This document shows, one piece after another, positions 1 to 64,000 of a DNA stretch of 64,000 nt. Origin of the DNA: Sphingobacteriales bacterium 46-32 (GTDB lineage Bacteria; Bacteroidota; Bacteroidia; Chitinophagales; Chitinophagaceae); assembly GCA_001898485.1 (NCBI GenBank), contig MKTY01000019.1:620001-684000 (forward strand), given 5' to 3'. The notes under the pieces were generated by a model. That model was not told the origin of the DNA, searched no databases, and saw nothing but the letters and a program-made list of their open reading frames with translations. The translations under genes and the position numbers were made by a program. The stretch's first letter is position 1. Every line of letters starts with the position of its first letter.

Positions 1-893
1 GAAATGCATTCACCGGACAGGGTGAATGGCTGGTAATAGAAGCAGACGAAAGTGATGGTTCAATTGTACAGTACAAACCTGAAATAGGGTTGCTGCTCAA
101 CGTGGATAAGGATCATAAGGAACTGGATGTATTGATGGATGTGTTTGCTGTATTCAAAAATAACAGCAAGCATTTTGTCGTCAACCAGTCGCATCCGCTG
201 GCGGCTCAGCTTTCACAAGACCTTACGCATGATTTTTCTGTCAACGGTCCCGGTGGGTATGTGGCTACAGACTTTGTACAGCAGGGTTTACAGATTTCAT
301 TTCGCATCAACCAGGTGCCCTTTGAACTGCAGCTGGCAGGGGCACACAATATGGAAAATGCACTTGCAGCCAGTGCGGTAGCTGCCATGCTGGGCGTACC
401 GCTTGCTACTGCTGCAGCAGCATTGGCCGGGTATGAAGGCATTTACCGGCGTCATCAGGTATTGGGGAGAAAAGGAGATATATGGGTGATTGATGATTAT
501 GCCCATAATCCGGTCAAATGTGCGGCGGCCATTCATGCATGTCAGCCGATTGCCCCTAAAGTAATCGCCTGGTTTCAGCCCCATGGCTATGGGCCCACCA
601 AATTTCTGCGACATGATTTTGTAGAGGAAATAGGAAAGGCTTTAAGGCCGGAGGATGAAATATGGATGAGCGAAATTTTTTATGCTGGTGGTACAGCCGT
701 AAAAGATATTTCCTCAGGCGACCTGATTGCAGACCTGCAATCGGCAGGAAAATCAGCTTTTTTTGTAGCAGACAGAAATAAACTGCTTGAAACCATCCGG
801 CCACATCTTACAGGCAGTTGTGTATTGCTGCTGATGGGGGCGCGTGATCCTTCGCTGGAAGATTTTGCCAAACAGGTTTGGGATAGTTTATAA
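1..893 (+). CDS. Mur ligase family protein, MurC-like (C-terminal part, 5' truncated by window)
   Basis: The reading frame is open from the first complete codon (base 3), so this is the C-terminal ~297 residues of a longer protein. The visible start includes the central-domain motif EADESDGS, which is characteristic of UDP-N-acetylmuramate-alanine ligases (MurC/Mpl). Further on, DDYAHNP begins the C-terminal ligand-binding domain, near nt 490-512, and is followed by FQPHGYGPT, the counterpart of the MurC FQPHRYTRT segment. The family adds L-Ala (MurC) or a recycled tripeptide (Mpl) to UDP-MurNAc in the cytoplasm. The Asn in DDYAHNP (usually His) and the Gly-Tyr-Gly in place of Arg-Tyr-Thr depart from textbook MurC, so a MurC paralogue or Mpl-like enzyme is possible. 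The ATP-binding loop lies outside the window. Confidence 0.85.
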   Translation, partial: NAFTGQGEWLVIEADESDGSIVQYKPEIGLLLNVDKDHKELDVLMDVFAVFKNNSKHFVVNQSHPLAAQLSQDLTHDFSVNGPGGYVATDFVQQGLQISFRINQVPFELQLAGAHNMENALAASAVAAMLGVPLATAAAALAGYEGIYRRHQVLGRKGDIWVIDDYAHNPVKCAAAIHACQPIAPKVIAWFQPHGYGPTKFLRHDFVEEIGKALRPEDEIWMSEIFYAGGTAVKDISSGDLIADLQSAGKSAFFVADRNKLLETIRPHLTGSCVLLLMGARDPSLEDFAKQVWDSL

Positions 894-905
894 AAAGAAA
901 GACGC

Positions 906-1376
906 TTATTGTTGCAATAAACGGTTGTCGCGAATAGCAGGCAGCAGGTACCAGCATAGTGTCATAAGTAAAACAGAAATGGCCTGTGAGCCGGGAATAC
1001 CGCTTGCAGGCTGTTCGCTGGCAACGGAACGATCCAGTTCACATACAGCCAACGGGTGCTCCAGCGATTCCTGATAAATTGTAAGGGCCTTTCCCTCCTC
1101 AACTTCATAAAAGAATCGCTGATCGCCTACTTCTACAAATTGCTGGTTGTTTTCGGAACCGGTACGCCCCAGGCAAATCCCGTATTCGCTTCTGAGTACG
1201 GTACGGCTGCGAAGGAAACCTTCTTTGCGAATAAGGAATACTCTTTTTTCGGCACCACTCTCTACCCGCGCAGCATTGGAAGCGGGATTAAAGACCAGCG
1301 TCATTAACTTTTTGCCATTATTCCATAAGGCAAATGCAGAATGACCAATTGTAGATGTTACCGTTTCCCATTTCAT
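906..1376 (-). CDS. Hypothetical protein with C-terminal membrane segment
   Basis: This protein of 156 residues is convergent with the Mur ligase, 12 bp away. I do not recognise a named family with certainty. The first ~110 residues look like a beta-rich domain with alternating charged and aromatic residues, without obvious catalytic motifs. Residues ~132-146 (AISVLLMTLCWYLLP) form one hydrophobic helix close to the C-terminus, which suggests a tail-anchored membrane protein facing the cytoplasm. Weak resemblance to LURP-one/tubby-like beta-barrel proteins is only an impression. The ATG at 1376 is followed by a well-formed frame, and the 178-bp gap upstream separates it from the divergent guanine deaminase gene, so each probably has its own promoter. 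Confidence 0.65.
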   Translation of the reverse strand: MKWETVTSTIGHSAFALWNNGKKLMTLVFNPASNAARVESGAEKRVFLIRKEGFLRSRTVLRSEYGICLGRTGSENNQQFVEVGDQRFFYEVEEGKALTIYQESLEHPLAVCELDRSVASEQPASGIPGSQAISVLLMTLCWYLLPAIRDNRLLQQ

Positions 1377-1554
1377 AATTAGCCTTTTTGGAGAGTCAAG
1401 TAAAGGGTCAAATTTTAGCTGCTTTCCTCAATCTACCATGCACTTAACCTAAAATTAATATTAACTTCATATTGAGAATCAGTATAGTGGAGAATCTGTG
1501 GAGAAATGCCGGGTAATGCACATTTTTTTGCGATTTTGGATTAAAATACGCCGT

Positions 1555-2034
1555 ATGATTACGAAAATAGAGCTTCGGTTTTTGGAACGGGCTATTGAAC
1601 TTGCCCGTAAGGGAATGGAGGAAGGGCATGGCGGGCCGTTTGGCTGCGTGATTGTAAAAGATGATCAGATCGTGGGCGAAGGTCATAATTGTGTGACCTC
1701 AGACAATGATCCCACGGCCCATGCCGAAGTGGTGGCTATACGTGATGCGTGCAGGCGTTTAAAGACCTACCAACTTACCGACTGCGATATCTATACCAGT
1801 TGCGAACCCTGCCCCATGTGCCTGGGAGCTATTTACTGGGCAAGACCCCGCCGGGTCATCTATGCCAATACCCGCCACCAGGCGGCTGCTATAAATTTTG
1901 ATGACAACTTTATTTACAATGAGATCAATACAGCTATGAAAGACCGTCATATACCTTTTATACATATGCCCCATGAGAGCGGAGAAAAGGTATTTAATGA
2001 ATGGAAGAACTGGAACGGTAAAAAACCTTACTGA
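1555..2034 (+). CDS. guaD: Guanine deaminase (cytidine deaminase-like fold)
   Basis: This 159-residue zinc hydrolase deaminates guanine to xanthine in purine salvage in the cytoplasm. The zinc site is visible as HAE (His56, catalytic Glu58) and PCPMC (Cys86, Cys89). GGPFGCVIVKD, TSCEPCPMCLGAIYWARP and the C-terminal FDDNFIYNEI segment follow the Bacillus subtilis GuaD pattern closely. That pattern separates it from tRNA adenosine deaminase TadA, which lacks the FDDxFIY tail. The ATG at 1555 was chosen because the protein then begins at the family's usual N-terminus. An upstream in-frame start at 1498 would add 19 unusual basic residues. The gene is isolated, with the convergent membrane protein gene ending 14 bp after its stop. 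Confidence 0.9.
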   Translation: MITKIELRFLERAIELARKGMEEGHGGPFGCVIVKDDQIVGEGHNCVTSDNDPTAHAEVVAIRDACRRLKTYQLTDCDIYTSCEPCPMCLGAIYWARPRRVIYANTRHQAAAINFDDNFIYNEINTAMKDRHIPFIHMPHESGEKVFNEWKNWNGKKPY

Positions 2035-2048
2035 TCGGGTATGGATGA

Positions 2049-2408
2049 TTATTTCATCATCCGGTGAATAACCATATAGCAGAGAATAATCAGGAGTAAT
2101 ACGATGAGGATGGTAATATAAAGCTGTGACTGATCAGGCAACCTGAGCTTTTCACGTCTTTGTTTTTTACGGGCAGTTTTTTTCTGAAGATCGCGGTTAA
2201 GCATTTCTACCATGTAGGCGATCTGTTGTTTGTCTTTAATCTGCTGCAAACCCTCCAGGGCATCTTCGTCAAATGGCTGATCTATCAGGTGCTGCTCCAC
2301 TTCATGCTGTTTTTCAGACGAAAGCTGCCCCTGCAGGTACGATAGCAGGGTTTCCTGGTCTACCTCGGGTGAAAGATTGGATAATATGTCTTTCAGATTT
2401 TCCTTCAT
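2049..2408 (-). CDS. Small single-pass membrane protein, probable partner of the ECF sigma factor
   Basis: This protein of 119 residues has an acidic, helical N-terminal half (residues ~1-60), a basic linker rich in Lys/Arg (~74-90), and one transmembrane helix near the C-terminus (~95-113, ITILIVLLLIILCYMVI). Its ATG lies one base after the stop codon of the sigma factor gene upstream, so the two are almost certainly co-transcribed and translationally coupled. The topology (soluble N-terminus in the cytoplasm, single TM helix) and position immediately downstream of an ECF sigma gene fit an anti-sigma-like regulator. There is no zinc-binding His/Cys motif as in ZAS anti-sigma factors, so the role is inferred from context only. 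Confidence 0.7.
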   Translation of the reverse strand: MKENLKDILSNLSPEVDQETLLSYLQGQLSSEKQHEVEQHLIDQPFDEDALEGLQQIKDKQQIAYMVEMLNRDLQKKTARKKQRREKLRLPDQSQLYITILIVLLLIILCYMVIHRMMK

Positions 2409-2409
2409 T

Positions 2410-2991
2410 TCAGCTTTTGTTGACGCTTTTCAGTTTTCTTTCAATCAGTATGCGCAGATTCCTTTTTCCGTTTTGAATGTAACTTTTTACCTGCAGCATG
2501 CTGTAGCCGGTTTCTTCGCTGATATCCTGATAGCTCTTTTTCTGAAGATAAAACAAAGTTACACATTGCTGCTGCTCCGGATTCAATTCTTTCAGCGCCT
2601 GGTCCATTAGGTCGAGTGTGAGGTCGGTATGCTGTAATTGCAGCAAATCAGGCTCCTCGTGGGGGGCTGCCACTTGCTCTTCCTGCAGCGGGGCTGCCGA
2701 TTTTCCCTGGCGTTCACGCAACTTCATGAGGCAGTAGTTTTTGGCGATCATGTATAGCCATGATTTGAAATACTGTACCCGGTATTTGCCCAGTTCCTGG
2801 ATTACTTTGAGAAATATCTGTTGCACACTATCCTTGGCTTCATCTTCATTTTTCAGATATTTCATACATACACCCAGCAACAACAGGGTATACCGCTGCA
2901 GCAGTGCTCCCAGCAGTTCATTGTTGCCGTTTGCATAGAATCTCTCCAGCAGTTCCTGATCGGTGATATGGTTATATTTGTCCCCGTTCAC
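2410..2991 (-). CDS. RNA polymerase ECF-type sigma factor
   Basis: This sigma-70 family protein of about 193 residues lacks regions 1 and 3, typical of ECF sigma factors that direct RNA polymerase to a small regulon. Region 2 is visible in DSVQQIFLKVIQELGKYR followed by FKSWLYMIAKNYCLMKLR. Region 4 is visible in LNPEQQQCVTLFYL and SYQDISEETGYSMLQVKSYI (helix-turn-helix). The frame is open far upstream, but an ATG start at 3315 would overlap the divergent NlpC/P60 gene by over 200 bp and add about 108 residues unlike the family. A GTG at 2991 gives the expected length. No Shine-Dalgarno sequence decides the start, so it is uncertain by tens of bases. It forms an operon with the membrane protein downstream. 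Confidence 0.85.
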   Translation of the reverse strand: MNGDKYNHITDQELLERFYANGNNELLGALLQRYTLLLLGVCMKYLKNEDEAKDSVQQIFLKVIQELGKYRVQYFKSWLYMIAKNYCLMKLRERQGKSAAPLQEEQVAAPHEEPDLLQLQHTDLTLDLMDQALKELNPEQQQCVTLFYLQKKSYQDISEETGYSMLQVKSYIQNGKRNLRILIERKLKSVNKS

Positions 2992-3104
2992 AGGTGAAAA
3001 ATAGCTATTTTGTTGCAGAAGGCTGATATAATATAGATGCAGGTACGAAACAATTTCATAACAGTAGGTTCTCTTCTTATTAAATATTTTCGAAAAAATT
3101 GTAT

Positions 3105-3872
3105 ATGGAATACGCGATAGTGGTGGTACCGGCTGCGCCTGTTCGCCGAAAAGCAAAACATCAGTCCGAAATGGTAAACCAGCTTTTGTTTGGTGATGCG
3201 GTAAAAGTGCTGAAATCGAAAAGAGAAATCTGGTATAAAGTGCAATCGCTATACGATTTGTACGAAGGATGGGTAACGGTTCATATGCTGGAGCCGGTTG
3301 CAGAATCGCAGGCACGGCAATCCAGTCCTTATATTACGCTTGCTCCTGTCAGTACAATTGAGCTGGGCGATACCAGTATGCAGGTACCCGCAGCAGCTTC
3401 TCTGCCGGCATTTGCCGATGGCACCGGTCAGATAGGCCGCCACACCTACCGCTTTAACGGCCAGGCTGCATTGAGAAGTAAAGAAGAACTGACTCCTGAG
3501 CTTATAACGGATACAGCCATGAGCTGGCTCAACGCCCCTTATCTCTGGGGTGGTCGTACCCTTATGGGTATCGATTGCAGTGGGTTTGTTCAGATCGTGT
3601 TCAAGGTACTGGGAATTGATCTTCCCCGTGATGCCTGGCAGCAGGCGCAGGAAGGAATTACGGTCAATAAACTGAAAGATTCAATTGCAGGCGATCTGGT
3701 TTTCTTCGATGATCGCGATGAGATAGTACATGTGGGTATACTGCTTGCAACCGATAAGGTCATTCATGCATCGGGCCGGGTGCGGATTGACAAGATTGAT
3801 AAAAAAGGAATTATTCATAGCGAAACGGGCAAACGAACACACTCACTGCGGGTTATAAAGCGGTGCCGGTAA
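3105..3872 (+). CDS. NlpC/P60 family cell-wall endopeptidase with SH3-like domain
   Basis: This 255-residue protein has an N-terminal bacterial SH3-like region (~1-65, including EIWYKVQSLYDLYEGWVT) and a C-terminal NlpC/P60 cysteine peptidase domain (~130-255). The catalytic triad is visible as Cys158 in GIDCSGFVQ, His209 in EIVHVGILL and His221 in VIHASGRVR. Members cleave gamma-D-Glu-diamino acid bonds in murein peptides, as in the dipeptidyl-peptidase VI type. No signal peptide is evident, so it may act on imported muropeptides in the cytoplasm. The ATG at 3105 gives a clean N-terminus. The 3' end overlaps the convergent exported-protein gene by 30 bp. Confidence 0.88.
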   Translation: MEYAIVVVPAAPVRRKAKHQSEMVNQLLFGDAVKVLKSKREIWYKVQSLYDLYEGWVTVHMLEPVAESQARQSSPYITLAPVSTIELGDTSMQVPAAASLPAFADGTGQIGRHTYRFNGQAALRSKEELTPELITDTAMSWLNAPYLWGGRTLMGIDCSGFVQIVFKVLGIDLPRDAWQQAQEGITVNKLKDSIAGDLVFFDDRDEIVHVGILLATDKVIHASGRVRIDKIDKKGIIHSETGKRTHSLRVIKRCR

Positions 3873-4478
3873 ATCCACCATATTGCTCCTGACCTTTAAT
3901 CTCATGGTAAGCAGTACCATGTAACCTTCGTTGTTTTCCAGTTTGTACCAGGCCGCTGTAGCAGCCGATACTGCGTAAAGGGGCATGAAATAGTTATAAA
4001 CCACGCCTTCTACAGGCGATTGAGGAGTACTGTTTAGTTTTTCATAAGTGACCTTAAAGAATTTCTTCTTAAACTTTCTATTGATCTTTTCTACCTCACG
4101 CAGCACATCCTTTTCCCCTTCGGCGGTGGCGGGTGCATAGGCCGCCAGCTGATAAAACATGACTGTATCCTTAACTTCCGGGTTAACAGTTGAGAGTGCA
4201 ACTTCAGATAAGCTTACTTCAATTTTCGCAGGGCGGAAAAAGAAAGGGTTATACTTCTGATACCGGCCTTCAAATCCGAAAAGAGTGGAGTCGGTACGGT
4301 GTTCGGTTTTTTTCGCAGTTATGTCCGGATCGTTCAGCAGATGTTGTAAAAAAAACCTCGCCGTGCTGGAAAAAGGATCGGAGCGGAAATAGGCTTTGCT
4401 GAATTCATGAATAGCTGTCTGCCCCTGAGCAATCAGTGAGAACGAAAACATTAATAAAGCCAGGGTAAGTTTTTGCAT
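3843..4478 (-). CDS. Hypothetical exported protein
   Basis: This protein of 211 residues begins with a signal peptide (MQKLTLALLMFSFSLIAQGQ, cleavage likely after AQG), so it is periplasmic or outer-membrane associated. The mature part is basic in the middle (NRKFKKKFFKVTYEKL) and has no motif I can name. Its start lies 4 bp after the stop of the tauE-like gene, making it the last gene of the minus-strand run that starts at phoH. Its 3' end overlaps the NlpC/P60 gene by 30 bp on the opposite strand, which is unusual but within normal limits for convergent genes. Function unknown. Confidence 0.75.
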   Translation of the reverse strand: MQKLTLALLMFSFSLIAQGQTAIHEFSKAYFRSDPFSSTARFFLQHLLNDPDITAKKTEHRTDSTLFGFEGRYQKYNPFFFRPAKIEVSLSEVALSTVNPEVKDTVMFYQLAAYAPATAEGEKDVLREVEKINRKFKKKFFKVTYEKLNSTPQSPVEGVVYNYFMPLYAVSAATAAWYKLENNEGYMVLLTMRLKVRSNMVDLPAPLYNPQ

Positions 4479-4482
4479 GTGA

Positions 4483-4899
4483 TCAGTTGAAGCTTTTTAT
4501 CCAACGCAGCAGCCATTTGTCCCACTCCAGCAATTTAAAGGCAGAAAACAATAAAATAAAGGCAAATAGTTTTTTTAACATTTCCTGGTTGATGCGAAGG
4601 GCCCACACACTGCCAAAGTATCCGCCGGCAAAAAAGGCAATGGCCAGCAATCCGATCACTTTAAGATCAATAGGCTGACCATTGGCTTTGCCGGCGGCAT
4701 AGTAATTAAGGAAAGCAAGCATAGCCACGGGAAAACTGAGTACTCCCAATGATGTGCCCTGGGCCTGCTGTTGTGTGTAACCGAGAAAAAAGACCAGGGC
4801 GGGTACCAGTATAATACCGCCGCCAACGCCTGCCAGGCCGCTTAGCAAACCTGCCGAAAAGCCGATCAGCAATAATGTTATCAGCAGGATTGTAGTCAT
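4483..4899 (-). CDS. TauE/SafE family membrane protein (half-length)
   Basis: This 138-residue integral membrane protein has about four transmembrane helices (roughly 2-22, 29-45, 52-70 and 82-100, plus a possible one at 109-122). The N-terminal glycine-rich motif GFSAGLLSGLAGVGGGIILVP is the signature of the TauE/SafE (DUF81) permease family, which exports sulfite or organosulfonate anions. Full-length members have about 250 residues with two such repeats. This one carries a single repeat, so it would act as a dimer. Single-repeat members exist in Bacteroidota, so this is not necessarily a truncation. The substrate cannot be predicted. It lies 26 bp downstream of ppa in the same strand run. 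Confidence 0.8.
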   Translation of the reverse strand: MTTILLITLLLIGFSAGLLSGLAGVGGGIILVPALVFFLGYTQQQAQGTSLGVLSFPVAMLAFLNYYAAGKANGQPIDLKVIGLLAIAFFAGGYFGSVWALRINQEMLKKLFAFILLFSAFKLLEWDKWLLRWIKSFN

Positions 4900-4925
4900 A
4901 TGGCCAGGTTAGGTGACGAAAACGT

Positions 4926-5468
4926 TTAGTGCTTATAATGCTCCCGGTAGTAGTCAATGGCATCCTGGATAATTGTGCATGCCGTGTCCTTATCCTGGAA
5001 GTTATCGATCTCTACCTTTTTATTTTCAAGAACTTTATATTGTTCGAAAAAATTCCGCAGCTCAAGCAGAAAGTGCTGAGGCAGGTCTTCCATTTTTGTG
5101 TAATGATTTACAGAAGGGTCATGTGCAGCTACTGCAATGATCTTATCGTCCATCTGCCCGCTGTCGATCATCTGCATATTGCCGATTACATTGGCTTCCA
5201 CAAGGCAAAGTGACTGTATGGATTGCGAACAGAGGACCAGGATGTCCAGCGGATCATTATCCTGCCCCAGGGTCTGTGGAATAAAACCATAGTTGACAGG
5301 GTAGTGGAATGAAGAATAGATGACCCGGTCAAGACGCAGCAGGCCGGTAGCTTTATCCACTTCGTATTTGGCCCGGGAGCCCTGTGGTATTTCAATTAAT
5401 GCATTTACGCGTTGCGGCGCTTTTTCGCCCACTTCAACACCATGCCAGGGATGATGTACGGTTAACAT
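4926..5468 (-). CDS. ppa: Soluble inorganic pyrophosphatase
   Basis: This 180-residue family I pyrophosphatase hydrolyses PPi to phosphate in the cytoplasm and drives biosynthetic reactions. Active-site residues can be aligned with the E. coli enzyme: EIPQGSRAKYE (Glu26, Lys34, Glu36), Arg48, Tyr60, the metal motif DNDPLD (Asp70, Asp72, Asp75), and later DPSVNHYTKMEDLP. The length is typical. It sits 72 bp downstream of the fluoride exporter gene crcB on the same strand. Family I pyrophosphatase is a classic fluoride-inhibited enzyme, so the linkage makes biological sense, though no fluoride riboswitch is visible between them. Confidence 0.95.
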   Translation of the reverse strand: MLTVHHPWHGVEVGEKAPQRVNALIEIPQGSRAKYEVDKATGLLRLDRVIYSSFHYPVNYGFIPQTLGQDNDPLDILVLCSQSIQSLCLVEANVIGNMQMIDSGQMDDKIIAVAAHDPSVNHYTKMEDLPQHFLLELRNFFEQYKVLENKKVEIDNFQDKDTACTIIQDAIDYYREHYKH

Positions 5469-5540
5469 GTTGGAGATTTTTTGATAAAAAAGTTAATGGT
5501 ACTGTCAGATATGGCAAGCTCCGTTTGGGCAGTTATCTGT

Positions 5541-5924
5541 TTAGGGTGTAAACAGCCGGCCCAGTTTCATTCCGGCAAAGGTAGCCAGTATTCCTAATGT
5601 TACACTGCCTGAAACATAGAGCAGAAAAAAACCTATCCTGTTTTCGCGGATAAGGCCAATGCTCTCGAGGCTGAATGCAGAAAAAGTGGTAAAGCCTCCG
5701 CAGACACCTGTCATCAGGAAGAGTTTCCAGGTATCCGGCTGATCTCCACCTTTGAGTGTGAGGCTCCAGAAAAGACCAATCAGCAGGCATCCGGAGAGAT
5801 TCACTGCAAAAGTGCCGAAAGGGAAGGCATGCGGGTAAGATTCAGCCATCCACCGCTGACAAAGATAGCGGGCCATACTTCCCAGAGCACCGCCCATACC
5901 TACCAGCAGCAAGGCGCGCATCAT
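5541..5924 (-). CDS. crcB: Fluoride exporter CrcB/FluC
   Basis: This 127-residue membrane protein with four hydrophobic helices works as an antiparallel dimer that lets fluoride leave the cell. Family signatures are clear: MGGALGSMARYLCQRW at the N-terminus, PFGTFAVNLSGCLLIG (the conserved GT-x-VN-x-x-G helix), and GVCGGFTTFSAFSLE (the TTFS phenylalanine-box segment that lines the pore). Only one crcB copy is in view, fitting a homodimer. The ATG overlaps the stop of the upstream lipoprotein gene by 4 bp (ATGA), so the two are translationally coupled. It precedes ppa in the same run. Confidence 0.95.
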   Translation of the reverse strand: MMRALLLVGMGGALGSMARYLCQRWMAESYPHAFPFGTFAVNLSGCLLIGLFWSLTLKGGDQPDTWKLFLMTGVCGGFTTFSAFSLESIGLIRENRIGFFLLYVSGSVTLGILATFAGMKLGRLFTP

Positions 5925-6340
5925 GGAAGGCTGTCTGTCTTGTGTTTGAAAATGAATTTGAAGTCAACCAGCCAGGTTCCTTTATCCTTTACAAGGCGCA
6001 GTGAATCCTGTCTGTTTTTATATGAATTGGAATAAACAATGACGCTGGTTGAATCATTTATTACACGATGCGAATGTATGCGGATGCTGGCTTCTTTGTA
6101 ATTCCTCTTCTCTTCATTACTCATCTGCCTGTTGAGCCGGGCGGTTTGCTCCAGGTCCTGCAGATTTAATGAATCCTGCAGCATAAATTCACGGGCCTTG
6201 TCAAAATCACTGTTGAGTGCAGCCTGGATGAAATTACGCGCGGCATCAATATCGTTTGAAGTAGCCGCAGACTGCTGGTCTTTATCCTTGCAACTAAAGG
6301 CAAAAAAAAGCAGGAATGAAGCGATACATATCTTTTTCAT
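5921..6340 (-). CDS. Putative lipoprotein, DUF4878-like
   Basis: This 139-residue protein has a lipoprotein signal peptide: a basic start MKK, a hydrophobic stretch, then FAFSC with Cys17 as the lipidated residue. The mature part resembles small NTF2-like/DUF4878 lipoproteins: a helix with DIDAARNFIQAALNSDFDKAREFM, then strands ending with GTWLVDFKF. The family has no established reaction. The gene overlaps crcB by 4 bp and starts 39 bp after phoH, placing it between them in a likely operon. Assignment to the fold is an inference from motif spacing. Confidence 0.75.
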   Translation of the reverse strand: MKKICIASFLLFFAFSCKDKDQQSAATSNDIDAARNFIQAALNSDFDKAREFMLQDSLNLQDLEQTARLNRQMSNEEKRNYKEASIRIHSHRVINDSTSVIVYSNSYKNRQDSLRLVKDKGTWLVDFKFIFKHKTDSLP

Positions 6341-6379
6341 TCCTGCAAAGTACTAAATCCTGGTAAAAACAGCCAGGTC

Positions 6380-7387
6380 TTATTCTTTTGGTCTTTCACG
6401 ACGCGGGCGCTCTGCCAGGTCGGCCGGGTTTTCCTTTTCATGCTCACGGGTATAGGCCCGCAGAATGTGTTTAACCAGGCGGTGGCGTACTACGTCTTCC
6501 TCGTCGAGCTCAATATGGGCAATTCCATCAATATTACGCAGTATGCGTACTGCTGTAGCCAGGCCGCTCTTCTGATTTCGCGGCAGATCTACCTGCGTCA
6601 TATCCCCGGTGATAATCGCTTTGGCGTTGGCGCCAATACGGGTAAGAAACATCTTGAGCTGCAGATCGGTTGAGTTTTGTGCTTCATCCAGGATGATAAA
6701 GGCATTGTCGAGTGTACGGCCACGCATATAAGCCAGCGGCGCAATTTCAATGGTGCGCGTAGTCATATAATAACCCAGCTTATCTGCCGGTATCATATCA
6801 TCCAGCGCATCGTAGAGCGGGCGCAGGTATGGATCGATCTTTTCCTTGAGATCGCCGGGCAGAAAACCGAGACTTTCGCCTGCTTCTACGGCCGGGCGGG
6901 TGAGAATGATTTTTTTGACCTGCTTGTTTTTAAGCGCGCGTACAGCCAGTGCCACGGCCGTGTAGGTCTTACCCGTACCTGCAGGGCCGATGGCAAATAC
7001 GATGTCATTTTTTTCAGCTACTTCCACCAGTCGTTTCTGATTGGCCGTGCGGGCTCTTACCGATTTGCCATTGGGGCCAAATACCAGCACTTCATTGGGA
7101 TGACGTTCTACAAAATGATCCACGGTTTCGGCATCATCGCCACCCAGTACCTGTTCAAAATAGTTCTCACTCATGTGCCCATTCCTTTCGAGGTATGACA
7201 CAATAAGTTCAATCTTTTCCTTTGCACTTTCAATTTGCTCCGGTGAGCCGCTCAGCTTGATTTGAGTGCCTCGGGAAAGGATTTTTAAAAGCGGGAACTT
7301 TTTCTTGAGAATATCTAGTTTGCCATTATTAACGCCGAAAAACTCGATAGGATTTACAGTTTCGAGGTTGATGATCGTTTCAGTCAA
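6380..7387 (-). CDS. PhoH family ATPase
   Basis: This 335-residue protein has a short N-terminal KH-like region (~20-65, KLDILKKKFPLLKILSRGTQIKLSG) and a PhoH P-loop domain (~105-315). The Walker A motif GPAGTGKT is at ~134-141 and Walker B FIILDEAQN around 230-238, with Asp234-Glu235. The arrangement matches the YbeZ/PhoL branch, cytoplasmic ATPases linked to ribosome maturation and RNA metabolism, which often neighbour ybeY. No ybeY is seen here. The last ~20 residues are charged. It appears to head the minus-strand run phoH-lipoprotein-crcB-ppa-tauE-exported protein. The 252 bp between it and the TonB receptor gene should hold its promoter, but I see no clear element there. Confidence 0.92.
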   Translation of the reverse strand: MTETIINLETVNPIEFFGVNNGKLDILKKKFPLLKILSRGTQIKLSGSPEQIESAKEKIELIVSYLERNGHMSENYFEQVLGGDDAETVDHFVERHPNEVLVFGPNGKSVRARTANQKRLVEVAEKNDIVFAIGPAGTGKTYTAVALAVRALKNKQVKKIILTRPAVEAGESLGFLPGDLKEKIDPYLRPLYDALDDMIPADKLGYYMTTRTIEIAPLAYMRGRTLDNAFIILDEAQNSTDLQLKMFLTRIGANAKAIITGDMTQVDLPRNQKSGLATAVRILRNIDGIAHIELDEEDVVRHRLVKHILRAYTREHEKENPADLAERPRRERPKE

Positions 7388-7639
7388 TGCGGATTAGTTT
7401 AATTCTTAGACAAACCGGCGGAGGGTAAATACCGGGTTTAATTGCGTCTTCTGAAATGGTACAGAAGCCTTACCCCCTCTTTCCAAATATAATTCAGTAG
7501 TTACTTATTTTCCTACATATAATTATCAACAGATGTTAATACAAAAATCCTGCCCGAATGGTTCATTTCACCGGATTCCCCTAATACCGTTTTTTCACGG
7601 TATGGAAGATAAAGCGTTTGTGTTAACAGCCTGTTATCA

Positions 7640-10120
7640 TTACCAGCGGGCAACGATTTTAAAGTTTAGCAAGCGTGGTGTAAGGCGCTGTGGCATGGTA
7701 TAGACAGTATTGCTGAAATCCTTTATGAGCAGGTAGGAAATAGTGTTGCTGCGGTCTATAAGGTTAAATACTTCGAGGCTGGCCCAGATATTGTCAAACC
7801 CCAGAAATGGACTATGGCTTCTGCGTTTGCTCCGGTCGCTGTCAAGTAAAAGGGCGCTGAAGCCAATATCAACTCTTATATAGGAAGGTATTTCCAGCCC
7901 ATTGCGATATTTTACACTATTCGGAATGTTATACGGAAGGTTACTGCCATATATGAGATTGAGATACATTTTCAGGTTCTTGTTGGTAGCCAGGTAGTCC
8001 TGAAAAAACATACCAAATGTGATACGTCTGTCTGAAGGCCGGCGTACCCATCCTTTTTCCAGCGTTATACTATCGATAGGTTGGTTGTTGTCGTCGAGGG
8101 TATAGTTTTTATACGTATCTCCTTTAATATTCTCTCTGGTTTGCATGAGCCCGAGGCTGATCCAGCTCTCGGCATCTTTGACCAACTCACCATGCAGGCG
8201 CATTTCAATACCTGCTGCATAGGCGTTTGCATTGTTTTCGCCATAATAGCGGGTGCGCACATTGTCTACATCATACGGCACAACATCCCACATGTTTTTG
8301 TAATACACTTCAGTAGTCCAGCGCATAGGCCTGCCAAAACCGGTGAAATTGTAATCAAAACCTGCTACAGCCTGCCAGCTTTGCTGGGCCTTTAGTTTGG
8401 TATTGACGGTGCCATCATACCTGCGTAGTTCCCGGTAAAAAGGGGGTTGATGGTAAGCACCCAGTGCGGCACGTAAAATGATATCCCGTTTCCAGTTAGG
8501 CTTCCAGCTGGCACCCAGACGGGGAGCAAGCAGAAACTGGCCATTCAGCGAGTTGTAATTAAAACGCAAGCCGGCCGAGAGTGTGACAGAGTGCGCCGTA
8601 TCTCCCAGCAACAGATTATCCTGGATATATCCCGATAACTTGTTAACCGTGAGATCAGCTGTTGACTTGATCACTTTGCTGAGCTGCAGCTGATCGGGGT
8701 TGAACGGGAGCGAGTAGCCTGCTGAATCCTGGAACTCCCATTCATTCAGTTTGTCTTTGATATGTGTGCGGTCATAAGCCAGCCCCCATTGCAGGGAGTG
8801 GTTGCGCCAGTCGTAATTGCCTTTATGCGATACATTCCAGTTTTCGATGTTCAGGAGGTTGCGGGCATAGTTTTGAAATACACCAGCCCCCAGCGGATTC
8901 ACGATTAATCCAAATGTGGGTTGATTCTTATCAAAGTCTCGATCACCAAACAGATAGGCGCCCTGTATATCGATTCGCTCCTGTTCATCATTTACAAAGC
9001 GTGAAGCCATCCATTTCAGTTTTAGCCTGCGGCTTACCTGGTTGGTAAAGGATATACCCGTCATCTGGGTTTCGTACTGATCACGCTCCTGGCCGGAGAA
9101 ATAAATATCGAGTCCGAGGTTTGATGTAAAAAAGGGAGAGAATACCGAAGTAGTGAGCTGGCTGAACTCTGGATTTAATGAAAATTTGGATTGTGAATAG
9201 TTGCCGAAAAACTCTGCCTGCCAGCGCGAATTGAGCTGATAAGTCAGCAGGGCCTGAAGATCGGAAGAGGCCGGTACATAATTGCCCTGGGTTTCCTGCC
9301 GGCTCAGCAGGTTGCGGTTACTGCGGTTGCGTGCACCAATCAGATAGGTAAACCGGTTGTTGGCTGAAGTGCCTTCAACATGAAGCCCCTGCTCGAGTAT
9401 ACCAACATACGCTGATCCGCCAAACCGTTTCGGTTTTTTGTACTGGATATCGAGTACACTACTCATCTTATCTCCATAACGGGCCTGAAAGCCTCCCGTA
9501 TAGAAACTGATATTACGCACCAGTTCCGGGTTAATAAAACTGAGACCTTCCTGCTGGCCATTTCTGACCAGGTATGGTCTGAAAACTTCAAAATCGTTTA
9601 CATAGATCAGGTTCTCGTCGTAGCTACCGCCGCGTACAGAATATTGTGAAGTAAGCTCGTTGTTGGAGCCAACAAAAACTTTAATGAGGCTTTCTACACC
9701 TGTGGTGACCGATGGGAGGTTGAGTATGGATTTGGGATTAGGTCTGATCAGACCGGCCTCACGTCTGTCGCGCTGGTCGGTTACAATTACTTCCTGCAGC
9801 AGCTTTTCTCCACGCTCGAGCCGGATGGTGACGGTTTCTTCTTCATTTTCATTCAACAGAAAATTTCGCTGCTCGGCATTACGTCCTGCAAAAGAGAAAA
9901 CAAGGGCAAAGGCACGTTCTGCAGGCACCTGCAGCCGGAAATAACCAGAATCATTGGTGGTAATACCTTCCTGACGTCCCAGTATGGTTACCGAAACGTG
10001 TGTGAGCGGGTTTTCATTTTCATCAACTACCCGGCCGGATACAAAAGCTGTTTTCTTCTGTCCCCATGCAGATACTGTCAGGAGCATAAAAAAACACAGC
10101 AGTAGTTTTGATCGGTTCAT
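7640..10120 (-). CDS. TonB-dependent outer membrane receptor
   Basis: This 826-residue protein has a signal peptide (residues 1-20, ending in SAWGQ) and a carboxypeptidase-regulatory-like/CarbopepD domain (~27-105, FVSGRVVDENENPLTHVSVTI). A plug domain follows (~125-230, containing QYSVRGGSYDENLIYVNDFEVFRP), then a 22-strand beta-barrel to the C-terminus, which ends in an aromatic residue (IVARW), as expected for BAM-dependent insertion. Such receptors use TonB/ExbBD energy to import siderophores, vitamins or oligosaccharides. No SusD-like partner or enzyme gene is adjacent, so it is not a SusCD pair and the substrate is unknown. The gene is followed by rpe on the upstream side with a short repeat tract in between. 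Confidence 0.92.
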   Translation of the reverse strand: MNRSKLLLCFFMLLTVSAWGQKKTAFVSGRVVDENENPLTHVSVTILGRQEGITTNDSGYFRLQVPAERAFALVFSFAGRNAEQRNFLLNENEEETVTIRLERGEKLLQEVIVTDQRDRREAGLIRPNPKSILNLPSVTTGVESLIKVFVGSNNELTSQYSVRGGSYDENLIYVNDFEVFRPYLVRNGQQEGLSFINPELVRNISFYTGGFQARYGDKMSSVLDIQYKKPKRFGGSAYVGILEQGLHVEGTSANNRFTYLIGARNRSNRNLLSRQETQGNYVPASSDLQALLTYQLNSRWQAEFFGNYSQSKFSLNPEFSQLTTSVFSPFFTSNLGLDIYFSGQERDQYETQMTGISFTNQVSRRLKLKWMASRFVNDEQERIDIQGAYLFGDRDFDKNQPTFGLIVNPLGAGVFQNYARNLLNIENWNVSHKGNYDWRNHSLQWGLAYDRTHIKDKLNEWEFQDSAGYSLPFNPDQLQLSKVIKSTADLTVNKLSGYIQDNLLLGDTAHSVTLSAGLRFNYNSLNGQFLLAPRLGASWKPNWKRDIILRAALGAYHQPPFYRELRRYDGTVNTKLKAQQSWQAVAGFDYNFTGFGRPMRWTTEVYYKNMWDVVPYDVDNVRTRYYGENNANAYAAGIEMRLHGELVKDAESWISLGLMQTRENIKGDTYKNYTLDDNNQPIDSITLEKGWVRRPSDRRITFGMFFQDYLATNKNLKMYLNLIYGSNLPYNIPNSVKYRNGLEIPSYIRVDIGFSALLLDSDRSKRRSHSPFLGFDNIWASLEVFNLIDRSNTISYLLIKDFSNTVYTMPQRLTPRLLNFKIVARW

Positions 10121-10124
10121 CAGG

Positions 10125-10167
10125 AGGTATAAAGGGTATAAAGAGTTTAAAAGTTTAAAAGGGGGGG
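10125..10167. repeat. Degenerate 9-mer repeat tract (RGTWTAAAG type)
   Basis: A purine-rich tract of about five units close to GGTATAAAG / AGTTTAAAA lies between the start of the TonB receptor gene (minus strand) and the end of rpe. It is one arm only, with no inverted partner at this site. The same unit recurs near 14970, 55790-55830, 57655-57690 and 62545-62618. It may separate the rpe and receptor transcription units. Confidence 0.6.
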
Positions 10168-10191
10168 CATAATGGCTGATTCATTACCATA

Positions 10192-10839
10192 TCAGCACAT
10201 TTGCAATGCTGCTATTGTTTTTTTCGGGTCTGCCGACCCAAATACCGTACTGCCCGCTACCAGCACATCTGCTCCGGCCTGCACAATACGGGGCGCGTTC
10301 TCTAACGTAACACCACCGTCTACTTCGATCAGCACCTGCAGGTTTCGCTCATCGATCATTTTGCGCAGCTGACTGATCTTTTCGAGGCTGTGTTCGATGA
10401 ACTTCTGTCCGCCAAAACCCGGGTTTACACTCATAACGCATACCTGGTCGATTTCATGCAGCACATCAGAAAGCAGCGCTACAGGGGTATGCGGGTTGAT
10501 AGCCACGCCAGCCTTCATTCCCAACGATTTTATTTGCTGGATATTGCGATGCAGGTGCGGACAGGCTTCGAGGTGTACGGTCAGGTGGTCGGCGCCTGCC
10601 TGTTTGAATTGCTCTGCATAATTGCCCGGATCTTCAATCATAAGATGCACATCACAAACTTTTGTGGTGGCTTTACGGAAAAATTGCACCAGCATGGGGC
10701 CAAAACTGATATTAGGAACAAAGCGTCCGTCCATTATATCGAGATGATACCAGGCAGCTTCGCTTTCATTGAGCATATTGCAGGTTTCCTGTAAACGCAG
10801 AAAATCGGCAGCAAGGAGAGAAGGGGCCACTATTGCCAT
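10192..10839 (-). CDS. rpe: Ribulose-phosphate 3-epimerase
   Basis: This 215-residue TIM-barrel enzyme interconverts ribulose-5-phosphate and xylulose-5-phosphate in the pentose phosphate pathway (cytoplasm). Motifs visible: APSLLAADFLRL at the N-terminus (Ser), HLDIMDGRFVPNISFG with metal-binding His and catalytic Asp, CDVHLMIEDP with the second His, VMSVNPGFGGQKFI, and the second catalytic Asp in VLIEVDGGV. Phosphate binding GADVLVAGSTVFG closes the barrel. The length is normal for the family. The gene is transcribed towards the TonB receptor gene, separated by a repeat tract, and preceded by the TPR lipoprotein gene 75 bp away. Confidence 0.96.
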   Translation of the reverse strand: MAIVAPSLLAADFLRLQETCNMLNESEAAWYHLDIMDGRFVPNISFGPMLVQFFRKATTKVCDVHLMIEDPGNYAEQFKQAGADHLTVHLEACPHLHRNIQQIKSLGMKAGVAINPHTPVALLSDVLHEIDQVCVMSVNPGFGGQKFIEHSLEKISQLRKMIDERNLQVLIEVDGGVTLENAPRIVQAGADVLVAGSTVFGSADPKKTIAALQMC

Positions 10840-10914
10840 AGATCAAGTACTGATTTAAGGTCTAAGATAAACGATTTAGTTCAGAGCGTTTTCGTTATCA
10901 GCAATCAGCTGATA

Positions 10915-11910
10915 TTACTTACTCATATTGGCTGCGGCATCTCTGGCTTCTGTAAATGATTTATCCAGCGAATAGGCCTTCTGATAACTTTCCCTGGCTT
11001 CCACCAACTGACCTGCCTGTTGCTGGCAACGACCTATCCAGTACCAGGCATCCGGAAATGCCGGAGAAATGGTATTAGCCAGTTTAAATACACCTGCAGC
11101 TTCTTCAAATTTCTTTTGATCAAAAAGAATCTTTCCTTTTTCAATATAGGCTGCCAGGTAACGGTGATCGTGTTTAATAGTTTCGTCGAACCAGTAAATA
11201 GCTTTTGCTGTATTACCGGTATTGGCAAAATAATTTCCTTTTATATAATAGGGATTGGGATTTTCCCCGAGCGAGTCATAGCTGATTATTGTATCTGCTA
11301 ATGCCAGGCTGCGGATGTTTTTATTTTCAGCATACTGATAGGCCAGTTTCTCGATTATTTCCAGGTTACCGGGCAGGAGTGTATGTGCTTTTTCGAGAGC
11401 ATCGATAAGGGCCGGAACTTCATTTTTTTTCTCCAGTATCTCGGCTTTCAATACCAGCGCATTTACCTGATCAGGTATTTCAGTCAGAATTTGATTGCAT
11501 ACAGCCACTGCCTGATCGGGTTTATTGGCAGCCTCATAAACCCGCGCCAGCAGCAATTGAAGGGGAAGGCTTTCGGGTAGTTCTTTCAAAGCAGATTGCA
11601 CAAAGACGATTCCCGAGTCTGGCTGGTTGAGTAAGAGTATGTTTCCGGCGCCCAGGGCATACGGTTCGAATTTTTCGAGCTTCCAGGCCTGACGAAAATC
11701 AGCCAGGGCTGCTGCCGGCTGATCGTTGCGGTTGAGCAGGATAGCCCTGCGGAAAAAAAGATCACTGCGGGCTGGATCTTTACGGATGCTATCACTCAGT
11801 GTTTTATAAGGCGGAACCTGCAGTTTTTCGGCAAAAGGCGAGGGGTCATTTGTAGAATTGCTACAGGCGGCCAAAATGGTGATTACAAGAAAAATACAGA
11901 TGCGGTTCAT
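10915..11910 (-). CDS. TPR-repeat lipoprotein
   Basis: This 331-residue protein has a lipoprotein signal peptide (MNRICIFLVITILAAC, lipidated Cys16) and about seven tetratricopeptide repeats covering residues ~45-325, for example RSDLFFRRAILLNRNDQPAAALADFRQAW and PDAWYWIGRCQQQAGQLVEARESYQKAY. TPR arrays form superhelices that bind other proteins. With the lipid anchor, this one probably acts at the periplasmic face of a membrane. Its partner is unknown and the neighbouring genes (rpe, PD40 protein) give no specific clue. The ATG at 11910 is the natural start for the signal peptide. Confidence 0.85.
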   Translation of the reverse strand: MNRICIFLVITILAACSNSTNDPSPFAEKLQVPPYKTLSDSIRKDPARSDLFFRRAILLNRNDQPAAALADFRQAWKLEKFEPYALGAGNILLLNQPDSGIVFVQSALKELPESLPLQLLLARVYEAANKPDQAVAVCNQILTEIPDQVNALVLKAEILEKKNEVPALIDALEKAHTLLPGNLEIIEKLAYQYAENKNIRSLALADTIISYDSLGENPNPYYIKGNYFANTGNTAKAIYWFDETIKHDHRYLAAYIEKGKILFDQKKFEEAAGVFKLANTISPAFPDAWYWIGRCQQQAGQLVEARESYQKAYSLDKSFTEARDAAANMSK

Positions 11911-11974
11911 GTGGCAAAACTAATTGAATTAGGGAGTATGACAATTCCCTGACAAAACAGAGGCACAGTCAAAA

Positions 11975-11982
11975 TAACTTTG
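11975..11982 (+). promoter_or_regulatory. Probable -7 element (TAACTTTG) of the PD40 gene
   Basis: TAACTTTG matches the Bacteroidota -7 consensus TAnnTTTG exactly and lies 24 bp before the chosen ATG at 12007. No TTTG is found at the expected -33 distance, so this is a half-match. Confidence 0.5.
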
Positions 11983-12006
11983 CAGCCGCAGTTAAAACGT
12001 ATAAAT

Positions 12007-13116
12007 ATGAAGAAACTTGCCCTGGTGCTTGTGCCCGCGACCGCTATTTTTTTGCTGAGCTCTGCTTTTGACCGCCGCGACCCGGTACTGCAGCCTGCAA
12101 CTGCTACAGCAGATACAATTCTTTATCCCGAAGAAAATCACCTTAAAAATGTACAACAGCTCACATTTGGCGGTGACAATGCAGAGGCTTACTGGAGTTA
12201 TGATGGCAAGTATCTTGTTTTTCAGCGTACAGCCCCAAAAGATGGTATCAACTGCGATCAGATTTTTGTCGGAAAAGTTCCACAAAAACCAGGAGAGAAG
12301 TTTGAGTACAAAATGGTGAGCACGGGTAAAGGCCGCACTACCTGTGCCTTCTTTACTAAAGATGGCAAACATATTATTTATGCATCTACTCACCTCGCAT
12401 CGGCCGACTGTCCGCCCACACCTGACCGTGCTAAATATGGCAACAAATACATCTGGCCTCTTTATCCCAGCTTTGATATTTTCATGGCTGACCTGAATGG
12501 TAAAATTGTTAAACAACTTACCAATAGTAACGGATATGATGCCGAAGCCACTCTTTCTCCTGATGGCAAAAAGATGATCTATACCAGCACCAAAGATGGT
12601 GATATTGACCTTTACATCATGGACCTGAAAACAGGTAAGGAAAAAAGGATCACCAATGCACTGGGTTATGATGGTGGTGCCTGGTTTAGCCCCGATGGCA
12701 AAAAACTTATCTGGCGTGCATCACGCCCCAAAACAGAAGCCGAAATAAAAGAATATAAAGATCTGCTGGCCGAAAATATGGTAGCACCTACCAATATGGA
12801 AGTATGGGTAGCTGATGCAGATGGCAGCAATCAACGTCAGGTTACTAAATTTGGTCAGGCAAACTGGGCGCCTACCTATATGCCAGACAGCAAACGTATC
12901 ATCTTTGCATCCAATCACGAATACAAACGTGGTTTTCCCTTTAACCTGTATACTATCAACGAAGACGGCACCAACCTCGAGAAAGTGAGCCGCGATAAAG
13001 GTTTTGATGCCTTCCCGCTGTTTTCTCCCAATGGTAAAAAAATTGTATTCTCGAGCAACCGCAATAATGGCGGTACCAGAGATACCAATGTGTTTATTGC
13101 CGACTGGGAAGACTAA
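12007..13116 (+). CDS. TolB-like PD40 beta-propeller protein, exported
   Basis: This 369-residue protein has an N-terminal signal peptide (MKKLALVLVPATAIFLLSSAF). The mature part consists of PD40/WD40-like propeller blades, with repeated SPDGKK motifs: YWSYDGKYLVFQR, TLSPDGKKMIYTSTKDG, WFSPDGKKLIWRAS, YMPDSKRIIFASN and FSPNGKKIVFSSNRN. The TolB-type six-bladed propeller is a periplasmic protein-binding platform, and in Bacteroidota such single proteins are often annotated as TolB-like or as part of peptidase systems. There is no peptidase domain here. The ATG at 12007 was chosen over a TTG at 11980 because it gives an ideal signal peptide and leaves a TAnnTTTG element upstream. Confidence 0.85.
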   Translation: MKKLALVLVPATAIFLLSSAFDRRDPVLQPATATADTILYPEENHLKNVQQLTFGGDNAEAYWSYDGKYLVFQRTAPKDGINCDQIFVGKVPQKPGEKFEYKMVSTGKGRTTCAFFTKDGKHIIYASTHLASADCPPTPDRAKYGNKYIWPLYPSFDIFMADLNGKIVKQLTNSNGYDAEATLSPDGKKMIYTSTKDGDIDLYIMDLKTGKEKRITNALGYDGGAWFSPDGKKLIWRASRPKTEAEIKEYKDLLAENMVAPTNMEVWVADADGSNQRQVTKFGQANWAPTYMPDSKRIIFASNHEYKRGFPFNLYTINEDGTNLEKVSRDKGFDAFPLFSPNGKKIVFSSNRNNGGTRDTNVFIADWED

Positions 13117-13137
13117 GCCTTTACACGCAGAACATTT

Positions 13138-13169
13138 TTTGCAATAGCAAACCTGCTGTTGTAGCTTTG
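13138..13169 (+). promoter_or_regulatory. Promoter TTTG-N20-TAGCTTTG
   Basis: TTTG at 13138-13141 and TAGCTTTG at 13162-13169 with a 20-bp spacer match the Bacteroidota sigma-A consensus (TTTG-N19/20-TAnnTTTG) fully. It lies 23 bp before the ATG at 13192 and should give a short 5' leader. Confidence 0.75.
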
Positions 13170-13191
13170 GCCTGCACCAAAATCAATTGAC

Positions 13192-13674
13192 ATGGAAACG
13201 GGTATGATGCATCTTCATAATCTGCTGCGCTGGATTATTATCATTTTGCTGGTATTGTCTATTGTTAAAGCGTATACCGGTTGGCAAAAAAAGAGAAGCT
13301 TTTCTGCTTCCGATCGCCGGGTATGGTTATTTACACTGATCTCTGCCCATACTACCTTTGTAGTAGGATTATATCTCTGGTTATGGGGCCGATACGGCTG
13401 GTTGAAACTGAGCCTGCCCGAAGGTGAAAGTGTGATGCGTAATAAGTTTTTCCGTTTCTTCCTGATAGAGCACCCGTTGTTTATGTTTGTGGCTATCATA
13501 CTCATCACACTGGGATATGGCATGGCCAAAAAACCAATTGCCGATGAATCTAAATTTAAAAGAGCCTTCTGGCTGTTTGTTGTAGCACTGCTGATGATAC
13601 TGGTTGCCATACCCTGGCCTTTCCGTGAAATAGTGGGCGAAGGCCGCGGCTGGCTGCCGGGAATGGGGGGATAA
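13192..13674 (+). CDS. Four-helix integral membrane protein of unknown function
   Basis: This 160-residue protein has four predicted transmembrane helices (about 11-27, 43-63, 90-107 and 122-140). Conserved-looking His residues sit at the helix ends: MHLHNLLRW near the start, SAHTTFVVG in helix two and IEHPLFM in helix three. The pattern resembles small cytochrome-b-like/YtpI-type membrane proteins in Bacteroidota and could bind haem or metal, but this is only a possibility. The gene has its own full-consensus promoter. Its TAA stop is the first element of a long inverted repeat reaching the convergent aminotransferase gene. Confidence 0.75.
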   Translation: METGMMHLHNLLRWIIIILLVLSIVKAYTGWQKKRSFSASDRRVWLFTLISAHTTFVVGLYLWLWGRYGWLKLSLPEGESVMRNKFFRFFLIEHPLFMFVAIILITLGYGMAKKPIADESKFKRAFWLFVVALLMILVAIPWPFREIVGEGRGWLPGMGG

Positions 13675-13802
13675 GGTATAGGGTGAAAGGTAGAAGGCTG
13701 AAGGGGATAAGGTAAAAGATAAAAAATAAAGGGATGAAGGTCTATATTTTTATAAGCCTTCATCCCTTTTCCTTATACCTTCTACCTTTCACCCTATACC
13801 TT
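13673..13802. repeat. Nested perfect inverted repeat built of degenerate 7-mers
   Basis: The 25 bases at 13673-13697 are the exact reverse complement of 13778-13802. Inside, 13728-13740 is the exact reverse complement of 13757-13769 (13 bp). The left, purine-rich arm reads as heptads of the type AAGGTAG / AAGGTAA / AAAATAA. The element fills the whole convergent gap between the membrane protein gene (stop at 13672-13674, overlapping the repeat) and the aminotransferase gene (ends 13807). In RNA from either strand it would fold into a long hairpin, so it could act as a bidirectional terminator. Confidence 0.9.
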
Positions 13803-13806
13803 TTCT

Positions 13807-14901
13807 TCATACGAGCGCTGCTGCTACCTGTTCCATTTCTGCAACGGTGCCGATGCTGAGCCGCAGCCATTTGGTTCCTTCTTCAAAAGTGCGGGCACCC
13901 ATAATGTTTTTTGATTCCAGCAAAGCCTGAACATTTTTACCATATTGCGTAGAATCAAAGTAAACGAAGCTGGTATGTGAAGGGATATAAGGCATACCTG
14001 CTTTTTTCAGGGCATTATAAAAGACCTGCCGGGCTTTGGCATTTTCCTGTTTGCAATGTGCCACAAAGGCCTGATCATCCAGCGAAGCCAGCGCTCCGGC
14101 CAGTGACACAGCACTGGCGCCAGCGTTTGCCCATGGCTGCAGATCATTTAACTCTTTGATTGTTTTCGGATGAGCCAGTGCAAAACCAACACGGGCGCCT
14201 GCCATTCCATAGATCTTCGAAAAAGTTTTGGCGACTACGAGGTTAGGAAAGTCGTTCACGAGTTTTGCCATAGAAGGCTCATCGCAAAATTCTGTATAGG
14301 CTTCGTCCAGCAGGATCATGATAGACGGAGGGGTCTGACGAATGAAAGCTTCCAGTTCTGCAGCTGGTACAATGGTGCCGGTGGGATTGGCGGGATTGCA
14401 GATATAAATCATACGGGTAGCACTGTCTACCGTGTCTTTCATGCGTTGCAGATCGGTTATCTTTCCACCCATGAGTGGTACCAGCCGGATGTCTACGCCC
14501 AGGCGTCTGGCAGCCGGTATCCATAACCGGAATGTAGGATCAGGCGCTACTGCATTTCCCTTTTTAAGTGCCGCCCAGGTTGATGCCACACCCAGCAACT
14601 CCGATGATCCCGCCCCAATGATCACATTGTCTTTACCCAGTCCGAATTGTTTACCGATTCGTTCTCTTAACTGGCCGGTCACATCCCAGGGATAGCGGTT
14701 ACTGCCGGCTACAGCATCGATCATGGCTTTACGCGCCAGCTGCGATGGCCCGTGTGGATTTTCGTTGGAGCCCAGCCTGACGATACCGGCCATGTCCCTT
14801 CCGCTGAAGGGAATACCCGCTTCGCGGGCAAATAAATCACGGCTGAATGCAAATGCAGCAGCAGCCAAAGCACTTTGGCGGATCAGTTGACGACGATTCA
14901 T
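13807..14901 (-). CDS. Histidinol-phosphate aminotransferase-like PLP enzyme with Tat signal
   Basis: This 364-residue fold-type I aminotransferase resembles HisC/CobD. PLP-site motifs: IGAGSSELLG, CNPANPTG (Asn169 region), LLDEAYTEF (Asp199, Tyr202) and AKTFSKIYGMAGARVGF with Schiff-base Lys229. The C-terminal RLSIGT holds the substrate-carboxylate Arg. Unlike cytoplasmic HisC, the N-terminus (MNRRQLIRQSALAAAAFAFS) has a twin-arginine pair followed by a hydrophobic stretch and AREA, consistent with Tat export of a folded, PLP-loaded enzyme to the periplasm. No his genes are nearby, so the substrate is unlikely to be histidinol phosphate in biosynthesis. Similar exported HisC paralogues occur in Bacteroidota, but the substrate is unknown. 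Confidence 0.85.
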   Translation of the reverse strand: MNRRQLIRQSALAAAAFAFSRDLFAREAGIPFSGRDMAGIVRLGSNENPHGPSQLARKAMIDAVAGSNRYPWDVTGQLRERIGKQFGLGKDNVIIGAGSSELLGVASTWAALKKGNAVAPDPTFRLWIPAARRLGVDIRLVPLMGGKITDLQRMKDTVDSATRMIYICNPANPTGTIVPAAELEAFIRQTPPSIMILLDEAYTEFCDEPSMAKLVNDFPNLVVAKTFSKIYGMAGARVGFALAHPKTIKELNDLQPWANAGASAVSLAGALASLDDQAFVAHCKQENAKARQVFYNALKKAGMPYIPSHTSFVYFDSTQYGKNVQALLESKNIMGARTFEEGTKWLRLSIGTVAEMEQVAAALV

Positions 14902-14931
14902 GGGGAAAGTGGTTTGCTCTAAGATAAGAAA

Positions 14932-15107
14932 TAGTTGACAGTTGATAGTGCACAGTGGTCAGTAGATAAAGTTTAAAGAGTATAAAGAGTTTAAAAGGTA
15001 TAAAGCGTTTTCTGCTACCTAAAACTTAAAACTTAACACTTAGAACTTAAGAGAGCTCTTTAAACTCTTTATACTTTTTATACTCTTTATCCCTTTCACC
15101 TTTTACC
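14932..15107. repeat. Composite intergenic repeat: 7-mer (AGTTGAC, AACTTA) and 9-mer (AGTATAAAG) blocks
   Basis: Four blocks occur in order. The first is AGTTGAC-type heptads (14933-14965). The second is AGTATAAAG/AGTTTAAAG-type nonamers (14969-15008). The third is an AAACTTA/GAACTTA heptad block (15018-15052). The fourth is the pyrimidine-rich reverse complement of the second (15055-15107). The second and fourth blocks form a long imperfect inverted repeat enclosing the third. The right end runs into the last codons and stop of the phosphoesterase gene. Its mosaic structure joins three sequence types that occur separately elsewhere in the window. Confidence 0.8.
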
Positions 15108-15596
15108 TAATTCGATCACTTCGCAGTTTTTAATTTCTTTTCCATCGATCACAAAACGCAGCAAGGTGCGTATTTTATGCCATCCCTGTTTTCCTGCGGC
15201 TCCGGGATTCATGTGCAGGCATTGCAGAGCGGGATCGTACATGACTTTCAATATGTGTGAATGCCCGCTGATAAAGAGCTGAGGCCGATGGAGTGCCAGT
15301 TGCTTGCGGGTTTCGGGATTGTATCTGGGTGGATAGCCGCCAATATGCCGCATCAGCACTTTTACATTTTCGCAGGTAAATACCAGTTGCTCCGGAAATT
15401 CATCCCTGATATCACGTCCGTCAATATTACCATACACACCACGAAGTGGTTTATTATTTTCCTGAAGCGAACGAGGCAGATCGATCGTGCCAAAATCTCC
15501 GGCATGCCATATCTCATCGCAGGTGCTGGCGTAATTGCTGATAGAAGGATCAAGGTAGTGATGTGTATCAGCCAATAAAAGTATGCGGGTAGGCAT
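15096..15596 (-). CDS. YfcE/MJ0936-type metallophosphoesterase
   Basis: This 166-residue calcineurin-like phosphodiesterase has a two-metal site visible as LLLADTHHYLD (Asp10, His12), HAGDFG (Asp34), VYGNIDGR (Asn57) and ISGHSH (His112, His114). It is cytoplasmic. Members hydrolyse phosphodiesters in vitro, and their physiological substrate is mostly unknown. I chose the ATG at 15596 because the family starts directly before the first beta strand (RILLLADTH). An upstream ATG at 15638 would add 14 residues and overlap the Nudix gene. The stop codon and last three codons lie inside a pyrimidine-rich intergenic repeat arm, which may have created this C-terminus. Confidence 0.88.
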   Translation of the reverse strand: MPTRILLLADTHHYLDPSISNYASTCDEIWHAGDFGTIDLPRSLQENNKPLRGVYGNIDGRDIRDEFPEQLVFTCENVKVLMRHIGGYPPRYNPETRKQLALHRPQLFISGHSHILKVMYDPALQCLHMNPGAAGKQGWHKIRTLLRFVIDGKEIKNCEVIELGKR

Positions 15597-15630
15597 GGTG
15601 TATATAAAAGTAAATATTGTGGTAAACAGA

Positions 15631-16038
15631 TCAGTCAATCAGGTTATCTGCTTTTAGTTTTGCCAGTATCATCACTGCTCCGGGAGCCTGTTGTACCTCC
15701 CTGGCGTAAGAAGAGCTGGTAAACCAGTCGATTTTTTCAATTTCGGCAGTAGCCAGCGGCTGCACAGGTTTCAATATCCTGAAACAGTCCTGTTCCATTA
15801 TTGTACCCGTTGCTTCGCCATAAGCCGGTGCAGTTATATGGGTATAAAAATGGAGTTCATCCGGATGCAGATGTATATTCAGTTCTTCCGCTGCTTCCCG
15901 GCATAAAGCTTCTGCTGCCGATTCGCCGGCATCGAGTTTGCCGCCCGGCAGATAATAACACTGTTTGCGGCTGCTATAGGCCAGTAGTAACTGCCTGTTG
16001 CGGATAATCAGTAAACCGGCAGTGAATAGCTGAGTCAT
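15631..16038 (-). CDS. Nudix hydrolase
   Basis: This 135-residue cytoplasmic enzyme has a complete Nudix box: GGKLDAGESAAEALCREAAEELNI fits G-x5-E-x7-R-E-U-x-E-E-x-x-U, with Asn replacing the usual second Gly. Nudix enzymes hydrolyse nucleoside diphosphates linked to another moiety, and the substrate cannot be assigned from this sequence. The ATG at 16038 puts the first strand (LFTAGLLIIRNRQLLLAYS) at the expected place, whereas the longer in-frame start at 16104 adds a basic stretch unlike the family. It lies 34 bp upstream of the phosphoesterase gene and is divergent from the hmgA leader. Confidence 0.88.
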   Translation of the reverse strand: MTQLFTAGLLIIRNRQLLLAYSSRKQCYYLPGGKLDAGESAAEALCREAAEELNIHLHPDELHFYTHITAPAYGEATGTIMEQDCFRILKPVQPLATAEIEKIDWFTSSSYAREVQQAPGAVMILAKLKADNLID

Positions 16039-16092
16039 GGGACAAAATTCGGCTTTCAGTCCGGATTTCCTAATTTTAGGTATCGGTTGACT

Positions 16093-16182
16093 ATGCCTTA
16101 CCATCGAAATTTTATATACTGGATCGATAAGCGCAGATGGAAATACTGTTTCCTGCTGGCTGCGCTGGAGCTTACACAGTGA
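16093..16182 (+). CDS. Candidate leader peptide rich in aromatic residues, upstream of hmgA
   Basis: An ATG at 16093 opens 29 codons before TGA at 16180-16182. The peptide contains Tyr3, Phe7, Tyr9, Trp10, Trp16, Tyr18 and Phe20, seven aromatics in the first twenty residues (segment NFIYWIDKRRWKYCF). The stop codon lies in the left arm of a terminator hairpin. A weak promoter (TTCG at 16048-16051, N19, TAATTTTA at 16071-16078) would place the RNA start about 8 bp before this ATG. The gene downstream degrades homogentisate, a Phe/Tyr breakdown product. All points fit a translated regulatory leader, but this is one short reading frame and may be chance. Confidence 0.4.
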   Translation: MPYHRNFIYWIDKRRWKYCFLLAALELTQ

Positions 16183-16205
16183 TCAGTTCTCTGATCATTT
16201 TTTTT
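16180..16205 (+). terminator. Rho-independent terminator before hmgA
   Basis: TGATCAG, loop TTCT, CTGATCA, then eight T residues (16198-16205). It lies 34 bp upstream of the hmgA start on the same strand, and no gene on the plus strand precedes it. A terminator in this place would act on the hmgA leader transcript itself. Confidence 0.65.
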
Positions 16206-16239
16206 CTTTCATTTTCTGTAAGCATTTAAATCAATACAT

Positions 16240-17397
16240 ATGCCGCATTATTATAAACTCGGAAATATTCCGCATAAACGTCATACCCAGTTCCGCCGAC
16301 CTGATGGAGGTTTGTATTCGGAACAATTATTTTCGACAGAAGGGTTCAGTAACGATTATTCACTGTTGTACCATGTACATCCGCCCACGCAGATCATCCA
16401 TACAGAGCCGCAACAGAATGTGGCGCCCGTAGTAGCAGAGGAAAAAATGCTCAAGCACCGGAGCTTCGAAGGATTTAATATCCGGCCTGAGAAAGATTAT
16501 CTGCAAAGCCGCAAGGCAATCCTGGTCAATAATGATTGTCATATTGTGCTGGCTGCCCCACAGGCCAGTATGACAAGTTATTTTTATAAAAATACCGATG
16601 CCGATGAAATGATTTTTGTACACGAAGGCAAAGGTGTTTTGCGTACCATGTACGGGGAACTTCCTTTTTCTTATGGTGATTATCTCGTGATTCCGCGGGG
16701 TACTATTTATCAGATGGAATTTGCAGACAGCAACAACCGTCTTTTCATTGTGGAGTCTTTTAGTCCCATCCGTTATCCCAAACGTTATGTAAGCAAATAT
16801 GGGCAGCTGCTGGAACATTCTCCCTATTGTGAACGGGATATCAGGGGGCCGCAGAATCTGCCCACCTTTGATGAGAAAGGTGACTTCCTCATCCGGGCCA
16901 AAAAGAAAGGAGTGCTCTATGGCCTTCATTATGGTACGCACCCCTTCGATGTGGTGGGCTGGGACGGATGCTGTTATCCTTTTGCATTTTCTATACACGA
17001 TTTTGAGCCAATTACCGGACGGGTTCATCAGCCGCCGCCCGTACATCAGACATTTGAAGCGCACAACTTTGTTGTCTGTTCATTCTGTCCCCGTTTGTTT
17101 GATTATCATCCGCAGGCCATTCCCGCGCCCTATAATCACAGCAATATTGATAGCGATGAAGTTTTATACTATGTGGATGGCGATTTCATGAGCCGGAAAA
17201 ATGTAACCCGCGGTATGATCACCCTGCACCCGGCCGGTATTCCACACGGGCCACATCCCGGTGCAGTCGAAAAAAGTATCGGGGCCAAAGAAACACACGA
17301 ACTGGCAGTGATGGTAGACACTTTTCACCCACTGATGCTCACCCAGGAAGCCCTGGGCATTGAGAATGACGGGTATGTCATGAGCTGGGCAGAGTAA
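16240..17397 (+). CDS. hmgA: Homogentisate 1,2-dioxygenase
   Basis: This 385-residue cupin-type iron dioxygenase opens the ring of homogentisate to maleylacetoacetate, the key step of phenylalanine/tyrosine catabolism in the cytoplasm. The N-terminus (MPHYYKLGNIPHKRHTQFRRPDGGLYSEQLF) and the two cupin halves are as in bacterial homologues. Likely iron ligands are His300 and Glu307 (NHSNIDSDEV) and His336 (AGIPHGPHPG). Other catabolic genes (hpd, fahA, maiA) are not in the window, so hmgA stands alone here. A terminator and an aromatic-rich short reading frame precede it. A tract of AAGTAGT-type repeats follows immediately after the stop. Confidence 0.95.
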   Translation: MPHYYKLGNIPHKRHTQFRRPDGGLYSEQLFSTEGFSNDYSLLYHVHPPTQIIHTEPQQNVAPVVAEEKMLKHRSFEGFNIRPEKDYLQSRKAILVNNDCHIVLAAPQASMTSYFYKNTDADEMIFVHEGKGVLRTMYGELPFSYGDYLVIPRGTIYQMEFADSNNRLFIVESFSPIRYPKRYVSKYGQLLEHSPYCERDIRGPQNLPTFDEKGDFLIRAKKKGVLYGLHYGTHPFDVVGWDGCCYPFAFSIHDFEPITGRVHQPPPVHQTFEAHNFVVCSFCPRLFDYHPQAIPAPYNHSNIDSDEVLYYVDGDFMSRKNVTRGMITLHPAGIPHGPHPGAVEKSIGAKETHELAVMVDTFHPLMLTQEALGIENDGYVMSWAE

Positions 17398-17450
17398 GTA
17401 ATAAGTTTTAAGTAGTAAGTTTTAGGTAGTAAGTAGTAAGTAGTAAGTAG
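17398..17450. repeat. Direct 7-mer repeat tract (AAGTWKT type)
   Basis: About seven consecutive heptads of the forms AAGTTTT, AAGTAGT and AGGTAGT begin right at the hmgA stop codon. There is no inverted arm here. The same heptads form an inverted repeat at 27303-27369. Confidence 0.85.
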
Positions 17451-17500
17451 TTTGTAATCAATACATAATCTTCTTTTTCCGAAGTTGGCTAAAAAAAAAA

Positions 17501-17531
17501 TTGGAAGAAGAAGATTTTGTTTTTAGCTTTG
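17501..17531 (+). promoter_or_regulatory. Promoter TTG-N20-TAGCTTTG of tetR
   Basis: TTG(G) at 17501 and TAGCTTTG at 17524-17531, spacer 20 bp, fit the Bacteroidota consensus. The -7 element abuts a palindromic operator at 17532-17547, so a repressor bound there would block initiation. Confidence 0.75.
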
Positions 17532-17547
17532 TTAACTATTTGGTTAA
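17532..17547. promoter_or_regulatory. TetR operator copy 1
   Basis: TTAACTATTTGGTTAA: 7-bp arms around TT, with one mismatch. It lies directly after the -7 element and 5 bp before the tetR ATG. It is nearly identical to the perfect palindrome at 18187-18202, which makes autoregulation by this TetR protein likely. Confidence 0.75.
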
Positions 17548-17552
17548 ACCAT

Positions 17553-18170
17553 ATGGATAAATCGCAAAAAGATACCAATACAGAACAACGCATACTGGAA
17601 GCGGCTAAAAAAGTATTTGTGCGCAAAGGAATGGCCGGGGCACGTATGCAGGATATTGCAGATGAAGCGGGCATCAACAAGGCGCTGCTGCATTATTATT
17701 TCCGGAATAAGGAAAAACTTTTCGAAATGATTTTTACGGAGGCCGCATCCAAACTCTTTCCCCGCATCAACCAGTTATTTACCGCAGAATTACCGCTGTT
17801 TGAAAAGATCGAACGTTTTTGTCATGAGTATATAGATATCGTGAAGAGTAATCCATATCTGCCATTGTTTGTCCTGAATGAAATCAATCAAAACCCGGAG
17901 CATTTTCTTCAGAAATTCTGGAAAGGCGAACATAAACCCAACCCGACTCATTTGCTGAATCAGATCGCCGAAGAAGTGCAGCGAGGGACCATTCGGCCCA
18001 TCCATCCTGTTAATCTTTTGATCAACCTGGTATCGATGACAATTTTTCCCTTTATGGCTAAACCCATGCTGGAGGCTAACCTCGGTATTTCTGCCGACCA
18101 GTTTAATGACTTTATTGAACAAAGGAAAAAGGAAATACCGGCTTTTATTATCAGCGCCCTGCGGCCCTGA
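17553..18170 (+). CDS. TetR/AcrR family transcriptional repressor of the efflux operon
   Basis: This 205-residue protein has a TetR N-terminal helix-turn-helix (~10-56): TEQRILEAAKKVFVRKGMAGARMQDIADEAGINKALLHYYFRNKEKLF. The C-terminal domain has a hydrophobic ligand pocket and dimer interface, with a YbiH/CecR-like arrangement. CecR in E. coli controls the ybhGFSR efflux operon, and here a similar operon follows directly. The ATG at 17553 follows the operator. Upstream in-frame codons are in the promoter. Two copies of TTAACYATTTGGTTAA, one in front of this gene and one in front of the tolC-like gene, suggest that the protein represses both itself and the pump until a substrate binds. Confidence 0.9.
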   Translation: MDKSQKDTNTEQRILEAAKKVFVRKGMAGARMQDIADEAGINKALLHYYFRNKEKLFEMIFTEAASKLFPRINQLFTAELPLFEKIERFCHEYIDIVKSNPYLPLFVLNEINQNPEHFLQKFWKGEHKPNPTHLLNQIAEEVQRGTIRPIHPVNLLINLVSMTIFPFMAKPMLEANLGISADQFNDFIEQRKKEIPAFIISALRP

Positions 18171-18186
18171 TTTTTTTGACCCTGAA

Positions 18187-18202
18187 TTAACCATTTGGTT
18201 AA
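18187..18202. promoter_or_regulatory. TetR operator copy 2
   Basis: TTAACCATTTGGTTAA is a perfect 7-bp inverted repeat around TT. It lies 16 bp after the tetR stop and 19 bp before the tolC-like ATG. Its match to copy 1 (15 of 16 bases) is far beyond chance for neighbouring sites. It could repress an internal promoter or act as a roadblock. Confidence 0.8.
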
Positions 18203-18221
18203 CATATTAAAAACAACATTC

Positions 18222-19484
18222 ATGATACGGATTTCAGTTATGCTGATAGCGGTGTTGTCGTGGCAGACAAAGGCTCAGTCGCAGGAGCTGACACTCGACA
18301 GTGCATGGCAACTTGCGCGGTCACACTATCCTGTGCTGCGCGACAAACTGCTGATTCAAAAAACAGCTCAGCTAACCCTCAGCAATTTGCAGAAAGGCTT
18401 TTTGCCCCAGTTTACATTAAGTGGTCAGGCCACTTACCAGTCTGATGTGACACGGGTACCAGTCTCATTGCCGGGCTTCCAGATTGAGTCACCGGCTAAA
18501 GATCAATACAAAGTACTGGCAGATGTAAACCAGTTGCTTTATGATGGAGGCCAGATCAAACAACAGAAACTGGTGCAGGCACAGTCGGCCAGGGTAGAGG
18601 AAGAAAAAGTGGAAGTAGAACTGCATCAGTTGCATGATCGTATAAATCAGGTTTACCTGGGCATACTTTACCTCGATCAGCAATTGAGGCAGGTAGACCT
18701 GGTGAAGGCCGATATACAATCAGGCATCAATCGTGTACAGGCGCAGCTCGAAGAAGGTGTGGCCTTCAGGTCAAGTGTGGCCATGCTAAAGGCGGAATGG
18801 TTAAAGGCCGATCAGCGGGCTATAGATATGAAAGCGTCCCGCGAAGGATGGCTGCAGGTTTTGTCGCTCCTGACAGGCCGTGAACTGAACGCTGAAACCA
18901 GGCTTACAGAGCCAGTAGCATCCGCCATCACAACAACTTCCATCAATCGACCGGAGTTGAGGCTGTTTAACAGTCAGCAGATACTGGCCGATCAGCAGAA
19001 AAAAATGATTCATACCCGTACGCTTCCCAAACTGAGTCTGTTTGCACAGGGAGGATATGGGCGCCCCGGACTTAATATGCTGCTCAATGAATTTGATTTT
19101 TATTATATCGGCGGTATCCGGTTCAACTGGTCGCTGGGCAGCCTGTATACGGTGAGAAAAGAAAAACAACAGGCAGATATCAGTAAGCAGCGTATTGCGG
19201 TGCAGCAGGATATTTTTATGCTCAATACACAGACACAGCTTACGCAGCAGCAGGCTGAAATAAAGAGGCTGGAACAATTGCTTCAATCAGACGCGTCCAT
19301 TATTGAATTGCGACAGTCTGTAACAGAGTCGGCAAGGGCGCAACTGGACAACAATGTAATTACCGCCAATGATTATTTAAAAGAAGTAAACGCAGAGGAT
19401 CAGGCCCGTCAGTCGGCCATCATGCATCGTTTGCAACTATTACAGGCCCGTATCAATTACCAAACTATTTCAGGACAATTATAA
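18222..19484 (+). CDS. TolC family outer membrane efflux protein
   Basis: This 420-residue protein has a signal peptide (residues ~1-22, VMLIAVLSWQTKAQSQ) and the two-fold repeated coiled-coil/beta-strand architecture of outer membrane efflux factors. LTLDSAWQLARSHYPVLRDKLLIQKTA opens the first half and NRPELRLFNSQQILADQQKKMIHTRTLPKLSLFAQGGYG opens the second. Long helical segments rich in Gln/Glu/Leu form the periplasmic tunnel, and the trimer spans the outer membrane. It is the exit duct for the ABC pump encoded downstream. The ATG at 18222 gives the signal peptide and sits after the second operator. The next gene begins 9 bp after the stop. Confidence 0.9.
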   Translation: MIRISVMLIAVLSWQTKAQSQELTLDSAWQLARSHYPVLRDKLLIQKTAQLTLSNLQKGFLPQFTLSGQATYQSDVTRVPVSLPGFQIESPAKDQYKVLADVNQLLYDGGQIKQQKLVQAQSARVEEEKVEVELHQLHDRINQVYLGILYLDQQLRQVDLVKADIQSGINRVQAQLEEGVAFRSSVAMLKAEWLKADQRAIDMKASREGWLQVLSLLTGRELNAETRLTEPVASAITTTSINRPELRLFNSQQILADQQKKMIHTRTLPKLSLFAQGGYGRPGLNMLLNEFDFYYIGGIRFNWSLGSLYTVRKEKQQADISKQRIAVQQDIFMLNTQTQLTQQQAEIKRLEQLLQSDASIIELRQSVTESARAQLDNNVITANDYLKEVNAEDQARQSAIMHRLQLLQARINYQTISGQL

Positions 19485-19493
19485 AACCAGCAT

Positions 19494-20429
19494 ATGAAAT
19501 CAATTGCATTATTAGTACTCGTCAGCGGTGTGTTGCTGGCTGGCTGTTCGGATAAAAACAACTCTTTTGATGCCACGGGCACCTTTGAAGCCGACGAAGT
19601 GGTTGTATCAGCAGAACTATCGGGTCGCATTCTGAGTCTGCAGGCAGCGGAGGGCGATCTGTTGCAAAAGGACAGCACTGTGGGCTGGATTGATGCCGAT
19701 AATCTGCAACTGCAGAAAGAACAGGTGGAAGCCAACATCCGCGCACTGAGCGAAAAAACCATTGATGTAAACCCGCAGATACGATTGCTGGAAGATCAGC
19801 TGGCGGTGCAGCAATCGCGGTTAGACAATTTGCAGCATGAAAAGAGCAGGATTGAAAACCTGTTGCGTAAAGATGCGGCCACCGGTAAACAACTGGATGA
19901 TATCAATGCGCAGATCGATATGCAGAAAAAAGAGATGCTCGTAACGCGGCAGCAGGTTCAGGTGCAGCGTAATAATGCCGCTACTCAAAACAGGAGTATT
20001 TTAAGCGAAAGCAAGCCACTCGAAAAAAGGGTAGCCCAGCTGGAAGACCAGCTGAAACGTGCTGCTATCCTCAATCCTGTTACAGGAACCGTTACTACCC
20101 GTTACGCAGAGCCGGGAGAAATAACTACAATGGGTAAGGCACTGTATAAAATTGCGGACCTGTCAGTATTGAATCTGCGCGCATACATCACCGGATCGCA
20201 ACTGTCGCAAATAAAACTTGGACAGGAGGTGACGGTACTGGTAGATGAAGGGGCTAAAAAATACAGGCAGCTCAAAGGCACTATCACCTGGATTGCCGAT
20301 AAGGCTGAGTTTACACCCAAGACTATTCAGACAAAAGAAGAAAGAGCAAGCCTCGTATATGCTATCAAAATAAAAGTAAAGAACGATGGTTTGCTGAAGC
20401 TGGGCATGTATGGGGAAGTTAAATTCTGA
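19494..20429 (+). CDS. HlyD/EmrA-type membrane fusion lipoprotein
   Basis: This 311-residue periplasmic adaptor has a lipoprotein signal peptide ending in LLAGC (Cys17 lipidated). A lipoyl/biotinyl half-motif follows (TFEADEVVVSAELSGRILSLQAAEGDLLQKDS), then a long coiled-coil hairpin (~70-175). The second lipoyl half and beta-barrel follow (PVTGTVTTRYAEPGEITTMGKALYKIADL). The order matches YbhG of E. coli. It links the inner membrane ABC permease to the TolC-like channel. Its TGA stop overlaps the start codon of the ATPase gene (TGATG), indicating coupled translation. Confidence 0.9.
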   Translation: MKSIALLVLVSGVLLAGCSDKNNSFDATGTFEADEVVVSAELSGRILSLQAAEGDLLQKDSTVGWIDADNLQLQKEQVEANIRALSEKTIDVNPQIRLLEDQLAVQQSRLDNLQHEKSRIENLLRKDAATGKQLDDINAQIDMQKKEMLVTRQQVQVQRNNAATQNRSILSESKPLEKRVAQLEDQLKRAAILNPVTGTVTTRYAEPGEITTMGKALYKIADLSVLNLRAYITGSQLSQIKLGQEVTVLVDEGAKKYRQLKGTITWIADKAEFTPKTIQTKEERASLVYAIKIKVKNDGLLKLGMYGEVKF

Positions 20430-21391
20430 TGTTTTTTAAAACAATTATTATGCAAAGCGGAAACAGGCGACAGCTTAACAACGGGCATGTAAGTGTAGCG
20501 GATATCGTAATGACTTATGGCAAACCGAATGCGGCTGTACAGGCACTGCAGGGGATTAATTTTGAAGTAAAGCCAGGTGAGCTTTTTGGAATCATTGGCC
20601 CGGATGGAGCTGGTAAAACATCTCTTTTCCGGATACTCACTACTTTACTGTTGCCTACTGGCGGCCGTGCTGAAGTAGGAGGATTCGATGTAGTAAAAGA
20701 CTACCAGGCTATCCGGAACTCGGTTGGGTATATGCCGGGACGATTTTCGCTTTATCCGGATCTTACAGTTGCCGAGAACCTCGCTTTTTTTGCCACCATT
20801 TTCAATACGTCTATCAGCGAGAACTACGATCTCATAAAGGATATTTATCTGCAGATAGAACCATTCCGTAACCGGCGTGCCGGACAGCTGTCGGGTGGCA
20901 TGAAGCAGAAACTTGCATTGAGCTGTGCGCTTATACACCGGCCTTCCGTATTATTTCTTGATGAACCAACAACCGGAGTAGATGCGGTATCGCGCAGGGA
21001 GTTTTGGGAAATGCTCCGGCGTCTTAAAGCGCAGGGTATTACGATCCTGGTCTCTACACCCTATATGGATGAAGCCGGCTTATGTGAGCGGGTGGCGCTG
21101 TTGCAAAATGGAAGGATGCTGGGAATAGATACACCAGCCGGAATTACTGCTTCATTTGGTAAGCTATTGCTGGCGGTGCGTAACGAAAATATGCTGCCGC
21201 TCTTGAAATTGTTGAAAAGCTTTGAGGAGGTAGAGGAGGCTTATCCGTTTGGAGAATATCATCATGTGGTATTAAAACAGGGGAGTGAGAAAGATTTGAG
21301 GGCAAGGCTTAAAGCCGCAGGTATGGAAGCAGAGGTGATAACGGCTGTACCCGGTATTGAAGATTGCTTTATGGATCTAATGAAAAATTAA
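20429..21391 (+). CDS. ABC transporter ATP-binding protein (YbhF N-terminal half-like)
   Basis: This 320-residue cytoplasmic ATPase has Walker A GPDGAGKTSL (~54-63), signature LSGGMKQKLAL, Walker B VLFLDEPTTGVD and an H-loop region altered to VSTPYMDEA, with Pro-Tyr in place of the usual Thr-His. GPDGAGKT with Asp is characteristic of the first nucleotide-binding domain of YbhF/RbbA. In E. coli YbhF both domains are in one polypeptide of about 578 residues. Here they are separate adjacent genes. The missing switch His suggests this site hydrolyses ATP poorly and the second site does most of the work (inference). A second possible ATG lies at 20450. Confidence 0.92.
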   Translation: MFFKTIIMQSGNRRQLNNGHVSVADIVMTYGKPNAAVQALQGINFEVKPGELFGIIGPDGAGKTSLFRILTTLLLPTGGRAEVGGFDVVKDYQAIRNSVGYMPGRFSLYPDLTVAENLAFFATIFNTSISENYDLIKDIYLQIEPFRNRRAGQLSGGMKQKLALSCALIHRPSVLFLDEPTTGVDAVSRREFWEMLRRLKAQGITILVSTPYMDEAGLCERVALLQNGRMLGIDTPAGITASFGKLLLAVRNENMLPLLKLLKSFEEVEEAYPFGEYHHVVLKQGSEKDLRARLKAAGMEAEVITAVPGIEDCFMDLMKN

Positions 21392-21394
21392 TGC

Positions 21395-22141
21395 ATGGAG
21401 ATGGAAAAAGTAATTGAAGTAAAACAGCTCAGTAAACGCTTCGGAAATTTCACTGCGGTTGATGCGATTACGTTTGATGTATATAAGGGTGAGATTTTTG
21501 GATTTCTGGGCGCCAATGGTGCTGGTAAAACTACAGCTATGCGTATGCTGTCTGGCCTTTCCGTTCCCAGCAGCGGCGAAGCCAAAGTCGCGGGCTTTGA
21601 TGTATACCGGCAAACGGAACTGATCAAGCGGCATATCGGCTATATGAGTCAGCGTTTTTCACTATATGAGGATCTGACCGTACGTGAAAATATCCGTTTT
21701 TATGCAGGTATTTATGGTATGTCTGATGCATTTATCAGGGACAAAACAGCCAGCCTGCTTCAGCAATTGCATATGGAGGCAGAAGCCGGCAAACTGGTAA
21801 AGTCATTACCACTGGGGTGGAAACAGAAACTGGCTTTTTCCGTAGCAATATTTCATGAGCCTCAGATTGTATTTCTGGATGAACCCACAGGGGGAGTAGA
21901 TCCGGTGACGAGGCGTGAATTCTGGAATCTCATTTATGAAGCAGCCGCTTCGGGTATAACGGTATTTGTAACCACACATTATATGGACGAAGCAGAGTAT
22001 TGCAGCAGGGTTTCTATTATGGTTGATGGACGCATGGATGCATTAGGAACTCCTGCTGAGCTGAAAAAACAATTTGATGCGGCGTCAATGGATGAGGTAT
22101 TTCTGCGTCTTGCGCGCAAAGCCGTGCGTACGGCCGATTAA
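21395..22141 (+). CDS. ABC transporter ATP-binding protein (YbhF C-terminal half-like)
   Basis: This 248-residue ATPase has Walker A GANGAGKTTAMRML, a variant signature LPLGWKQKLAFSVAI in place of LSGGQ, Walker B IVFLDEPTGGVD and a normal H-loop TTHYMDEA. The LPLGWKQ variant signature is typical of the second nucleotide-binding domain of YbhF/RbbA-type proteins. It would pair with the preceding ATPase as a heterodimer in which each partner supplies different catalytic residues. It starts 3 bp after the preceding stop. The start may also be the Met two codons later. Confidence 0.92.
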   Translation: MEMEKVIEVKQLSKRFGNFTAVDAITFDVYKGEIFGFLGANGAGKTTAMRMLSGLSVPSSGEAKVAGFDVYRQTELIKRHIGYMSQRFSLYEDLTVRENIRFYAGIYGMSDAFIRDKTASLLQQLHMEAEAGKLVKSLPLGWKQKLAFSVAIFHEPQIVFLDEPTGGVDPVTRREFWNLIYEAAASGITVFVTTHYMDEAEYCSRVSIMVDGRMDALGTPAELKKQFDAASMDEVFLRLARKAVRTAD

Positions 22142-22168
22142 AAAGCTTTCATTAAAAGCATTATTGCC

Positions 22169-23275
22169 ATGAAGCAGTTTCTTGCATTTGTCAGAAAGGA
22201 ATTTTATCACATCTTCCGCGACCGGCGAACCCTGTTTATACTATTGGGTATGCCTGTGGTGCAGATTATACTATTTGGTTTTGCATTGACCAATGAGGTT
22301 AAAAATTCAAAAATAGCCATACTCGATATGGCAAAGGATGAGACAGCACATACGCTTATCGATCAGTTGAATGCCAGCCGGTATTTTGATATTGTCGAAT
22401 ACCTTCAAAGTTATGATGAAGTGGAAACAGCTTTCAGAACCGGTAAGGTCCGGATGGCGGTTGTATTGCCTGCAGGCTTTGGCCGCGACCTGGAGCACCT
22501 GCATCAGGCACAGGTGCAATTACTGGCAGATGCGTCTGATCCTAATGTGGCCAATACGCTTACTAATTATGCCGGAAGTATCGTACGCGATTTTCAGGAT
22601 GGATTATTGAAGGGACAGCAATTGCCATACCGGATCAATGCCGAGGTGCGGATGTTGTATAACCCCCAGCTTAAAGGGGCATATAGTTTTGTGCCCGGCG
22701 TGATGGCCATGGTGCTGATGCTGGTATGTACACTCATGACCGCTATAACCATTGTAAGGGAAAAAGAAATGGGTACTATGGAAATCATGCTGGTTTCGCC
22801 GCTGAAACCCATGCTTATTATAGTAGCCAAGGCAGTGCCTTACCTGTTGCTGTCTGCTATTAACATCAGCAGCATATTGCTTCTCAGCGTTTTTGTACTG
22901 GATGTTCCCATCAACGGAAGCCTGCTGCTGCTGGTAGGAGAAAGTCTGCTTTTTACACTCACCTGTCTTGCATTTGGGTTGCTGATCTCTGCCAGCACCA
23001 GTTCGCAGCAGACAGCTATGTTTATTTCGTTGACAGGAATGTTTCTGCCAACTGTGATGCTCAGCGGCTTTATGTTTCCAATCGAAAACATGCCATTGCC
23101 GCTACAGGTTATTTCGCATGCCGTACCTGCACGCTGGTTTTATCAGATTGTACGTAATGTGATGATAAAAGGAACCGGACTGGAAACTATATGGAAAGAA
23201 ACCCTGATACTGCTGGGTATGATGTTGCTTTTGACAACGCTGGCGGTTAAAAAATTCAAGATACGGCTTGCCTGA
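22169..23275 (+). CDS. ABC-2 type permease (YbhS-like)
   Basis: This 368-residue inner-membrane protein has one N-terminal transmembrane helix (~22-42, LFILLGMPVVQIILFGFAL), a large periplasmic domain (~45-175) and five helices in the C-terminal half. It carries the ABC-2 signature TIVREKEMGTMEIMLVSPLKP. The domain plan matches ABC2_membrane_3 and YbhS/YbhR of E. coli. It should pair with the next gene product to form a heterodimeric transmembrane unit driven by the two ATPases. The substrate is unknown. E. coli YbhFSR is linked to export of drugs and Na+/Li+ (family knowledge). Confidence 0.92.
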   Translation: MKQFLAFVRKEFYHIFRDRRTLFILLGMPVVQIILFGFALTNEVKNSKIAILDMAKDETAHTLIDQLNASRYFDIVEYLQSYDEVETAFRTGKVRMAVVLPAGFGRDLEHLHQAQVQLLADASDPNVANTLTNYAGSIVRDFQDGLLKGQQLPYRINAEVRMLYNPQLKGAYSFVPGVMAMVLMLVCTLMTAITIVREKEMGTMEIMLVSPLKPMLIIVAKAVPYLLLSAINISSILLLSVFVLDVPINGSLLLLVGESLLFTLTCLAFGLLISASTSSQQTAMFISLTGMFLPTVMLSGFMFPIENMPLPLQVISHAVPARWFYQIVRNVMIKGTGLETIWKETLILLGMMLLLTTLAVKKFKIRLA

Positions 23276-23299
23276 TAACCGGTCGTTTAAATATATTTT

Positions 23300-24418
23300 A
23301 TGCGCACATTACGTTTTTTATTGCAAAAGGAGTTCCGGCAGATATTCCGTGATCCAGCCATATTGCGTATTATTTTTGTAATGCCCGTGATGCAACTGGT
23401 ATTGTTGCCGATGGCGGCAGATTATGAAGTGAAAAATATCAGGCTGGCGGTGGTGGATCATGATCATTCGGTCTATTCACAACAATTGATCCGGAAGATA
23501 AGCGCATCCGGTTATTTTTTGCTGACCAGGTATGCAGCTTCGTATCAGGAGGCAATGAAGGCGGTGGAGAGTGATGCTGCTGACCTGGTACTGGAACTGC
23601 CGTCTTCGTTCGAAAAAGATCTCGTGAAAGAAGAAGAGGCGCCTGTGTTTATGGCTGTCAACGCCATCAATGGCGTGAAAGCCTCGCTTGGGAGTGCATA
23701 CCTGCGCAGTATAGTACAGGATTTTAACCAACAGGTGCGTGCGGAATGGTTGCAACTGCCTCGTTTTAATCCTGAGCCGGTTGTGCAGGTCACCTCGTCC
23801 AACTGGTATAATCCATTGATGAATTACCGGTATTTTATGGTGCCGGGCATACTGGTCATACTCATTACAATGATAGGGTCTTTTCTGGCGGCTCTTAATA
23901 TTGTACGCGAAAAGGAAATCGGTACCATTGAACAGATTAATGTGACGCCGATCCGTAAGTATCAGTTTATTCTTGGCAAGCTGATTCCTTTCTGGGTGTT
24001 GGGGCTTGCTATTCTCAGTATCGGATTGCTGATAGCCAGAATCGTATATGGGATTATACCGGCCGGCAGTTTGTTTACTATTTATCTTTTTGCCGCGGTA
24101 TATCTGCTGGCTGTATTGGGAATAGGGTTGCTTATATCCTCTTATACACAAACACAGCAGCAGGCAATGCTGATTTCATTTTTTCTGATTATGGTCTTCA
24201 TACTGCTCGGAGGTTTGTATACTTCTGTTGATAGTATGCCGCAATGGGCCCGGTACCTCGTAAAACTGAATCCGGTAAGTTATTTTATTGAAGTAATGCG
24301 TATGGTGGTGTTGAAAGGGAGCGGTACCGGCGAAATAAAAGGACATTTGATAAGCATCCTGGCTTTTGCCCTGTTTTTTAACACCTGGGCCGTGTTGAGT
24401 TACCGTAAACGTTCGTGA
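23300..24418 (+). CDS. ABC-2 type permease (YbhR-like)
   Basis: This 372-residue paralogue of the preceding gene has the same plan: an N-terminal helix (~22-40), a periplasmic domain, and five C-terminal helices with LNIVREKEIGTIEQINVTPIRKYQFILGK. It ends the seven-gene efflux operon, 24 bp downstream of the other permease. It probably forms the second half of the transmembrane channel. No strong hairpin terminator follows directly, although the next ~60 bases are T-rich (24427-24448). Confidence 0.92.
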   Translation: MRTLRFLLQKEFRQIFRDPAILRIIFVMPVMQLVLLPMAADYEVKNIRLAVVDHDHSVYSQQLIRKISASGYFLLTRYAASYQEAMKAVESDAADLVLELPSSFEKDLVKEEEAPVFMAVNAINGVKASLGSAYLRSIVQDFNQQVRAEWLQLPRFNPEPVVQVTSSNWYNPLMNYRYFMVPGILVILITMIGSFLAALNIVREKEIGTIEQINVTPIRKYQFILGKLIPFWVLGLAILSIGLLIARIVYGIIPAGSLFTIYLFAAVYLLAVLGIGLLISSYTQTQQQAMLISFFLIMVFILLGGLYTSVDSMPQWARYLVKLNPVSYFIEVMRMVVLKGSGTGEIKGHLISILAFALFFNTWAVLSYRKRS

Positions 24419-24565
24419 TTTTCACTCCTTTTTTTTGCTTTTTTTCCCATTATAAACTGAGGAAAACACAGCTGATACCCAAAAACTGAATCGTAATTTG
24501 GAAGCCTGTTCAATTCATTAAAGGATTATGGGGTTTCCAGCTTTTTGGCGACCATCTTTCCCGAA

Positions 24566-25138
24566 ATGAGTGATAATGTTTATAACTGGTTTTATATGGA
24601 AAAGAGAAGAAGGAAACGATTCAGAATTGTGCGGGAACGGCTTCCTCCCATAGAAGACCGGCTGGCTTATTATGGCAATTCGTCTTCCTTTAAAGCCAGG
24701 CATGATTCCGTTTTTGATGAGACTATTTCTATTGAAATATGGTTTGATAAGCATTATCTCGACCGGCATCAGCATGGAGATGAAAATGGTGTCAGGGATG
24801 GAATTGATCCTGACTATATCCGGCAGTTGATTCGGGAGGCCATAAAGCCATTGTTTATTTTCTCCTCCCGCATAAAGGGTTTTAGTTTTGTTAATGGGCC
24901 TCCTTTTCGGGAAACTATCCGGGCAGTTATCAGAAAAGAGTTTAATGGATCTAAATTGAATGTTGTGTTGCAATGCTGTTTTAAAAATGCCGGATGTCTG
25001 GAAGCAACTGTCATTACTGCAATGGTAGTCGATGATTTTAAATTAGCTAACGGTCAGTATATGGTTGATTTAGAAGAAGGAGAGATGGTTTTGAGTAAAT
25101 TTGAGAACGGCAGGCTAAATGAAATTTGTAAAATTTGA
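24566..25138 (+). CDS. Hypothetical protein, unknown family
   Basis: This protein of 190 residues has no named domain that I recognise. The N-terminus is very basic (MEKRRRKRFRIVRERL, ~11-26). The centre contains SIEIWFDKHYLDRHQHGDENGVRDGIDPDYIRQLIREAIKPLF. A C-terminal beta-rich part follows, with CCFKNAGCLEATVITAMVVDDF. The pattern KHYLDRH followed by an amphipathic helix and strands faintly recalls BECR/RelE-like nuclease domains of phage and polymorphic toxins, but I cannot confirm it. Codons are more AT-rich than in the neighbours, which hints at acquisition. The ATG at 24566 is chosen over a TTG at 24545. A start at 24596 is also possible. It is preceded by a T-rich stretch and stands alone. 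Confidence 0.6.
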   Translation: MSDNVYNWFYMEKRRRKRFRIVRERLPPIEDRLAYYGNSSSFKARHDSVFDETISIEIWFDKHYLDRHQHGDENGVRDGIDPDYIRQLIREAIKPLFIFSSRIKGFSFVNGPPFRETIRAVIRKEFNGSKLNVVLQCCFKNAGCLEATVITAMVVDDFKLANGQYMVDLEEGEMVLSKFENGRLNEICKI

Positions 25139-25159
25139 TTTGGCGGATTAATTTTTTTG

Positions 25160-25167
25160 TAACTTTA
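25160..25167 (+). promoter_or_regulatory. Probable -7 element TAACTTTA of a short transcript
   Basis: TAACTTTA is one base from TAnnTTTG. TTTG occurs at 25139-25142 (17-bp spacer) and 25134-25137 (22-bp spacer), neither ideal. It lies ~80 bp before a strong terminator with no significant reading frame in between. Confidence 0.5.
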
Positions 25168-25173
25168 CCTTCG

Positions 25174-25268
25174 TAAGGCAGGGGAGAAAGCCGAAATGCT
25201 GAAAAGCCGGCGTTTTACCTGAAAGGCCTTATAAAAAAGTTCAGCCGCAGCAATGCGGCTTTTTTATG
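25174..25268 (+). ncRNA. Candidate small RNA, about 95 nt, with its own promoter and terminator
   Basis: Between a -7-like element (25160-25167) and a terminator (25243-25266) lies a compact sequence with internal complementarity: AAAGCCG and CCGGCGTTTT around 25188-25216, and CCTTCG/AAGGC at 25168-25180. The only reading frame of note is an eight-codon one from 25197. It does not match any riboswitch consensus I could recall (TPP, cobalamin, SAM, glycine and fluoride were considered). It could be an independent small RNA or the attenuated leader of the gene at 25354. Confidence 0.4.
25243..25266 (+). terminator. Rho-independent terminator
   Basis: AGCCGCA, loop GCAA (a stable GNRA tetraloop), TGCGGCT, then TTTTTT. 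It lies ~90 bp upstream of the gene at 25354 and ends the candidate small RNA. Confidence 0.85.
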
Positions 25269-25353
25269 TCCATACAGGAGTGGCAGGTCTTGAACGCCGG
25301 ACTTGGGACGCAAGTCGAAAAACCTTATATTCGGTATATTAAAACGATTTGCT

Positions 25354-25749
25354 ATGCTCAAACTCGGCGACCTCAAACAGGGCGATCTCGTTCTGGTAAA
25401 TGATGGCGGTATCGAAAGGGAAGGCACTGTTGTCAAAGTCAGTCATGAAAACCATCAGGCACTGGTTGACAACGGCGTTCAGGAGTTTTGGTATGATCCT
25501 GCTGATATGAAGCCCATCCCGCTGGACGAAAGCCAGTTGGTAAAACTTGGTTTTTCCCGTGAGGACCTCAATGGCGGGGTCAAATACAAAAAAGACTCTT
25601 TCCGGCTGGTGACACCCCGCAAGGGCGATTTCTCGGAAATTGAAATGTGGTGGCGGGAAGACCGCCGGCATTTTCATTCCCCGCTGCAGGTACACCAGTT
25701 GCAAAACCTGCACCTTGACATGACCAAGGTACCCCTGGAACGCCCATAA
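25354..25749 (+). CDS. Conserved Bacteroidota hypothetical protein with KOW-like N-terminus
   Basis: This 131-residue soluble protein begins with LKLGDLKQGDLVLVNDGGIEREGTVVKVSHENHQALVDNG, a small beta-barrel of the KOW/SH3 type often found in nucleic-acid or ribosome-associated proteins. The C-terminus VHQLQNLHLDMTKVPLE resembles the VHELQNLYFALTGEEL ending of a large family of small Bacteroidota proteins that is common in phages and chromosomes, whose function is unknown. The ATG at 25354 places the KOW-like strand at the N-terminus. An upstream in-frame start would cross the region just after the small RNA. It is followed by a terminator and then the ribosomal operon. Confidence 0.75.
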   Translation: MLKLGDLKQGDLVLVNDGGIEREGTVVKVSHENHQALVDNGVQEFWYDPADMKPIPLDESQLVKLGFSREDLNGGVKYKKDSFRLVTPRKGDFSEIEMWWREDRRHFHSPLQVHQLQNLHLDMTKVPLERP

Positions 25750-25799
25750 ACGGGCATTTTGAGCGTTCATTTTGAGGATTTTAGTGAAAAAAGATGATT

Positions 25800-25825
25800 A
25801 CCCCGAAAAAAAAGCGGGGTTTTTT
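25800..25825 (+). terminator. Rho-independent terminator before infA
   Basis: ACCCCG and CGGGGT (25800-25805 and 25815-25820) enclose an A-rich loop and are followed by six T residues. It isolates the preceding gene from the infA-rplQ operon. Confidence 0.75.
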
Positions 25826-25846
25826 CTTTTTTCGCCCTTATCCTCC

Positions 25847-25854
25847 TATCTTTG
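25847..25854 (+). promoter_or_regulatory. -7 element TATCTTTG of the infA-rplQ operon
   Basis: TATCTTTG is an exact TAnnTTTG match, 16 bp before the infA ATG. At the -33 position with a 20-bp spacer the sequence is TTTC (25823-25826), three of four consensus bases. It lies just after a terminator, a good place for an operon promoter. Confidence 0.65.
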
Positions 25855-25870
25855 CACCCCTAAATTTTGT

Positions 25871-26089
25871 ATGTCGAAACAACCACTGATTAAACAGGAT
25901 GGGATCATTTTAGAAGCCCTTTCAAACGCCATGTTCCGCGTAAAACTGGAAAACGGGCATGAAATAGTGGCTACAATTTCCGGAAAAATGCGCATGCACT
26001 ATATCCGGATTTTGCCCGGGGATAAGGTAGGAGTGGAGTTGTCGCCATACGACCTGACACGTGGAAGAATCAATTTCAGGTATAAATAA
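25871..26089 (+). CDS. infA: Translation initiation factor IF-1
   Basis: This 72-residue OB-fold protein binds the ribosomal A-site region of the 30S subunit during initiation. The sequence [20 protein letters not shown] and [42 protein letters not shown] follow the conserved family throughout its length. An upstream extension of the frame exists but the MSKQ start is the family's N-terminus. As in many bacteria it precedes rpmJ and rpsM, which here follow at 65 and 69 bp gaps. The gene has a Bacteroidota -7 element just upstream. Confidence 0.97.
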
Positions 26090-26154
26090 AAAAAGTAAAG
26101 GACGGCTGCAGTAGCCCTGGTTATTGCGAAGTCCGGCGCTCAAAGCGAAAGATT

Positions 26155-26271
26155 ATGAAAGTTAGAGCATCCATTAAAAAAAGAAGTGCAGATTGCAAGA
26201 TCGTACGTCGTAAAGGCAAGCTGTATGTGATCAACAAAAAGAATCCCCGCTTCAAGCAGCGTCAGGGATAA
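26155..26271 (+). CDS. rpmJ: 50S ribosomal protein L36
   Basis: This 38-residue protein begins [20 protein letters not shown] and ends [12 protein letters not shown]. It is a small basic protein of the large subunit. The zinc-ribbon form has four ligands (C-x2-C-x12-C-x4-H). Here only one Cys (Cys14) remains, so this is the zinc-free (C-minus) form, as is usual in Bacteroidota. Start at 26155 and stop at 26269-26271 were read directly from the sequence. It lies between infA and rpsM, its classical place. Confidence 0.95.
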
Positions 26272-26340
26272 TTTTGGCCGGCCATCAGTGATGGCTGACT
26301 GATTGTAATTAAGTAAAGACAAACTTTAATATTTTATAAT

Positions 26341-26721
26341 ATGGCTCGTATTGCCGGTGTTGACTTACCCAAGAACAAAAGAGGTGAAATTGGTCTGACC
26401 TATATTTTTGGAATCGGACCTTCTACTGCAAGATATATTCTGGACAAGAATAATATCGATCGCAATAAGAAGGTACATGAGTGGAATGATGATGACCTGA
26501 ATGCTATCCGTAATACCATTACGGAAGAGTTCAAGGTCGAAGGTCAGCTGCGTTCTGAAGTACAGATGAGCATCAAGCGTCTGCTTGATATCGCCTGCTA
26601 CCGTGGTCTTCGCCATCGTAAGGGTCTGCCGGTGCGCGGCCAGCGTACTAAAACCAACAGCCGTACACGTAAAGGAAAACGTAAAACGGTTGCCGGTAAG
26701 AAAAAAGCAGCTAAGAAATAA
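26341..26721 (+). CDS. rpsM: 30S ribosomal protein S13
   Basis: This 126-residue protein is a component of the 30S head that contacts tRNA and the 50S subunit. [25 protein letters not shown] at the start and [28 protein letters not shown] at the end are diagnostic. It is followed by an unusually long 165-bp gap with a strong hairpin before rpsK. In most bacteria these genes are almost contiguous. Confidence 0.97.
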
Positions 26722-26727
26722 TCATCT

Positions 26728-26758
26728 GCAAGCTCCCGGTAATACTCCGGGAGTTTGC
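26728..26758. other. Strong hairpin between rpsM and rpsK
   Basis: GCAAGCTCCCGG (26728-26739) pairs with CCGGGAGTTTGC (26747-26758), 12 pairs with one G-U, around a 7-base loop. No long T tract follows, so it is not a standard terminator. It may be a processing or ribosomal-protein binding site, or a weak terminator. Confidence 0.7.
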
Positions 26759-26886
26759 CGTATTATTATAATGCACCATTTTACTGAATCAATTGCGGAT
26801 ACCAGGTGCAGGTGGAGGGTTGGTTCAGGCCTGACAGCTTAAGTTGACAGGTTTATTTTAAATCAAGATTACCTCAGTTTCGAATC

Positions 26887-27297
26887 ATGGCAAAAGGACA
26901 AAATCAGGGTAACAGCGCTAAAGCTGCCGCCAAGAAAAGAATCGTAAAGGTAGATGCATATGGCGATGCCCATATCTCTGCCACTTTCAACAACATCATC
27001 ATCAGTCTGACCAACAAAACAGGTCAGGTGATCTCCTGGAGCAGCGCCGGTAAAATGGGCTTCAAAGGTTCCAAGAAAAATACTCCTTATGCTGCTCAGA
27101 TGGCAGCTTCCGATGCAGCTAAAACTGCGCTGGATGCAGGTCTGAAACGCGTAGATGTATATGTAAAGGGGCCAGGTGCCGGTCGTGAAGGAGCAATCCG
27201 CTCTCTGTCACAATCAGGTATTGAGATCGTGATGATCAAAGACGTTACTCCGCTGCCCCACAACGGATGCCGTCCTCCCAAGAAAAGACGCGTATAA
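26887..27297 (+). CDS. rpsK: 30S ribosomal protein S11
   Basis: This 136-residue platform protein of the 30S subunit near the E site has motifs [62 protein letters not shown] and the C-terminal [18 protein letters not shown], which are all classical. The N-terminal ~18 residues are Gly/Ala/Lys-rich as in other Bacteroidota. A 194-bp gap with repeat DNA follows before rpsD, which is unusual inside this operon. Confidence 0.97.
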
Positions 27298-27302
27298 TGA
27301 GA

Positions 27303-27369
27303 AAGTTTTAGGTAATAAGTTTTAAGTGAAAAGTTTAAACGCTCACTTAAAACTTATTACTTAGAACTT
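27303..27369. repeat. Inverted repeat of AAGTTTT-type 7-mers inside the ribosomal operon
   Basis: Bases 27303-27328 pair with 27344-27369: 26 positions, only two mismatches, both G-U in the RNA. The left arm reads as heptads AAGTTTT, AGGTAAT, AAGTTTT. The repeat lies just after the rpsK stop. It is the same repeat type as 17398-17450 but in hairpin form. Confidence 0.85.
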
Positions 27370-27434
27370 ACTGCTTATAACATAACGCCAGATTGGCTTT
27401 CATTTTTTAAAAGGGTGCTCGATTAATTTTTTAA

Positions 27435-27475
27435 AGACTTTTTACCGATCGAAGCACCGGTTTCTAAAAAAGTCT
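27435..27475 (+). other. Two-step hairpin in front of rpsD
   Basis: AGACTTTTT (27435-27443) pairs with AAAAAGTCT (27467-27475), and inside it ACCG (27444-27447) pairs with CGGT (27458-27461), leaving an asymmetric bulge. It ends 16 bases before the rpsD ATG. S4, the rpsD product, autoregulates its operon by binding leader RNA in other bacteria, so this structure is a candidate for such a site. Confidence 0.5.
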
Positions 27476-27491
27476 AAATGAACGTAAAATT

Positions 27492-28097
27492 ATGGCACGT
27501 TACAATGGTCCAAAGACCAAAATCTCCCGCATTTTTGGAGAACCTATTTTAGGTAATGGTAAATGGTTGGGTAAAAACAGCAACCCTCCCGGTCAACACG
27601 GTGAAAAACGCAAACGCAAAACGCTGGGTGAATACGCCCTGCAGCTGCGTGAAAAACAAAAAGCCAAGTATACCTACGGTATCCTGGAAAAGCAATTCCG
27701 CAAAACTTTTGAGGAAGCTGCCCGTCGCAAAGGTGTAACAGGTGAAAACCTGATCAAACTTCTGGAAGCGCGCCTGGATAATACAGTATTCCGTATGGGT
27801 ATTGCTCCTTCACGCCCCGCTGCCCGTCAGTTGGTTAGCCACAAACACATCGAAGTAAACGGAGAAGTGGTAAATATCCCTTCTTTCCAGTTGAAACCCG
27901 GTGATGTGGTTACGATCAAAGACAATAGCAAAGAGCGTTCTTCTATCACCAGTGTGGTACGCGCCAAAAATCCCAAGTTCAGCTGGCTGGACTGGAATGA
28001 AACCGAATTCAAAGGTACATTCATCACTTACCCTGAAAGGGAAAGCGTTCCTGAGAACATCAAGGAGCAGCTGATTGTGGAATTGTACTCTAAGTAA
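27492..28097 (+). CDS. rpsD: 30S ribosomal protein S4
   Basis: This 201-residue protein binds 16S rRNA and initiates 30S body assembly. The N-terminus [19 protein letters not shown] is Bacteroidota-like and lacks the zinc-binding Cys cluster (C-minus form). The S4 RNA-binding domain is visible at [50 protein letters not shown] (~92-140). The gene sits between rpsK and rpoA, as usual, but behind a repeat and a hairpin. Confidence 0.97.
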
Positions 28098-28182
28098 TCG
28101 TGAGGCGTAAACCGGCTGTCCTGTCTTTTGTTAATACAAAGCGGCAGTCTGTCCCAATCATTTATAAAATTAAATCTGAAAT

Positions 28183-29184
28183 ATGGCTATCCTGAATTTC
28201 CAAAAACCTGACAAGATCATCCTGCAAAAGGCTACGGATTTTGAAGCTCAGTTTGAGTTTCGTCCGCTGGAGCCTGGCTATGGTGTAACTATCGGCAATG
28301 CGCTGCGTCGTGTACTGCTGAACTCACTCGAGGGTTATGCTATTGTAGGCGTTAAGATCGACGGGGTGGATCATGAATTCGCTACCATGAAAGGTGTGAG
28401 CGAAGATGTGGTGGAAATTTTCCTGAACCTGAAACAGGTTCGTTTCAAAAAAATCGTTGATCATGAAGTGGCAAACGAGAAAATTCTGCTGTCACTGAAA
28501 AATAAAACTGAATTCACAGCCGGTATGATCGGCGAAGGAACTCACTCCTTCCAGATCATGAATCCCGACCTGCTGATCTGCACACTCGATTCTTCTGCTA
28601 AAATGGATATCGAGCTGACAATCGGTAAAGGCCGCGGTTATGTACCTGCTGAGGAAAACAAGCCGAAAGATGCGCCTATGGGCTACATTCCCATCGACTC
28701 TATCTTTACGCCCATCAAAAACGTTAAGTACACGATTGAGAACACGCGTGTGGAACAACGTACAGACTTCGAAAAACTGATCATGGAAGTTTCTACCGAT
28801 GGCACCATTCATCCGGAAGAAGCAGTGAAGCAGGCTTCACGCATCCTGATCCAGCACCTGATGATCATCACAGACGAGAACATCACTTTCGATAACAAAG
28901 AAGAGAAAAAAGAAGACCTGGTTGACGAGCAGACACTGCAGCTCCGCAAGGTGCTGAAAACACCCCTCGAAGATCTGGATCTGTCAGTACGCGCCTTCAA
29001 CTGTCTGAAAGCTGCAAAAATCAATTCACTCAGTGAGCTGGTTCAGTACGAGCAGGAAGACCTGATGAAGTTCCGCAACTTTGGTCAGAAATCACTGGCC
29101 GAAATCGAGCAGGTACTGACTGAAAGAGGCCTTTCTTTTGGTATGGATCTCGCCAAAATGGGTGTTGATAAAGACGAACTGTAG
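28183..29184 (+). CDS. rpoA: DNA-directed RNA polymerase alpha subunit
   Basis: This 333-residue protein has an N-terminal assembly domain (~1-230) with FRPLEPGYGVTIGNALRRVLLNSLEGYAIVGVKIDGV, the dimerisation and beta-binding core. The C-terminal domain (~255-320) has LDLSVRAFNCLKAAKINSLSELVQYEQEDLMKFRNFGQKSLAEIEQVL, the region that binds UP elements and activators. The linker is rich in charged residues (NKEEKKEDLVDEQ). Length and domain order are normal. It follows rpsD by 85 bp and precedes rplQ by 113 bp. Confidence 0.98.
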   Translation: MAILNFQKPDKIILQKATDFEAQFEFRPLEPGYGVTIGNALRRVLLNSLEGYAIVGVKIDGVDHEFATMKGVSEDVVEIFLNLKQVRFKKIVDHEVANEKILLSLKNKTEFTAGMIGEGTHSFQIMNPDLLICTLDSSAKMDIELTIGKGRGYVPAEENKPKDAPMGYIPIDSIFTPIKNVKYTIENTRVEQRTDFEKLIMEVSTDGTIHPEEAVKQASRILIQHLMIITDENITFDNKEEKKEDLVDEQTLQLRKVLKTPLEDLDLSVRAFNCLKAAKINSLSELVQYEQEDLMKFRNFGQKSLAEIEQVLTERGLSFGMDLAKMGVDKDEL

Positions 29185-29297
29185 GTCTTTTGATTTATCA
29201 GATACAGTAGGTTGTAATTCCTGACACGGTACAACCGAAATTTAATAACAAACCGGTTACTGGGGTAACAACCGTACCGGTCTCAAATTCAAATGTC

Positions 29298-29801
29298 ATG
29301 CGTCACGGAGACAAAGTAAAAAATCTTGGCCGCACCAAATCTCACAGAGATGCGCTGTTGAGCAACCTGGCCTGCCAGCTGATCGAACACAAGCGTATTG
29401 TAACTACACTGGCCAAAGCAAAGGCCCTGCGTGTTTACATTGAGCCACTGGTAACCAAAGGCAAAACAAACACCACGCATCAGCGTCGTGTTGTATTCAG
29501 CTACCTGCAGGATAAAGCTGCTGTAACTGAACTGTTCAGCACTGTTGCGGAAAAAGTAGCCGGCCGTCCCGGTGGTTATACCCGTGTTATTAAACTGGGT
29601 GCCCGTCCTGGCGATAATGCAGAAACTGCATTGATCGAGCTGGTTGATTTCAACGAAATTTATGGTAAGGGTAAGGGTGAAGTGAAAGAAGCTGCGAAGA
29701 AGACTCGTCGTAGCCGCAGCACTTCCAAGAAGGCCGATGCCGCCCCCAAAGCGGAAGAAGCTAAAAACGAGGAAGCAACCCCCGAAGCCACAGCCGAATA
29801 A
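29298..29801 (+). CDS. rplQ: 50S ribosomal protein L17 with C-terminal extension
   Basis: This 167-residue protein has a conserved L17 core covering residues ~1-120 ([34 protein letters not shown] to [15 protein letters not shown]). The remaining ~45 residues form a low-complexity tail, first basic ([14 protein letters not shown]) and then acidic ([15 protein letters not shown]). Such tails are common on Bacteroidota L17 and are probably disordered. It is the last gene of the operon and is followed by a strong terminator. Confidence 0.97.
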
Positions 29802-29821
29802 AGTTGTTTTCCAAAGTAATC

Positions 29822-29853
29822 AAAGGCCTTCCGTTCACACGGAAGGCCTTTTT
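29822..29853 (+). terminator. Terminator of the ribosomal/rpoA operon
   Basis: AAAGGCCTTCCG and CGGAAGGCCTTT form a 12-bp perfect stem with a six-base loop, followed by TT and a T-rich stretch. It lies 20 bp after the rplQ stop. Confidence 0.9.
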
Positions 29854-29955
29854 CATTATAACAGCAGATCATTCTTTTTTTACATTCTTAAATGAATTAA
29901 TTTTCAGAGACGATTTGCTGCCCATTTCAGATCACTGACTTTAATACCATTAACC

Positions 29956-32535
29956 ATGGACCAAACCGCCAACAGAGCCTTGCAGCAATTCCGCAATGAG
30001 GTAGGCATCCGATTTCAGTTATATAACAGCCTTTTTACATCGTTACCGTTTCACCGGATCGAAAAAACAGGCATCCTTTTATCGCTGCTTTCCAATAACT
30101 GTGAAGAAGGGTACAAGAAAAACCTGAGTCCGATCCGGATTATCGATGAGTTTTTTACCAAGCATACTTCTTATGGAAATGAGCAGGAGAAAACAGATCT
30201 GCTGTTTCGTTTTGTTCAGTACGTAGAGCGCCAGGTTGTGCTTTTTGATGCGCTGGAAGATGCCGCCTTTCGTGAAGTAAATGATCTCAACGGTGTGGGG
30301 ACACTCAAACACCTGGAGTCTGAAATCATTCAGGAAAACAAACAGGAGCAACTGGCCGAAAAACTGAAAGACTTTTCTATACGTCTTGTGCTGACAGCTC
30401 ACCCTACCCAGTTCTATCCTGGTTCTGTACTGGGGATTATCAATGACCTGGCCCGTGCATTGCGCGACAACAACACATCTGTCGTAAATACGTATCTGCA
30501 GCAGCTTGGTAAAACACCATTCTTCAAAAAACAAAAACCAACACCCTACGATGAGGCCGTAAGTCTCATCTGGTATCTTGAGAATGTGTTCTATCCGGCA
30601 GCAGGAGGAATACTGTCCAATATAAAAGCACGTTTCCCGGAAGCAGTTAGTGCGGCCAATCCTGTTGTACGGATGGGTTTCTGGCCAGGCGGTGACCGTG
30701 ATGGTAATCCCTTTGTTACGGCCGATATCTCGCTGCAGGTGGCTGATGCATTACGCAGCAGTATCATCAAATGTTATTATCTGGATGTACGCCGTCTCAA
30801 ACGCCGCCTTACTTTCCATGGTGTAGATACGATGTTGAGCGAACTGGAGAACAAACTCTACAGCAACCTGTTTATACCTGGGTATAAAACCCGTCTTACT
30901 CGCGAAGAAATTCTGGATACCCTGGAGCAGATCCGCCAGATTATCATTTATCAGCACAACGGATTGTTTCTGCACCTGGTAACGAATCTTATCAATAAAA
31001 TTGAAGTATTCGGGTTGCATTTTGCTTCACTCGATATAAGACAGGATAGTGCTGTGCATGGTAAACTGTTTGATGAACTGGCAGCTCAAACGGATGTCTT
31101 GCCGGATGATTATGCCAGCAAAACGGAAGAGGAGAAGATAGAGTTGCTGTCTCAACTTAACAGAAGTATCAATCCTGCTGTATTGAAAGATGCGATACAG
31201 GAAGATACTTTTCGTTGTGTGCAGGCCATTCAATCCATACAGCAGTACAACGGACCCGAAGGCTGTCACCGCTATATAATCAGCCAGTGTAAGAGTGCTC
31301 TTAATGCTATGGAAGTATATGGCCTTTTCCTGCTGGGTGGCTGGTATCCGGAAGATATGAATATTGATATCGTACCGTTGTTTGAAACGATTGACGATCT
31401 GCAGGAAGCAGCAGATGTAATGCGGAAGTTGTATGGCAATCCCGTATACCGGGCGCACCTGCAACGTCGTTCCGACCGGCAGACGATCATGCTGGGCTTC
31501 TCAGATGGAACGAAAGACGGAGGTTATCTGATGGCGAACTGGAGCATTTATAAAGCCAAAGAAATGCTTACCAGCGTATCGCGTGAATATGGCATTGATG
31601 TTATATTTTTTGACGGACGTGGAGGTCCTCCTTCACGTGGTGGCGGTAAGACCCATAAGTTTTATGCTTCAATGGGAAAGAATATTTCCAATAAAGAGAT
31701 TCAGCTTACCATACAGGGGCAAACGGTGAGTTCCAATTTTGGCACAACTGATTCTGCGCAGTACAATATGGAGCAATTACTGAATGCCGGTATTTCAAAT
31801 GACCTGTTTCAGACAAGATCCTATACGCTCAGCAGGGAAGAAGAAGGGTTGATACAGGAATTAAGTGAGGCAGGTTATGAAGCATACAAAGAATTGCGTG
31901 ATCATCCCTATCTCGCAGATTACCTGCTGCATGCAAGCCCTCTTCGCTTTTACAGCGAAACCAATATCGGCAGCCGTCCTGCCAAGCGGGGAGGTGGATC
32001 AGGATTATCGCTCAAAGATTTGCGTGCTATTCCGTTTGCCGGGTCCTGGAGTCAGCTTAAACAAAACGTAACAGGCTTTTATGGAGTGGGTTCTGCGTTG
32101 CAGCGGATGGAGAGCCAGGGTAAGTTTGCGGCCGTTCAGCGTTTATATAAGAGTTCGTTGTTTTTCAAAACCCTGCTTGATAACTGCGAAATGGCGATGT
32201 CAAAATCATTTTTTCCGCTTACGGCCTATCTCAGTAAGCACAAGCAGTATGGTGAGATATGGCAAAAAATATTCAACGAGTATGAACTGACACGGCAATA
32301 CTTAGTGAAATTATCGGGGCACAGTGAGCTGATGGCCGATTATCCGGTAGATCAATTGTCGATTCAGATGCGGGAACGTATTGTATTGCCCCTGCTTACT
32401 ATTCAGCAGTATGCGCTGACCCGCATTCGTGAGTTTGAAGAGCAGCTTGTGCAGTCGCCCATGAAGGAAGTGTATGAAAAATTGGTGATGCGCTGTTCGT
32501 TTGGGATTATCAATGCCGGGCGCAACTCTGCGTAG
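29956..32535 (+). CDS. ppc: Phosphoenolpyruvate carboxylase
   Basis: This 859-residue enzyme carboxylates phosphoenolpyruvate with bicarbonate to oxaloacetate, refilling the TCA cycle. Signature motifs are present but in a Bacteroidota variant: LTAHPTQFYPGS with catalytic His149 (most bacteria have LTAHPTE), GFWPGGDRDGNPFVT, FDGRGGPPSRGGGKTH (usually FHGRGGxxGRGGG) and SRPAKRGGGSGLSLKDLRAIPFAGSWSQ. The C-terminus FGIINAGRNSA replaces the usual M/IRNTG ending. The overall length is close to the family's 880-930 residues. It stands alone between the ribosomal operon and the convergent porin gene, separated from the latter by an inverted repeat. Confidence 0.95.
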   Translation: MDQTANRALQQFRNEVGIRFQLYNSLFTSLPFHRIEKTGILLSLLSNNCEEGYKKNLSPIRIIDEFFTKHTSYGNEQEKTDLLFRFVQYVERQVVLFDALEDAAFREVNDLNGVGTLKHLESEIIQENKQEQLAEKLKDFSIRLVLTAHPTQFYPGSVLGIINDLARALRDNNTSVVNTYLQQLGKTPFFKKQKPTPYDEAVSLIWYLENVFYPAAGGILSNIKARFPEAVSAANPVVRMGFWPGGDRDGNPFVTADISLQVADALRSSIIKCYYLDVRRLKRRLTFHGVDTMLSELENKLYSNLFIPGYKTRLTREEILDTLEQIRQIIIYQHNGLFLHLVTNLINKIEVFGLHFASLDIRQDSAVHGKLFDELAAQTDVLPDDYASKTEEEKIELLSQLNRSINPAVLKDAIQEDTFRCVQAIQSIQQYNGPEGCHRYIISQCKSALNAMEVYGLFLLGGWYPEDMNIDIVPLFETIDDLQEAADVMRKLYGNPVYRAHLQRRSDRQTIMLGFSDGTKDGGYLMANWSIYKAKEMLTSVSREYGIDVIFFDGRGGPPSRGGGKTHKFYASMGKNISNKEIQLTIQGQTVSSNFGTTDSAQYNMEQLLNAGISNDLFQTRSYTLSREEEGLIQELSEAGYEAYKELRDHPYLADYLLHASPLRFYSETNIGSRPAKRGGGSGLSLKDLRAIPFAGSWSQLKQNVTGFYGVGSALQRMESQGKFAAVQRLYKSSLFFKTLLDNCEMAMSKSFFPLTAYLSKHKQYGEIWQKIFNEYELTRQYLVKLSGHSELMADYPVDQLSIQMRERIVLPLLTIQQYALTRIREFEEQLVQSPMKEVYEKLVMRCSFGIINAGRNSA

Positions 32536-32620
32536 AAAGGTAAAAGATAAAAAGTAAAAGGAAAAAGGTAGGAGAAATTCAATCTCTTCTACCTTTTTCC
32601 TTTTTACCTTTCGCCTTTAT
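32535..32620. repeat. Inverted repeat of AAAGGTA-type 7-mers between ppc and the porin gene
   Basis: The purine arm reads AAAGGTA, AAAGATA, AAAAGTA, AAAGGAA, AAAGGTA. The core 32556-32571 is the exact reverse complement of 32589-32604 (16 bp). The element fills the whole convergent gap and touches both stop codons, the same placement as 13673-13802 and 59034-59119. It probably works as a bidirectional terminator. Confidence 0.88.
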
Positions 32621-33714
32621 TAAAATTTCAAGACGGCGGCCAGCAGTGCTGTAAAAGTCGATTTAGTGGGATTAATATCCTTATCAGCATAAATTTCAGA
32701 TCCTGCTGTTTCGAAGCGCAATTCGGGTATCAGCGTGAGAGGTCCTACTTTATAATTCAGTGAAACAGTATTGGCCCAGATATTGTCTGTTCCGAACAAA
32801 ACACCTTTTTTATCTCCGATATATTCGGAGCGCCAGGTAAGTCCAATAGCGCTGCTGGGATCATAGTTGAAATACAATGCACTGCCCCACCAGCTGCCGC
32901 TTGGATCAGATGAACCGGATATCGGTTTACGCGATTGTACGGTGCCATTATAGCCAATATTGAATTTATCGGATATAGTACCCAGTAATACCAGATCAAC
33001 CTGATTGAGTGACTTTAATCCAGAGGGGTTAATACCGCCTTTAGAACCTCCAAATCCAACATAGTTAAGATAGAATTTGAGTTTACCTTCTGCAAAACCG
33101 CCACTCACCTGGGCGAGAGCTGTTTTTACAGCATTAGTAGAGGTGCTTTCATCTGTATAGTTGGCTACACCCAGCATGATGCCTACAGGGCCTGCAGTGA
33201 TGTCTGCTTTTAATCCGGTATGGAAGAATGGTCCGTTTGTAAACATATAGCTCATGCTATAGTTACGGTTAAGCGGAGCATCGAGGAGCTCGTACCCTAC
33301 GTGTGTACCAAATTTACCCATAGTGAATTTTACCTTATCGGAAGGCGCATAGGTCACAAATGCCTGCTTTATGTTTGACAGGGATATAAAGCCGTTTTTG
33401 CCGGCGCCCGATTCACCATCGTTGTAACTGAACTCTTCGGCGCGGCGGCCAAAGCCCAGATCAACCGTACCACCTACTTTGCCCGATAGAGCGGTGAAAT
33501 CGGCACGCATACTGGCCATACCCAGTTCAAATGAATTGTTGGTATTGGTGAAACTGGTGTAATTATTTGTGTAGTTTTTGCTGCCGGCAAAGTTGTACCG
33601 GTAATAAGCATCTACATTTCCCGAGATAGTAAGTGATTTGGTAGAATCCTCCTGGGCATTCAGGGACACGAGGAGGAGATTGGCAGTACCTGCCAAGAAT
33701 AATTTTCGTAACAT
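32620..33714 (-). CDS. Outer membrane beta-barrel protein (putative porin), amt-linked
   Basis: This 364-residue protein has a signal peptide (MLRKLFLAGTANLLLVSLNAQ) and a mature part made of short alternating amphipathic strands with aromatic girdles, ending in FTALLAAVLKF (C-terminal Phe), typical of a 14-18 strand barrel of the BBP2/OmpL type. Ammonium transporter genes in Bacteroidota are often paired with such a barrel. Here it lies 126 bp downstream of amt on the same strand. A role in letting ammonium or small nitrogen compounds pass the outer membrane is inferred from this linkage. Confidence 0.85.
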   Translation of the reverse strand: MLRKLFLAGTANLLLVSLNAQEDSTKSLTISGNVDAYYRYNFAGSKNYTNNYTSFTNTNNSFELGMASMRADFTALSGKVGGTVDLGFGRRAEEFSYNDGESGAGKNGFISLSNIKQAFVTYAPSDKVKFTMGKFGTHVGYELLDAPLNRNYSMSYMFTNGPFFHTGLKADITAGPVGIMLGVANYTDESTSTNAVKTALAQVSGGFAEGKLKFYLNYVGFGGSKGGINPSGLKSLNQVDLVLLGTISDKFNIGYNGTVQSRKPISGSSDPSGSWWGSALYFNYDPSSAIGLTWRSEYIGDKKGVLFGTDNIWANTVSLNYKVGPLTLIPELRFETAGSEIYADKDINPTKSTFTALLAAVLKF

Positions 33715-33739
33715 TGTAGTAGCATTTTAGATGTTAAGG

Positions 33740-33799
33740 AAAGGGTACAGCCGGTAATAACTTTTGCGAGAAGTCATTACCAACTCAGCTGTACCTTTT
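33740..33799. other. Extended hairpin between amt and the porin gene
   Basis: GGTACAGC (33744-33751) pairs with GCTGTACC (33788-33795), and inside GGTAAT (33753-33758) pairs with ATTACC (33776-33781). There is no T tract on the minus strand, so it may be an RNA-stabilising or processing element that sets different levels of Amt and porin. Confidence 0.55.
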
Positions 33800-33840
33800 C
33801 TAATTAATGGTATTTAAGCAGTCAGTATGATGCGTGAGGA

Positions 33841-35229
33841 TCAGGCAATCGTTTGTTCTTCGACAGTGCCGTTATTATGCACCAGTAATGTTCCCTGCAC
33901 ATATTTTTCATTGTGCTGAGATGCGTCAAGACCTTCTGCTTCTTCTTCCTGCGTTACACGCATGGGCAGAATGAGGTTAATAACCTTGAAGATGATATAT
34001 GATACTACAAAGCTGTAACCAACAGCCAGCAGCATGCCTTTTACCTGGATGAGAAACTGGCCATCAGCTACGGCAGCATTTACTGTTTTGCTGCCAACAA
34101 GGCCGGTAAGAAGCATGCCGGTGATACCGCCGAGGCCGTGACAGGCAAATACGTCGAGGGGATCATCGAGTTTGGTTTTATGTTTGAGAAACTCGGCAAC
34201 GATATTAGAAACGAGGGCGGCAACAAAACCGATGAAGAGCGCCTGGGGCACACCTACAAAACCGGCGGCAGGAGTAATGGCTACCAGGCCTACTACTGCA
34301 CCAATACAGAAACCAAGTACAGAAGGCTTTTTGCCACGGATCACATCCCAGAACATCCATGACAGGCCGGCGGCAGCAGCAGCTGTATTGGTAGTGGCAA
34401 AGGCATATACGGCCAGTGAGCCTGAACCAACGGCACTGCCGGCATTAAAACCAAACCAGCCAAACCAGAGAAGGCCGGTACCGATGAGTACGTAAGGAAT
34501 GTTGGCAGGGGAGGCGCTGGTTGTAGACTGGCGGGGTTTCAGTACCAGGGCGCCGGCAAGAGCGGCCATACCGGCAGAGATATGAACAACGGTGCCACCG
34601 GCAAAATCGAGTACACCCCATTTGAACATCAGTCCATCAGGATGCCAGGCCATATGGGCCAGCGGCGCATATACCAGTACACCGAACAATACAATGAAAA
34701 GCGTATAACTGCTGAAACGAATACGTTCAGCTACAGCGCCCACTACCAGGCCGGGCGTGATGATTGCAAACATGAGCTGGAAGAAGGCAAACAGAGGCAG
34801 CGGAATAGTGCTGGCCAAACTCCAGGGTTCGCCCTCCATTACACCTTTGAAGAATAAGAATGTTTTGGGATTTCCGATAAACCCGCCTATTGAGTCACCG
34901 AAGCAAAGGCTGAATTGAACTACAACCCATAAAACAGAAATGATACCGGCAGATACGGTGCTTTTGATCATTGTAGACAGCACATTTTTACGGCCTACCA
35001 TGCCTCCGTAGAAGAAGGCCAGGGCTGGAGTCATCAGGAATACAAAGGCGCAGGAAACCAGCATCCAGGCAATATCGCCGCTATTGTAAGTGTATTTCGG
35101 TGTTTTGCCATCGTCTCCTAATACGGTGGAAGGATCAAAAGAAGCCGCAGGGCTGATAAAAACTGCAGCAATTGCCACACCCAGCAATACCAGGAAAGGC
35201 AGTACCTGTTTTACAGTTGTTTTGCTCAT
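33841..35229 (-). CDS. amt: Ammonium transporter Amt
   Basis: This 462-residue inner-membrane channel has an N-terminal hydrophobic segment that may be a cleaved signal, then eleven transmembrane helices. Family motifs: DIAWMLVSCAFVFLMTPALAFFYGGMVGRKN, the ammonium-site region with AHMAWHPDGLMFKWGVLDFAGGTVVHISAGMAALAGALVL (first pore His), and LDVFACHGLGGITGMLLTG (second pore His). The C-terminal tail GLDASQHNEKYVQG is the part that interacts with PII proteins. No glnK/glnB is adjacent. The gene is upstream of the porin gene and downstream of gltBD on the same strand, forming a nitrogen-assimilation group. Confidence 0.96.
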   Translation of the reverse strand: MSKTTVKQVLPFLVLLGVAIAAVFISPAASFDPSTVLGDDGKTPKYTYNSGDIAWMLVSCAFVFLMTPALAFFYGGMVGRKNVLSTMIKSTVSAGIISVLWVVVQFSLCFGDSIGGFIGNPKTFLFFKGVMEGEPWSLASTIPLPLFAFFQLMFAIITPGLVVGAVAERIRFSSYTLFIVLFGVLVYAPLAHMAWHPDGLMFKWGVLDFAGGTVVHISAGMAALAGALVLKPRQSTTSASPANIPYVLIGTGLLWFGWFGFNAGSAVGSGSLAVYAFATTNTAAAAAGLSWMFWDVIRGKKPSVLGFCIGAVVGLVAITPAAGFVGVPQALFIGFVAALVSNIVAEFLKHKTKLDDPLDVFACHGLGGITGMLLTGLVGSKTVNAAVADGQFLIQVKGMLLAVGYSFVVSYIIFKVINLILPMRVTQEEEAEGLDASQHNEKYVQGTLLVHNNGTVEEQTIA

Positions 35230-35433
35230 AAACAGAACGTGGGGTTTTAAATATTAAATAAATAATTAATGCTGCAATCGTCAAACTGAAAGTATATATT
35301 ATTTATTATAACATTTGTTAGTATTAATATTTTTTAAAGAAATTGTTGAAAAAATGTGTTTTATTAATCAATTAACTAAAATTATTAAAATAATATATGT
35401 TTAATTAATTGATGAAGTAAGTCGACAGCATGA
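35230..35433. other. Very AT-rich intergenic region upstream of amt
   Basis: These ~200 bp between gltD and amt are far richer in A/T than the rest of the window. They contain an exact inverted repeat ATCAATTAA (35367-35375) / TTAATTGAT (35405-35413). The region should hold the amt promoter and perhaps nitrogen-control sites, but I see no clear -33/-7 pair and no sigma-54 GG/GC pattern. Confidence 0.5.
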
Positions 35434-35436
35434 AAA

Positions 35437-35457
35437 AAGCCTCCACGAGGGAGGCTT
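35437..35457 (-). terminator. Terminator of the gltBD unit
   Basis: On the minus strand AAGCCTCC, loop, GGAGGCTT is followed by a run of T. It lies 28 bp after the gltD stop and stops transcripts from reaching amt. Confidence 0.8.
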
Positions 35458-35484
35458 AGAGTTATTAAAGAATATTTGTGTTCT

Positions 35485-36999
35485 TTAGGCCATCGCAAAA
35501 GATTGTAATAAACCGGCATCACGGGTTTCGAGTGTACTGCTGCCATTGCTCAGAAACTCATCTACTTTGCGCGCACATTCCCGGCCTTCGCTGATCGCCC
35601 ATACAACCAGTGACTGTCCGCGGCGGGCATCACCGGCTACAAATACTTTGGGAAGATTGGTTTGATAGGCCTTGTCGGTAGCTTTTACATTTCCTCTTTC
35701 ATCTTTCTCTACTTCCAGCTGCTCAACCAGCCCGGTATGTTGGGGATGTACAAAACCCATCGCCAGTAAAGCCAGTTCACAGGGAATGACCTGCTCGGAT
35801 CCGGCTTTTTCGGTAAATCCTGCCGGGCGTCCATCTTCACTGCTCTTCCACTCCAGGTCTACGATGCGGAGGGCTTTGAGATTGCCATTATCATCCTTAA
35901 TGAATTCTTTAGTGGCAATCGCCCATTTGCGTTCGCAGCCTTCTTCATGAGAGGTTGTTGTTTTTAACAACATGGGATAACTGGGCCAGGGCATATGGCT
36001 GGTACGTTCGGTAGGAGGTTGGGGGAGCAGTTCAAACTGGGTGACGGATGCTGCACCATGGCGATTGGAGGTGCCCACACAGTCAGAGCCTGTATCGCCT
36101 CCGCCAATTACCACTACATGCTTGCCTGTGGCAAGCAGCGGCTGAGCCAGGATATTACTTTCCAGGTCGGCATGCAGATGCGGATCCTGACCCGCCACGC
36201 GTTTATTTTGTTGCTTCAGAAATTGCATGGCAAAATGAACACCGTTTGCTTCGCGGCCAGGCACTGGCAGATCGCGCGGTACAGTAGAGCCAATAGCCAG
36301 TACGATGGCATTGTATTCGCGCAACAGATCATTGATGCTCACATTCACCCCTACATTGGCATGGCATTGGAAGGTGACGCCTTCTTCTTCCATTACAGCA
36401 ATGCGGCGGTCTATGATCCACTTTTCGAGTTTGAAGTCGGGAATGCCATAACGCAGCAGGCCGCCGGGCCGTTCATCGCGCTCAAAAACCGTGACCAGAT
36501 GGCCGGCATAGTTGAGTTGTGCTGCTGCAGCCAGTCCGGCAGGGCCGGAGCCTATAACGGCTATCTTTTTTCCGGAGCGCACATTGGGCTTGCGGGGCTT
36601 TACAAATCCTTTGTCGAAAGCAATTTCAATAATATGTTTTTCGATTTCTTCAATAGCTACCGGTGGCTGATTGATACCCAGCACACAGGCAGATTCGCAG
36701 GGGGCCGGACAAATGCGCCCGGTAAACTCGGGAAAATTATTGGTCGAGACGAGTACATCATACGCTTCCTGCCAGTCTTTCCGATATACGGCATCGTTAA
36801 ACTCTGGTATTACATTGCCCAGGGGGCAGCCGCTATGGCAAAAAGGTACACCGCAATTCATGCACCGGGCCGATTGCTGATTGAGTTTATCTTCTGCAAA
36901 TGATTCCACAAATTCACGATAGTGACTCAGGCGCTCGCTTACCGGTTTTTTGCCCGGTAACTCTCTGCTAAATTCTTTGAAACCTGTTGGTTTGCCCAT
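35485..36999 (-). CDS. gltD: Glutamate synthase (NADPH) small subunit
   Basis: This 504-residue flavoprotein passes electrons from NAD(P)H to the large subunit. The N-terminal iron-sulfur region CMNCGVPFCHSGCPLGNVIPEF (~41-63) is complete. The FAD site is VIGSGPAGLAAAAQLNYAGHLVTVFE (~148-173) and the NADPH site is VVVIGGGDTGSDCVG. Length and domain order are standard for GltD. It starts 48 bp after gltB. Together the two make two glutamates from glutamine and 2-oxoglutarate and feed amino-nitrogen to the Ilv/Leu pathway encoded upstream. Confidence 0.96.
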   Translation of the reverse strand: MGKPTGFKEFSRELPGKKPVSERLSHYREFVESFAEDKLNQQSARCMNCGVPFCHSGCPLGNVIPEFNDAVYRKDWQEAYDVLVSTNNFPEFTGRICPAPCESACVLGINQPPVAIEEIEKHIIEIAFDKGFVKPRKPNVRSGKKIAVIGSGPAGLAAAAQLNYAGHLVTVFERDERPGGLLRYGIPDFKLEKWIIDRRIAVMEEEGVTFQCHANVGVNVSINDLLREYNAIVLAIGSTVPRDLPVPGREANGVHFAMQFLKQQNKRVAGQDPHLHADLESNILAQPLLATGKHVVVIGGGDTGSDCVGTSNRHGAASVTQFELLPQPPTERTSHMPWPSYPMLLKTTTSHEEGCERKWAIATKEFIKDDNGNLKALRIVDLEWKSSEDGRPAGFTEKAGSEQVIPCELALLAMGFVHPQHTGLVEQLEVEKDERGNVKATDKAYQTNLPKVFVAGDARRGQSLVVWAISEGRECARKVDEFLSNGSSTLETRDAGLLQSFAMA

Positions 37000-37047
37000 A
37001 ATCTGATACTTGATTCAAATGTTGAGTTGATTAGTTCCTGTGTGGTG

Positions 37048-40000
37048 TCAGAGCACCTTGGCGCTGATCTTGCGCTCCTGCAATACTTTTTTGTAATCGC
37101 GTGGAAACACTTTTACAAAATGCTGCAACTGGTTGTCAAGATCTTCCAGTATAAACCGCCCTACGGTACTGCCGGTATACTCAACGTGTCGCTGAATCAT
37201 GGTAAACAGTTCGTTTTTATCATCCAGTTCACACGCATCGAGATCTACCATTTCCGTATTACAGTTGTTTTTGAATTTTCCGTTTACATCATATACATAG
37301 GCAATACCACCGCTCATACCGGCAGCGAAGTTTCGGCCGGTATCACCGAGTATCACTACCATGCCACCCGTCATGTATTCGCAGCCATGATCGCCTACGC
37401 CTTCCACCACTACATGTGCACCTGAATTGCGTACGCCAAAACGTTCGCCGGCTTTGCCCCGGATGAAGGCTTCGCCGCTGGTAGCACCATAGAAAGCCAC
37501 ATTACCAATAATGCTGTTTTCTTCCGGCACAAAAGAGGCGCGTTTGGAAGGATAGATAATCAGCCTTGCACCACTCAGTCCTTTTCCGAAGTAATCATTG
37601 GCATCGCCTTCAAGTTCCAGTGTTACACCTTTTGTATTAAAGGCGCCAAAACTTTGACCAGCTGTGCCGGTAAATTTGAAATGGATTGTATCGTCGGGCA
37701 ATCCGGCTCCCTTATAGATCTTCGTTATTTCGTTTGATAATACAGTGCCTGCAGTGCGGTCTGTATTGATGATGGGAAAGCTTGCTTTTATTTTTTCCTT
37801 ATGCTCCAGTGCAGGTTTGGCCGCTTCCAGGAGTTTCCAGTCAAGAATATCAGTCATGCCATGATCCTGCTCTTCGGCGCAGTAAAGCCCGGTGTAGAGC
37901 GATGCAGGTTCTTTATACAAAATAGGAGACAGATCGAGTTTGCTGTATTTCCAGTGACTGATATCATCACGTACTTCAAGATTTTCTACCTGCCCAATCA
38001 TTTCATTGACGGTACGATAGCCCAGTTCTGCCATTACTTCGCGCAGTTCCTGTACCATAAAACGGAAGAAGTTTACAACATGATCAGCAGCGCCTGTAAA
38101 CCGTTTACGCAGGTCAGGGTCCTGTGTAGCCACGCCAACAGGGCAGGTATTGAGATGGCATTTGCGCATCAGGATACAACCCTCTACTACGAGTGCTGCA
38201 GTTGCGATACCCCATTCTTCTGCTCCGAGTAATGCGGCGATGGCAATATCGCGGCCGGTTTTCATTTGTCCATCGGCCTGCACTACCACACGGCTGCGCA
38301 GTTTATTTTTTACAAGTGTCTGGTGGGTTTCAGCCAAACCGAGTTCCCAGGGCAATCCTGCATGACGGATAGAGGAAATGGGAGAAGCGCCTGTACCACC
38401 ATCATAACCGGCAATCAGTACTACATCGGCTTTGGCTTTAGTAACACCGGCTGCAATTGTACCTACTCCGGCTTTACTTACCAGCTTCACACTGATACGG
38501 GCTTTGCGATTGGCATTTTTCAGGTCGAAGATTAACTGGGCAAGGTCTTCGATAGAATAAATGTCATGGTGCGGAGGGGGAGAGATTAATCCCACGCCGG
38601 GCGTAGAGTGTCTTGTTTTGCCGATCCAGTCATCTACCTTATGACCCGGCAACTGACCACCTTCACCGGGTTTGGCTCCCTGTGCCATTTTGATTTGCAG
38701 TTCATCGGCCTCTGTCAGATAAAGGCTGGTTACACCAAAGCGGGCACTGGCAACCTGTTTGATGGAGCTGCGCATACTATCGCCATTCGGCATGGGGTCG
38801 TAGCGGCGCTCATCTTCTCCACCTTCGCCGGTATTACTTTTGGCGCCAAGACGGTTCATGGCTATTGCCAGCGTGGTATGTGCTTCCCAGGAGATAGAGC
38901 CAAAGCTCATGGCTCCTGTGGCAAAACGCCTGTAAATATTTTCTGCGGGTTCCACTTCATCAATGCTGATAGAAGGGCGAAGCTTGCGGAAACGAAACAG
39001 GCTGCGGAGTGTGCAGGCTTTTTCGCCCTGCTCATTTACCAGGCGACTGTATTTTTTAAATGTGCTATAGTCGTTGGTGCGAGTGGCATGCTGCAGCAGG
39101 TGAATAGTCTGTGGATTGAACAGGTGAAATTCTCCTTTACGTTTCCACTGATATACACCACCAACGGGCAGTCTGTCAACCGGCACATCTTTTTTACTGA
39201 AAGCAAAATAATGTTTAGCCAGGGCTTCTTTGGCAATTTCATCGAGACCCATTCCTTCTATGCGGGAGGTAGCACCAGTGAAATATTTGTCAACTACTTC
39301 ATGATTGATGCCGAGGATTTCAAAGATTTGTGCACCCTGGTAAGATTGCAGGGTCGAGATACCCATTTTGGAGAATACTTTCAGCAGACCTTCATTAACA
39401 GCCTTTATATAATTTTTCTTGAGTTCATCTTCTGTAAGCGGCGTTTGCAGTTTGCCGGTTTCTTTCATATCGCGAATGCTCGACAGCGCCAGGTAAGGGT
39501 TGATGGCAGTAGCACCAAAGGCAATAAGGCAGGCGAAATGATGTACTTCCCATGCATCACCTGCTTCAACGATCACACCCACCTGACCGCGCATACCTTT
39601 ACGGATAAGATGGTGATGAATAGCGGACACGGCCAGCAGACTGGGAATAGGTGCGTGATCGGAATCAATGGCACGGTCTTGCAGGATCAGTACTTTAAAT
39701 CCATCTTCTACAGCATCTACGGCATAGCGGCAAATACGATCGAGCGCTGATTTCAATGCACCGGGTTTGCCATTGGCACGGAAATAACATTGCAGCGTTT
39801 TTGCCTGGAATAATCCTGTATCGATACTGCGAATCTTTTCCAGCTCGTAATTGGTAAGCACTGGTTGTTTCAATGCCACACTATGACAGGTAAGCGGATC
39901 TTCTACCAGCAGGTTGCCGTTGTTGCCTGCAAAACTGGCCAGTGACATAACCAGTCTTTCACGAATGGGATCGATAGGCGGATTGGTTACCTGTGCAAAG

Positions 40001-41562
40001 AGTTGTTTGAAATAATAGCTTAGGTGCTGCGGCTGATCGCTCAATATCGCAAGCGGTGTATCGCAACCCATGGAGCCGATTGGTTCTTTGCCGTCTACAG
40101 CCATGGGAGCTATGATCTGATCGAGGTCTTCGGTAGAGTAGCCAAAGGCTTTCTGATATTTGAATACCTGGTCATGACCAAGGTGAGTGAATGTGATACG
40201 TGGTTCGGGTAATTCTTCGAGACGGATCTTGTATTTATTGAGCCATTCTGCATAGGGCTTTTGAGAGCAGATACGTTGTTTCAGTTCTTCATCGCTGATG
40301 ATGCGTCCCTGTTCCATATCCACAACAAACATTTTGCCTGGTTGCAGGCGTCCTTTCTCCACGATGAGTGACTGGTCTACCGGCAGGGCACCTGTTTCGG
40401 AAGCCATGATCACACGGTCGTCTTTTGTTACGCAATAGCGTGAAGGGCGAAGACCGTTGCGGTCAAGGGTAGCGCCAATGATTTTGCCATCGGTAAATGA
40501 TATGGAGGCAGGGCCATCCCAGGGTTCCATAAAGGCGGAGTGAAATTCATAGAACGCTTTTTTTACGGGGTCCATCTGCTCATTGCCATCCCATGCTTCG
40601 GGAATCAGCATCATCATTACGTGTGGCAGACTGCGGCCTGTCATAGCCAGCAGCTCAATCATATTGTCGAGGCAGGCGCTGTCTGACTGTCCGTTGCTGA
40701 CAACAGGCAGCAGCATTTCCATCTCTTCTTTGCTGAAATAAGGGGAAGTGAAATTCTTTTCGCTTGTCTTGAGCCAGTTGAGGTTTCCCTGCAGGGTATT
40801 GATCTCACCATTGTGCGCAATGAAGCGAAATGGCTGTGCCAGTTTCCAGGAGGGAAAGGTATTGGTGGCAAAACGGGAGTGTACGAGGCCGAAGGCGCTT
40901 ACCATCCGTTTATTGCTGAGATCGGGGAAGTAACGGCGTACTTGTTTGCTGGTAAGCTGCCCTTTATATACGATTGTTTTATACGACAACGATGCCAGGT
41001 AAAATCCTATTTCGTCCTGGCGTACTGTATTGCGAATGGTGTTGCTGGCATAGTTGCGCAGCACAAACAGTTTGCGTTCAAAATCATCGGGATTGGAAAT
41101 ATGGTCGGGGCAGGCAATGAATACCTGTTCCATTTCGGGCTCTACGCTCAGGGCAGTAGGACCGATGTCGTGTGTGTTAACGGGAACTTTGCGATAGGCC
41201 AGGATTTCGAGGCCCATTTTTTCGGCAGCGCGGTTAAATATGTCGCGGCATTCTTCGCGCAGGCGTATCTCTTTCGGGAAAAAGATCATGCCTACTCCGT
41301 ACTTGCCATAGGCGGGCAGATGTACGCCCAGCTTAATACACTCGTCAAAGAAAAATTCGTGTGGAATCTGGATCATGATACCGGCACCGTCGCCCGTATT
41401 TTCTTCACAACCGCAGGCCCCGCGGTGTTCCATATTTTCCAGTACGGTCAGCGCGTCTGAAATATTCTGATGCGATTTGCCTCCTTTGATGTTGGCTACA
41501 AATCCGATACCGCAGGCATCATGTTCGAATGAGGGATGGTACAAACCAGTATTGCTTGCCAT
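37048..41562 (-). CDS. gltB: Glutamate synthase large subunit
   Basis: This 1504-residue enzyme has an N-terminal Ntn-type glutaminase domain whose nucleophile is Cys17 in [16 protein letters not shown], exposed after removal of a 16-residue propeptide. A central domain follows, then the FMN-binding synthase domain with [34 protein letters not shown], the 3Fe-4S ligands [15 protein letters not shown], and the C-terminal beta-helix (GAxxGxG-like repeats near [17 protein letters not shown]). I chose the ATG at 41562 because family members start ~15 residues before the Cys. A start at 41628 adds 22 residues. The long readable frames on the opposite strand are antisense shadows. Confidence 0.96.
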
Positions 41563-41598
41563 GGGCAATGATGTTGTTTTAGATAAATTATAATAAAA

Positions 41599-41614
41599 TT
41601 CAGCCTTGGCTGAA
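41599..41614 (-). terminator. Weak hairpin after the ilv operon / before gltB
   Basis: TTCAGCC-AA-GGCTGAA (minus strand) followed by TTTTATT. It lies 109 bp beyond the ilvA stop and 37 bp before the gltB start. It may end ilv transcripts or act as an operator for gltB. Confidence 0.45.
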
Positions 41615-41722
41615 CATATAGCAAGCAAACGACCTAAATTACTAAATTTTCTTCAGAGGAATGGACGTTTTACACAGGTTTTTTCCACAGAAAACGATAT
41701 TCATACAATCGTTAGTGCCGTA

Positions 41723-43027
41723 TTATACAAGATAACCGAACAGGGTGTCGTTTTTATTGAGTTCTGTGTACTGTATCTGGTGTAGCTGCAGTTTATGAAT
41801 GAGTTCTTCATAGTCTTGTTTTGACTGAAGTTCTATACCTACCAATGCGGGACCATTTTCCTTATTGGTTTTCTGCATGTATTCGAAGCGGGTAATATCG
41901 TCGTTGGGGCCCAGTACGTGGTTCACAAATTCTTTGAGTGCACCCGGGCGTTGGGCGAAGCTGATGAGGAAGTAGTGTTTGAGGCCTTCATACTGCAGGC
42001 TGCGTTCCTTGATTTCCTGCATACGATCTATATCATTGTTGCTGCCGCTCACGATACAGACTACATTTTTTCCTTTGATTTGTGTGGCATAGTCGTCGAG
42101 CGCGGCTATTGACATGGCGCCGGCTGGTTCTACCACAATGGCGTCTTCGTTATACAGACGCAGTATGGTGGTGCAGATTTTTCCTTCGGGTACCAGGCGC
42201 ATATCGTCGAGCACTTCGCGGCAGATGCTGAAGGTAATATCGCCGATGCGTTTTACGGCTGCACCATCTACGAAGCGGTCGATAGAAGGAAGAGTAACGG
42301 GGTGGCCTTCCCGCAGGGCTGCCTGCATGGAAGGAGCACCTTCGGGTTCAAGACCAATGATCTTTGTATGGGGAGAATACTGGCGAAAGTAGCTGCCAAC
42401 GCCGGAGCAAAGGCCTCCACCGCCGATAGGAATAAAAATAAAATCTACCTGTGGCTGATCTTCGAGTATTTCGATGCCAACGGTAGCCTGACCCTCAATG
42501 ATACGATAATCATCGAAGGGTGGAATAAAGGTCATGCCATTAGCCGCAGTGAATTCGCGTGCGGCCTGTGCACAGTCATCAAATGTATCGCCTGTCAGGC
42601 GCACTTCAATAAAGTCTTCACCAAACATGCGTGTCTGATGAATTTTCTGATTGGGTGTAATGACGGGCATGAACACAACGCCTTTAACACCCAGTTTGCG
42701 GCAGCTGAAAGCAAAGCCCTGTGCATGATTACCCGCACTGGCGCATACAACACCTTTTTGCAACTGATCGTGGGGTAATGCGCTCATCATGTTAAAAGCG
42801 CCGCGCAATTTGTAAGAGCGTACAGCCTGCAGGTCTTCTCTTTTCAAATACACATTGCACTGGTATTTGCGGGAAAGATTAGCATTCCACTGCAGGGGAG
42901 TGCGGATAACAACAGGTTGCAGACGTGCCGCGGCTTCTGCATAATGAAGCCGTCCGCTCCAGCTTCTTCCGGTAGTGGAAGAAGCGGAGGCGGGGGCCAA
43001 TACGTCACTTACTGCAACAGGTTCCAT
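41723..43027 (-). CDS. ilvA: Threonine ammonia-lyase (threonine deaminase)
   Basis: This 434-residue PLP enzyme makes 2-oxobutanoate from threonine, the committed step to isoleucine. The Schiff-base Lys73 lies in AVRSYKLRGAFNMM. The phosphate-binding glycine loop is IPIGGGGLCSGVGSY. A single ACT-like regulatory domain occupies ~345-434 (YFLISFAQRPGALKEFVNHVLGP). That is the short IlvA form with one regulatory repeat, not the double-ACT-like E. coli form. The first ~25 residues are a Ser/Ala-rich extension. It is the last gene of ilvEDBNCA, 24 bp after ilvC. Confidence 0.95.
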   Translation of the reverse strand: MEPVAVSDVLAPASASSTTGRSWSGRLHYAEAAARLQPVVIRTPLQWNANLSRKYQCNVYLKREDLQAVRSYKLRGAFNMMSALPHDQLQKGVVCASAGNHAQGFAFSCRKLGVKGVVFMPVITPNQKIHQTRMFGEDFIEVRLTGDTFDDCAQAAREFTAANGMTFIPPFDDYRIIEGQATVGIEILEDQPQVDFIFIPIGGGGLCSGVGSYFRQYSPHTKIIGLEPEGAPSMQAALREGHPVTLPSIDRFVDGAAVKRIGDITFSICREVLDDMRLVPEGKICTTILRLYNEDAIVVEPAGAMSIAALDDYATQIKGKNVVCIVSGSNNDIDRMQEIKERSLQYEGLKHYFLISFAQRPGALKEFVNHVLGPNDDITRFEYMQKTNKENGPALVGIELQSKQDYEELIHKLQLHQIQYTELNKNDTLFGYLV

Positions 43028-43051
43028 GATATACTACGTATTAAAGAATAA

Positions 43052-44179
43052 TTATCCTACTGATTCTGTTTTGAGTGCCTGTTCACGAAAAACATTCTTG
43101 GTGCTGGACTCTTCGATGCTGGGCACGGGAGCAGCCTGGTTTTCGGGACGCAGACTACGTACTGTTTTACCAGCCTGCCACATTTCACTTTCGCGCAGTT
43201 CTTTCAGTTCGGCTTCCAGTTTTTCGCGGTAGTCGGGCTGTGAGTTGCTGTCGATAGATCGTTGTGACTCTTTACCGGAAGCCACGCTTTCATACAGCTC
43301 TTTAAATACAGGGGCAGTTGCATCGCGGAATTTTTTCCACCAGTCAAGCGCACCACGCTGAGCTGTGGTAGAACAGTTGGCATACATCCAGTCCATACCG
43401 TTTTCAGCAACCAATGGCATGAGTGATTGTGTGAGCTCTTCTACTGTTTCGTTGAATGCTTCGCTGGGAGTGTGACCTTTATCGCGCAGCACCTGGTACT
43501 GTGCAGCGAAGATTCCCTGGATAGCTCCCATGAGTGTACCACGCTCGCCGGTAAGATCGCTGTATACTTCTTTTTTGAAATCGGTTTCGAAGAGGTAACC
43601 ACTACCTACTGCGATACCCAGGGCAATTACGCGCTCGGCTGCCCGGCCGGTAGCGTCCTGGAATATGGCATAAGAGCTGTTGAGACCACGGCCCTGCAGG
43701 AACATGCGGCGCAGTGAAGTACCACTTCCTTTGGGTGCAACCAGAAATACGTCTACATCTTTGGGAGGCACGATACCGGTTTGCTCATTAAACGTGATGC
43801 CAAAGCCATGAGAGAAATAGAGGGCTTTGCCGGGAGTCAGATGCTTTTTTACAGTAGGCCAGAGCGCAATCTGCGCAGCATCGCTCAGCAGATAGCAAAT
43901 GATGGTGCCCTTTTCAAGAGCTTCTTCAATTTCGAAAAGCGTTTCGCCGGGTACAAAACCGTCGCGGATCGCTTTATCCCAGGTTTTTGAATTTTTGCGC
44001 TGACCCACGATTACATTGATACCATTGTCTTTTTGATTCAATGCCTGGCCGGGTCCCTGTACGCCATAACCAATTACGGCAACCGTTTCATTTTTCAATA
44101 CCTGCTGTGCTTTGCTGAGAGGAAATTCTTCGCGTGTGATTACATTCTCCTCAACACCGCCGAAATTTAATTTTGCCAT
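43052..44179 (-). CDS. ilvC: Ketol-acid reductoisomerase
   Basis: This 375-residue NADPH enzyme isomerises and reduces acetolactate/acetohydroxybutyrate in the Val/Leu/Ile pathway. The Rossmann motif GYGVQGPGQALNQ is at ~37-49. LLSDAAQIALWP and SHGFGITF follow. Metal ligands lie in the helical domain (SDLTGERGTLMGAIQGIFAAQYQVL, with the Asp and Glu ligands). The protein has the single-knot (class I) helical domain followed by EMWQAGKTVRSLRPENQ. A further ~25 residues (SIEESSTKNVFREQALKTES) extend beyond the usual end. The position between ilvN and ilvA is typical. Confidence 0.95.
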   Translation of the reverse strand: MAKLNFGGVEENVITREEFPLSKAQQVLKNETVAVIGYGVQGPGQALNQKDNGINVIVGQRKNSKTWDKAIRDGFVPGETLFEIEEALEKGTIICYLLSDAAQIALWPTVKKHLTPGKALYFSHGFGITFNEQTGIVPPKDVDVFLVAPKGSGTSLRRMFLQGRGLNSSYAIFQDATGRAAERVIALGIAVGSGYLFETDFKKEVYSDLTGERGTLMGAIQGIFAAQYQVLRDKGHTPSEAFNETVEELTQSLMPLVAENGMDWMYANCSTTAQRGALDWWKKFRDATAPVFKELYESVASGKESQRSIDSNSQPDYREKLEAELKELRESEMWQAGKTVRSLRPENQAAPVPSIEESSTKNVFREQALKTESVG

Positions 44180-44252
44180 TTTGCTAAGTTTTAAAGTTGT
44201 ATAAGTCTGTTTGTTGTTGGTGAACCGCCGCTTGCCTGGCGATTCTTATGGG

Positions 44253-44840
44253 TTACATGGAAAATACCTTTTCATTTTCGTTCAGAAATTCATTTTCGAT
44301 AGCATCTTCACCTGGTTCGCGGTATTCGAATTCCTTCAGTTTTTCGTGGAAGCCATCGCTGCTTTTGATGATTGCCACACGGCCGCTGCGTACAAACTCG
44401 ATAAGTCCATACGGCTCCAGAACCTTGATGAGATTGTCTGTTTCTTCACGATGGCCGGCTACTTCAAATACGGTGTAGTCTTTGCGGATTACTACAGCCT
44501 TGGCGCCATGCTCACGCAGCAAACGTTCTACTTTCACTTCTGCTGCAATGATATCTGTTGGCACTTTATAGAGGGCCAGTTCCTGCCATACAATTTCTTC
44601 CTGAGTATTATAATAGGCTTTCAGTACCTCCACCTGTTTTTCAATCTGCCGGCAGAGTTTACGAACCACATCCTCGGTTTCATTAATTACAATAGTAAAG
44701 CGATGTACACTTTCCACTTCGGACGGGGAGGTGTTGAGGCTTTCAATATTGATCTTACGGCGCGAAAAAATGATCGCGATGCGGTTGAGCAAACCGATCT
44801 GATTTTCGGTATAAACGGTTATGGTATATTCCTGTTTCAT
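44253..44840 (-). CDS. ilvN: Acetolactate synthase small (regulatory) subunit
   Basis: This 195-residue protein begins with an ACT domain (~1-78, EYTITVYTENQIGLLNRIAIIFSRRKINIESLNTSPSE), which binds valine for feedback inhibition. The C-terminal IlvN-type domain (~85-175) includes KAVVIRKDYTVFEVAGHREETDNLIKVLEPYGLIEFVRSGRVAI. It starts 36 bp after ilvB and precedes ilvC by 73 bp. It therefore provides end-product control at protein level, next to the transcriptional attenuator upstream of ilvE. Confidence 0.94.
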   Translation of the reverse strand: MKQEYTITVYTENQIGLLNRIAIIFSRRKINIESLNTSPSEVESVHRFTIVINETEDVVRKLCRQIEKQVEVLKAYYNTQEEIVWQELALYKVPTDIIAAEVKVERLLREHGAKAVVIRKDYTVFEVAGHREETDNLIKVLEPYGLIEFVRSGRVAIIKSSDGFHEKLKEFEYREPGEDAIENEFLNENEKVFSM

Positions 44841-44876
44841 GATAAACGCTGTTGAATTGATAATGAAAAGTTCATT

Positions 44877-46631
44877 TTATACTTCCTCTCTGCACAATAC
44901 GATTTCGGCTACACCACGCCCCTGGGGCACCATAGGAAATACATTGTTTTCTTTTCCTACCATTACTTCCAGCAGAAAACTCTCATCGTGTTCGAGCATT
45001 TCTTTCAATGCCTGTTTAAGGTCAGCACGCTGGTTGATACTCTTACCGGCAATTCCGAAACCTTTTGCCACCTGTACAAAGTCAGGACTGGTGATATTAA
45101 CAAACGAATAGCGGTTCTGATGGAAGAGTTGCTGCCACTGACGAACCATGCCCAGAAACTGATTGTTGAGAATCATGATTTTTACTTTGGGTTTAAACTG
45201 CATGATCGTACCCAGTTCCTGCAGCGTCATCTGAAAACCACCGTCGCCGATGATGGCTACTGTATGCCTGGACGGATCGCCATAGGCGGCACCGATTGCA
45301 GCAGGTAATGCAAATCCCATTGTGCCCAGTCCACCACTGGTGACGTTGCTGCGGGTACCGTTCATTTGTGCATACCGGCAGGCTACCATCTGGTGCTGAC
45401 CTACATCTGTTACGATAATGGCATCGCCATTGGTCAGTTCATTCAGTTCGCGAATCACCTCTCCCATAGTCATTACGTCGCTGGTTGGGTTCAGTTCCTC
45501 TTTGATGACTTTATCTTCTTCCCGTTGCTGGCAATCACGAAAACGCTGCAGCCATTGGGGGTATACTTTTTGTTCAATCAGTTCGGTCAGCAGGGGAAGT
45601 GTTTCTTTACAGTCGCCCCATACCGGCACGGTAGATTTTACATTCTTATCTATTTCAGCAGGGTCAATGTCGAGATGTATTACTTTGGCCTGTTTGGCAT
45701 ATTTATCCAGCCGGCCGGTTACCCGGTCATCGAAGCGCATGCCTATTGCAATCAGCACATCGCATTCGTTGGTGAGCAGATTGGGGCCATAGTTGCCATG
45801 CATACCCAGCATACCCACACCCAGCGGATGGTCGGTGGGCAGGGCACTCATGCCCATGATGGTCCATGCAGCAGGAATGCCAGATTTTTCAATAAATTTT
45901 TTAAATTCTTTTTCAGCCTTGCCGAGTATCACGCCCTGACCAAAGATCACAAAGGGGCGTTCAGCGTTATTGATAAGACGGGCAGCTTCTTCCACATATT
46001 CTTTGCGTACTATAGGTTTGGGACGGTAGCTGCGTATATGCTCACATTTTTCATAACCGGCATAATCAAACAATTGGAGCTGGGCATTTTTTGTAATATC
46101 GATTACTACCGGACCCGGTCTGCCGCTACGGGCAATATAAAATGCCTTGGCCAGCACTGCAGGAATTTCGTTGGCGTCTGTTACCTGATAGTTCCATTTG
46201 GTAACGGGTGTGGTAATGTTGATAACATCTGTTTCCTGGAATGCATCTGTACCCAGCAGATGAGCAAACACCTGTCCGGTGACGCAGACAACGGGGGTGG
46301 AATCGATCATGGCATCGGCCAGGCCGGTTACGAGGTTTGTAGCGCCGGGACCACTGGTGGCAAAGACCACACCCACCCGGCCCGACACGCGGGCAAAACC
46401 CTGTGCTGCATGAATAGCTCCCTGCTCATGACGCACCAGTATATGATTCAACCGGTCGTTGTAATCATACAGTGCATCATAGATGGGCATGATGGCTCCG
46501 CCAGGATACCCGAATATGGTATCCACCTTTTCCGCTAACAGGGCTTTCAGTACAGCTTCGCTGCCCGAAATCTGTGTAGTGGTAGCCGGTGTGGCGGTGG
46601 TTGTTTCTTTTTTTAATTCCAGCGTTTGCAT
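44877..46631 (-). CDS. ilvB: Acetolactate synthase large (catalytic) subunit
   Basis: This 584-residue ThDP enzyme condenses pyruvate with pyruvate or 2-oxobutanoate. The N-terminal domain contains GYPGGAIMPIYDALYD and the catalytic Glu in VRHEQGAIHAAQGFAR. The central FAD-binding part includes GRLDKYAKQAKVIHLDIDPAEI. The C-terminal ThDP/Mg motif is GDGGFQMTLQELGTIMQFKPKVKIMILNN. There is a short Thr/Ala-rich N-terminal extension. It lies 15 bp after ilvD and is followed by its regulatory subunit. Confidence 0.96.
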   Translation of the reverse strand: MQTLELKKETTTATPATTTQISGSEAVLKALLAEKVDTIFGYPGGAIMPIYDALYDYNDRLNHILVRHEQGAIHAAQGFARVSGRVGVVFATSGPGATNLVTGLADAMIDSTPVVCVTGQVFAHLLGTDAFQETDVINITTPVTKWNYQVTDANEIPAVLAKAFYIARSGRPGPVVIDITKNAQLQLFDYAGYEKCEHIRSYRPKPIVRKEYVEEAARLINNAERPFVIFGQGVILGKAEKEFKKFIEKSGIPAAWTIMGMSALPTDHPLGVGMLGMHGNYGPNLLTNECDVLIAIGMRFDDRVTGRLDKYAKQAKVIHLDIDPAEIDKNVKSTVPVWGDCKETLPLLTELIEQKVYPQWLQRFRDCQQREEDKVIKEELNPTSDVMTMGEVIRELNELTNGDAIIVTDVGQHQMVACRYAQMNGTRSNVTSGGLGTMGFALPAAIGAAYGDPSRHTVAIIGDGGFQMTLQELGTIMQFKPKVKIMILNNQFLGMVRQWQQLFHQNRYSFVNITSPDFVQVAKGFGIAGKSINQRADLKQALKEMLEHDESFLLEVMVGKENNVFPMVPQGRGVAEIVLCREEV

Positions 46632-46646
46632 ATCTGTTTATTTAAA

Positions 46647-48329
46647 CTATGCTTCATCGGTTACGCAACCTTGTGAAGCGTCTTTTACCTGTTTGGCGTA
46701 TTTAAAGAGAATTCCTTTTTTTACTTTCAGTTCGGGTTGCTGCCAGGCGGCACGGCGGCGGCTGATTTCTTCTTCACTCACCTTTAATTCCAGCTTGTTG
46801 TTGACAGCATCGATCTCAATGGGGTCATCGTCCTGTACGAGAGCGAGCAGGCCTCCGTCAAATGCTTCGGGCGTAATGTGGCCTACTACAAAACCGTGTG
46901 TACCGCCGCTGAAACGACCATCGGTGATAAGTGCTACCGATTTACCCAATCCGGCACCGATAATGGCCGAAGTCGGCTTCAGCATTTCCGGCATGCCCGG
47001 CGCACCTTTGGGGCCTACATGACGGATCACCACCACATCGCCGGATTTGATCTTGCCCGAGTTGATGCCATTGATGAGTTCAAACTCGCCGTCAAATACA
47101 CGGGCAGGTCCTGCAAAAAGCTCGCCTTCCTTACCGCTGATCTTGGCTACGGAACCTTTTTCGGCAAGGTTGCCATAGAGTATCTGCAGGTGACCTGTTT
47201 TTTTGAGAGGTTGCTCCAGCGGATAAATGATCTTTTGTGTCTCAAAATCGAGATCGGGTACAGATGCCAGGTTTTCGGCAACGGTTTTGCCAGTTACCGT
47301 CAGGCAATCACCATGCAGCAGACCTTTACTGAGCAGGTATTTCATGACAGCGGGCACACCACCATGCTGATGCAGGTCCTGCATCAGGTATTTGCCCGAT
47401 GGTTTGAAATCGGCCAGTACAGGAGTGCGGTCACTGATCTGCTGAAAGTCGTCTTGCGTCAGTGGCACATTCACACTTTTGGCCATTGCAATAAGGTGCA
47501 GCACTGCATTGGTGCTACCTCCCAGTACCATGATCACGGTAATGGCATTTTCAAATGCCTGGCGTGTCATGATATCGGATGGTTTGATATCTTTTTCGAG
47601 CAGCAGGCGAACGGCTTTTCCGGCAGCTGCACATTCTTTTTGTTTTTCTTCGCTCAGTGCGGGATTGGAGGAAGAGAAGGGGAGACTCATACCCAGTGCT
47701 TCGATAGCTGCTGCCATGGTATTGGCGGTATACATACCACCACAGGCACCGGCGCCAGGGCAACTATTCATTACAATGCCTTTGAAATCGGCTTCATCCA
47801 GCTGACCGGCTAGTTTTTGCCCCAGTGCTTCGAAAGCGCTTACGATATTCAGGTCCTGTCCTTTGTAATGGCCGGGTGCAATCGTGCCCCCATATACCAT
47901 GAGTGAGGGGCGATTGAGCCGGCCCATGGCAATGATACTTCCGGGCATATTTTTATCGCAACCAGGTATGGTAATTACACCATCGTAATACTGTGCGCCG
48001 CAAACGGCTTCAATTGAATCGGCAATTACATCGCGGCTCACCAGTGAGTAACGCATCCCTTCTGTTCCGTTGCTGATGCCATCGCTCACGCCAATGGTGT
48101 TGAAGATGAGACCAACCAGGTCATTGTCCCATACGGATTGTTTAACGACTCTGGCCAGATCATTGAGATGCATATTGCAGGTATTGCCATCGTAACCCAT
48201 ACTTACTACGCCTACCTGGGCTTTTTTCAAATCTTCGTCGGTGAGACCGATGCCATAAAGCATGGCCTGTGCGGCGGGCTGTGTTGGATCCTGCGTGATA
48301 GTCTTACTGTATTTGTTCAGTTCGTTCAT
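46647..48329 (-). CDS. ilvD: Dihydroxy-acid dehydratase
   Basis: This 560-residue iron-sulfur dehydratase makes the 2-oxo acids of Val and Ile. Cluster and Mg ligands are in [21 protein letters not shown] (~128-149) and [26 protein letters not shown] (~198-223). The C-terminal [22 protein letters not shown] and [20 protein letters not shown], with the catalytic Ser, are conserved. Its start codon overlaps the ilvE stop by 4 bp (ATGA), giving coupled translation with the aminotransferase in front. Confidence 0.96.
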
Positions 48330-49225
48330 ACGGTTTGCAAAGTGTTTTTGTAAGAAGTTTCTCTGATGGTGGCCTGGTACGCATCCTGTATCTGACGGGA
48401 TAAGGTCTCAGTCCATGGTTTGGTAAATTGTATATCGTCAACAGATGCAATGCCTATTACTTCTGCAGCAGTACCACAGAAGAAAGCTGCATCCGCTGCT
48501 TTTAATTCTTCGGGTGAGCATTTTTTCTCTTCCACCGGAATACCTGCCTGTTCGCATAATTCGATTACTGTGGCGCGTGTAATACCCGCGAGGATATTTC
48601 CGGGAGCGGGAGTGAAGAGTTTGCCATCTTTTTCAAAGAAGATATTGGCTCCGGGAGCTTCCGCGATGCAGCCATCCATATCAAGCAGAAGCGCTTCATC
48701 GTATCCGCGGACTTTGGCATCCTGGCTGGCCAGTATTGAGTTTACATAATGTCCGCCAGCCTTGGCATGAATATGAAAACCTTTGGGGTTGGGACGCTGA
48801 TACGAAGACGTACCTACGCGCAGCAGCCGCTCACCCAGGAATGGTTGCATTTCCCAGGCCTGTATAGCAAGATGAGAGACTTCATTGCGCACAAAAGACA
48901 TGTTAGCCGGCGCATACACTATAGGACGGATATAGGCATCTGCGAGATCGTTGGCTTCCAGTACTGCATAAGTAGCGTCAATCATTTCGTTGACTGTCCA
49001 GTTGCAGGGCATGTTGAGCGCGGCGGCCGACGCGAGCAGTCGCTCATAATGTGCCACTGCTTTAAATATACGTGTAGCACCGTCCGTGGTTTTATAGGAG
49101 CGAATGCCTTCAAATACGGAATAGCCGTAATGAAGCGACTGGCTGTAAAGGTCAATGCGGGCATCGCTGGCATTTACCAGTTGGCCGTCGAGCCAGAGTT
49201 TAGTATTTTCTGAATAATAAGGCAT
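48326..49225 (-). CDS. ilvE: Branched-chain amino acid aminotransferase
   Basis: This 299-residue fold-type IV PLP enzyme transfers the amino group of glutamate to the branched-chain 2-oxo acids. Motifs: [23 protein letters not shown] (~22-44), PLP Lys155 in [34 protein letters not shown] and the C-terminal GTAAEVIGI. The ATG at 49225 gives the normal N-terminus ([14 protein letters not shown]). An upstream ATG in frame at 49288 would place the coding region inside the terminator leader. As first structural gene of ilvEDBNCA it is preceded by the attenuator at 49281-49440. Confidence 0.95.
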
Positions 49226-49280
49226 GTTGAATACATTTCTGTTTGTCAACAGCAAGCACCTGTACATAAGCAGCGGGTAT

Positions 49281-49314
49281 AAAAACAAAAAACCCGCCTT
49301 TTGGGAGGCGGGTT
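49281..49314 (-). terminator. Attenuator terminator upstream of ilvE
   Basis: On the minus strand AACCCGCC (49314-49307), loop TCCCAAAA, GGCGGGTT (49298-49291), then TTTTGTTTTT (49290-49281). This is a strong rho-independent terminator between the leader peptide and ilvE, 56 bp before the start codon. Confidence 0.9.
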
Positions 49315-49356
49315 GCTGTATTTTGAATCAGTTGTTTACATACATGTACCGCCTCC
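49304..49356 (-). promoter_or_regulatory. Antiterminator pairing of the ilv attenuator
   Basis: GGAGGCGG (49356-49349), inside the end of the leader reading frame, is exactly complementary to CCGCCTCC (49311-49304), which includes most of the left arm of the terminator. The two structures cannot form together. A ribosome stalled on the Ile/Val codons (49396-49369) leaves GGAGGCGG free to pair and prevents termination. A ribosome reaching the stop codon at 49336-49338 covers it and allows termination. Confidence 0.8.
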
Positions 49357-49440
49357 GTGCGTTGCAGGAATAATAATCACCACCACAATAATAATCGCAG
49401 TTATTAAGCCAGTGATTGTATGTTTCTTTCCTGAATGCAT
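49336..49440 (-). CDS. ilvL: ilv operon leader peptide (attenuation control)
   Basis: The 34-residue frame runs ATG at 49440 to TAA at 49336-49338. It begins MHSGKKHTITGL, contains ITAIIIVVVIIIP (three Ile, three Val, three Ile in a row, read from ATT and GTG codons) and ends HGGGTCM. This is the composition of enterobacterial ilv leader peptides (VVVIIIP segment in E. coli IlvL), in the same place relative to a terminator and the ilv structural genes. Ile and Val are the end products of the operon. No Shine-Dalgarno is evident. The only promoter-like element is TATATTTA at 49465-49458, which would give a leader of ~10 nt. The symbol is by analogy, since sequence descent from enterobacterial ilvL is unlikely. 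Confidence 0.88.
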   Translation of the reverse strand: MHSGKKHTITGLITAIIIVVVIIIPATHGGGTCM

Positions 49441-49508
49441 GAAGCGTGTCTGTTCTGTAAATATACACCCGCCACATTATTAAAAGAACTTAGCATAGCT
49501 TTTTTTTG

Positions 49509-49540
49509 AAAAAAATCCGTAATCAGCTACAAAAACGGAT
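49509..49540 (-). terminator. Terminator of the leu operon
   Basis: Minus strand ATCCGT (49540-49535), a 14-base loop with T-rich start, ACGGAT (49520-49515), then six T residues. It lies ~20 bp after the leuB stop and separates leuACDB from the ilv leader. Confidence 0.6.
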
Positions 49541-49560
49541 GATCGTACTTATATGTAAAA

Positions 49561-50676
49561 TCAAATGATCGTTGACTTACGCAGTTCAATATTCTCCTGT
49601 TTAACAGAGCCGGGAATTTTACCGCTTACGTAATCGCTGATCAGTTCACCAATGGTGTTAGTAAAATAGAAGTTAACCGGATCAATATCTTTTGTAACAA
49701 AGCCGTTCTGCAAAGTCCAGTTAACTGCTTCGCGTACCAGATTGGCTTCTTCTGTGAGTTCAAAATGGTCCAGCAGCATGGCAGCAGAGAGGATAGACCC
49801 AAGCGGATTGGCAATATCTTTTCCGGCGGCCTGGGGGTATGAGCCATGAATGGGTTCAAACAACGCAGCTCCGGTGCCAACGGAAGCAGAGGGAAGTAAC
49901 CCCAGCGAACCGCTGATCACGCTGGCTTCATCGCTGATGATATCGCCAAACATATTTTCTGTAAGTACTACATCAAACTGACGTGGGTTGAGAATAATCT
50001 GCATGGCAGCATTATCTACAAAGAGGAAATCGAGTTCCACATCCGGGTAATCGGTTGCAATTTCTTTTACAACCTTTCTCCACAGACGGGAAGTTTCCAG
50101 CACATTGGCTTTGTCAACAAGCGTGAGTTTTTTGCGGCGTTTGCGGGCTGCCTGAAATGCCAGTTGTGCAATGCGCGTAATTTCATCGGCACTGTATACA
50201 CAGTCATCGGATGCCTGGGTACCATCTGCGCTCAATTCTTTTTTACCAAAATAAATACCTCCGGTCAGCTCACGATAGATAATAAAATCAACGCCTTCGA
50301 GATTTTTTGCTTTTAGTGGTGACAGATGCTGAAGTGCAGGGTAGGTAGTAACCGGACGAATATTGGCGAAAAGCTGAAGCGATTTGCGGAGTTTCAGCAG
50401 GCCCTGTTCCGGTCTTACCTTGGCAGTAGGATCGTTATCATATTTTGGATGGCCAATAGCCCCGAATAAAATAGCATCGCTTGACAGGCATATCTCCACT
50501 GTTTTGTCCGGAAGTGGGTCGCCTGTTTTATCAATGGCATCGGCGCCCATCAGGGCGTACTCATATTCAAACTGATGGTTGAATGATTCTGCAATGGCAT
50601 TCAGCACACGGATAGACTGGCGGGTCACTTCGGGACCAATTCCATCTCCTTCTATTACGGCTATTTTCTTTTTCAT
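49561..50676 (-). CDS. leuB: 3-isopropylmalate dehydrogenase
   Basis: This 371-residue NAD-dependent beta-decarboxylating dehydrogenase makes 2-oxoisocaproate, the leucine precursor. Motifs: AVIEGDGIGPEVTRQSIRVL at the N-terminus, FIIYRELTGGIYFG (substrate Arg/Tyr region), DKANVLETSRLWRKV, the Mg-binding DNAAMQIILNPRQFDVVLTENMFGDIISDEASVISGSLGLLPSAS, and PIHGSYPQAAGKDIANP (NAD specificity). The length is typical. It is the last gene of leuACDB, 33 bp after leuD. Confidence 0.96.
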   Translation of the reverse strand: MKKKIAVIEGDGIGPEVTRQSIRVLNAIAESFNHQFEYEYALMGADAIDKTGDPLPDKTVEICLSSDAILFGAIGHPKYDNDPTAKVRPEQGLLKLRKSLQLFANIRPVTTYPALQHLSPLKAKNLEGVDFIIYRELTGGIYFGKKELSADGTQASDDCVYSADEITRIAQLAFQAARKRRKKLTLVDKANVLETSRLWRKVVKEIATDYPDVELDFLFVDNAAMQIILNPRQFDVVLTENMFGDIISDEASVISGSLGLLPSASVGTGAALFEPIHGSYPQAAGKDIANPLGSILSAAMLLDHFELTEEANLVREAVNWTLQNGFVTKDIDPVNFYFTNTIGELISDYVSGKIPGSVKQENIELRKSTII

Positions 50677-50709
50677 CGTCAGGCTTTGTTTAGGCGGTAC
50701 GGTTGCGTA

Positions 50710-51312
50710 TCAGGCTTTTTCTGTTTGTGATTCAAATTCTTCTATCTCTGGTTTGATGCTGAGTAGAAAATCAATATCATCATACCCGTTTACCAGGCAT
50801 GTTTTTTTGTAACTGTTTATTTCAAACGGTTGCGTGTTGCCGCTTCCGGCAATACCGATTGTCTGGGCAGGCAGGTCAACTACTATCTCTGTACCTGGAT
50901 TTGCTTCGATGGCGGTAAACAATTGCTGCAGATATTCTTCACTTACCGTTACAGGCAGCAGGAAATTGTTGAGTGCATTGTTTTTAAAAATATCGGCAAA
51001 GAAGCTGGATACAACTACATCAAAACCGGCGTCTTTGATTGCCCAGGCTGCGTGCTCACGGCTGGATCCGCAACCGAAATTTTTGGCAGCTACCAGCACT
51101 TTACCGCTGTAACGGGGATTGTTAAGTACAAAATCAGCTTTGGGTTTGCTTTCATCGTCATTCTCATAGCGCCAGTCGCGAAACAGGTTTTTACCAAATC
51201 CATCGCGGCTGGTAGCTTTCAGAAAGCGGGCCGGAATGATCTGGTCTGTGTCTACATTTTCTATATTAAGCGGTACAGCTGATGAGGCTACTATATTGAT
51301 CTGTTTGCTCAT
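50710..51312 (-). CDS. leuD: 3-isopropylmalate dehydratase small subunit
   Basis: This 200-residue swivel domain of the aconitase-like isomerase completes the active site of LeuC. Diagnostic motifs: [14 protein letters not shown] (~19-32), [43 protein letters not shown] (~80-122). It starts 9 bp after leuC. The C-terminal ~15 residues are acidic ([14 protein letters not shown]). Confidence 0.96.
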
Positions 51313-51321
51313 GGTGTCTGA

Positions 51322-52731
51322 TTAGTTGCTTTTGTAATAATCGCGGATATCGCCTACTTCACCAGTGATGGCGGCCACGGCCGCTGTGAGTGGGCTGGCG
51401 AGGAATGTGCGGGCATTGGGGCCCTGACGTCCTTCGAAGTTTCTGTTGGAGGTAGAGATGCAATATTTGCCGGCGGGTATTTTATCTTCATTCATACCCA
51501 GGCAGGCCGAGCAGCCGGGCTGGCGGAGCATAAAACCTGCTTCGGCAAATACTTTGTCGATACCTTCTTCGATGGCCTGTTTTTCTACCTGCTTACTGCC
51601 AGGAACAACCCATACTTCCACATTGTCGGCTTTTTGTTTTCCTTTTACGAAACTGGCCACCATGCGCAAATCTTCTATGCGTGAGTTGGTACAGCTGCCG
51701 ATAAATACATAATCAACTTTACGGCCTTTGATAGGAGCGCCAGGTTGCAGACCCATATAAGCGAGCGATTTTTCGAACGACACTTTTTCGCGGTCTTCCA
51801 CTTCATTGAGTGCAGGCACATGACCGCTTACACCAATGCCCATACCGGGATTGGTACCGTAGGTGATCATGGGCTCAATGTCTTCTGCGCGGATATTGAT
51901 CTCCTTATCGAATACAGCATCGGCATCGGAGAATAACGACTTCCAGTAGCGCAGGCTTTCATTCCAGTCTTCTCCTTTGGGCGCAAAGGGGCGTCCTTTG
52001 ATGTAATCAATGGTAGTAGTATCCGGAGCAATCATACCGCAGCGGGCACCCATTTCAATACTCATATTACAAATGGTCATACGGGCTTCCATGCTGAGCG
52101 CACGAATGGCACTTCCGGCAAACTCTACAGCATAACCTGTAGCGCCGCTGGCTGTAATAAGTGATAAAATATAGAGCACGATGTCTTTACTGACAACGCC
52201 TTCGTTGAGTGTTCCTTCTATATTAATGCGCATCAGTTTGGGGCGGCTTTGCAGCAGGCACTGCGTGGCCAATACCATTTCTACCTCGCTGGTGCCTATG
52301 CCAAAGGCAATACTTCCAAATGCGCCATGTGTTGACGTGTGGCTGTCGCCGCATACGATGGTCATGCCAGGCTGGGTAAAACCAAGTTCAGGGCCTATCA
52401 CGTGTACAATACCCTGGTATGGATGTCCGAGTCCGTATAGCTCTATGCCATGTTCTGCACAATTTTTTTTCAGTGCTTCTACCTGGCGACGGGAAAGTTC
52501 TTCTTTAATGGGAAGGTGCTGATCTAATGTAGGTACATTGTGATCGGCAGTAGCTACTACCTGTTGCGGGCGAAATACTTTAATGCCTCTTTTGTTGAGG
52601 CCATTAAATGCCTGCGGGCTCGTGACTTCGTGAATGAAATGTTTATCGATATACAATACGGAGGGGCCGCCATCGATTGTTTTTACAACGTGGCGTTCCC
52701 AGATCTTTTCAAATAATGTTTTTCCTGCCAT
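51322..52731 (-). CDS. leuC: 3-isopropylmalate dehydratase large subunit
   Basis: This 469-residue 4Fe-4S enzyme isomerises 2- to 3-isopropylmalate with LeuD. Cluster cysteines lie in [16 protein letters not shown] and in [16 protein letters not shown]. Other conserved segments: [11 protein letters not shown]-like [47 protein letters not shown]. It has normal full length for bacterial LeuC and lies 66 bp after leuA. Confidence 0.96.
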
Positions 52732-52797
52732 AATCTTTTTGTCATCGGCTGCGGGTAAGGCAGCCTGTAAAAACTTTTGTTTTGTTCAATCGTTGGC

Positions 52798-53970
52798 TCA
52801 TGCAGTGACTGCTACAGCCTGGTATTGAACAGCCAGTTCATGGAGGTCGGCATCTTCCACCTCTTTTTTGCTGTCGGCTACTTTCAGAAACTCTACGTAC
52901 AGTACATCCACATCGTTGCGGTTGAACTGGTATCCGAGCAGATGCAGGCGGTGTGCCAGTGCAGAGCGGCCGCTGCGGGCGGTAAGTACGATTTTTGAAC
53001 CATCGGCACCTACTTCTTCCGGAGCAATGATTTCATAGGTAAGAGCATCTTTCAGGAAACCATCCTGGTGGATGCCGGAAGAGTGGGAGAAGGCGTTGCT
53101 GCCCACGATGGCTTTATTGGCCTGTACGGGCATACGCATGGTATCGGCTACGAGGCGGCTCAATGGATTGAGCTGTTTTGTATTGATACTGGTATGGTAG
53201 CCGAGCGTTTGCTGATGTTGTTTCAGAATCATTACCACTTCTTCGAGCGAAGTGTTGCCTGCGCGTTCGCCCAGACCATTGATGGTACATTCGATCTGAC
53301 GAGCGCCGTTGATCACACCGGCGATGGAATTGGCGGTAGCCAGACCCAGGTCATTGTGACAATGACAGCTAAGAATGGCTTTGTCTACATTGGGCACATT
53401 ATTGATCAGGTAAGCGATTTTTTCGCCATACTGATGCGGAAGGCAGTAACCGGTAGTATCTGGGATGTTAACAACAGTAGCGCCGGCTTTGATAACCGCT
53501 TCAACCACGCGGGCCAGGTATTCGTTATCAGTGCGGCCGGCATCTTCGGCATAAAATTCCACATCGTCCACAAAGTTTTTAGCCCACTTTACACACTGAA
53601 TAGCGCGCTGGAGAATCTCTTCGCGGGTGGAGTTGAATTTCGACTTGATATGGTAGTCAGACGTGCCGATACCTGTATGGATACGTGGGCGGCGGGCTGG
53701 CTTAAGCGCAGCCGCAGCTGTTTCAATATCTTTCTGAACAGCACGGCTAAGACCGCAAACGGTCGCATTTTTGATAACACGCGATATTTCAGAAACGGAC
53801 TCAAAGTCGCCCGGCGATGAAATGGGGAAACCCGCTTCGATAATATCAACACCCAGCTCTTCGAGCGCCAGGGCCAGTTCTATTTTTTCTTTGGTATTCA
53901 ATTTGCAACCAGGCACCTGCTCGCCGTCGCGGAGCGTGGTGTCGAAGATGTAGATTTTTCCGTCGGCCAT
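52798..53970 (-). CDS. leuA: 2-isopropylmalate synthase, short form lacking the regulatory domain
   Basis: This 390-residue TIM-barrel enzyme condenses acetyl-CoA with 2-oxoisovalerate, the first leucine step. Catalytic motifs: [48 protein letters not shown] (metal Asp and Arg), [56 protein letters not shown] (metal His pair), and GIHQDGFLK in subdomain II. The chain stops where the C-terminal allosteric dimerisation domain (about 110-120 residues in ~510-residue LeuA proteins) would begin. Short forms occur in Flavobacteriia and relatives. Classical leucine feedback inhibition is therefore unlikely (inference). It heads leuACDB. Inverted repeats lie in its leader. Confidence 0.94.
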
Positions 53971-53972
53971 AA

Positions 53973-53998
53973 TTTATCAATATATTGGAGTTGATAAA
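53973..53998 (-). promoter_or_regulatory. Inverted repeat over the leuA translation start region
   Basis: TTTATCAA (53998-53991 on the minus strand) and TTGATAAA (53980-53973) form an exact 8-bp inverted repeat with a 10-base spacer, ending 2 bases before the leuA ATG. It may hide the ribosome entry site in a hairpin or bind a regulator. Confidence 0.55.
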
Positions 53999-54085
53999 AA
54001 TGCAGGCTGCTTATTTTTGCTTGCTTGCTATTTAATGGAACCATAAACAACCTGCAGAACTAAATTAACCCCTGTGGAGGGGCGG

Positions 54086-54112
54086 GTAAAACCAAAATTG
54101 CCGGGGTTTTAC
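54086..54112. promoter_or_regulatory. Inverted repeat in the divergent leuA / 54181 region
   Basis: GTAAAACC (54086-54093) and GGTTTTAC (54105-54112), exact 8-bp arms 11 bp apart, midway between two divergent genes. This is the position and form expected of an operator for one or both promoters. Confidence 0.5.
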
Positions 54113-54180
54113 ACGGTTAAAAATGGCAAAAAACGTCTGAAACCCTTTACAGACAAGGATTTCAAAATACAGGAATTACG

Positions 54181-55728
54181 ATGCCCAACCGTTCTACAGA
54201 TGCTTTGTTTCAACTGGTAAAGTCGCTGGAAAAGAGCGAAAAGCGCAATTTCAAGCTCTTTGTGAAGCGCAATTCAGCGTCTGATGACCTGAAGATCATC
54301 CAGCTTTTTGATGCACTCGATAAAATGGCTGACTATGATGAGGCAACCCTGCTCAAAAAGAACAAGGCTATCCGCAAACAACAACTCTCGAATATGAAGG
54401 CTCACCTGTACAAACAGATACTGGCCAGCCTCCGTATTATCAAGGATGAAAATAATATTGATATTCAGTTGCATGAGTTGATGGACCATGCGCGTATTCT
54501 TTATAATAAAGGGCTCTATCTGCAAACCCTTAAGGCACTCAAACAGTTTAAAGATCTGGCCCGGGCCAATAACCAGATCAGTTACCTGCAGCAGGCTCTT
54601 TTTTTTGAAAAGAAAATTGAGGCCTTGTATATTACCCGCAGTATGCAGCACCGGGCCGATGAACTGTGTCAGGAAGCAGATAATGTCAATAGCGCACTAA
54701 CGGTAGTTAACCGACTGTCTAATCTTTCACTTCAGTTATACAGCTGGTATATCCAGCATGGTCATGCGCGCAACGAAAAGGATATGCGCAGCATACAGGT
54801 GTTTTTTCAGATTAACCTGCCACCTGAGACCGGCCGTCTCACTGGTTTTTATGAGCGGCTGTATCTCTATCAGAGCTATTGCTGGTACGCATTTATCCGG
54901 CTTGATTTTCTCCAGTATTACCGGTACTGCCAGAAATGGGTAGACCTTTTTGATACCAATCCCGATATGCTTGCAGTAGAGACAGCCAGCTATATCAAAG
55001 CCATGCACAACCTGATGAGTGCCCACTTTGACCTGCTCAATTCAGATAAGCTGGCAGCCGATATCAAAAAGTTTGAACAGTTTGCCCGTCACAAACTGGT
55101 GGCGCAAAATGATAATAACCGTATTCTAACCTATCAGTACCTGTATACAGCCCGCATTAACCTTTATTTTTTGCAGGGCACTTTTGAAAAGGGACTGAAA
55201 ATGGTACCTTTTCTCGAAGACATGCTGAAGGAATACGGCATTTACCTCGATACACACCGGGTACTGGTCTTTTATTATAAGATAGCCTGTCTCTATTTTG
55301 GCAGTGGTAATAATGAAAAAGCGATAGATTACCTCAACCGCATCATCAACCAGAAAGCCGACCTGCGTACAGATTTGCAGTGTTATGCCCGGCTGCTGCA
55401 TCTCATAGCGCATTATGAACTCGGCAACTTTGATTTGCTGGAATACCTGATCAAATCAGTGTACCGCTATATGGCCAGGATGGAAAACCTGAGTAAGGTA
55501 GAGGATGAGATGTTTGCATTTCTTCGCCGTTCGTTTCATGTGGGCGCGCATGCCCTGACTCCGGAATTTGAAAAGCTGCTGGTTAAACTCAAAAAGTATG
55601 AAGGCAACCCGCTCGAATCCCGTGCCTTTGCTTATCTCGATGTAATCTCCTGGCTCGAAAGCAAGATCAATAAGGTGAATGTGCAGGATGTGATCCGGGA
55701 GAAATATGCGCGGAGGAAAAACAAGTAA
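54181..55728 (+). CDS. Conserved Bacteroidota protein of unknown function, helical repeat
   Basis: This 515-residue, apparently cytoplasmic and almost wholly alpha-helical protein has no signal peptide or membrane segment. The N-terminus (STDALFQLVKSLEKSEKRNFKLFVKRNS) and the TPR-like helical pairs through residues ~90-480 (e.g. LYNKGLYLQTLKALKQFKDLARANNQ and YFGSGNNEKAIDYLNRIINQK) resemble a widespread Bacteroidota protein family without assigned function. It probably acts as a protein-interaction scaffold. It is divergent from leuA, 210 bp away, and followed by repeat DNA before carA. Confidence 0.8.
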   Translation: MPNRSTDALFQLVKSLEKSEKRNFKLFVKRNSASDDLKIIQLFDALDKMADYDEATLLKKNKAIRKQQLSNMKAHLYKQILASLRIIKDENNIDIQLHELMDHARILYNKGLYLQTLKALKQFKDLARANNQISYLQQALFFEKKIEALYITRSMQHRADELCQEADNVNSALTVVNRLSNLSLQLYSWYIQHGHARNEKDMRSIQVFFQINLPPETGRLTGFYERLYLYQSYCWYAFIRLDFLQYYRYCQKWVDLFDTNPDMLAVETASYIKAMHNLMSAHFDLLNSDKLAADIKKFEQFARHKLVAQNDNNRILTYQYLYTARINLYFLQGTFEKGLKMVPFLEDMLKEYGIYLDTHRVLVFYYKIACLYFGSGNNEKAIDYLNRIINQKADLRTDLQCYARLLHLIAHYELGNFDLLEYLIKSVYRYMARMENLSKVEDEMFAFLRRSFHVGAHALTPEFEKLLVKLKKYEGNPLESRAFAYLDVISWLESKINKVNVQDVIREKYARRKNK

Positions 55729-55747
55729 GAATGTGCTGATGGAGAGA

Positions 55748-55840
55748 ATAGTTGACAGTGAACAGTTGACAGTAAACAGTGGACAGCCCTTTAAACTCTT
55801 TATACCCTTTATACTCTTTAAACTTTTATACCTTTTTCCC
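55748..55840. repeat. Composite repeat: AGTTGAC 7-mers joined to a 9-mer pyrimidine block, left copy
   Basis: About five heptads (AGTTGAC, AGTGAAC, AGTAAAC, AGTGGAC) are followed by CCCTTTAAACTCTTTATAC-type nonamers. A 34-bp stretch (55769-55802) recurs exactly as its reverse complement at 57678-57711. The two copies face each other across carA and the acetyltransferase gene. Confidence 0.85.
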
Positions 55841-55903
55841 TGACTGTGGATAATCTTTGCCTGTTTGTGAAATATTTTGGCTGGACATAAACTTTTTCCG
55901 TCT

Positions 55904-55911
55904 TACTTTTG
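55904..55911 (+). promoter_or_regulatory. Probable -7 element TACTTTTG of carA
   Basis: TACTTTTG is an exact TAnnTTTG match 57 bp before the carA ATG. TTTG upstream (55876-55879) lies 24 bp away, longer than the usual 19-20. Confidence 0.5.
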
Positions 55912-55968
55912 CGCAATTTGTTCAACCGAGCCAGGCGGCAAACCTGGTGCAAAAAACCTCATAACTGA

Positions 55969-57075
55969 ATGACAGATAAACAATTACCCGCTGTACTCGT
56001 ACTGGCAGATGGTACCGTGGCTCATGGTAAAGCATTTGGTGCAATTGGTACCGCTACTGGTGAAATTTGTTTTAATACAGGTATGACCGGATACCAGGAA
56101 GTCTTTACCGACCCCAGTTACTATGGTCAGATACTGATCATGAATACGGTACATGTGGGTAACTATGGAGTTAAAGAAGATGAGGTGGAGTCTGACAACG
56201 TTAAAATCCGTGGTCTTATTGGTCGTAACCTGGAAGACGGTTATTCCCGCAAACTGGCCAATGGGTCGCTCGAGGAATATCTGAAAGCCAATAATATAGT
56301 TTCTATTGAAGGCGTGGATACCCGAGCACTGGTAGCACATATCCGCACCAAAGGTGCTATGAACTGTATCATTTCTTCGGAGACTACCGATGTGGAAGCG
56401 CTGAAAGCCAGGCTGGCCCAGGTACCTGACATGGATGGTCTGGAACTGGCTTCGCATGTAAGCACGACCGAAGCATATGAAATGGGTAATCCTGATTCAG
56501 ATGTGCGGATTGCTGTAATGGACTATGGCGTGAAACAGCATATTCTGCACTGTATGACAGACCGCGGAGCTTTTGTAAAAGTATTTCCGGCTAAAACGGC
56601 GCTTGAAACGGTGAATGCATTCAGGCCGCATGGCTATTTTATTTCCAACGGCCCGGGCGATCCCTCTGCTATGGATTATGCGATTACAACGGTAAAAGAA
56701 ATTCTGAAAGAAGAAAAGCCTGTATTCGGCATTTGCCTTGGGCACCAGTTGCTGGCGCTGGCCAACGATATCCCTACTTTTAAAATGCACCATGGCCACC
56801 GCGGCCTTAATCATCCGGTTAAAAACCTGGTGACCGGTCGTTCAGAGATCACCACGCAGAATCATGGTTTTGGAGTGGATCCTGAAGCGGTTAAAAAGGC
56901 AGATCATATTGAAGTAACCCATGTAAACCTTAACGATCAGTCTATTGAAGGAATCAGGGTAAAGGGTAAACCTGCATTCTCGGTGCAGTATCACCCCGAA
57001 AGCACCCCCGGACCTCATGACAGCCGTTACCTGTTTGATCAGTTTATTGAACTGATCAGGCAGCATAATAATTAA
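55969..57075 (+). CDS. carA: Carbamoyl-phosphate synthase small (glutaminase) subunit
   Basis: This 368-residue class I glutamine amidotransferase delivers ammonia to CarB for pyrimidine and arginine synthesis. The N-terminal domain has GEICFNTGMTGYQEVFTDPSYYGQI. The glutaminase domain has the nucleophile Cys in VFGICLGHQLLALA and the His/Glu pair in SVQYHPESTPGPHDS. The length is normal. carB is not in the window. The gene and its neighbour are bracketed by two inverted copies of an intergenic repeat. A small hairpin (CCAGG...CCTGG, ~55931-55952) lies in the leader. Confidence 0.96.
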   Translation: MTDKQLPAVLVLADGTVAHGKAFGAIGTATGEICFNTGMTGYQEVFTDPSYYGQILIMNTVHVGNYGVKEDEVESDNVKIRGLIGRNLEDGYSRKLANGSLEEYLKANNIVSIEGVDTRALVAHIRTKGAMNCIISSETTDVEALKARLAQVPDMDGLELASHVSTTEAYEMGNPDSDVRIAVMDYGVKQHILHCMTDRGAFVKVFPAKTALETVNAFRPHGYFISNGPGDPSAMDYAITTVKEILKEEKPVFGICLGHQLLALANDIPTFKMHHGHRGLNHPVKNLVTGRSEITTQNHGFGVDPEAVKKADHIEVTHVNLNDQSIEGIRVKGKPAFSVQYHPESTPGPHDSRYLFDQFIELIRQHNN

Positions 57076-57129
57076 GCTTACTGACTGTTCCCACATGATT
57101 TAAGGGAGCCGGTAAAAATATATGGTACT

Positions 57130-57654
57130 ATGTTTCCGGAATTGCAGACAAACAATTACTGGTTAAAAGAAATTCAAAGGGCTGATCAGCCCTTTGTTTA
57201 TGAAGGGCTCAGCCATCCGGAGGTGATCCGCTATTATGGCGTCTGGTATGAAACCCTGGAGGCAACTGCCGGACAAATGGATTTTTATGAGCGTGTATGG
57301 AAGGAGCAAACAGGCTGTTTCTGGAAAATTGTATCAAAAGAAAAAGATGAAGTGATGGGTGTTTGTGGCATGAATGGTTACCTGCCACAACATGAGCGCG
57401 CCGAACTGGGCTACTGGCTGCTGCCGGCATATTGGGGAAAAGGAGTGATGCGGGAAGTGTTGCCGGTAGTGATAGCTCATTTGTTTGCTCACTGGAAGCT
57501 ACACCGGCTCGAAGCGGTGGTGGAGGAAGGGAATATTGCCAGCAGCCGCCTGGCAGAGAAACTTGGTTTTGTGTTTGAAGGTGTTTTGCGCGATGCGGAA
57601 ATCAAGAAAGGGATGAGGGTTTCGTTGCGGATGTACAGTCTGTTAAAAGTATAA
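57130..57654 (+). CDS. GNAT family N-acetyltransferase, RimJ/RimL type
   Basis: This 174-residue protein has the typical RimL-like plan: N-terminal ADQPFVYEGLSHPEVIRYYG, acetyl-CoA-binding core AELGYWLLPAYWGKGVMREVLPVVIAHLF (~97-125), and HRLEAVVEEGNIASSRLAEKLGFVFEGVLRDAE (~130-160). Members acetylate N-terminal or side-chain amino groups of proteins or small molecules in the cytoplasm. The target is unknown. It lies 54 bp after carA and ends at the right copy of the inverted repeat pair. Confidence 0.9.
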   Translation: MFPELQTNNYWLKEIQRADQPFVYEGLSHPEVIRYYGVWYETLEATAGQMDFYERVWKEQTGCFWKIVSKEKDEVMGVCGMNGYLPQHERAELGYWLLPAYWGKGVMREVLPVVIAHLFAHWKLHRLEAVVEEGNIASSRLAEKLGFVFEGVLRDAEIKKGMRVSLRMYSLLKV

Positions 57655-57736
57655 AGGTTTAAAGGGTATAAGGAGTTTAAAGAGTTTAAAGGGCTGTCCA
57701 CTGTTTACTGTCCACTGTTTACTGTCAACTGTCCAC
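57652..57736. repeat. Composite repeat, right copy (inverted relative to 55748-55840)
   Basis: The order is RGTWTAAAG-type nonamers and then pyrimidine-strand heptads (CTGTTTA, CTGTCCA, CTGTCAA). Bases 57678-57711 are the exact reverse complement of 55769-55802. It starts at the stop codon of the acetyltransferase gene and ends 22 bp before aroQ. Confidence 0.85.
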
Positions 57737-57758
57737 TAAAGTAGCTATATTCGTTTTC

Positions 57759-58193
57759 ATGAAAATTGCGATCATCAATGGGCCTAATCTGAACCTCCTG
57801 GGTAAGCGGGAGCCAGGTATTTATGGCAATGAATCGTTTGAGGATTATTTGCAAAAGTTGAAGGCGAAATACCCTCAGATACAGTTTTCTTATTTCCAGA
57901 GTAATATTGAAGGTGAGCTGATTGATGAACTGCAACGGAGAGGATTTGATACCGATGGTATCATCATGAATCCCGGCGGTTATACTCATACGTCTGTAGC
58001 AATAGGCGATGCCATCGCAGCTATCAAAGCACCGGTAGTAGAAGTACATATCTCCAATGTACATGCCCGGGAAGAATTCAGACATCTTTCTCATGTAAGC
58101 GCCAAAGCTGCAGGCAGTCTGATAGGTCTGGGCCTGAAAGGATATGAGCTGGCAGTGGACTATCTGCTGGAGCGCCAGAATCAAATTGTTTAG
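57759..58193 (+). CDS. aroQ: 3-dehydroquinate dehydratase, type II
   Basis: This 144-residue flavodoxin-like dodecameric enzyme removes water from 3-dehydroquinate in the shikimate pathway (cytoplasm). Motifs: INGPNLNLLGKREPGIYG with catalytic Tyr22 and Arg17, YFQSNIEGELIDEL, MNPGGYTHTSVAIGDAI, and VEVHISNVHAREEFRHLS with the catalytic His. It has the normal length. It has no shikimate-pathway neighbours. Repeat DNA precedes it, leaving little room for a promoter (TATATTCG at 57746-57753 is a possible weak -7). Confidence 0.95.
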   Translation: MKIAIINGPNLNLLGKREPGIYGNESFEDYLQKLKAKYPQIQFSYFQSNIEGELIDELQRRGFDTDGIIMNPGGYTHTSVAIGDAIAAIKAPVVEVHISNVHAREEFRHLSHVSAKAAGSLIGLGLKGYELAVDYLLERQNQIV

Positions 58194-58319
58194 GAATAAT
58201 TTTTGTGCTGATACAACCTGTATTTCTCCTGTAACTGTAATACCAGGGAGGGCATATTTACGTTTATAGAGTAAGCCGGTGCAGAATTTGGGTCACTGGC
58301 GAAAAATAATATTTTTATC

Positions 58320-59027
58320 ATGCGTATTTTATTGATTGTTGTGGGTTTAATATCCGGTTATGTGGCTTCTGCGCAATGGAAGGATTTCATGATTAGTGTA
58401 AGGGGTGATACGCTCAACCGGGTGGATATGAGCGGAAAGCGCCAGGGCCCCTGGGTAGTGCATGTAGATGCGCTGCGTGGAGAGCAGGGATATGATGAAC
58501 AGGGGTATTATGAAGATGACCTGAAAGTGGGCAAGTGGGTGCGTTTTTCGCTCATGGGCGATAAGATTGCTGAAGAAAGCTATCGCTGGGGCTATCTCGA
58601 CGGACGTTCCAAATATTATAACCATACCGGTAGCCTGATCCGTGAGGAAAGCTGGCGTGCTTTTGAACCCGGTAAGGCCTTTGATACAGTAGATGTAGTG
58701 GACCCAACCGATCCCTCACGAATTAAAAACCGGGTAGTGGTGAAAGTAGATGGTAAAACCATGCGCCATGGCGAGTGGAAATATTATGATGCAGACTGGG
58801 GTACTGTATATAAAACGGAGCAGTGGTTTATGGATTCACTCAAAACCGGTAAGGATCCCGATGCGCTCGCTGCTGAAGTAGAGGATGATCTTAAACCAAT
58901 TGATGTCGGCGGCAACAAGAAGGATAAAAATGAATCAAAGAAGCCTCAGGCCATCCTGGATTATGAAAAGAAAAACTCCGGCAAAAAGAAGGTGAATGTG
59001 CGGGACGGACGGACAGGAGGAAATTAG
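58320..59027 (+). CDS. Exported MORN-repeat-like protein
   Basis: This 235-residue protein has a signal peptide (RILLIVVGLISGYVASAQ). The mature part has repeated G-x-W/Y-x-x-Y-like hairpins (GPWVVHVD, GYYEDDLKVGKWVRF, GYLDGRSKYYNHTGSLIREESW, HGEWKYYDADWG), as in MORN/YwqK-type proteins. The C-terminal ~40 residues are rich in Lys/Asp/Glu and likely disordered (NKKDKNESKKPQAILDYEKKNS). Function is unknown. Such repeats are structural rather than catalytic. The stop is followed by an inverted repeat shared with the convergent esterase gene. Confidence 0.75.
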   Translation: MRILLIVVGLISGYVASAQWKDFMISVRGDTLNRVDMSGKRQGPWVVHVDALRGEQGYDEQGYYEDDLKVGKWVRFSLMGDKIAEESYRWGYLDGRSKYYNHTGSLIREESWRAFEPGKAFDTVDVVDPTDPSRIKNRVVVKVDGKTMRHGEWKYYDADWGTVYKTEQWFMDSLKTGKDPDALAAEVEDDLKPIDVGGNKKDKNESKKPQAILDYEKKNSGKKKVNVRDGRTGGN

Positions 59028-59033
59028 CGTACA

Positions 59034-59119
59034 GAGTAAAGGGTTAAAGGTAGAAGGCAAAAGGTAAAAGGACTTTTCATTGGGCTAAGCCTTTTACCTT
59101 CTACCTTTCACCTTTAACC
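59034..59119. repeat. Inverted repeat of AAGGTAG-type 7-mers between convergent genes
   Basis: The purine arm (59037-59071; AAGGTAG, AAGGCAA, AAGGTAA heptads) faces the pyrimidine arm (59090-59119). The right arm covers the last codons and TAA stop of the esterase gene (59114-59116). This is the same element type as 13673-13802 and 32535-32620. Confidence 0.85.
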
Positions 59120-59926
59120 TCCTCTGAAGTAGTTGCTGAAGAACAACAGCTGATACTGCACTGCGTTGGCCCAGTAATTCCAGTCGTGTTTACCGGGACG
59201 CTCAATATAGTCGTGTGGTATTTTTAATTTTACCATTTTCTCGTGCAGGTGATGATTGATGTCATAAAAGAAATCTTCGGTACCGCAGTCGATAATCATA
59301 CGCGGAGTGCCTTTCTCCATTTTTTCAACTACATGTAATACTGAATAGTTATCCCAGTTTGCAGCATAACGCACTGTGTCGCCAATTCGTTTGGATACGT
59401 CAAAGCGTGTACGCGAACTGTTGAGGTCTACACCGCCGCTCATGCTGCCGCAGGCGCCAAAGAAATCTGCATGACGGATGCCCAGGAATAAACCGCCATG
59501 ACCACCCATGCTAAGGCCGGTAATGGCACGTCCTTTTTTATCGGGTACCACAGAATAGTGCGACTCGATATAGGCAGGCACTTCCGAAGCTATATATGTT
59601 TCATAACGCATGCTGCTATCGACCGGGCTGTCAAAATACCAGCTGCTGTAATCGCCATCGGGGCATACGATCATTAATCCATATTTATCTGCATAGGTCG
59701 ACAGGGCGGGTACTTTCTGAATCCAGTTACTGTAGTTGCCGCTGTAGCCGTGCAGCAGGTATACCACCGGCCAGCCTGTGGCAGGCGGTACGGTAGCGGG
59801 TTGTATAACCACACAACGGATATCTTTTTTCATAGCCTGGCTGCGTATAACGACTGTATCGACCCAGCCTGCAGATGCACAGTTGACGATCAGTAATAGA
59901 AAAAGGGAAGCGATCAGTTTTTGCAT
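59114..59926 (-). CDS. Exported esterase, esterase D/tributyrin esterase family
   Basis: This 270-residue alpha/beta hydrolase has a signal peptide (MQKLIASLFLLLIVNCASA). VVYLLHGYSGNYSNW forms the oxyanion region. The nucleophile is the Ser in AITGLSMGGHGG, the acid is the Asp in DCGTEDFFYD, and the base is the His in GKHDWNYWANAV. The fold matches the PF00756 putative esterases, which include acetyl-xylan/feruloyl and S-formylglutathione esterases. It is likely periplasmic. The Cys16 in VNCAS could alternatively be a lipobox Cys, but a Ser/Gly-type cleavage at ASA is equally plausible. The C-terminal GG and stop lie in a repeat arm. Confidence 0.88.
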   Translation of the reverse strand: MQKLIASLFLLLIVNCASAGWVDTVVIRSQAMKKDIRCVVIQPATVPPATGWPVVYLLHGYSGNYSNWIQKVPALSTYADKYGLMIVCPDGDYSSWYFDSPVDSSMRYETYIASEVPAYIESHYSVVPDKKGRAITGLSMGGHGGLFLGIRHADFFGACGSMSGGVDLNSSRTRFDVSKRIGDTVRYAANWDNYSVLHVVEKMEKGTPRMIIDCGTEDFFYDINHHLHEKMVKLKIPHDYIERPGKHDWNYWANAVQYQLLFFSNYFRGG

Positions 59927-60060
59927 GCCTTAAAGATAGTTAAATGCGGGAGTGGGTTGCATGGGCAGGGTGTTGTTTTTATTGGGTTGTCAGCTTTCAA
60001 TTGGTAGTTCCGCGTGTATTGCCGGCCTGTCACAGTCACGGGTGCAGGTTTTGCGTTTAA

Positions 60061-60109
60061 TTTGGGAATTTGCTTTCTCTGATGTATTTTTGATATCAAA
60101 ATGATATCA
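60061..60109 (+). promoter_or_regulatory. Promoter with twin GATATC operators for the SPFH-RHH operon
   Basis: TTTG (60061-60064), 20-bp spacer and TATTTTTG (60085-60092) make a full-consensus promoter. Overlapping its -7 is TTTGATATCAAA (60089-60100), a perfect palindrome. A second palindrome TGATATCA (60102-60109) is centred exactly 11 bp further, one helical turn away. Tandem same-face half-sites suit binding by Arc/MetJ-type ribbon-helix-helix dimers, and such a protein is encoded by the second gene of this operon. Confidence 0.75.
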
Positions 60110-60121
60110 AACTCAACGCAT

Positions 60122-60997
60122 ATGGAAAAGATCATTAAACCCGTATCGGGATTTTTTGCCCTGTTGCTGGCATTCGTTCTTTTGATCGGAGGCATAGCCC
60201 TGATGGCTGTATTTAATCCGGACCAGCAGGGATCGCCCGCACTATTTATAGTGGGATTGTTGCTGGCTATAACATCGATTTTTTTATTTAAAGGGCTTAC
60301 CATTATAAACCCCAATCACTCGCGTGTGTGTGTATTCTTTGGTAAGTATGTAGGTACGGTAAAAGAAAAGGGATTGAAGTTTATCAATCCCTTTTATAAA
60401 CGTATCAATATCTCATTGCGTGCGCAGAACCTGGAAAGTTCCAAACTGAAAGTGAATGATAAAATGGGTAACCCGATCGAGATCGGTGCGGTAATCGTAT
60501 GGCAGGTACGTGATACCTATAAAGCCGCTTTTGAAGTGGCGAATTACGATCAGTATGTTAAGGTGCAGAGCGAAGCTGCCATTCGCCATCTGGCCAATAG
60601 TTTCCCTTATGATAACCTCGAAGATGAAACAGCTGATATAACCCTTCGCGATGGGGCGCTGAAAGTAAACCAGATACTGGAAGAAGAACTGAATGAGCGA
60701 CTGGCTCCTGCCGGTCTGGTGATTATTGAAGCGCGTATCAGCCACCTGGCCTATGCAGCGGAGATTGCCGGAGCCATGCTGCAACGTCAGCAGGCTACTG
60801 CTATCGTAGCTGCACGTACCAAGATAGTGGAAGGAGCAGTAGGCATGGTAGAAATGGCACTCGAGATGCTGGCCGCCAAACAGGTGGTGGTACTCGACGA
60901 TGAAAAGAAAGCGGCCATGGTGAGCAATCTGATGGTAGTGCTTTGCGGAGAAAAAGCCGCTTCACCTGTGCTGAATACCGGCACCCTTTATCAGTAA
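60122..60997 (+). CDS. SPFH-domain membrane protein (stomatin/prohibitin-like)
   Basis: This 291-residue protein has two hydrophobic segments near the N-terminus (~9-30, ~38-57). A SPFH/band-7 domain follows (~65-230), with RVCVFFGKYVGTVKEKGLKFINPFYKRINISLRAQNLESSKLKVNDKMGNPIEIGAVIVWQV and IRHLANSFPYD. A short helical tail follows. SPFH proteins oligomerise into ring-like membrane microdomain scaffolds. The ATG at 60122 is preferred because an in-frame ATG at 60101 would fall inside the operator and almost at the transcription start. The RHH gene follows 19 bp after the stop. Confidence 0.88.
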   Translation: MEKIIKPVSGFFALLLAFVLLIGGIALMAVFNPDQQGSPALFIVGLLLAITSIFLFKGLTIINPNHSRVCVFFGKYVGTVKEKGLKFINPFYKRINISLRAQNLESSKLKVNDKMGNPIEIGAVIVWQVRDTYKAAFEVANYDQYVKVQSEAAIRHLANSFPYDNLEDETADITLRDGALKVNQILEEELNERLAPAGLVIIEARISHLAYAAEIAGAMLQRQQATAIVAARTKIVEGAVGMVEMALEMLAAKQVVVLDDEKKAAMVSNLMVVLCGEKAASPVLNTGTLYQ

Positions 60998-61016
60998 AAT
61001 TAAATGAGACCTGGGT

Positions 61017-61202
61017 ATGGGCGACAAGAAATCATTTGTGATCAGGATTGATGCAGATACTTATAAGGCGCTGGAAAAATGGGCAGCCGATGAGTTTCGC
61101 AGTGTGAACGGGCAAATTGAATGGGTGCTTTATCAAAAGCTGAAAGAGGCCGGCCGCATCCGCGATACTCCCGAGAAAGGAAAACAAAAGTCCCCGAAAT
61201 AA
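61017..61202 (+). CDS. Arc-family ribbon-helix-helix DNA-binding protein
   Basis: This 61-residue protein has KKSFVIRIDADTYKALEKWAADEFRSVNGQIEWVLYQKLKEAG, which fits the Arc/MetJ ribbon-helix-helix fold: one beta strand (FVIRID) for DNA contacts, then two helices for dimerisation. The C-terminal ~12 residues are basic and disordered (EKGKQKSPK). SPFH-Arc gene pairs occur in many bacteria. The likely role is to repress its own operon through the twin GATATC sites upstream of the SPFH gene. It is followed by a strong terminator. Confidence 0.88.
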   Translation: MGDKKSFVIRIDADTYKALEKWAADEFRSVNGQIEWVLYQKLKEAGRIRDTPEKGKQKSPK

Positions 61203-61238
61203 GGAATCGAAGAAAATAGAATCTATAAGGTACTTCCG

Positions 61239-61270
61239 GCCGCCTGTGATAGCAGGCGGCTTTCTTTTTC
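61239..61270 (+). terminator. Terminator of the SPFH-RHH operon
   Basis: GCCGCCTG, loop TGATAG, CAGGCGGC (61239-61260), then TTTCTTTTT. An 8-bp GC-rich stem 36 bp after the stop. Confidence 0.88.
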
Positions 61271-61577
61271 AACCATCAGATTCTCTGTAGCCCAGGCCAG
61301 AGTTTACCTGATATGCCGATCAGGGTTCGGAACGCTGAAGCGAGCGTGGCAACAGGCGATGCCAGTAGTAATGCAGCTGGGCTCATAAAAAAATATTAGC
61401 TTAGTAAGCGGGTTTTGATTCTGACATGGATTGTTTGGAAGAATACCGACGCGCAGAAGTATTTAGCATGCTAATAATTATTTCCTTTATCGGATTATCT
61501 ACGAGGCGATAAATGTCGCTTTCAACCCTACAGTTTGTCGTATTTGCACAACCTGAAGTCTGTTTTTGTTCCTGAGA
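61271..61577. other. Intergenic region without recognised gene
   Basis: About 300 bp between the terminator and the palindrome before the hydrolase gene. There is no convincing reading frame. A TTG-initiated 63-codon frame on the minus strand was considered and rejected. No repeat of the dispersed type and no clear promoter was seen. Confidence 0.5.
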
Positions 61578-61593
61578 TTTGTTGTACAACAAA
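61578..61593. promoter_or_regulatory. Perfect 16-bp palindrome upstream of the hydrolase gene
   Basis: TTTGTTGTACAACAAA has no spacer, so it is more likely a dimeric-regulator site than an RNA hairpin. It ends 12 bp before the ATG at 61606. Confidence 0.5.
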
Positions 61594-61605
61594 ACGATCC
61601 TTCAT

Positions 61606-62541
61606 ATGAACAGACATTTTCTAACCGGTCTTTCCCTTTTTATTGTATTGCTGATGGCATCCTGCCAGCAGAGTACGAAGGAAGGAGGAAAAGATTCCGC
61701 AACTACAAAAGACACGGCTGCGGCCCAGCCGGTAAAGCCGGCTGAGAGCGGCTATGCAGATGTAAATGGTCTTAAAATGTACTACGAAGTCTATGGTACC
61801 GGTAAACCCATTGTCCTCATACACGGCTCCTTTATGAATATTCCGATGAACTGGGCGCATGTGATACCGGTGCTGGCAAAAGACCGCAAGGTGGTGGTAG
61901 CAGAAATGCAGGGGCATGGCCGTACCAAAGATATTGCCCGTGCATTCAGCTACGAAGGCATGGCCGATGATGTATCGGGCCTTCTTAAACAACTAAAAAT
62001 TGATAGCGCCGACATACTGGGCTACAGCATGGGTGGGGGCGTTGCTTTTCAGATGGCAGTGCGCCACCCGGAGCAGGTACGCCGGCTTGTGGTATTGTCC
62101 GGAACATACGCACACGATGGCTGGTGGCCCGATGTGGAAGCCAGCTTTGCAACTTTTACGGGCGATATGTTTAAAGGAACTCCGATTCAGAAACAGTATG
62201 ACAGTCTGGGCAATGATCCCGCCCGGTTTGATGACTACATTAAAAAAGTGCTGAGTATTGATCTTAAACCCTATGACTGGTCCAATGAAGTAAAGAAAAT
62301 TCAGGTGCCCATATTTATGGCGGTCGGTGATGCGGATGGCGTACGGTATGAACATGCGCTGGAACTGTTTCGTGCCAAAGGCGGCGGAAAGATGGGCGAT
62401 ATGCACGGCCTGCCCAAATCGAGACTGGCGATTCTGCCAGGCACCACTCATATCGGCATGATGATGCACACCGACTGGCTGATACCCATGGTAACTGACT
62501 TTCTGGATTCGGACCTGAATGCTCCGCCGCCATCGTTTTAA
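61606..62541 (+). CDS. Alpha/beta hydrolase lipoprotein
   Basis: This 311-residue protein has a lipoprotein signal (LFIVLLMASC, lipidated Cys21) and a Lys/Thr/Ala-rich linker (~22-50). An alpha/beta hydrolase domain follows (~55-305). The oxyanion region is KPIVLIHGSFMN, the nucleophile Ser is in ILGYSMGGGVAFQMA, the acid is probably the Asp in MAVGDADGVRYEHAL, and the base is the His in PGTTHIGMMM. It may be an envelope-anchored esterase, lactonase or haloperoxidase-like enzyme. The substrate is unknown. The ATG at 61606 gives the signal peptide. An upstream TTG in the palindrome is ignored. Confidence 0.88.
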   Translation: MNRHFLTGLSLFIVLLMASCQQSTKEGGKDSATTKDTAAAQPVKPAESGYADVNGLKMYYEVYGTGKPIVLIHGSFMNIPMNWAHVIPVLAKDRKVVVAEMQGHGRTKDIARAFSYEGMADDVSGLLKQLKIDSADILGYSMGGGVAFQMAVRHPEQVRRLVVLSGTYAHDGWWPDVEASFATFTGDMFKGTPIQKQYDSLGNDPARFDDYIKKVLSIDLKPYDWSNEVKKIQVPIFMAVGDADGVRYEHALELFRAKGGGKMGDMHGLPKSRLAILPGTTHIGMMMHTDWLIPMVTDFLDSDLNAPPPSF

Positions 62542-62544
62542 GAC

Positions 62545-62618
62545 AAAGTATAAAGGTTTAAAGGGTATAAGGAGTATAAAGAGTATAAAGAGTATAAAGG
62601 GTTTAACGGGTTTAACGG
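62545..62618. repeat. Direct 9-mer repeat tract (RGTWTAAAG type)
   Basis: Eight consecutive nonamers: AAGTATAAA, GGTTTAAAG, GGTATAAGG, three AGTATAAAG, then two GGTTTAACG. This is the clearest display of the 9-base period. It starts 4 bp after the hydrolase stop. Confidence 0.9.
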
Positions 62619-62694
62619 GGAATGCCCGGCCTGGCAGGAAAAAAATGAAAAATACTGGCAAGCCAGCATCCGGATTTTTTGAATAAACAAATAG

Positions 62695-62733
62695 AAAAGG
62701 CCCTATACCTTCTGCCTTTTCCCTTCCGCCTTA
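62695..62733. repeat. Pyrimidine arm of AAGGTAT-type 7-mers
   Basis: On the minus strand this reads AAGGCGG, AAGGGAA, AAGGCAG, AAGGTAT, AGGG. The matching purine arm is missing, as if half of a hairpin element was lost. It lies 30 bp before the DUF1801 gene. Confidence 0.7.
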
Positions 62734-62763
62734 TTATTTACATTCGTTATCAAAGCAATTATA

Positions 62764-63243
62764 ATGGCAACTTCAACCAAACGTCCTTCGCCTTATGGCC
62801 CCCGCAAGTTTGCAAGTATTGATGATTACCATTCTTCTTTCGAAGGAGATGTAAGGAAAATACTCGATCAGATGCGGGCTGCCATCCGCCAGGCCGCTCC
62901 TAAAGCCACCGAAGTGATCAGCTATAATATGCCGGCGTTTAAGGGAAACAAAAACCTGGTGTATTATGCTGCTAATAAAGAGCACCTGGGTTTTTATCCC
63001 ACTCCATTGCCGGAAGATATTTTTGGCAAAGACCTGGAGGGATACCAGCGTTCAAAAGGCGCTATTCAATTTCCTTATAGCAAACCCTTTCCGGTCGCAC
63101 TGGTAAAAAAGATTGTGAGCTATCGCGTAAAGATGGATGCGGCCGCAACAGAGGTGAAGCCGGCCAAATCCGTTTCCAAGTCAGCGAAAAGAAAGACTGC
63201 AACAAAGAAGAAAACGGCTGTTAAATCAAAGAGTCGGAGATAA
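62764..63243 (+). CDS. DUF1801 (YdhG/iron-chaperone-like) protein with basic tail
   Basis: This 159-residue protein has a DUF1801 domain at ~14-120, with the typical FASIDDYHSSFEGDVRKILDQMRAAIRQAAPKATEVISYNMPAFK and KEHLGFYPTPLPEDIF...KGAIQFPYSKPFPVALVKKIVSYRVK. Members (YdhG, Fra) are small cytoplasmic proteins, and one is implicated in iron delivery. The last ~35 residues are almost entirely Lys/Ala/Thr/Ser/Arg (AKRKTATKKKTAVKSKSRR), like histone H1-type tails of bacterial nucleoid proteins, so it may bind nucleic acid or polyphosphate (inference). Confidence 0.88.
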   Translation: MATSTKRPSPYGPRKFASIDDYHSSFEGDVRKILDQMRAAIRQAAPKATEVISYNMPAFKGNKNLVYYAANKEHLGFYPTPLPEDIFGKDLEGYQRSKGAIQFPYSKPFPVALVKKIVSYRVKMDAAATEVKPAKSVSKSAKRKTATKKKTAVKSKSRR

Positions 63244-63288
63244 CGCAGGATTTCATTTTAATCTTTTTCGTAAAATTTTCACTGCTGT

Positions 63289-63400
63289 TTCTGTAGCGAC
63301 GCATTGCAATGCGTCGCTACAGAATGCATTGTAATGCGTCGCTACAGAATGCATTGTAATGCGTCGCTACAGAATGCATTGCAATGCGTCCCTGCAAAAC
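63289..63400. repeat. Tandem array of a palindromic 25-bp repeat
   Basis: Four units begin at 63301, 63326, 63351 and 63376. Each starts GCATTG(C/T)AATGCGTCGCTAC followed by AGAAT, and the last is degenerate. The first unit together with the preceding bases makes a perfect 36-bp palindrome (63289-63324, 18-bp arms, no spacer). It is not a CRISPR, as there are no spacers. It lies between the DUF1801 gene and a terminator shared with the convergent gene. Confidence 0.92.
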
Positions 63401-63427
63401 AACGGTATAATCTTTATCATGCATATA

Positions 63428-63467
63428 AAAAAGGAGGTCCGCAAATATTGCGGACCTCCTGCCTTTT
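63428..63467. terminator. Bidirectional terminator
   Basis: AGGAGGTCCGCAA (63432-63444), loop ATA, TTGCGGACCTCCT (63448-63460), with A-tract before and T-tract after. It serves both convergent genes. Confidence 0.9.
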
Positions 63468-63489
63468 TTCTTACACCTCTAACCTTTTA

Positions 63490-64000
63490 TCAGAATCCTT
63501 TCTTCTCAGCTGCTTTCTGCATCGGGTTGATGCCTTGAGGCTGCTGTACATTTTGTTTTTGTTTAAACAACTGGAACTTGCTGGGAGCAGCAATGGTATT
63601 CCAGCTATTGTTTGATTCATCCACATCGGCGGTTTCGCGCATGGGATCGAGCTTTATGGATGCTACTTCTTTATCTTTCATGAAGGTCTTGATGACTTTG
63701 CCTTCATTCGCACGCCATACCTGTACAGGAATGCGCTCCACTTCTTTGCTGCCGTCTTTGTATGTCCATTCGATGATGATAGGCATTACCAGACCACCTT
63801 TATTGCTGAAGGTTAGCTCGTAGAAGTGTTTGTTGCCGTATTTCTGTTTGCCTGCTTCATCGAGGCTTTCTACCTGGGCTTTGAATTCTACGGCATATTT
63901 AGCGGTATCGTGTTTTTCGATGCCGCGGTCATAGCGCCAGTAAAAATCACGCAATGAAGTATCGCGGTCTGTTTCAAACACAATATTCTTATCAGTCTTG
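63490..64000 (-). CDS. C-terminal part of an unrecognised protein (5' cut by window)
   Basis: The frame is open from the stop at 63490 to the right edge (about 170 residues seen). It reads DRDTSLRDFYWRYDRGIEKHDTAKYAVEFKAQVES, then beta-rich FYELTFSNKGGLVMPIIIEWTYKDGSKEVERIPVQVWRANEGKVIKTFMKDKEVASIKLDPMRETADVDESNNSWN, and a Gln/Pro-rich tail. The strand pattern and the phrase on expected values (VASIKLDP...ADVDESNN) resemble the C-terminal domain of Bacteroidota M1-type aminopeptidases, where a similar beta-sandwich ends in an ADxNxxNN motif. That would make this an exported gluzincin peptidase. The catalytic HExxH lies outside the window, so the assignment is tentative. Confidence 0.7.
   Translation of the reverse strand, partial: KTDKNIVFETDRDTSLRDFYWRYDRGIEKHDTAKYAVEFKAQVESLDEAGKQKYGNKHFYELTFSNKGGLVMPIIIEWTYKDGSKEVERIPVQVWRANEGKVIKTFMKDKEVASIKLDPMRETADVDESNNSWNTIAAPSKFQLFKQKQNVQQPQGINPMQKAAEKKGF

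Follow-up and report, generated by a model that had tools for sequence, protein, structure and literature searches.

Textbook attenuation is best known from enterobacteria, and the ilvL attenuator of ilvXGMEDA in E. coli K-12 resembles the element described here in having a short leader whose Val/Ile run ends in Pro. Vitreschak and colleagues are said to have named attenuators also in Bacteroidetes/Chlorobi in 2004; if that is right, attenuation in the phylum would be already known. In actinobacteria, ilvB leaders likewise combine short ORFs carrying Ile/Val/Leu runs with terminators before ilv operons, but the run overlaps the terminator hairpin there, unlike in the present case, and how these leaders regulate is described by the authors as unclear (PMC1262725). 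Nearer to hand, leader-like sORFs in Bacteroides thetaiotaomicron are mentioned in general terms in a 2020 paper (PMC7366714). The Bacteroid-trp RNA of the same phylum is a candidate cis-regulatory RNA, associated with trp by name (Rfam RF01692, PMC2864571); it belongs to another operon and is unmatched at the gathering score both in the DNA analysed here and in three trp loci (L221, L223 and L225). A search of the open-access literature found no paper on ilv leaders in Bacteroidota.

The leader and its operon

The window (the whole 64-kb stretch of DNA that was analysed, positions 620001-684000 of its contig, from a genome of 5.5 Mb) carries an ilv operon on the minus strand with leuA-C-D-B upstream on the same strand, and a short leader ORF sits on that strand between the end of leuB (49561) and the start of ilvE. 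The ilv and leu gene names are provisional, being based on general likeness and not on protein-family matches; sequences related to ilvE and ilvD were found in other genomes by protein search, and the closest named contig by IlvE (96% identical) belongs to a metagenome-assembled Chitinophagaceae bacterium. An earlier note on this DNA had described a leader of 34 codons, an 8-bp antiterminator pairing and a strong terminator just upstream of ilvE, and all three are present where it placed them (Table 1). The short ORF contains a run of codons for the operon's own amino acids, and an intrinsic terminator, whose stem ends 65 nt from the ilvE ATG, lies between it and this first structural gene. 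Arms 2 and 3 pair over 8 bp (duplex energy -18.2 kcal/mol). The terminator re-uses the CCGCC bases of the antiterminator, again as claimed, and because these bases are shared the two structures are mutually exclusive.

Table 1. Features of the leader region, in window coordinates
Feature	Position	Strand	Description
Putative -33 promoter element TTCTTTT	49482..49488	minus	TTCTTTG in many relatives (by eye)
Putative -7 promoter element TATATTTA	49458..49465	minus	TATATTYG in relatives
Candidate arm 1, CGCTTC	49441..49446	minus	Immediately upstream of the leader AUG; complementary to GAGGCG in arm 2, duplex -10.5 kcal/mol
Leader peptide ORF	49336..49440	minus	34 aa, MHSGKKHTITGLITAIIIVVVIIIPATHGGGTCM, stop TAA; run IIIVVVIIIP
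Control codons ATT x3, GTG x3, ATT x3 (Ile-Val-Ile)	49369..49395	minus	Codon reading
Arm 2, antiterminator strand GGAGGCGG	49349..49356	minus	Inside the end of the leader ORF
Arm 3, CCGCCTCC	49304..49311	minus	Common to antiterminator and terminator
Intrinsic terminator stem-loop (arms 3:4)	49291..49314	minus	9 pairs, then a T tract; independent terminator scan
ilvE	48326..49225	minus	ATG at 49225; first gene of ilvE-ilvD-ilvB-ilvN-ilvC-ilvA; ORF list

When the 64-kb window was scanned for short ORFs with residue runs adjoining a terminator, this was the sole Ile/Val module, the other three matches having Arg or Ser runs; no Leu leader before the window's leuA was seen in that scan or by eye. 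Rfam gave no match at the gathering score in the window, to a T-box or to any other described family (best sub-threshold match: Phe_leader, 22.6 bits vs the 55 required), and a scan of 15 leader loci from several operons was equally empty at that score. Matches to Phe_leader, Thr_leader and Trp_leader that fall short of the threshold were put down to a common layout.

The most satisfactory reading of this arrangement, and one that we hold with high confidence, is a classical ribosome-mediated transcription attenuator sensing charged tRNA-Ile and tRNA-Val: a decoy leader and a stop signal that very probably let the cell read its ilv genes only when Ile or Val is short. Such an attenuator could share its origin with the enterobacterial ilv leader, by common ancestry or by transfer between phyla. 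The E. coli ilvL peptide (NC_000913.3, L265; MTALLRVISLVVISVVVIIIPPCGAALGRGKA) matches the window leader at VVVIIIP and its neighbours, 9 of 10 residues agreeing there with identical GTGGTGGTGATTATTAT codons, and a like leader stands before ilvE outside the class (L262). We nevertheless think a shared origin improbable: although only 12 of 2000 fully shuffled peptides score as well as the real one, 920 of 2000 block-shuffled peptides do, so that no likeness to IlvL was found beyond the hydrophobic run, and the flanking sequence and the arms differ by eye. Nor does the comparison decide for the convergence suggested by the earlier note: such leaders occur throughout the class and also outside it, and a match that block shuffling equals so often argues for neither homology with IlvL nor convergence.

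Conservation within Chitinophagaceae

Of 147 family genomes searched for IlvE, 52 have a match at E<=1e-60, and the upstream regions were examined in 50 of these (L001 and L006-L054, the window's own included; G047, which is incomplete, and G104 were left out). A leader with an Ile/Val run and a terminator precedes ilvE in 46 of the 50 loci, and the alignments contain promoter-like TATATTYG, leader start, run, GGAGG and terminator. In the other four (L018, L032, L045 and L053) there is no leader, and leuB ends about 10-80 nt before ilvE. A covariance model built from the 46 loci finds the element in 82 of the 147 family genomes at E<=3.5e-6 (46 that made the model and 36 that contributed nothing to it) and in 99 at a looser cut-off of E<=0.01. 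The 30 best-scoring loci lie before ilvE (19), ilvD (10) or another gene (1, L077). This last locus belongs to genome G004, where ilvE directly follows leuB without a leader (L053) and a conserved leader is found about 500 kb from ilvE, before a gene resembling that at 54181-55728 of the window. Named contigs of the family found by IlvE, some of which duplicate genomes already in the 147-genome set, have the leader in 8 of the 12 cases with upstream sequence (L243, L244, L245, L247, L248, L249, L253, which is from Flavihumibacter sp. ZG627, and L256) and no leader in the remaining four (L246, L250, L251 and L255).

Co-evolution of the arms

The terminator is kept with changes on both sides. 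In the family alignment 98.3% of its cells hold standard pairs, two-sided changes occur in 6 of 9 pairs, and none of 500 shuffles does as well on each of five measures. For the antiterminator, 91.1% of cells hold standard pairs (0/500 shuffles as high) and the covariation score is equalled in 4 of 500 shuffles. Two-sided changes occur there in just 2 of 8 pairs, which 84 of 500 shuffles equal, and per-pair covariation alone is weak; the arm sequence GGAGGTGG is common to most species in this alignment. Pairing energies between whole arms are more telling: arm 2 binds its own partner at a mean of -17.30 kcal/mol vs -15.79 kcal/mol for the partners of other species, and none of 10,000 permutations is as good, with 11 of the 46 loci pairing more weakly with their own terminator than on average with those of other species. 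Both arms have changed together in four loci, where the energy with the own terminator far exceeds the mean with others: -15.9 vs -8.7 kcal/mol in L034, -17.8 vs -9.4 in L035, -19.5 vs -12.2 in L049 and -17.2 vs -11.0 in L051. The preference is kept when the set is thinned to 10 loci of less than 70% identity (0/20,000 permutations). With five deviant loci removed from that set, own pairing in the five left is no better than swapped pairing (5203/20,000), so that the evidence comes from those lineages in which the arms have changed. Arm 2 of L026 lies behind the stop codon, which indicates that the arm is kept as RNA and not as coding sequence for Gly-Gly-Gly.

A conserved frame and compensatory changes in the arms are what the earlier note had asked of relatives, and both are found: the frame in 46 of 50 loci, the compensation in the 2:3 energies and the terminator covariation. 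The antiterminator is exclusive with the terminator and conserved with compensation, and the note's core claim, that a classical Ile/Val attenuator governs the ilv operon, is supported.

Spread beyond the family and tandem leader modules

The covariance model was also run against larger groups, at E<=0.01 for the order and the class (family members included) and at E<=0.001 for the phylum. Matches were obtained in 55 of 198 genomes of the order, 78 of 395 of the class and 24 of 296 of the phylum, tallies that include many weak matches and are not counts of true attenuators. Thirty loci (L101-L130) read by eye comprise 17 ilv loci with an Ile/Val leader (for L107 the gene is assigned on no more than a weak ilvN match), four Thr/Ile leaders before thr genes, two His leaders before his genes, one Tyr-run leader and six loci without a leader (L105, L111, L122, L125, L128 and L130). 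Two further loci, L263 and L264, are weak model matches outside the class. IlvD matches 58 of 295 class genomes at 60 places, 58 of which were fetched, and a detector of Ile/Val leader-terminator modules reports at least one in 17 of these 58 regions and two in four. As controls, the 58 regions read on the reverse strand and 290 dinucleotide-shuffled ilv upstream regions of the class gave the same detector no match. It misses some modules seen by eye (the second module of L155, for example), and its match in L139, which lies inside a longer gene, is probably false. Leader peptides at class level shrink to 15-20 aa of little but I and V. Judged from these sequences, ilv genes of other families have related modules in front of them, and one such locus lies outside the class.

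Some operons have two leaders in series, each with its own terminator. Nine such loci in the class, chosen by eye and not at random, are L102, L104, L108, L113, L147, L155, L174, L180 and L186; a like pair before ilvE outside the class (L262) brings the total to ten. Between the first terminator and the start codon of the second leader lie 17-26 nt in eight of the class loci, which therefore have hardly any room for a promoter between the modules, and 102 nt in L180. Within the nine class loci each arm prefers its own terminator (-14.0 vs -9.2 for the neighbour's; 0/10,000 permutations as good).

Leaders before his, trp and thr genes

Similar leaders precede other amino acid operons. Upstream of hisG, all 12 loci of relatives examined (L189-L200), this genome's included (L196), have a leader with at least 3 His in 5 residues and a terminator, and 11 of 12 trpE loci (L221-L232), again with this genome (L223), have a WW or WWW leader and a terminator; Rfam gave no match at the gathering score in trp loci L221, L223 and L225. 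His-run leaders were also seen by eye in L115 and L121 and, outside the class, in L259. Before thrA, an ORF with a Thr/Ile run occurs in 8 of 10 fetched loci (L233-L238, L240 and L241, with L234 from this genome), but these ORFs end in or at a recurring hairpin (of the type ACAACCC..TAAGGGTTGT) with at most a weak T tail, and may perhaps work by a different, non-terminator mechanism. A YYYY leader (MISTVNNYYYYHTPQAER) with a terminator stands in L129 before a gene that starts METPIKQRKESDRAFNGK.

Spacing and proposed mechanism

The last Ile/Val codon lies 12 nt from arm 2 in 36 of the 46 family loci and 8-18 nt away in the others, a spacing that suits a ribosome footprint. With a footprint assumed to reach about 15 nt to either side of the P-site codon, a ribosome waiting at the last Ile codon leaves 49356 just uncovered, and a ribosome that has reached the stop codon hides 49356-49349. 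Folding with such a footprint gives the 2:3 helix a mean probability of 0.93 for a ribosome stalled at the last control codon and 0.00 for one at the stop codon. Helix 2:3 also wins with no ribosome at all, as long as arm 4 does not exist (0.92). In the full-length RNA at equilibrium the terminator is favoured in every ribosome state modelled (0.92-0.98); readthrough would therefore have to be decided before arm 4 is made and would need kinetic capture of 2:3.

From these features we infer the following course of events, from promoter use and leader translation to the response to Ile and Val. RNA polymerase would begin some dozen bases upstream of the leader AUG, from a promoter of the Bacteroidota type. 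With ample Ile and Val, a ribosome would reach the stop codon and its footprint would cover arm 2, leaving arm 3 free to pair with arm 4 and so to end transcription before ilvE. With Ile or Val short, the ribosome would stall in the IIIVVVIII run; arm 2 would then just clear the footprint, capture arm 3 once that is made, and let the operon be read. When no ribosome holds arm 2, the pyrimidine tract at the leader start site (arm 1) could sequester it.

The fold might instead be set without control codons, by a general slowdown of translation or by another ligand. There is a precedent of a kind in the Streptomyces coelicolor ilvB leader, where changes of the candidate regulatory codons are reported to have been without effect (PMC1262725). 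Here the distance between the Ile/Val run and arm 2 stays close to 12 nt, and the His and Trp runs in the leaders of hisG and trpE in this genome argue for amino-acid specificity, which makes codon-free control very unlikely.

Putative promoter elements and codon choice

Promoters of the phylum have a -33 consensus TTTG and a -7 consensus TAnnTTTG. A TAnnTTyR motif precedes 43 of the 46 family leaders, and in 42 cases its distance from the start codon is 22-30 nt. The window also has a GC-rich stretch, GGCGGGTG, at 49466-49473 on the minus strand, directly before the -7 box; it recurs in many relatives and may be a protein-binding site.

Codon choice in the 46 family leaders was compared with that in the ilvE genes of the same 46, a set of related sequences that are not independent of one another. 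Relative to their own genomes' ilvE, the leaders avoid GTA for Val and prefer GTC and GTG (GTC 31% vs 9%, GTA 14% vs 40%; p 3e-25), and ATT accounts for 68% of their Ile codons vs 43% (p 8e-14). GTG is the sole Val codon of the window's leader, and ATT serves for 6 of its 8 Ile. This bias would agree with tuning to tRNA charging, and the needs of RNA structure could also explain it. That the ORF simply encodes a small hydrophobic membrane protein, with a terminator that merely ends leu transcription or insulates ilvE, is scarcely credible, since the charged N-terminus and long hydrophobic run kept across the family, which would suit it, stand against the co-evolution of arm 2 with the terminator arm, an arm 2 behind the stop codon in L026, a choice of Ile and Val synonyms unlike that of ilvE, and class-level peptides only 15-20 aa long with little but I and V.

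A candidate arm 1

For the attenuator, the earlier note had found no 1:2 hairpin obvious. The pyrimidine tract 5' of the AUG (CGCUUC) does pair with arm 2, and with support that does not extend to every relative a 1:2 helix is not clearly absent; arm 1 is likely but not settled. Folding of the family leaders as far as arm 2 shows GGAGG pairing chiefly with bases 1-11 nt upstream of the start codon in 37 of 46 loci, and complementarity to arm 2 along the leader peaks just before the start codon, with a weaker second maximum at +20 to +25. The position of the folded partner led us to reject a local 1:2 hairpin involving the Pro codon (CCU). The mean probability of arm 2 being paired is 0.83, vs 0.72 when the upstream parts are shuffled (Wilcoxon p 2.7e-5); in 8 of 46 loci pairing falls below that of the locus's own shuffles. 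Own 1:2 pairs are better than all 10,000 permutations, and in the thinned set 65 of 20,000 permutations do as well. In two loci the candidate arm has shifted along with arm 2 (CTCCTC facing GAGGAG in L034, CCTCC facing GGAGG in L049); it is weak in L015, L019, L037 and L042. The script-picked start codons are doubtful in L051 (an internal start) and in L035, L015 and L019 (GTG or TTG), and the arm 1 rows for these four loci are unreliable for that reason. At equilibrium and without a ribosome, 2:3 outcompetes 1:2 (1:2 probability 0.06), so that arm 1 could act only before arm 3 is made. Arm 1 is placed where ribosomes load onto the leader, so that an incoming ribosome would probably compete with it.

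Comparison with known systems

The locus would extend textbook attenuation to the ilv operon of a Bacteroidota genome, with no Rfam family matched, and the 46 aligned natural variants with compensated arms offer material for working out the rules of timing and footprint. A bolder proposal, on which we find ourselves evenly divided, is that leader-peptide attenuation is a main control of amino acid genes (ilv, his, trp and perhaps thr) throughout Bacteroidota, built on the promoter type of the phylum and working without a clear Shine-Dalgarno sequence, that arm 1 coincides with the ribosome-loading site of the leader, which would make reloading a step in the switch, and that several families place two complete Ile/Val attenuators in one transcript. 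The naturally doubled attenuators raise the question of why a cell would place two alike sensors in series; if the proposal holds, the stop probabilities of attenuators in series should be multiplied, making the response steeper than with a single one. The Salmonella mgtCBR leader, with tandem attenuators on two short ORFs that probably control transcription (PMC3641672), is like the doubled ilv leaders in layout, but its operon is not amino-acid biosynthetic, whereas both modules of the Bacteroidota tandems carry Ile/Val runs.

Beyond its leader peptide, the E. coli ilvL attenuator is like the present one in its GC-rich terminator with a T tract and in an arm near the end of the ORF that is complementary to a terminator arm (by eye). 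They differ in the distance from the last Ile codon to arm 2, about 6 nt there (by eye) vs 12 nt here, in the number of Leu codons, four there vs one here, and in the operon that follows, which unlike ilvXGMEDA has ilvE as its first gene.
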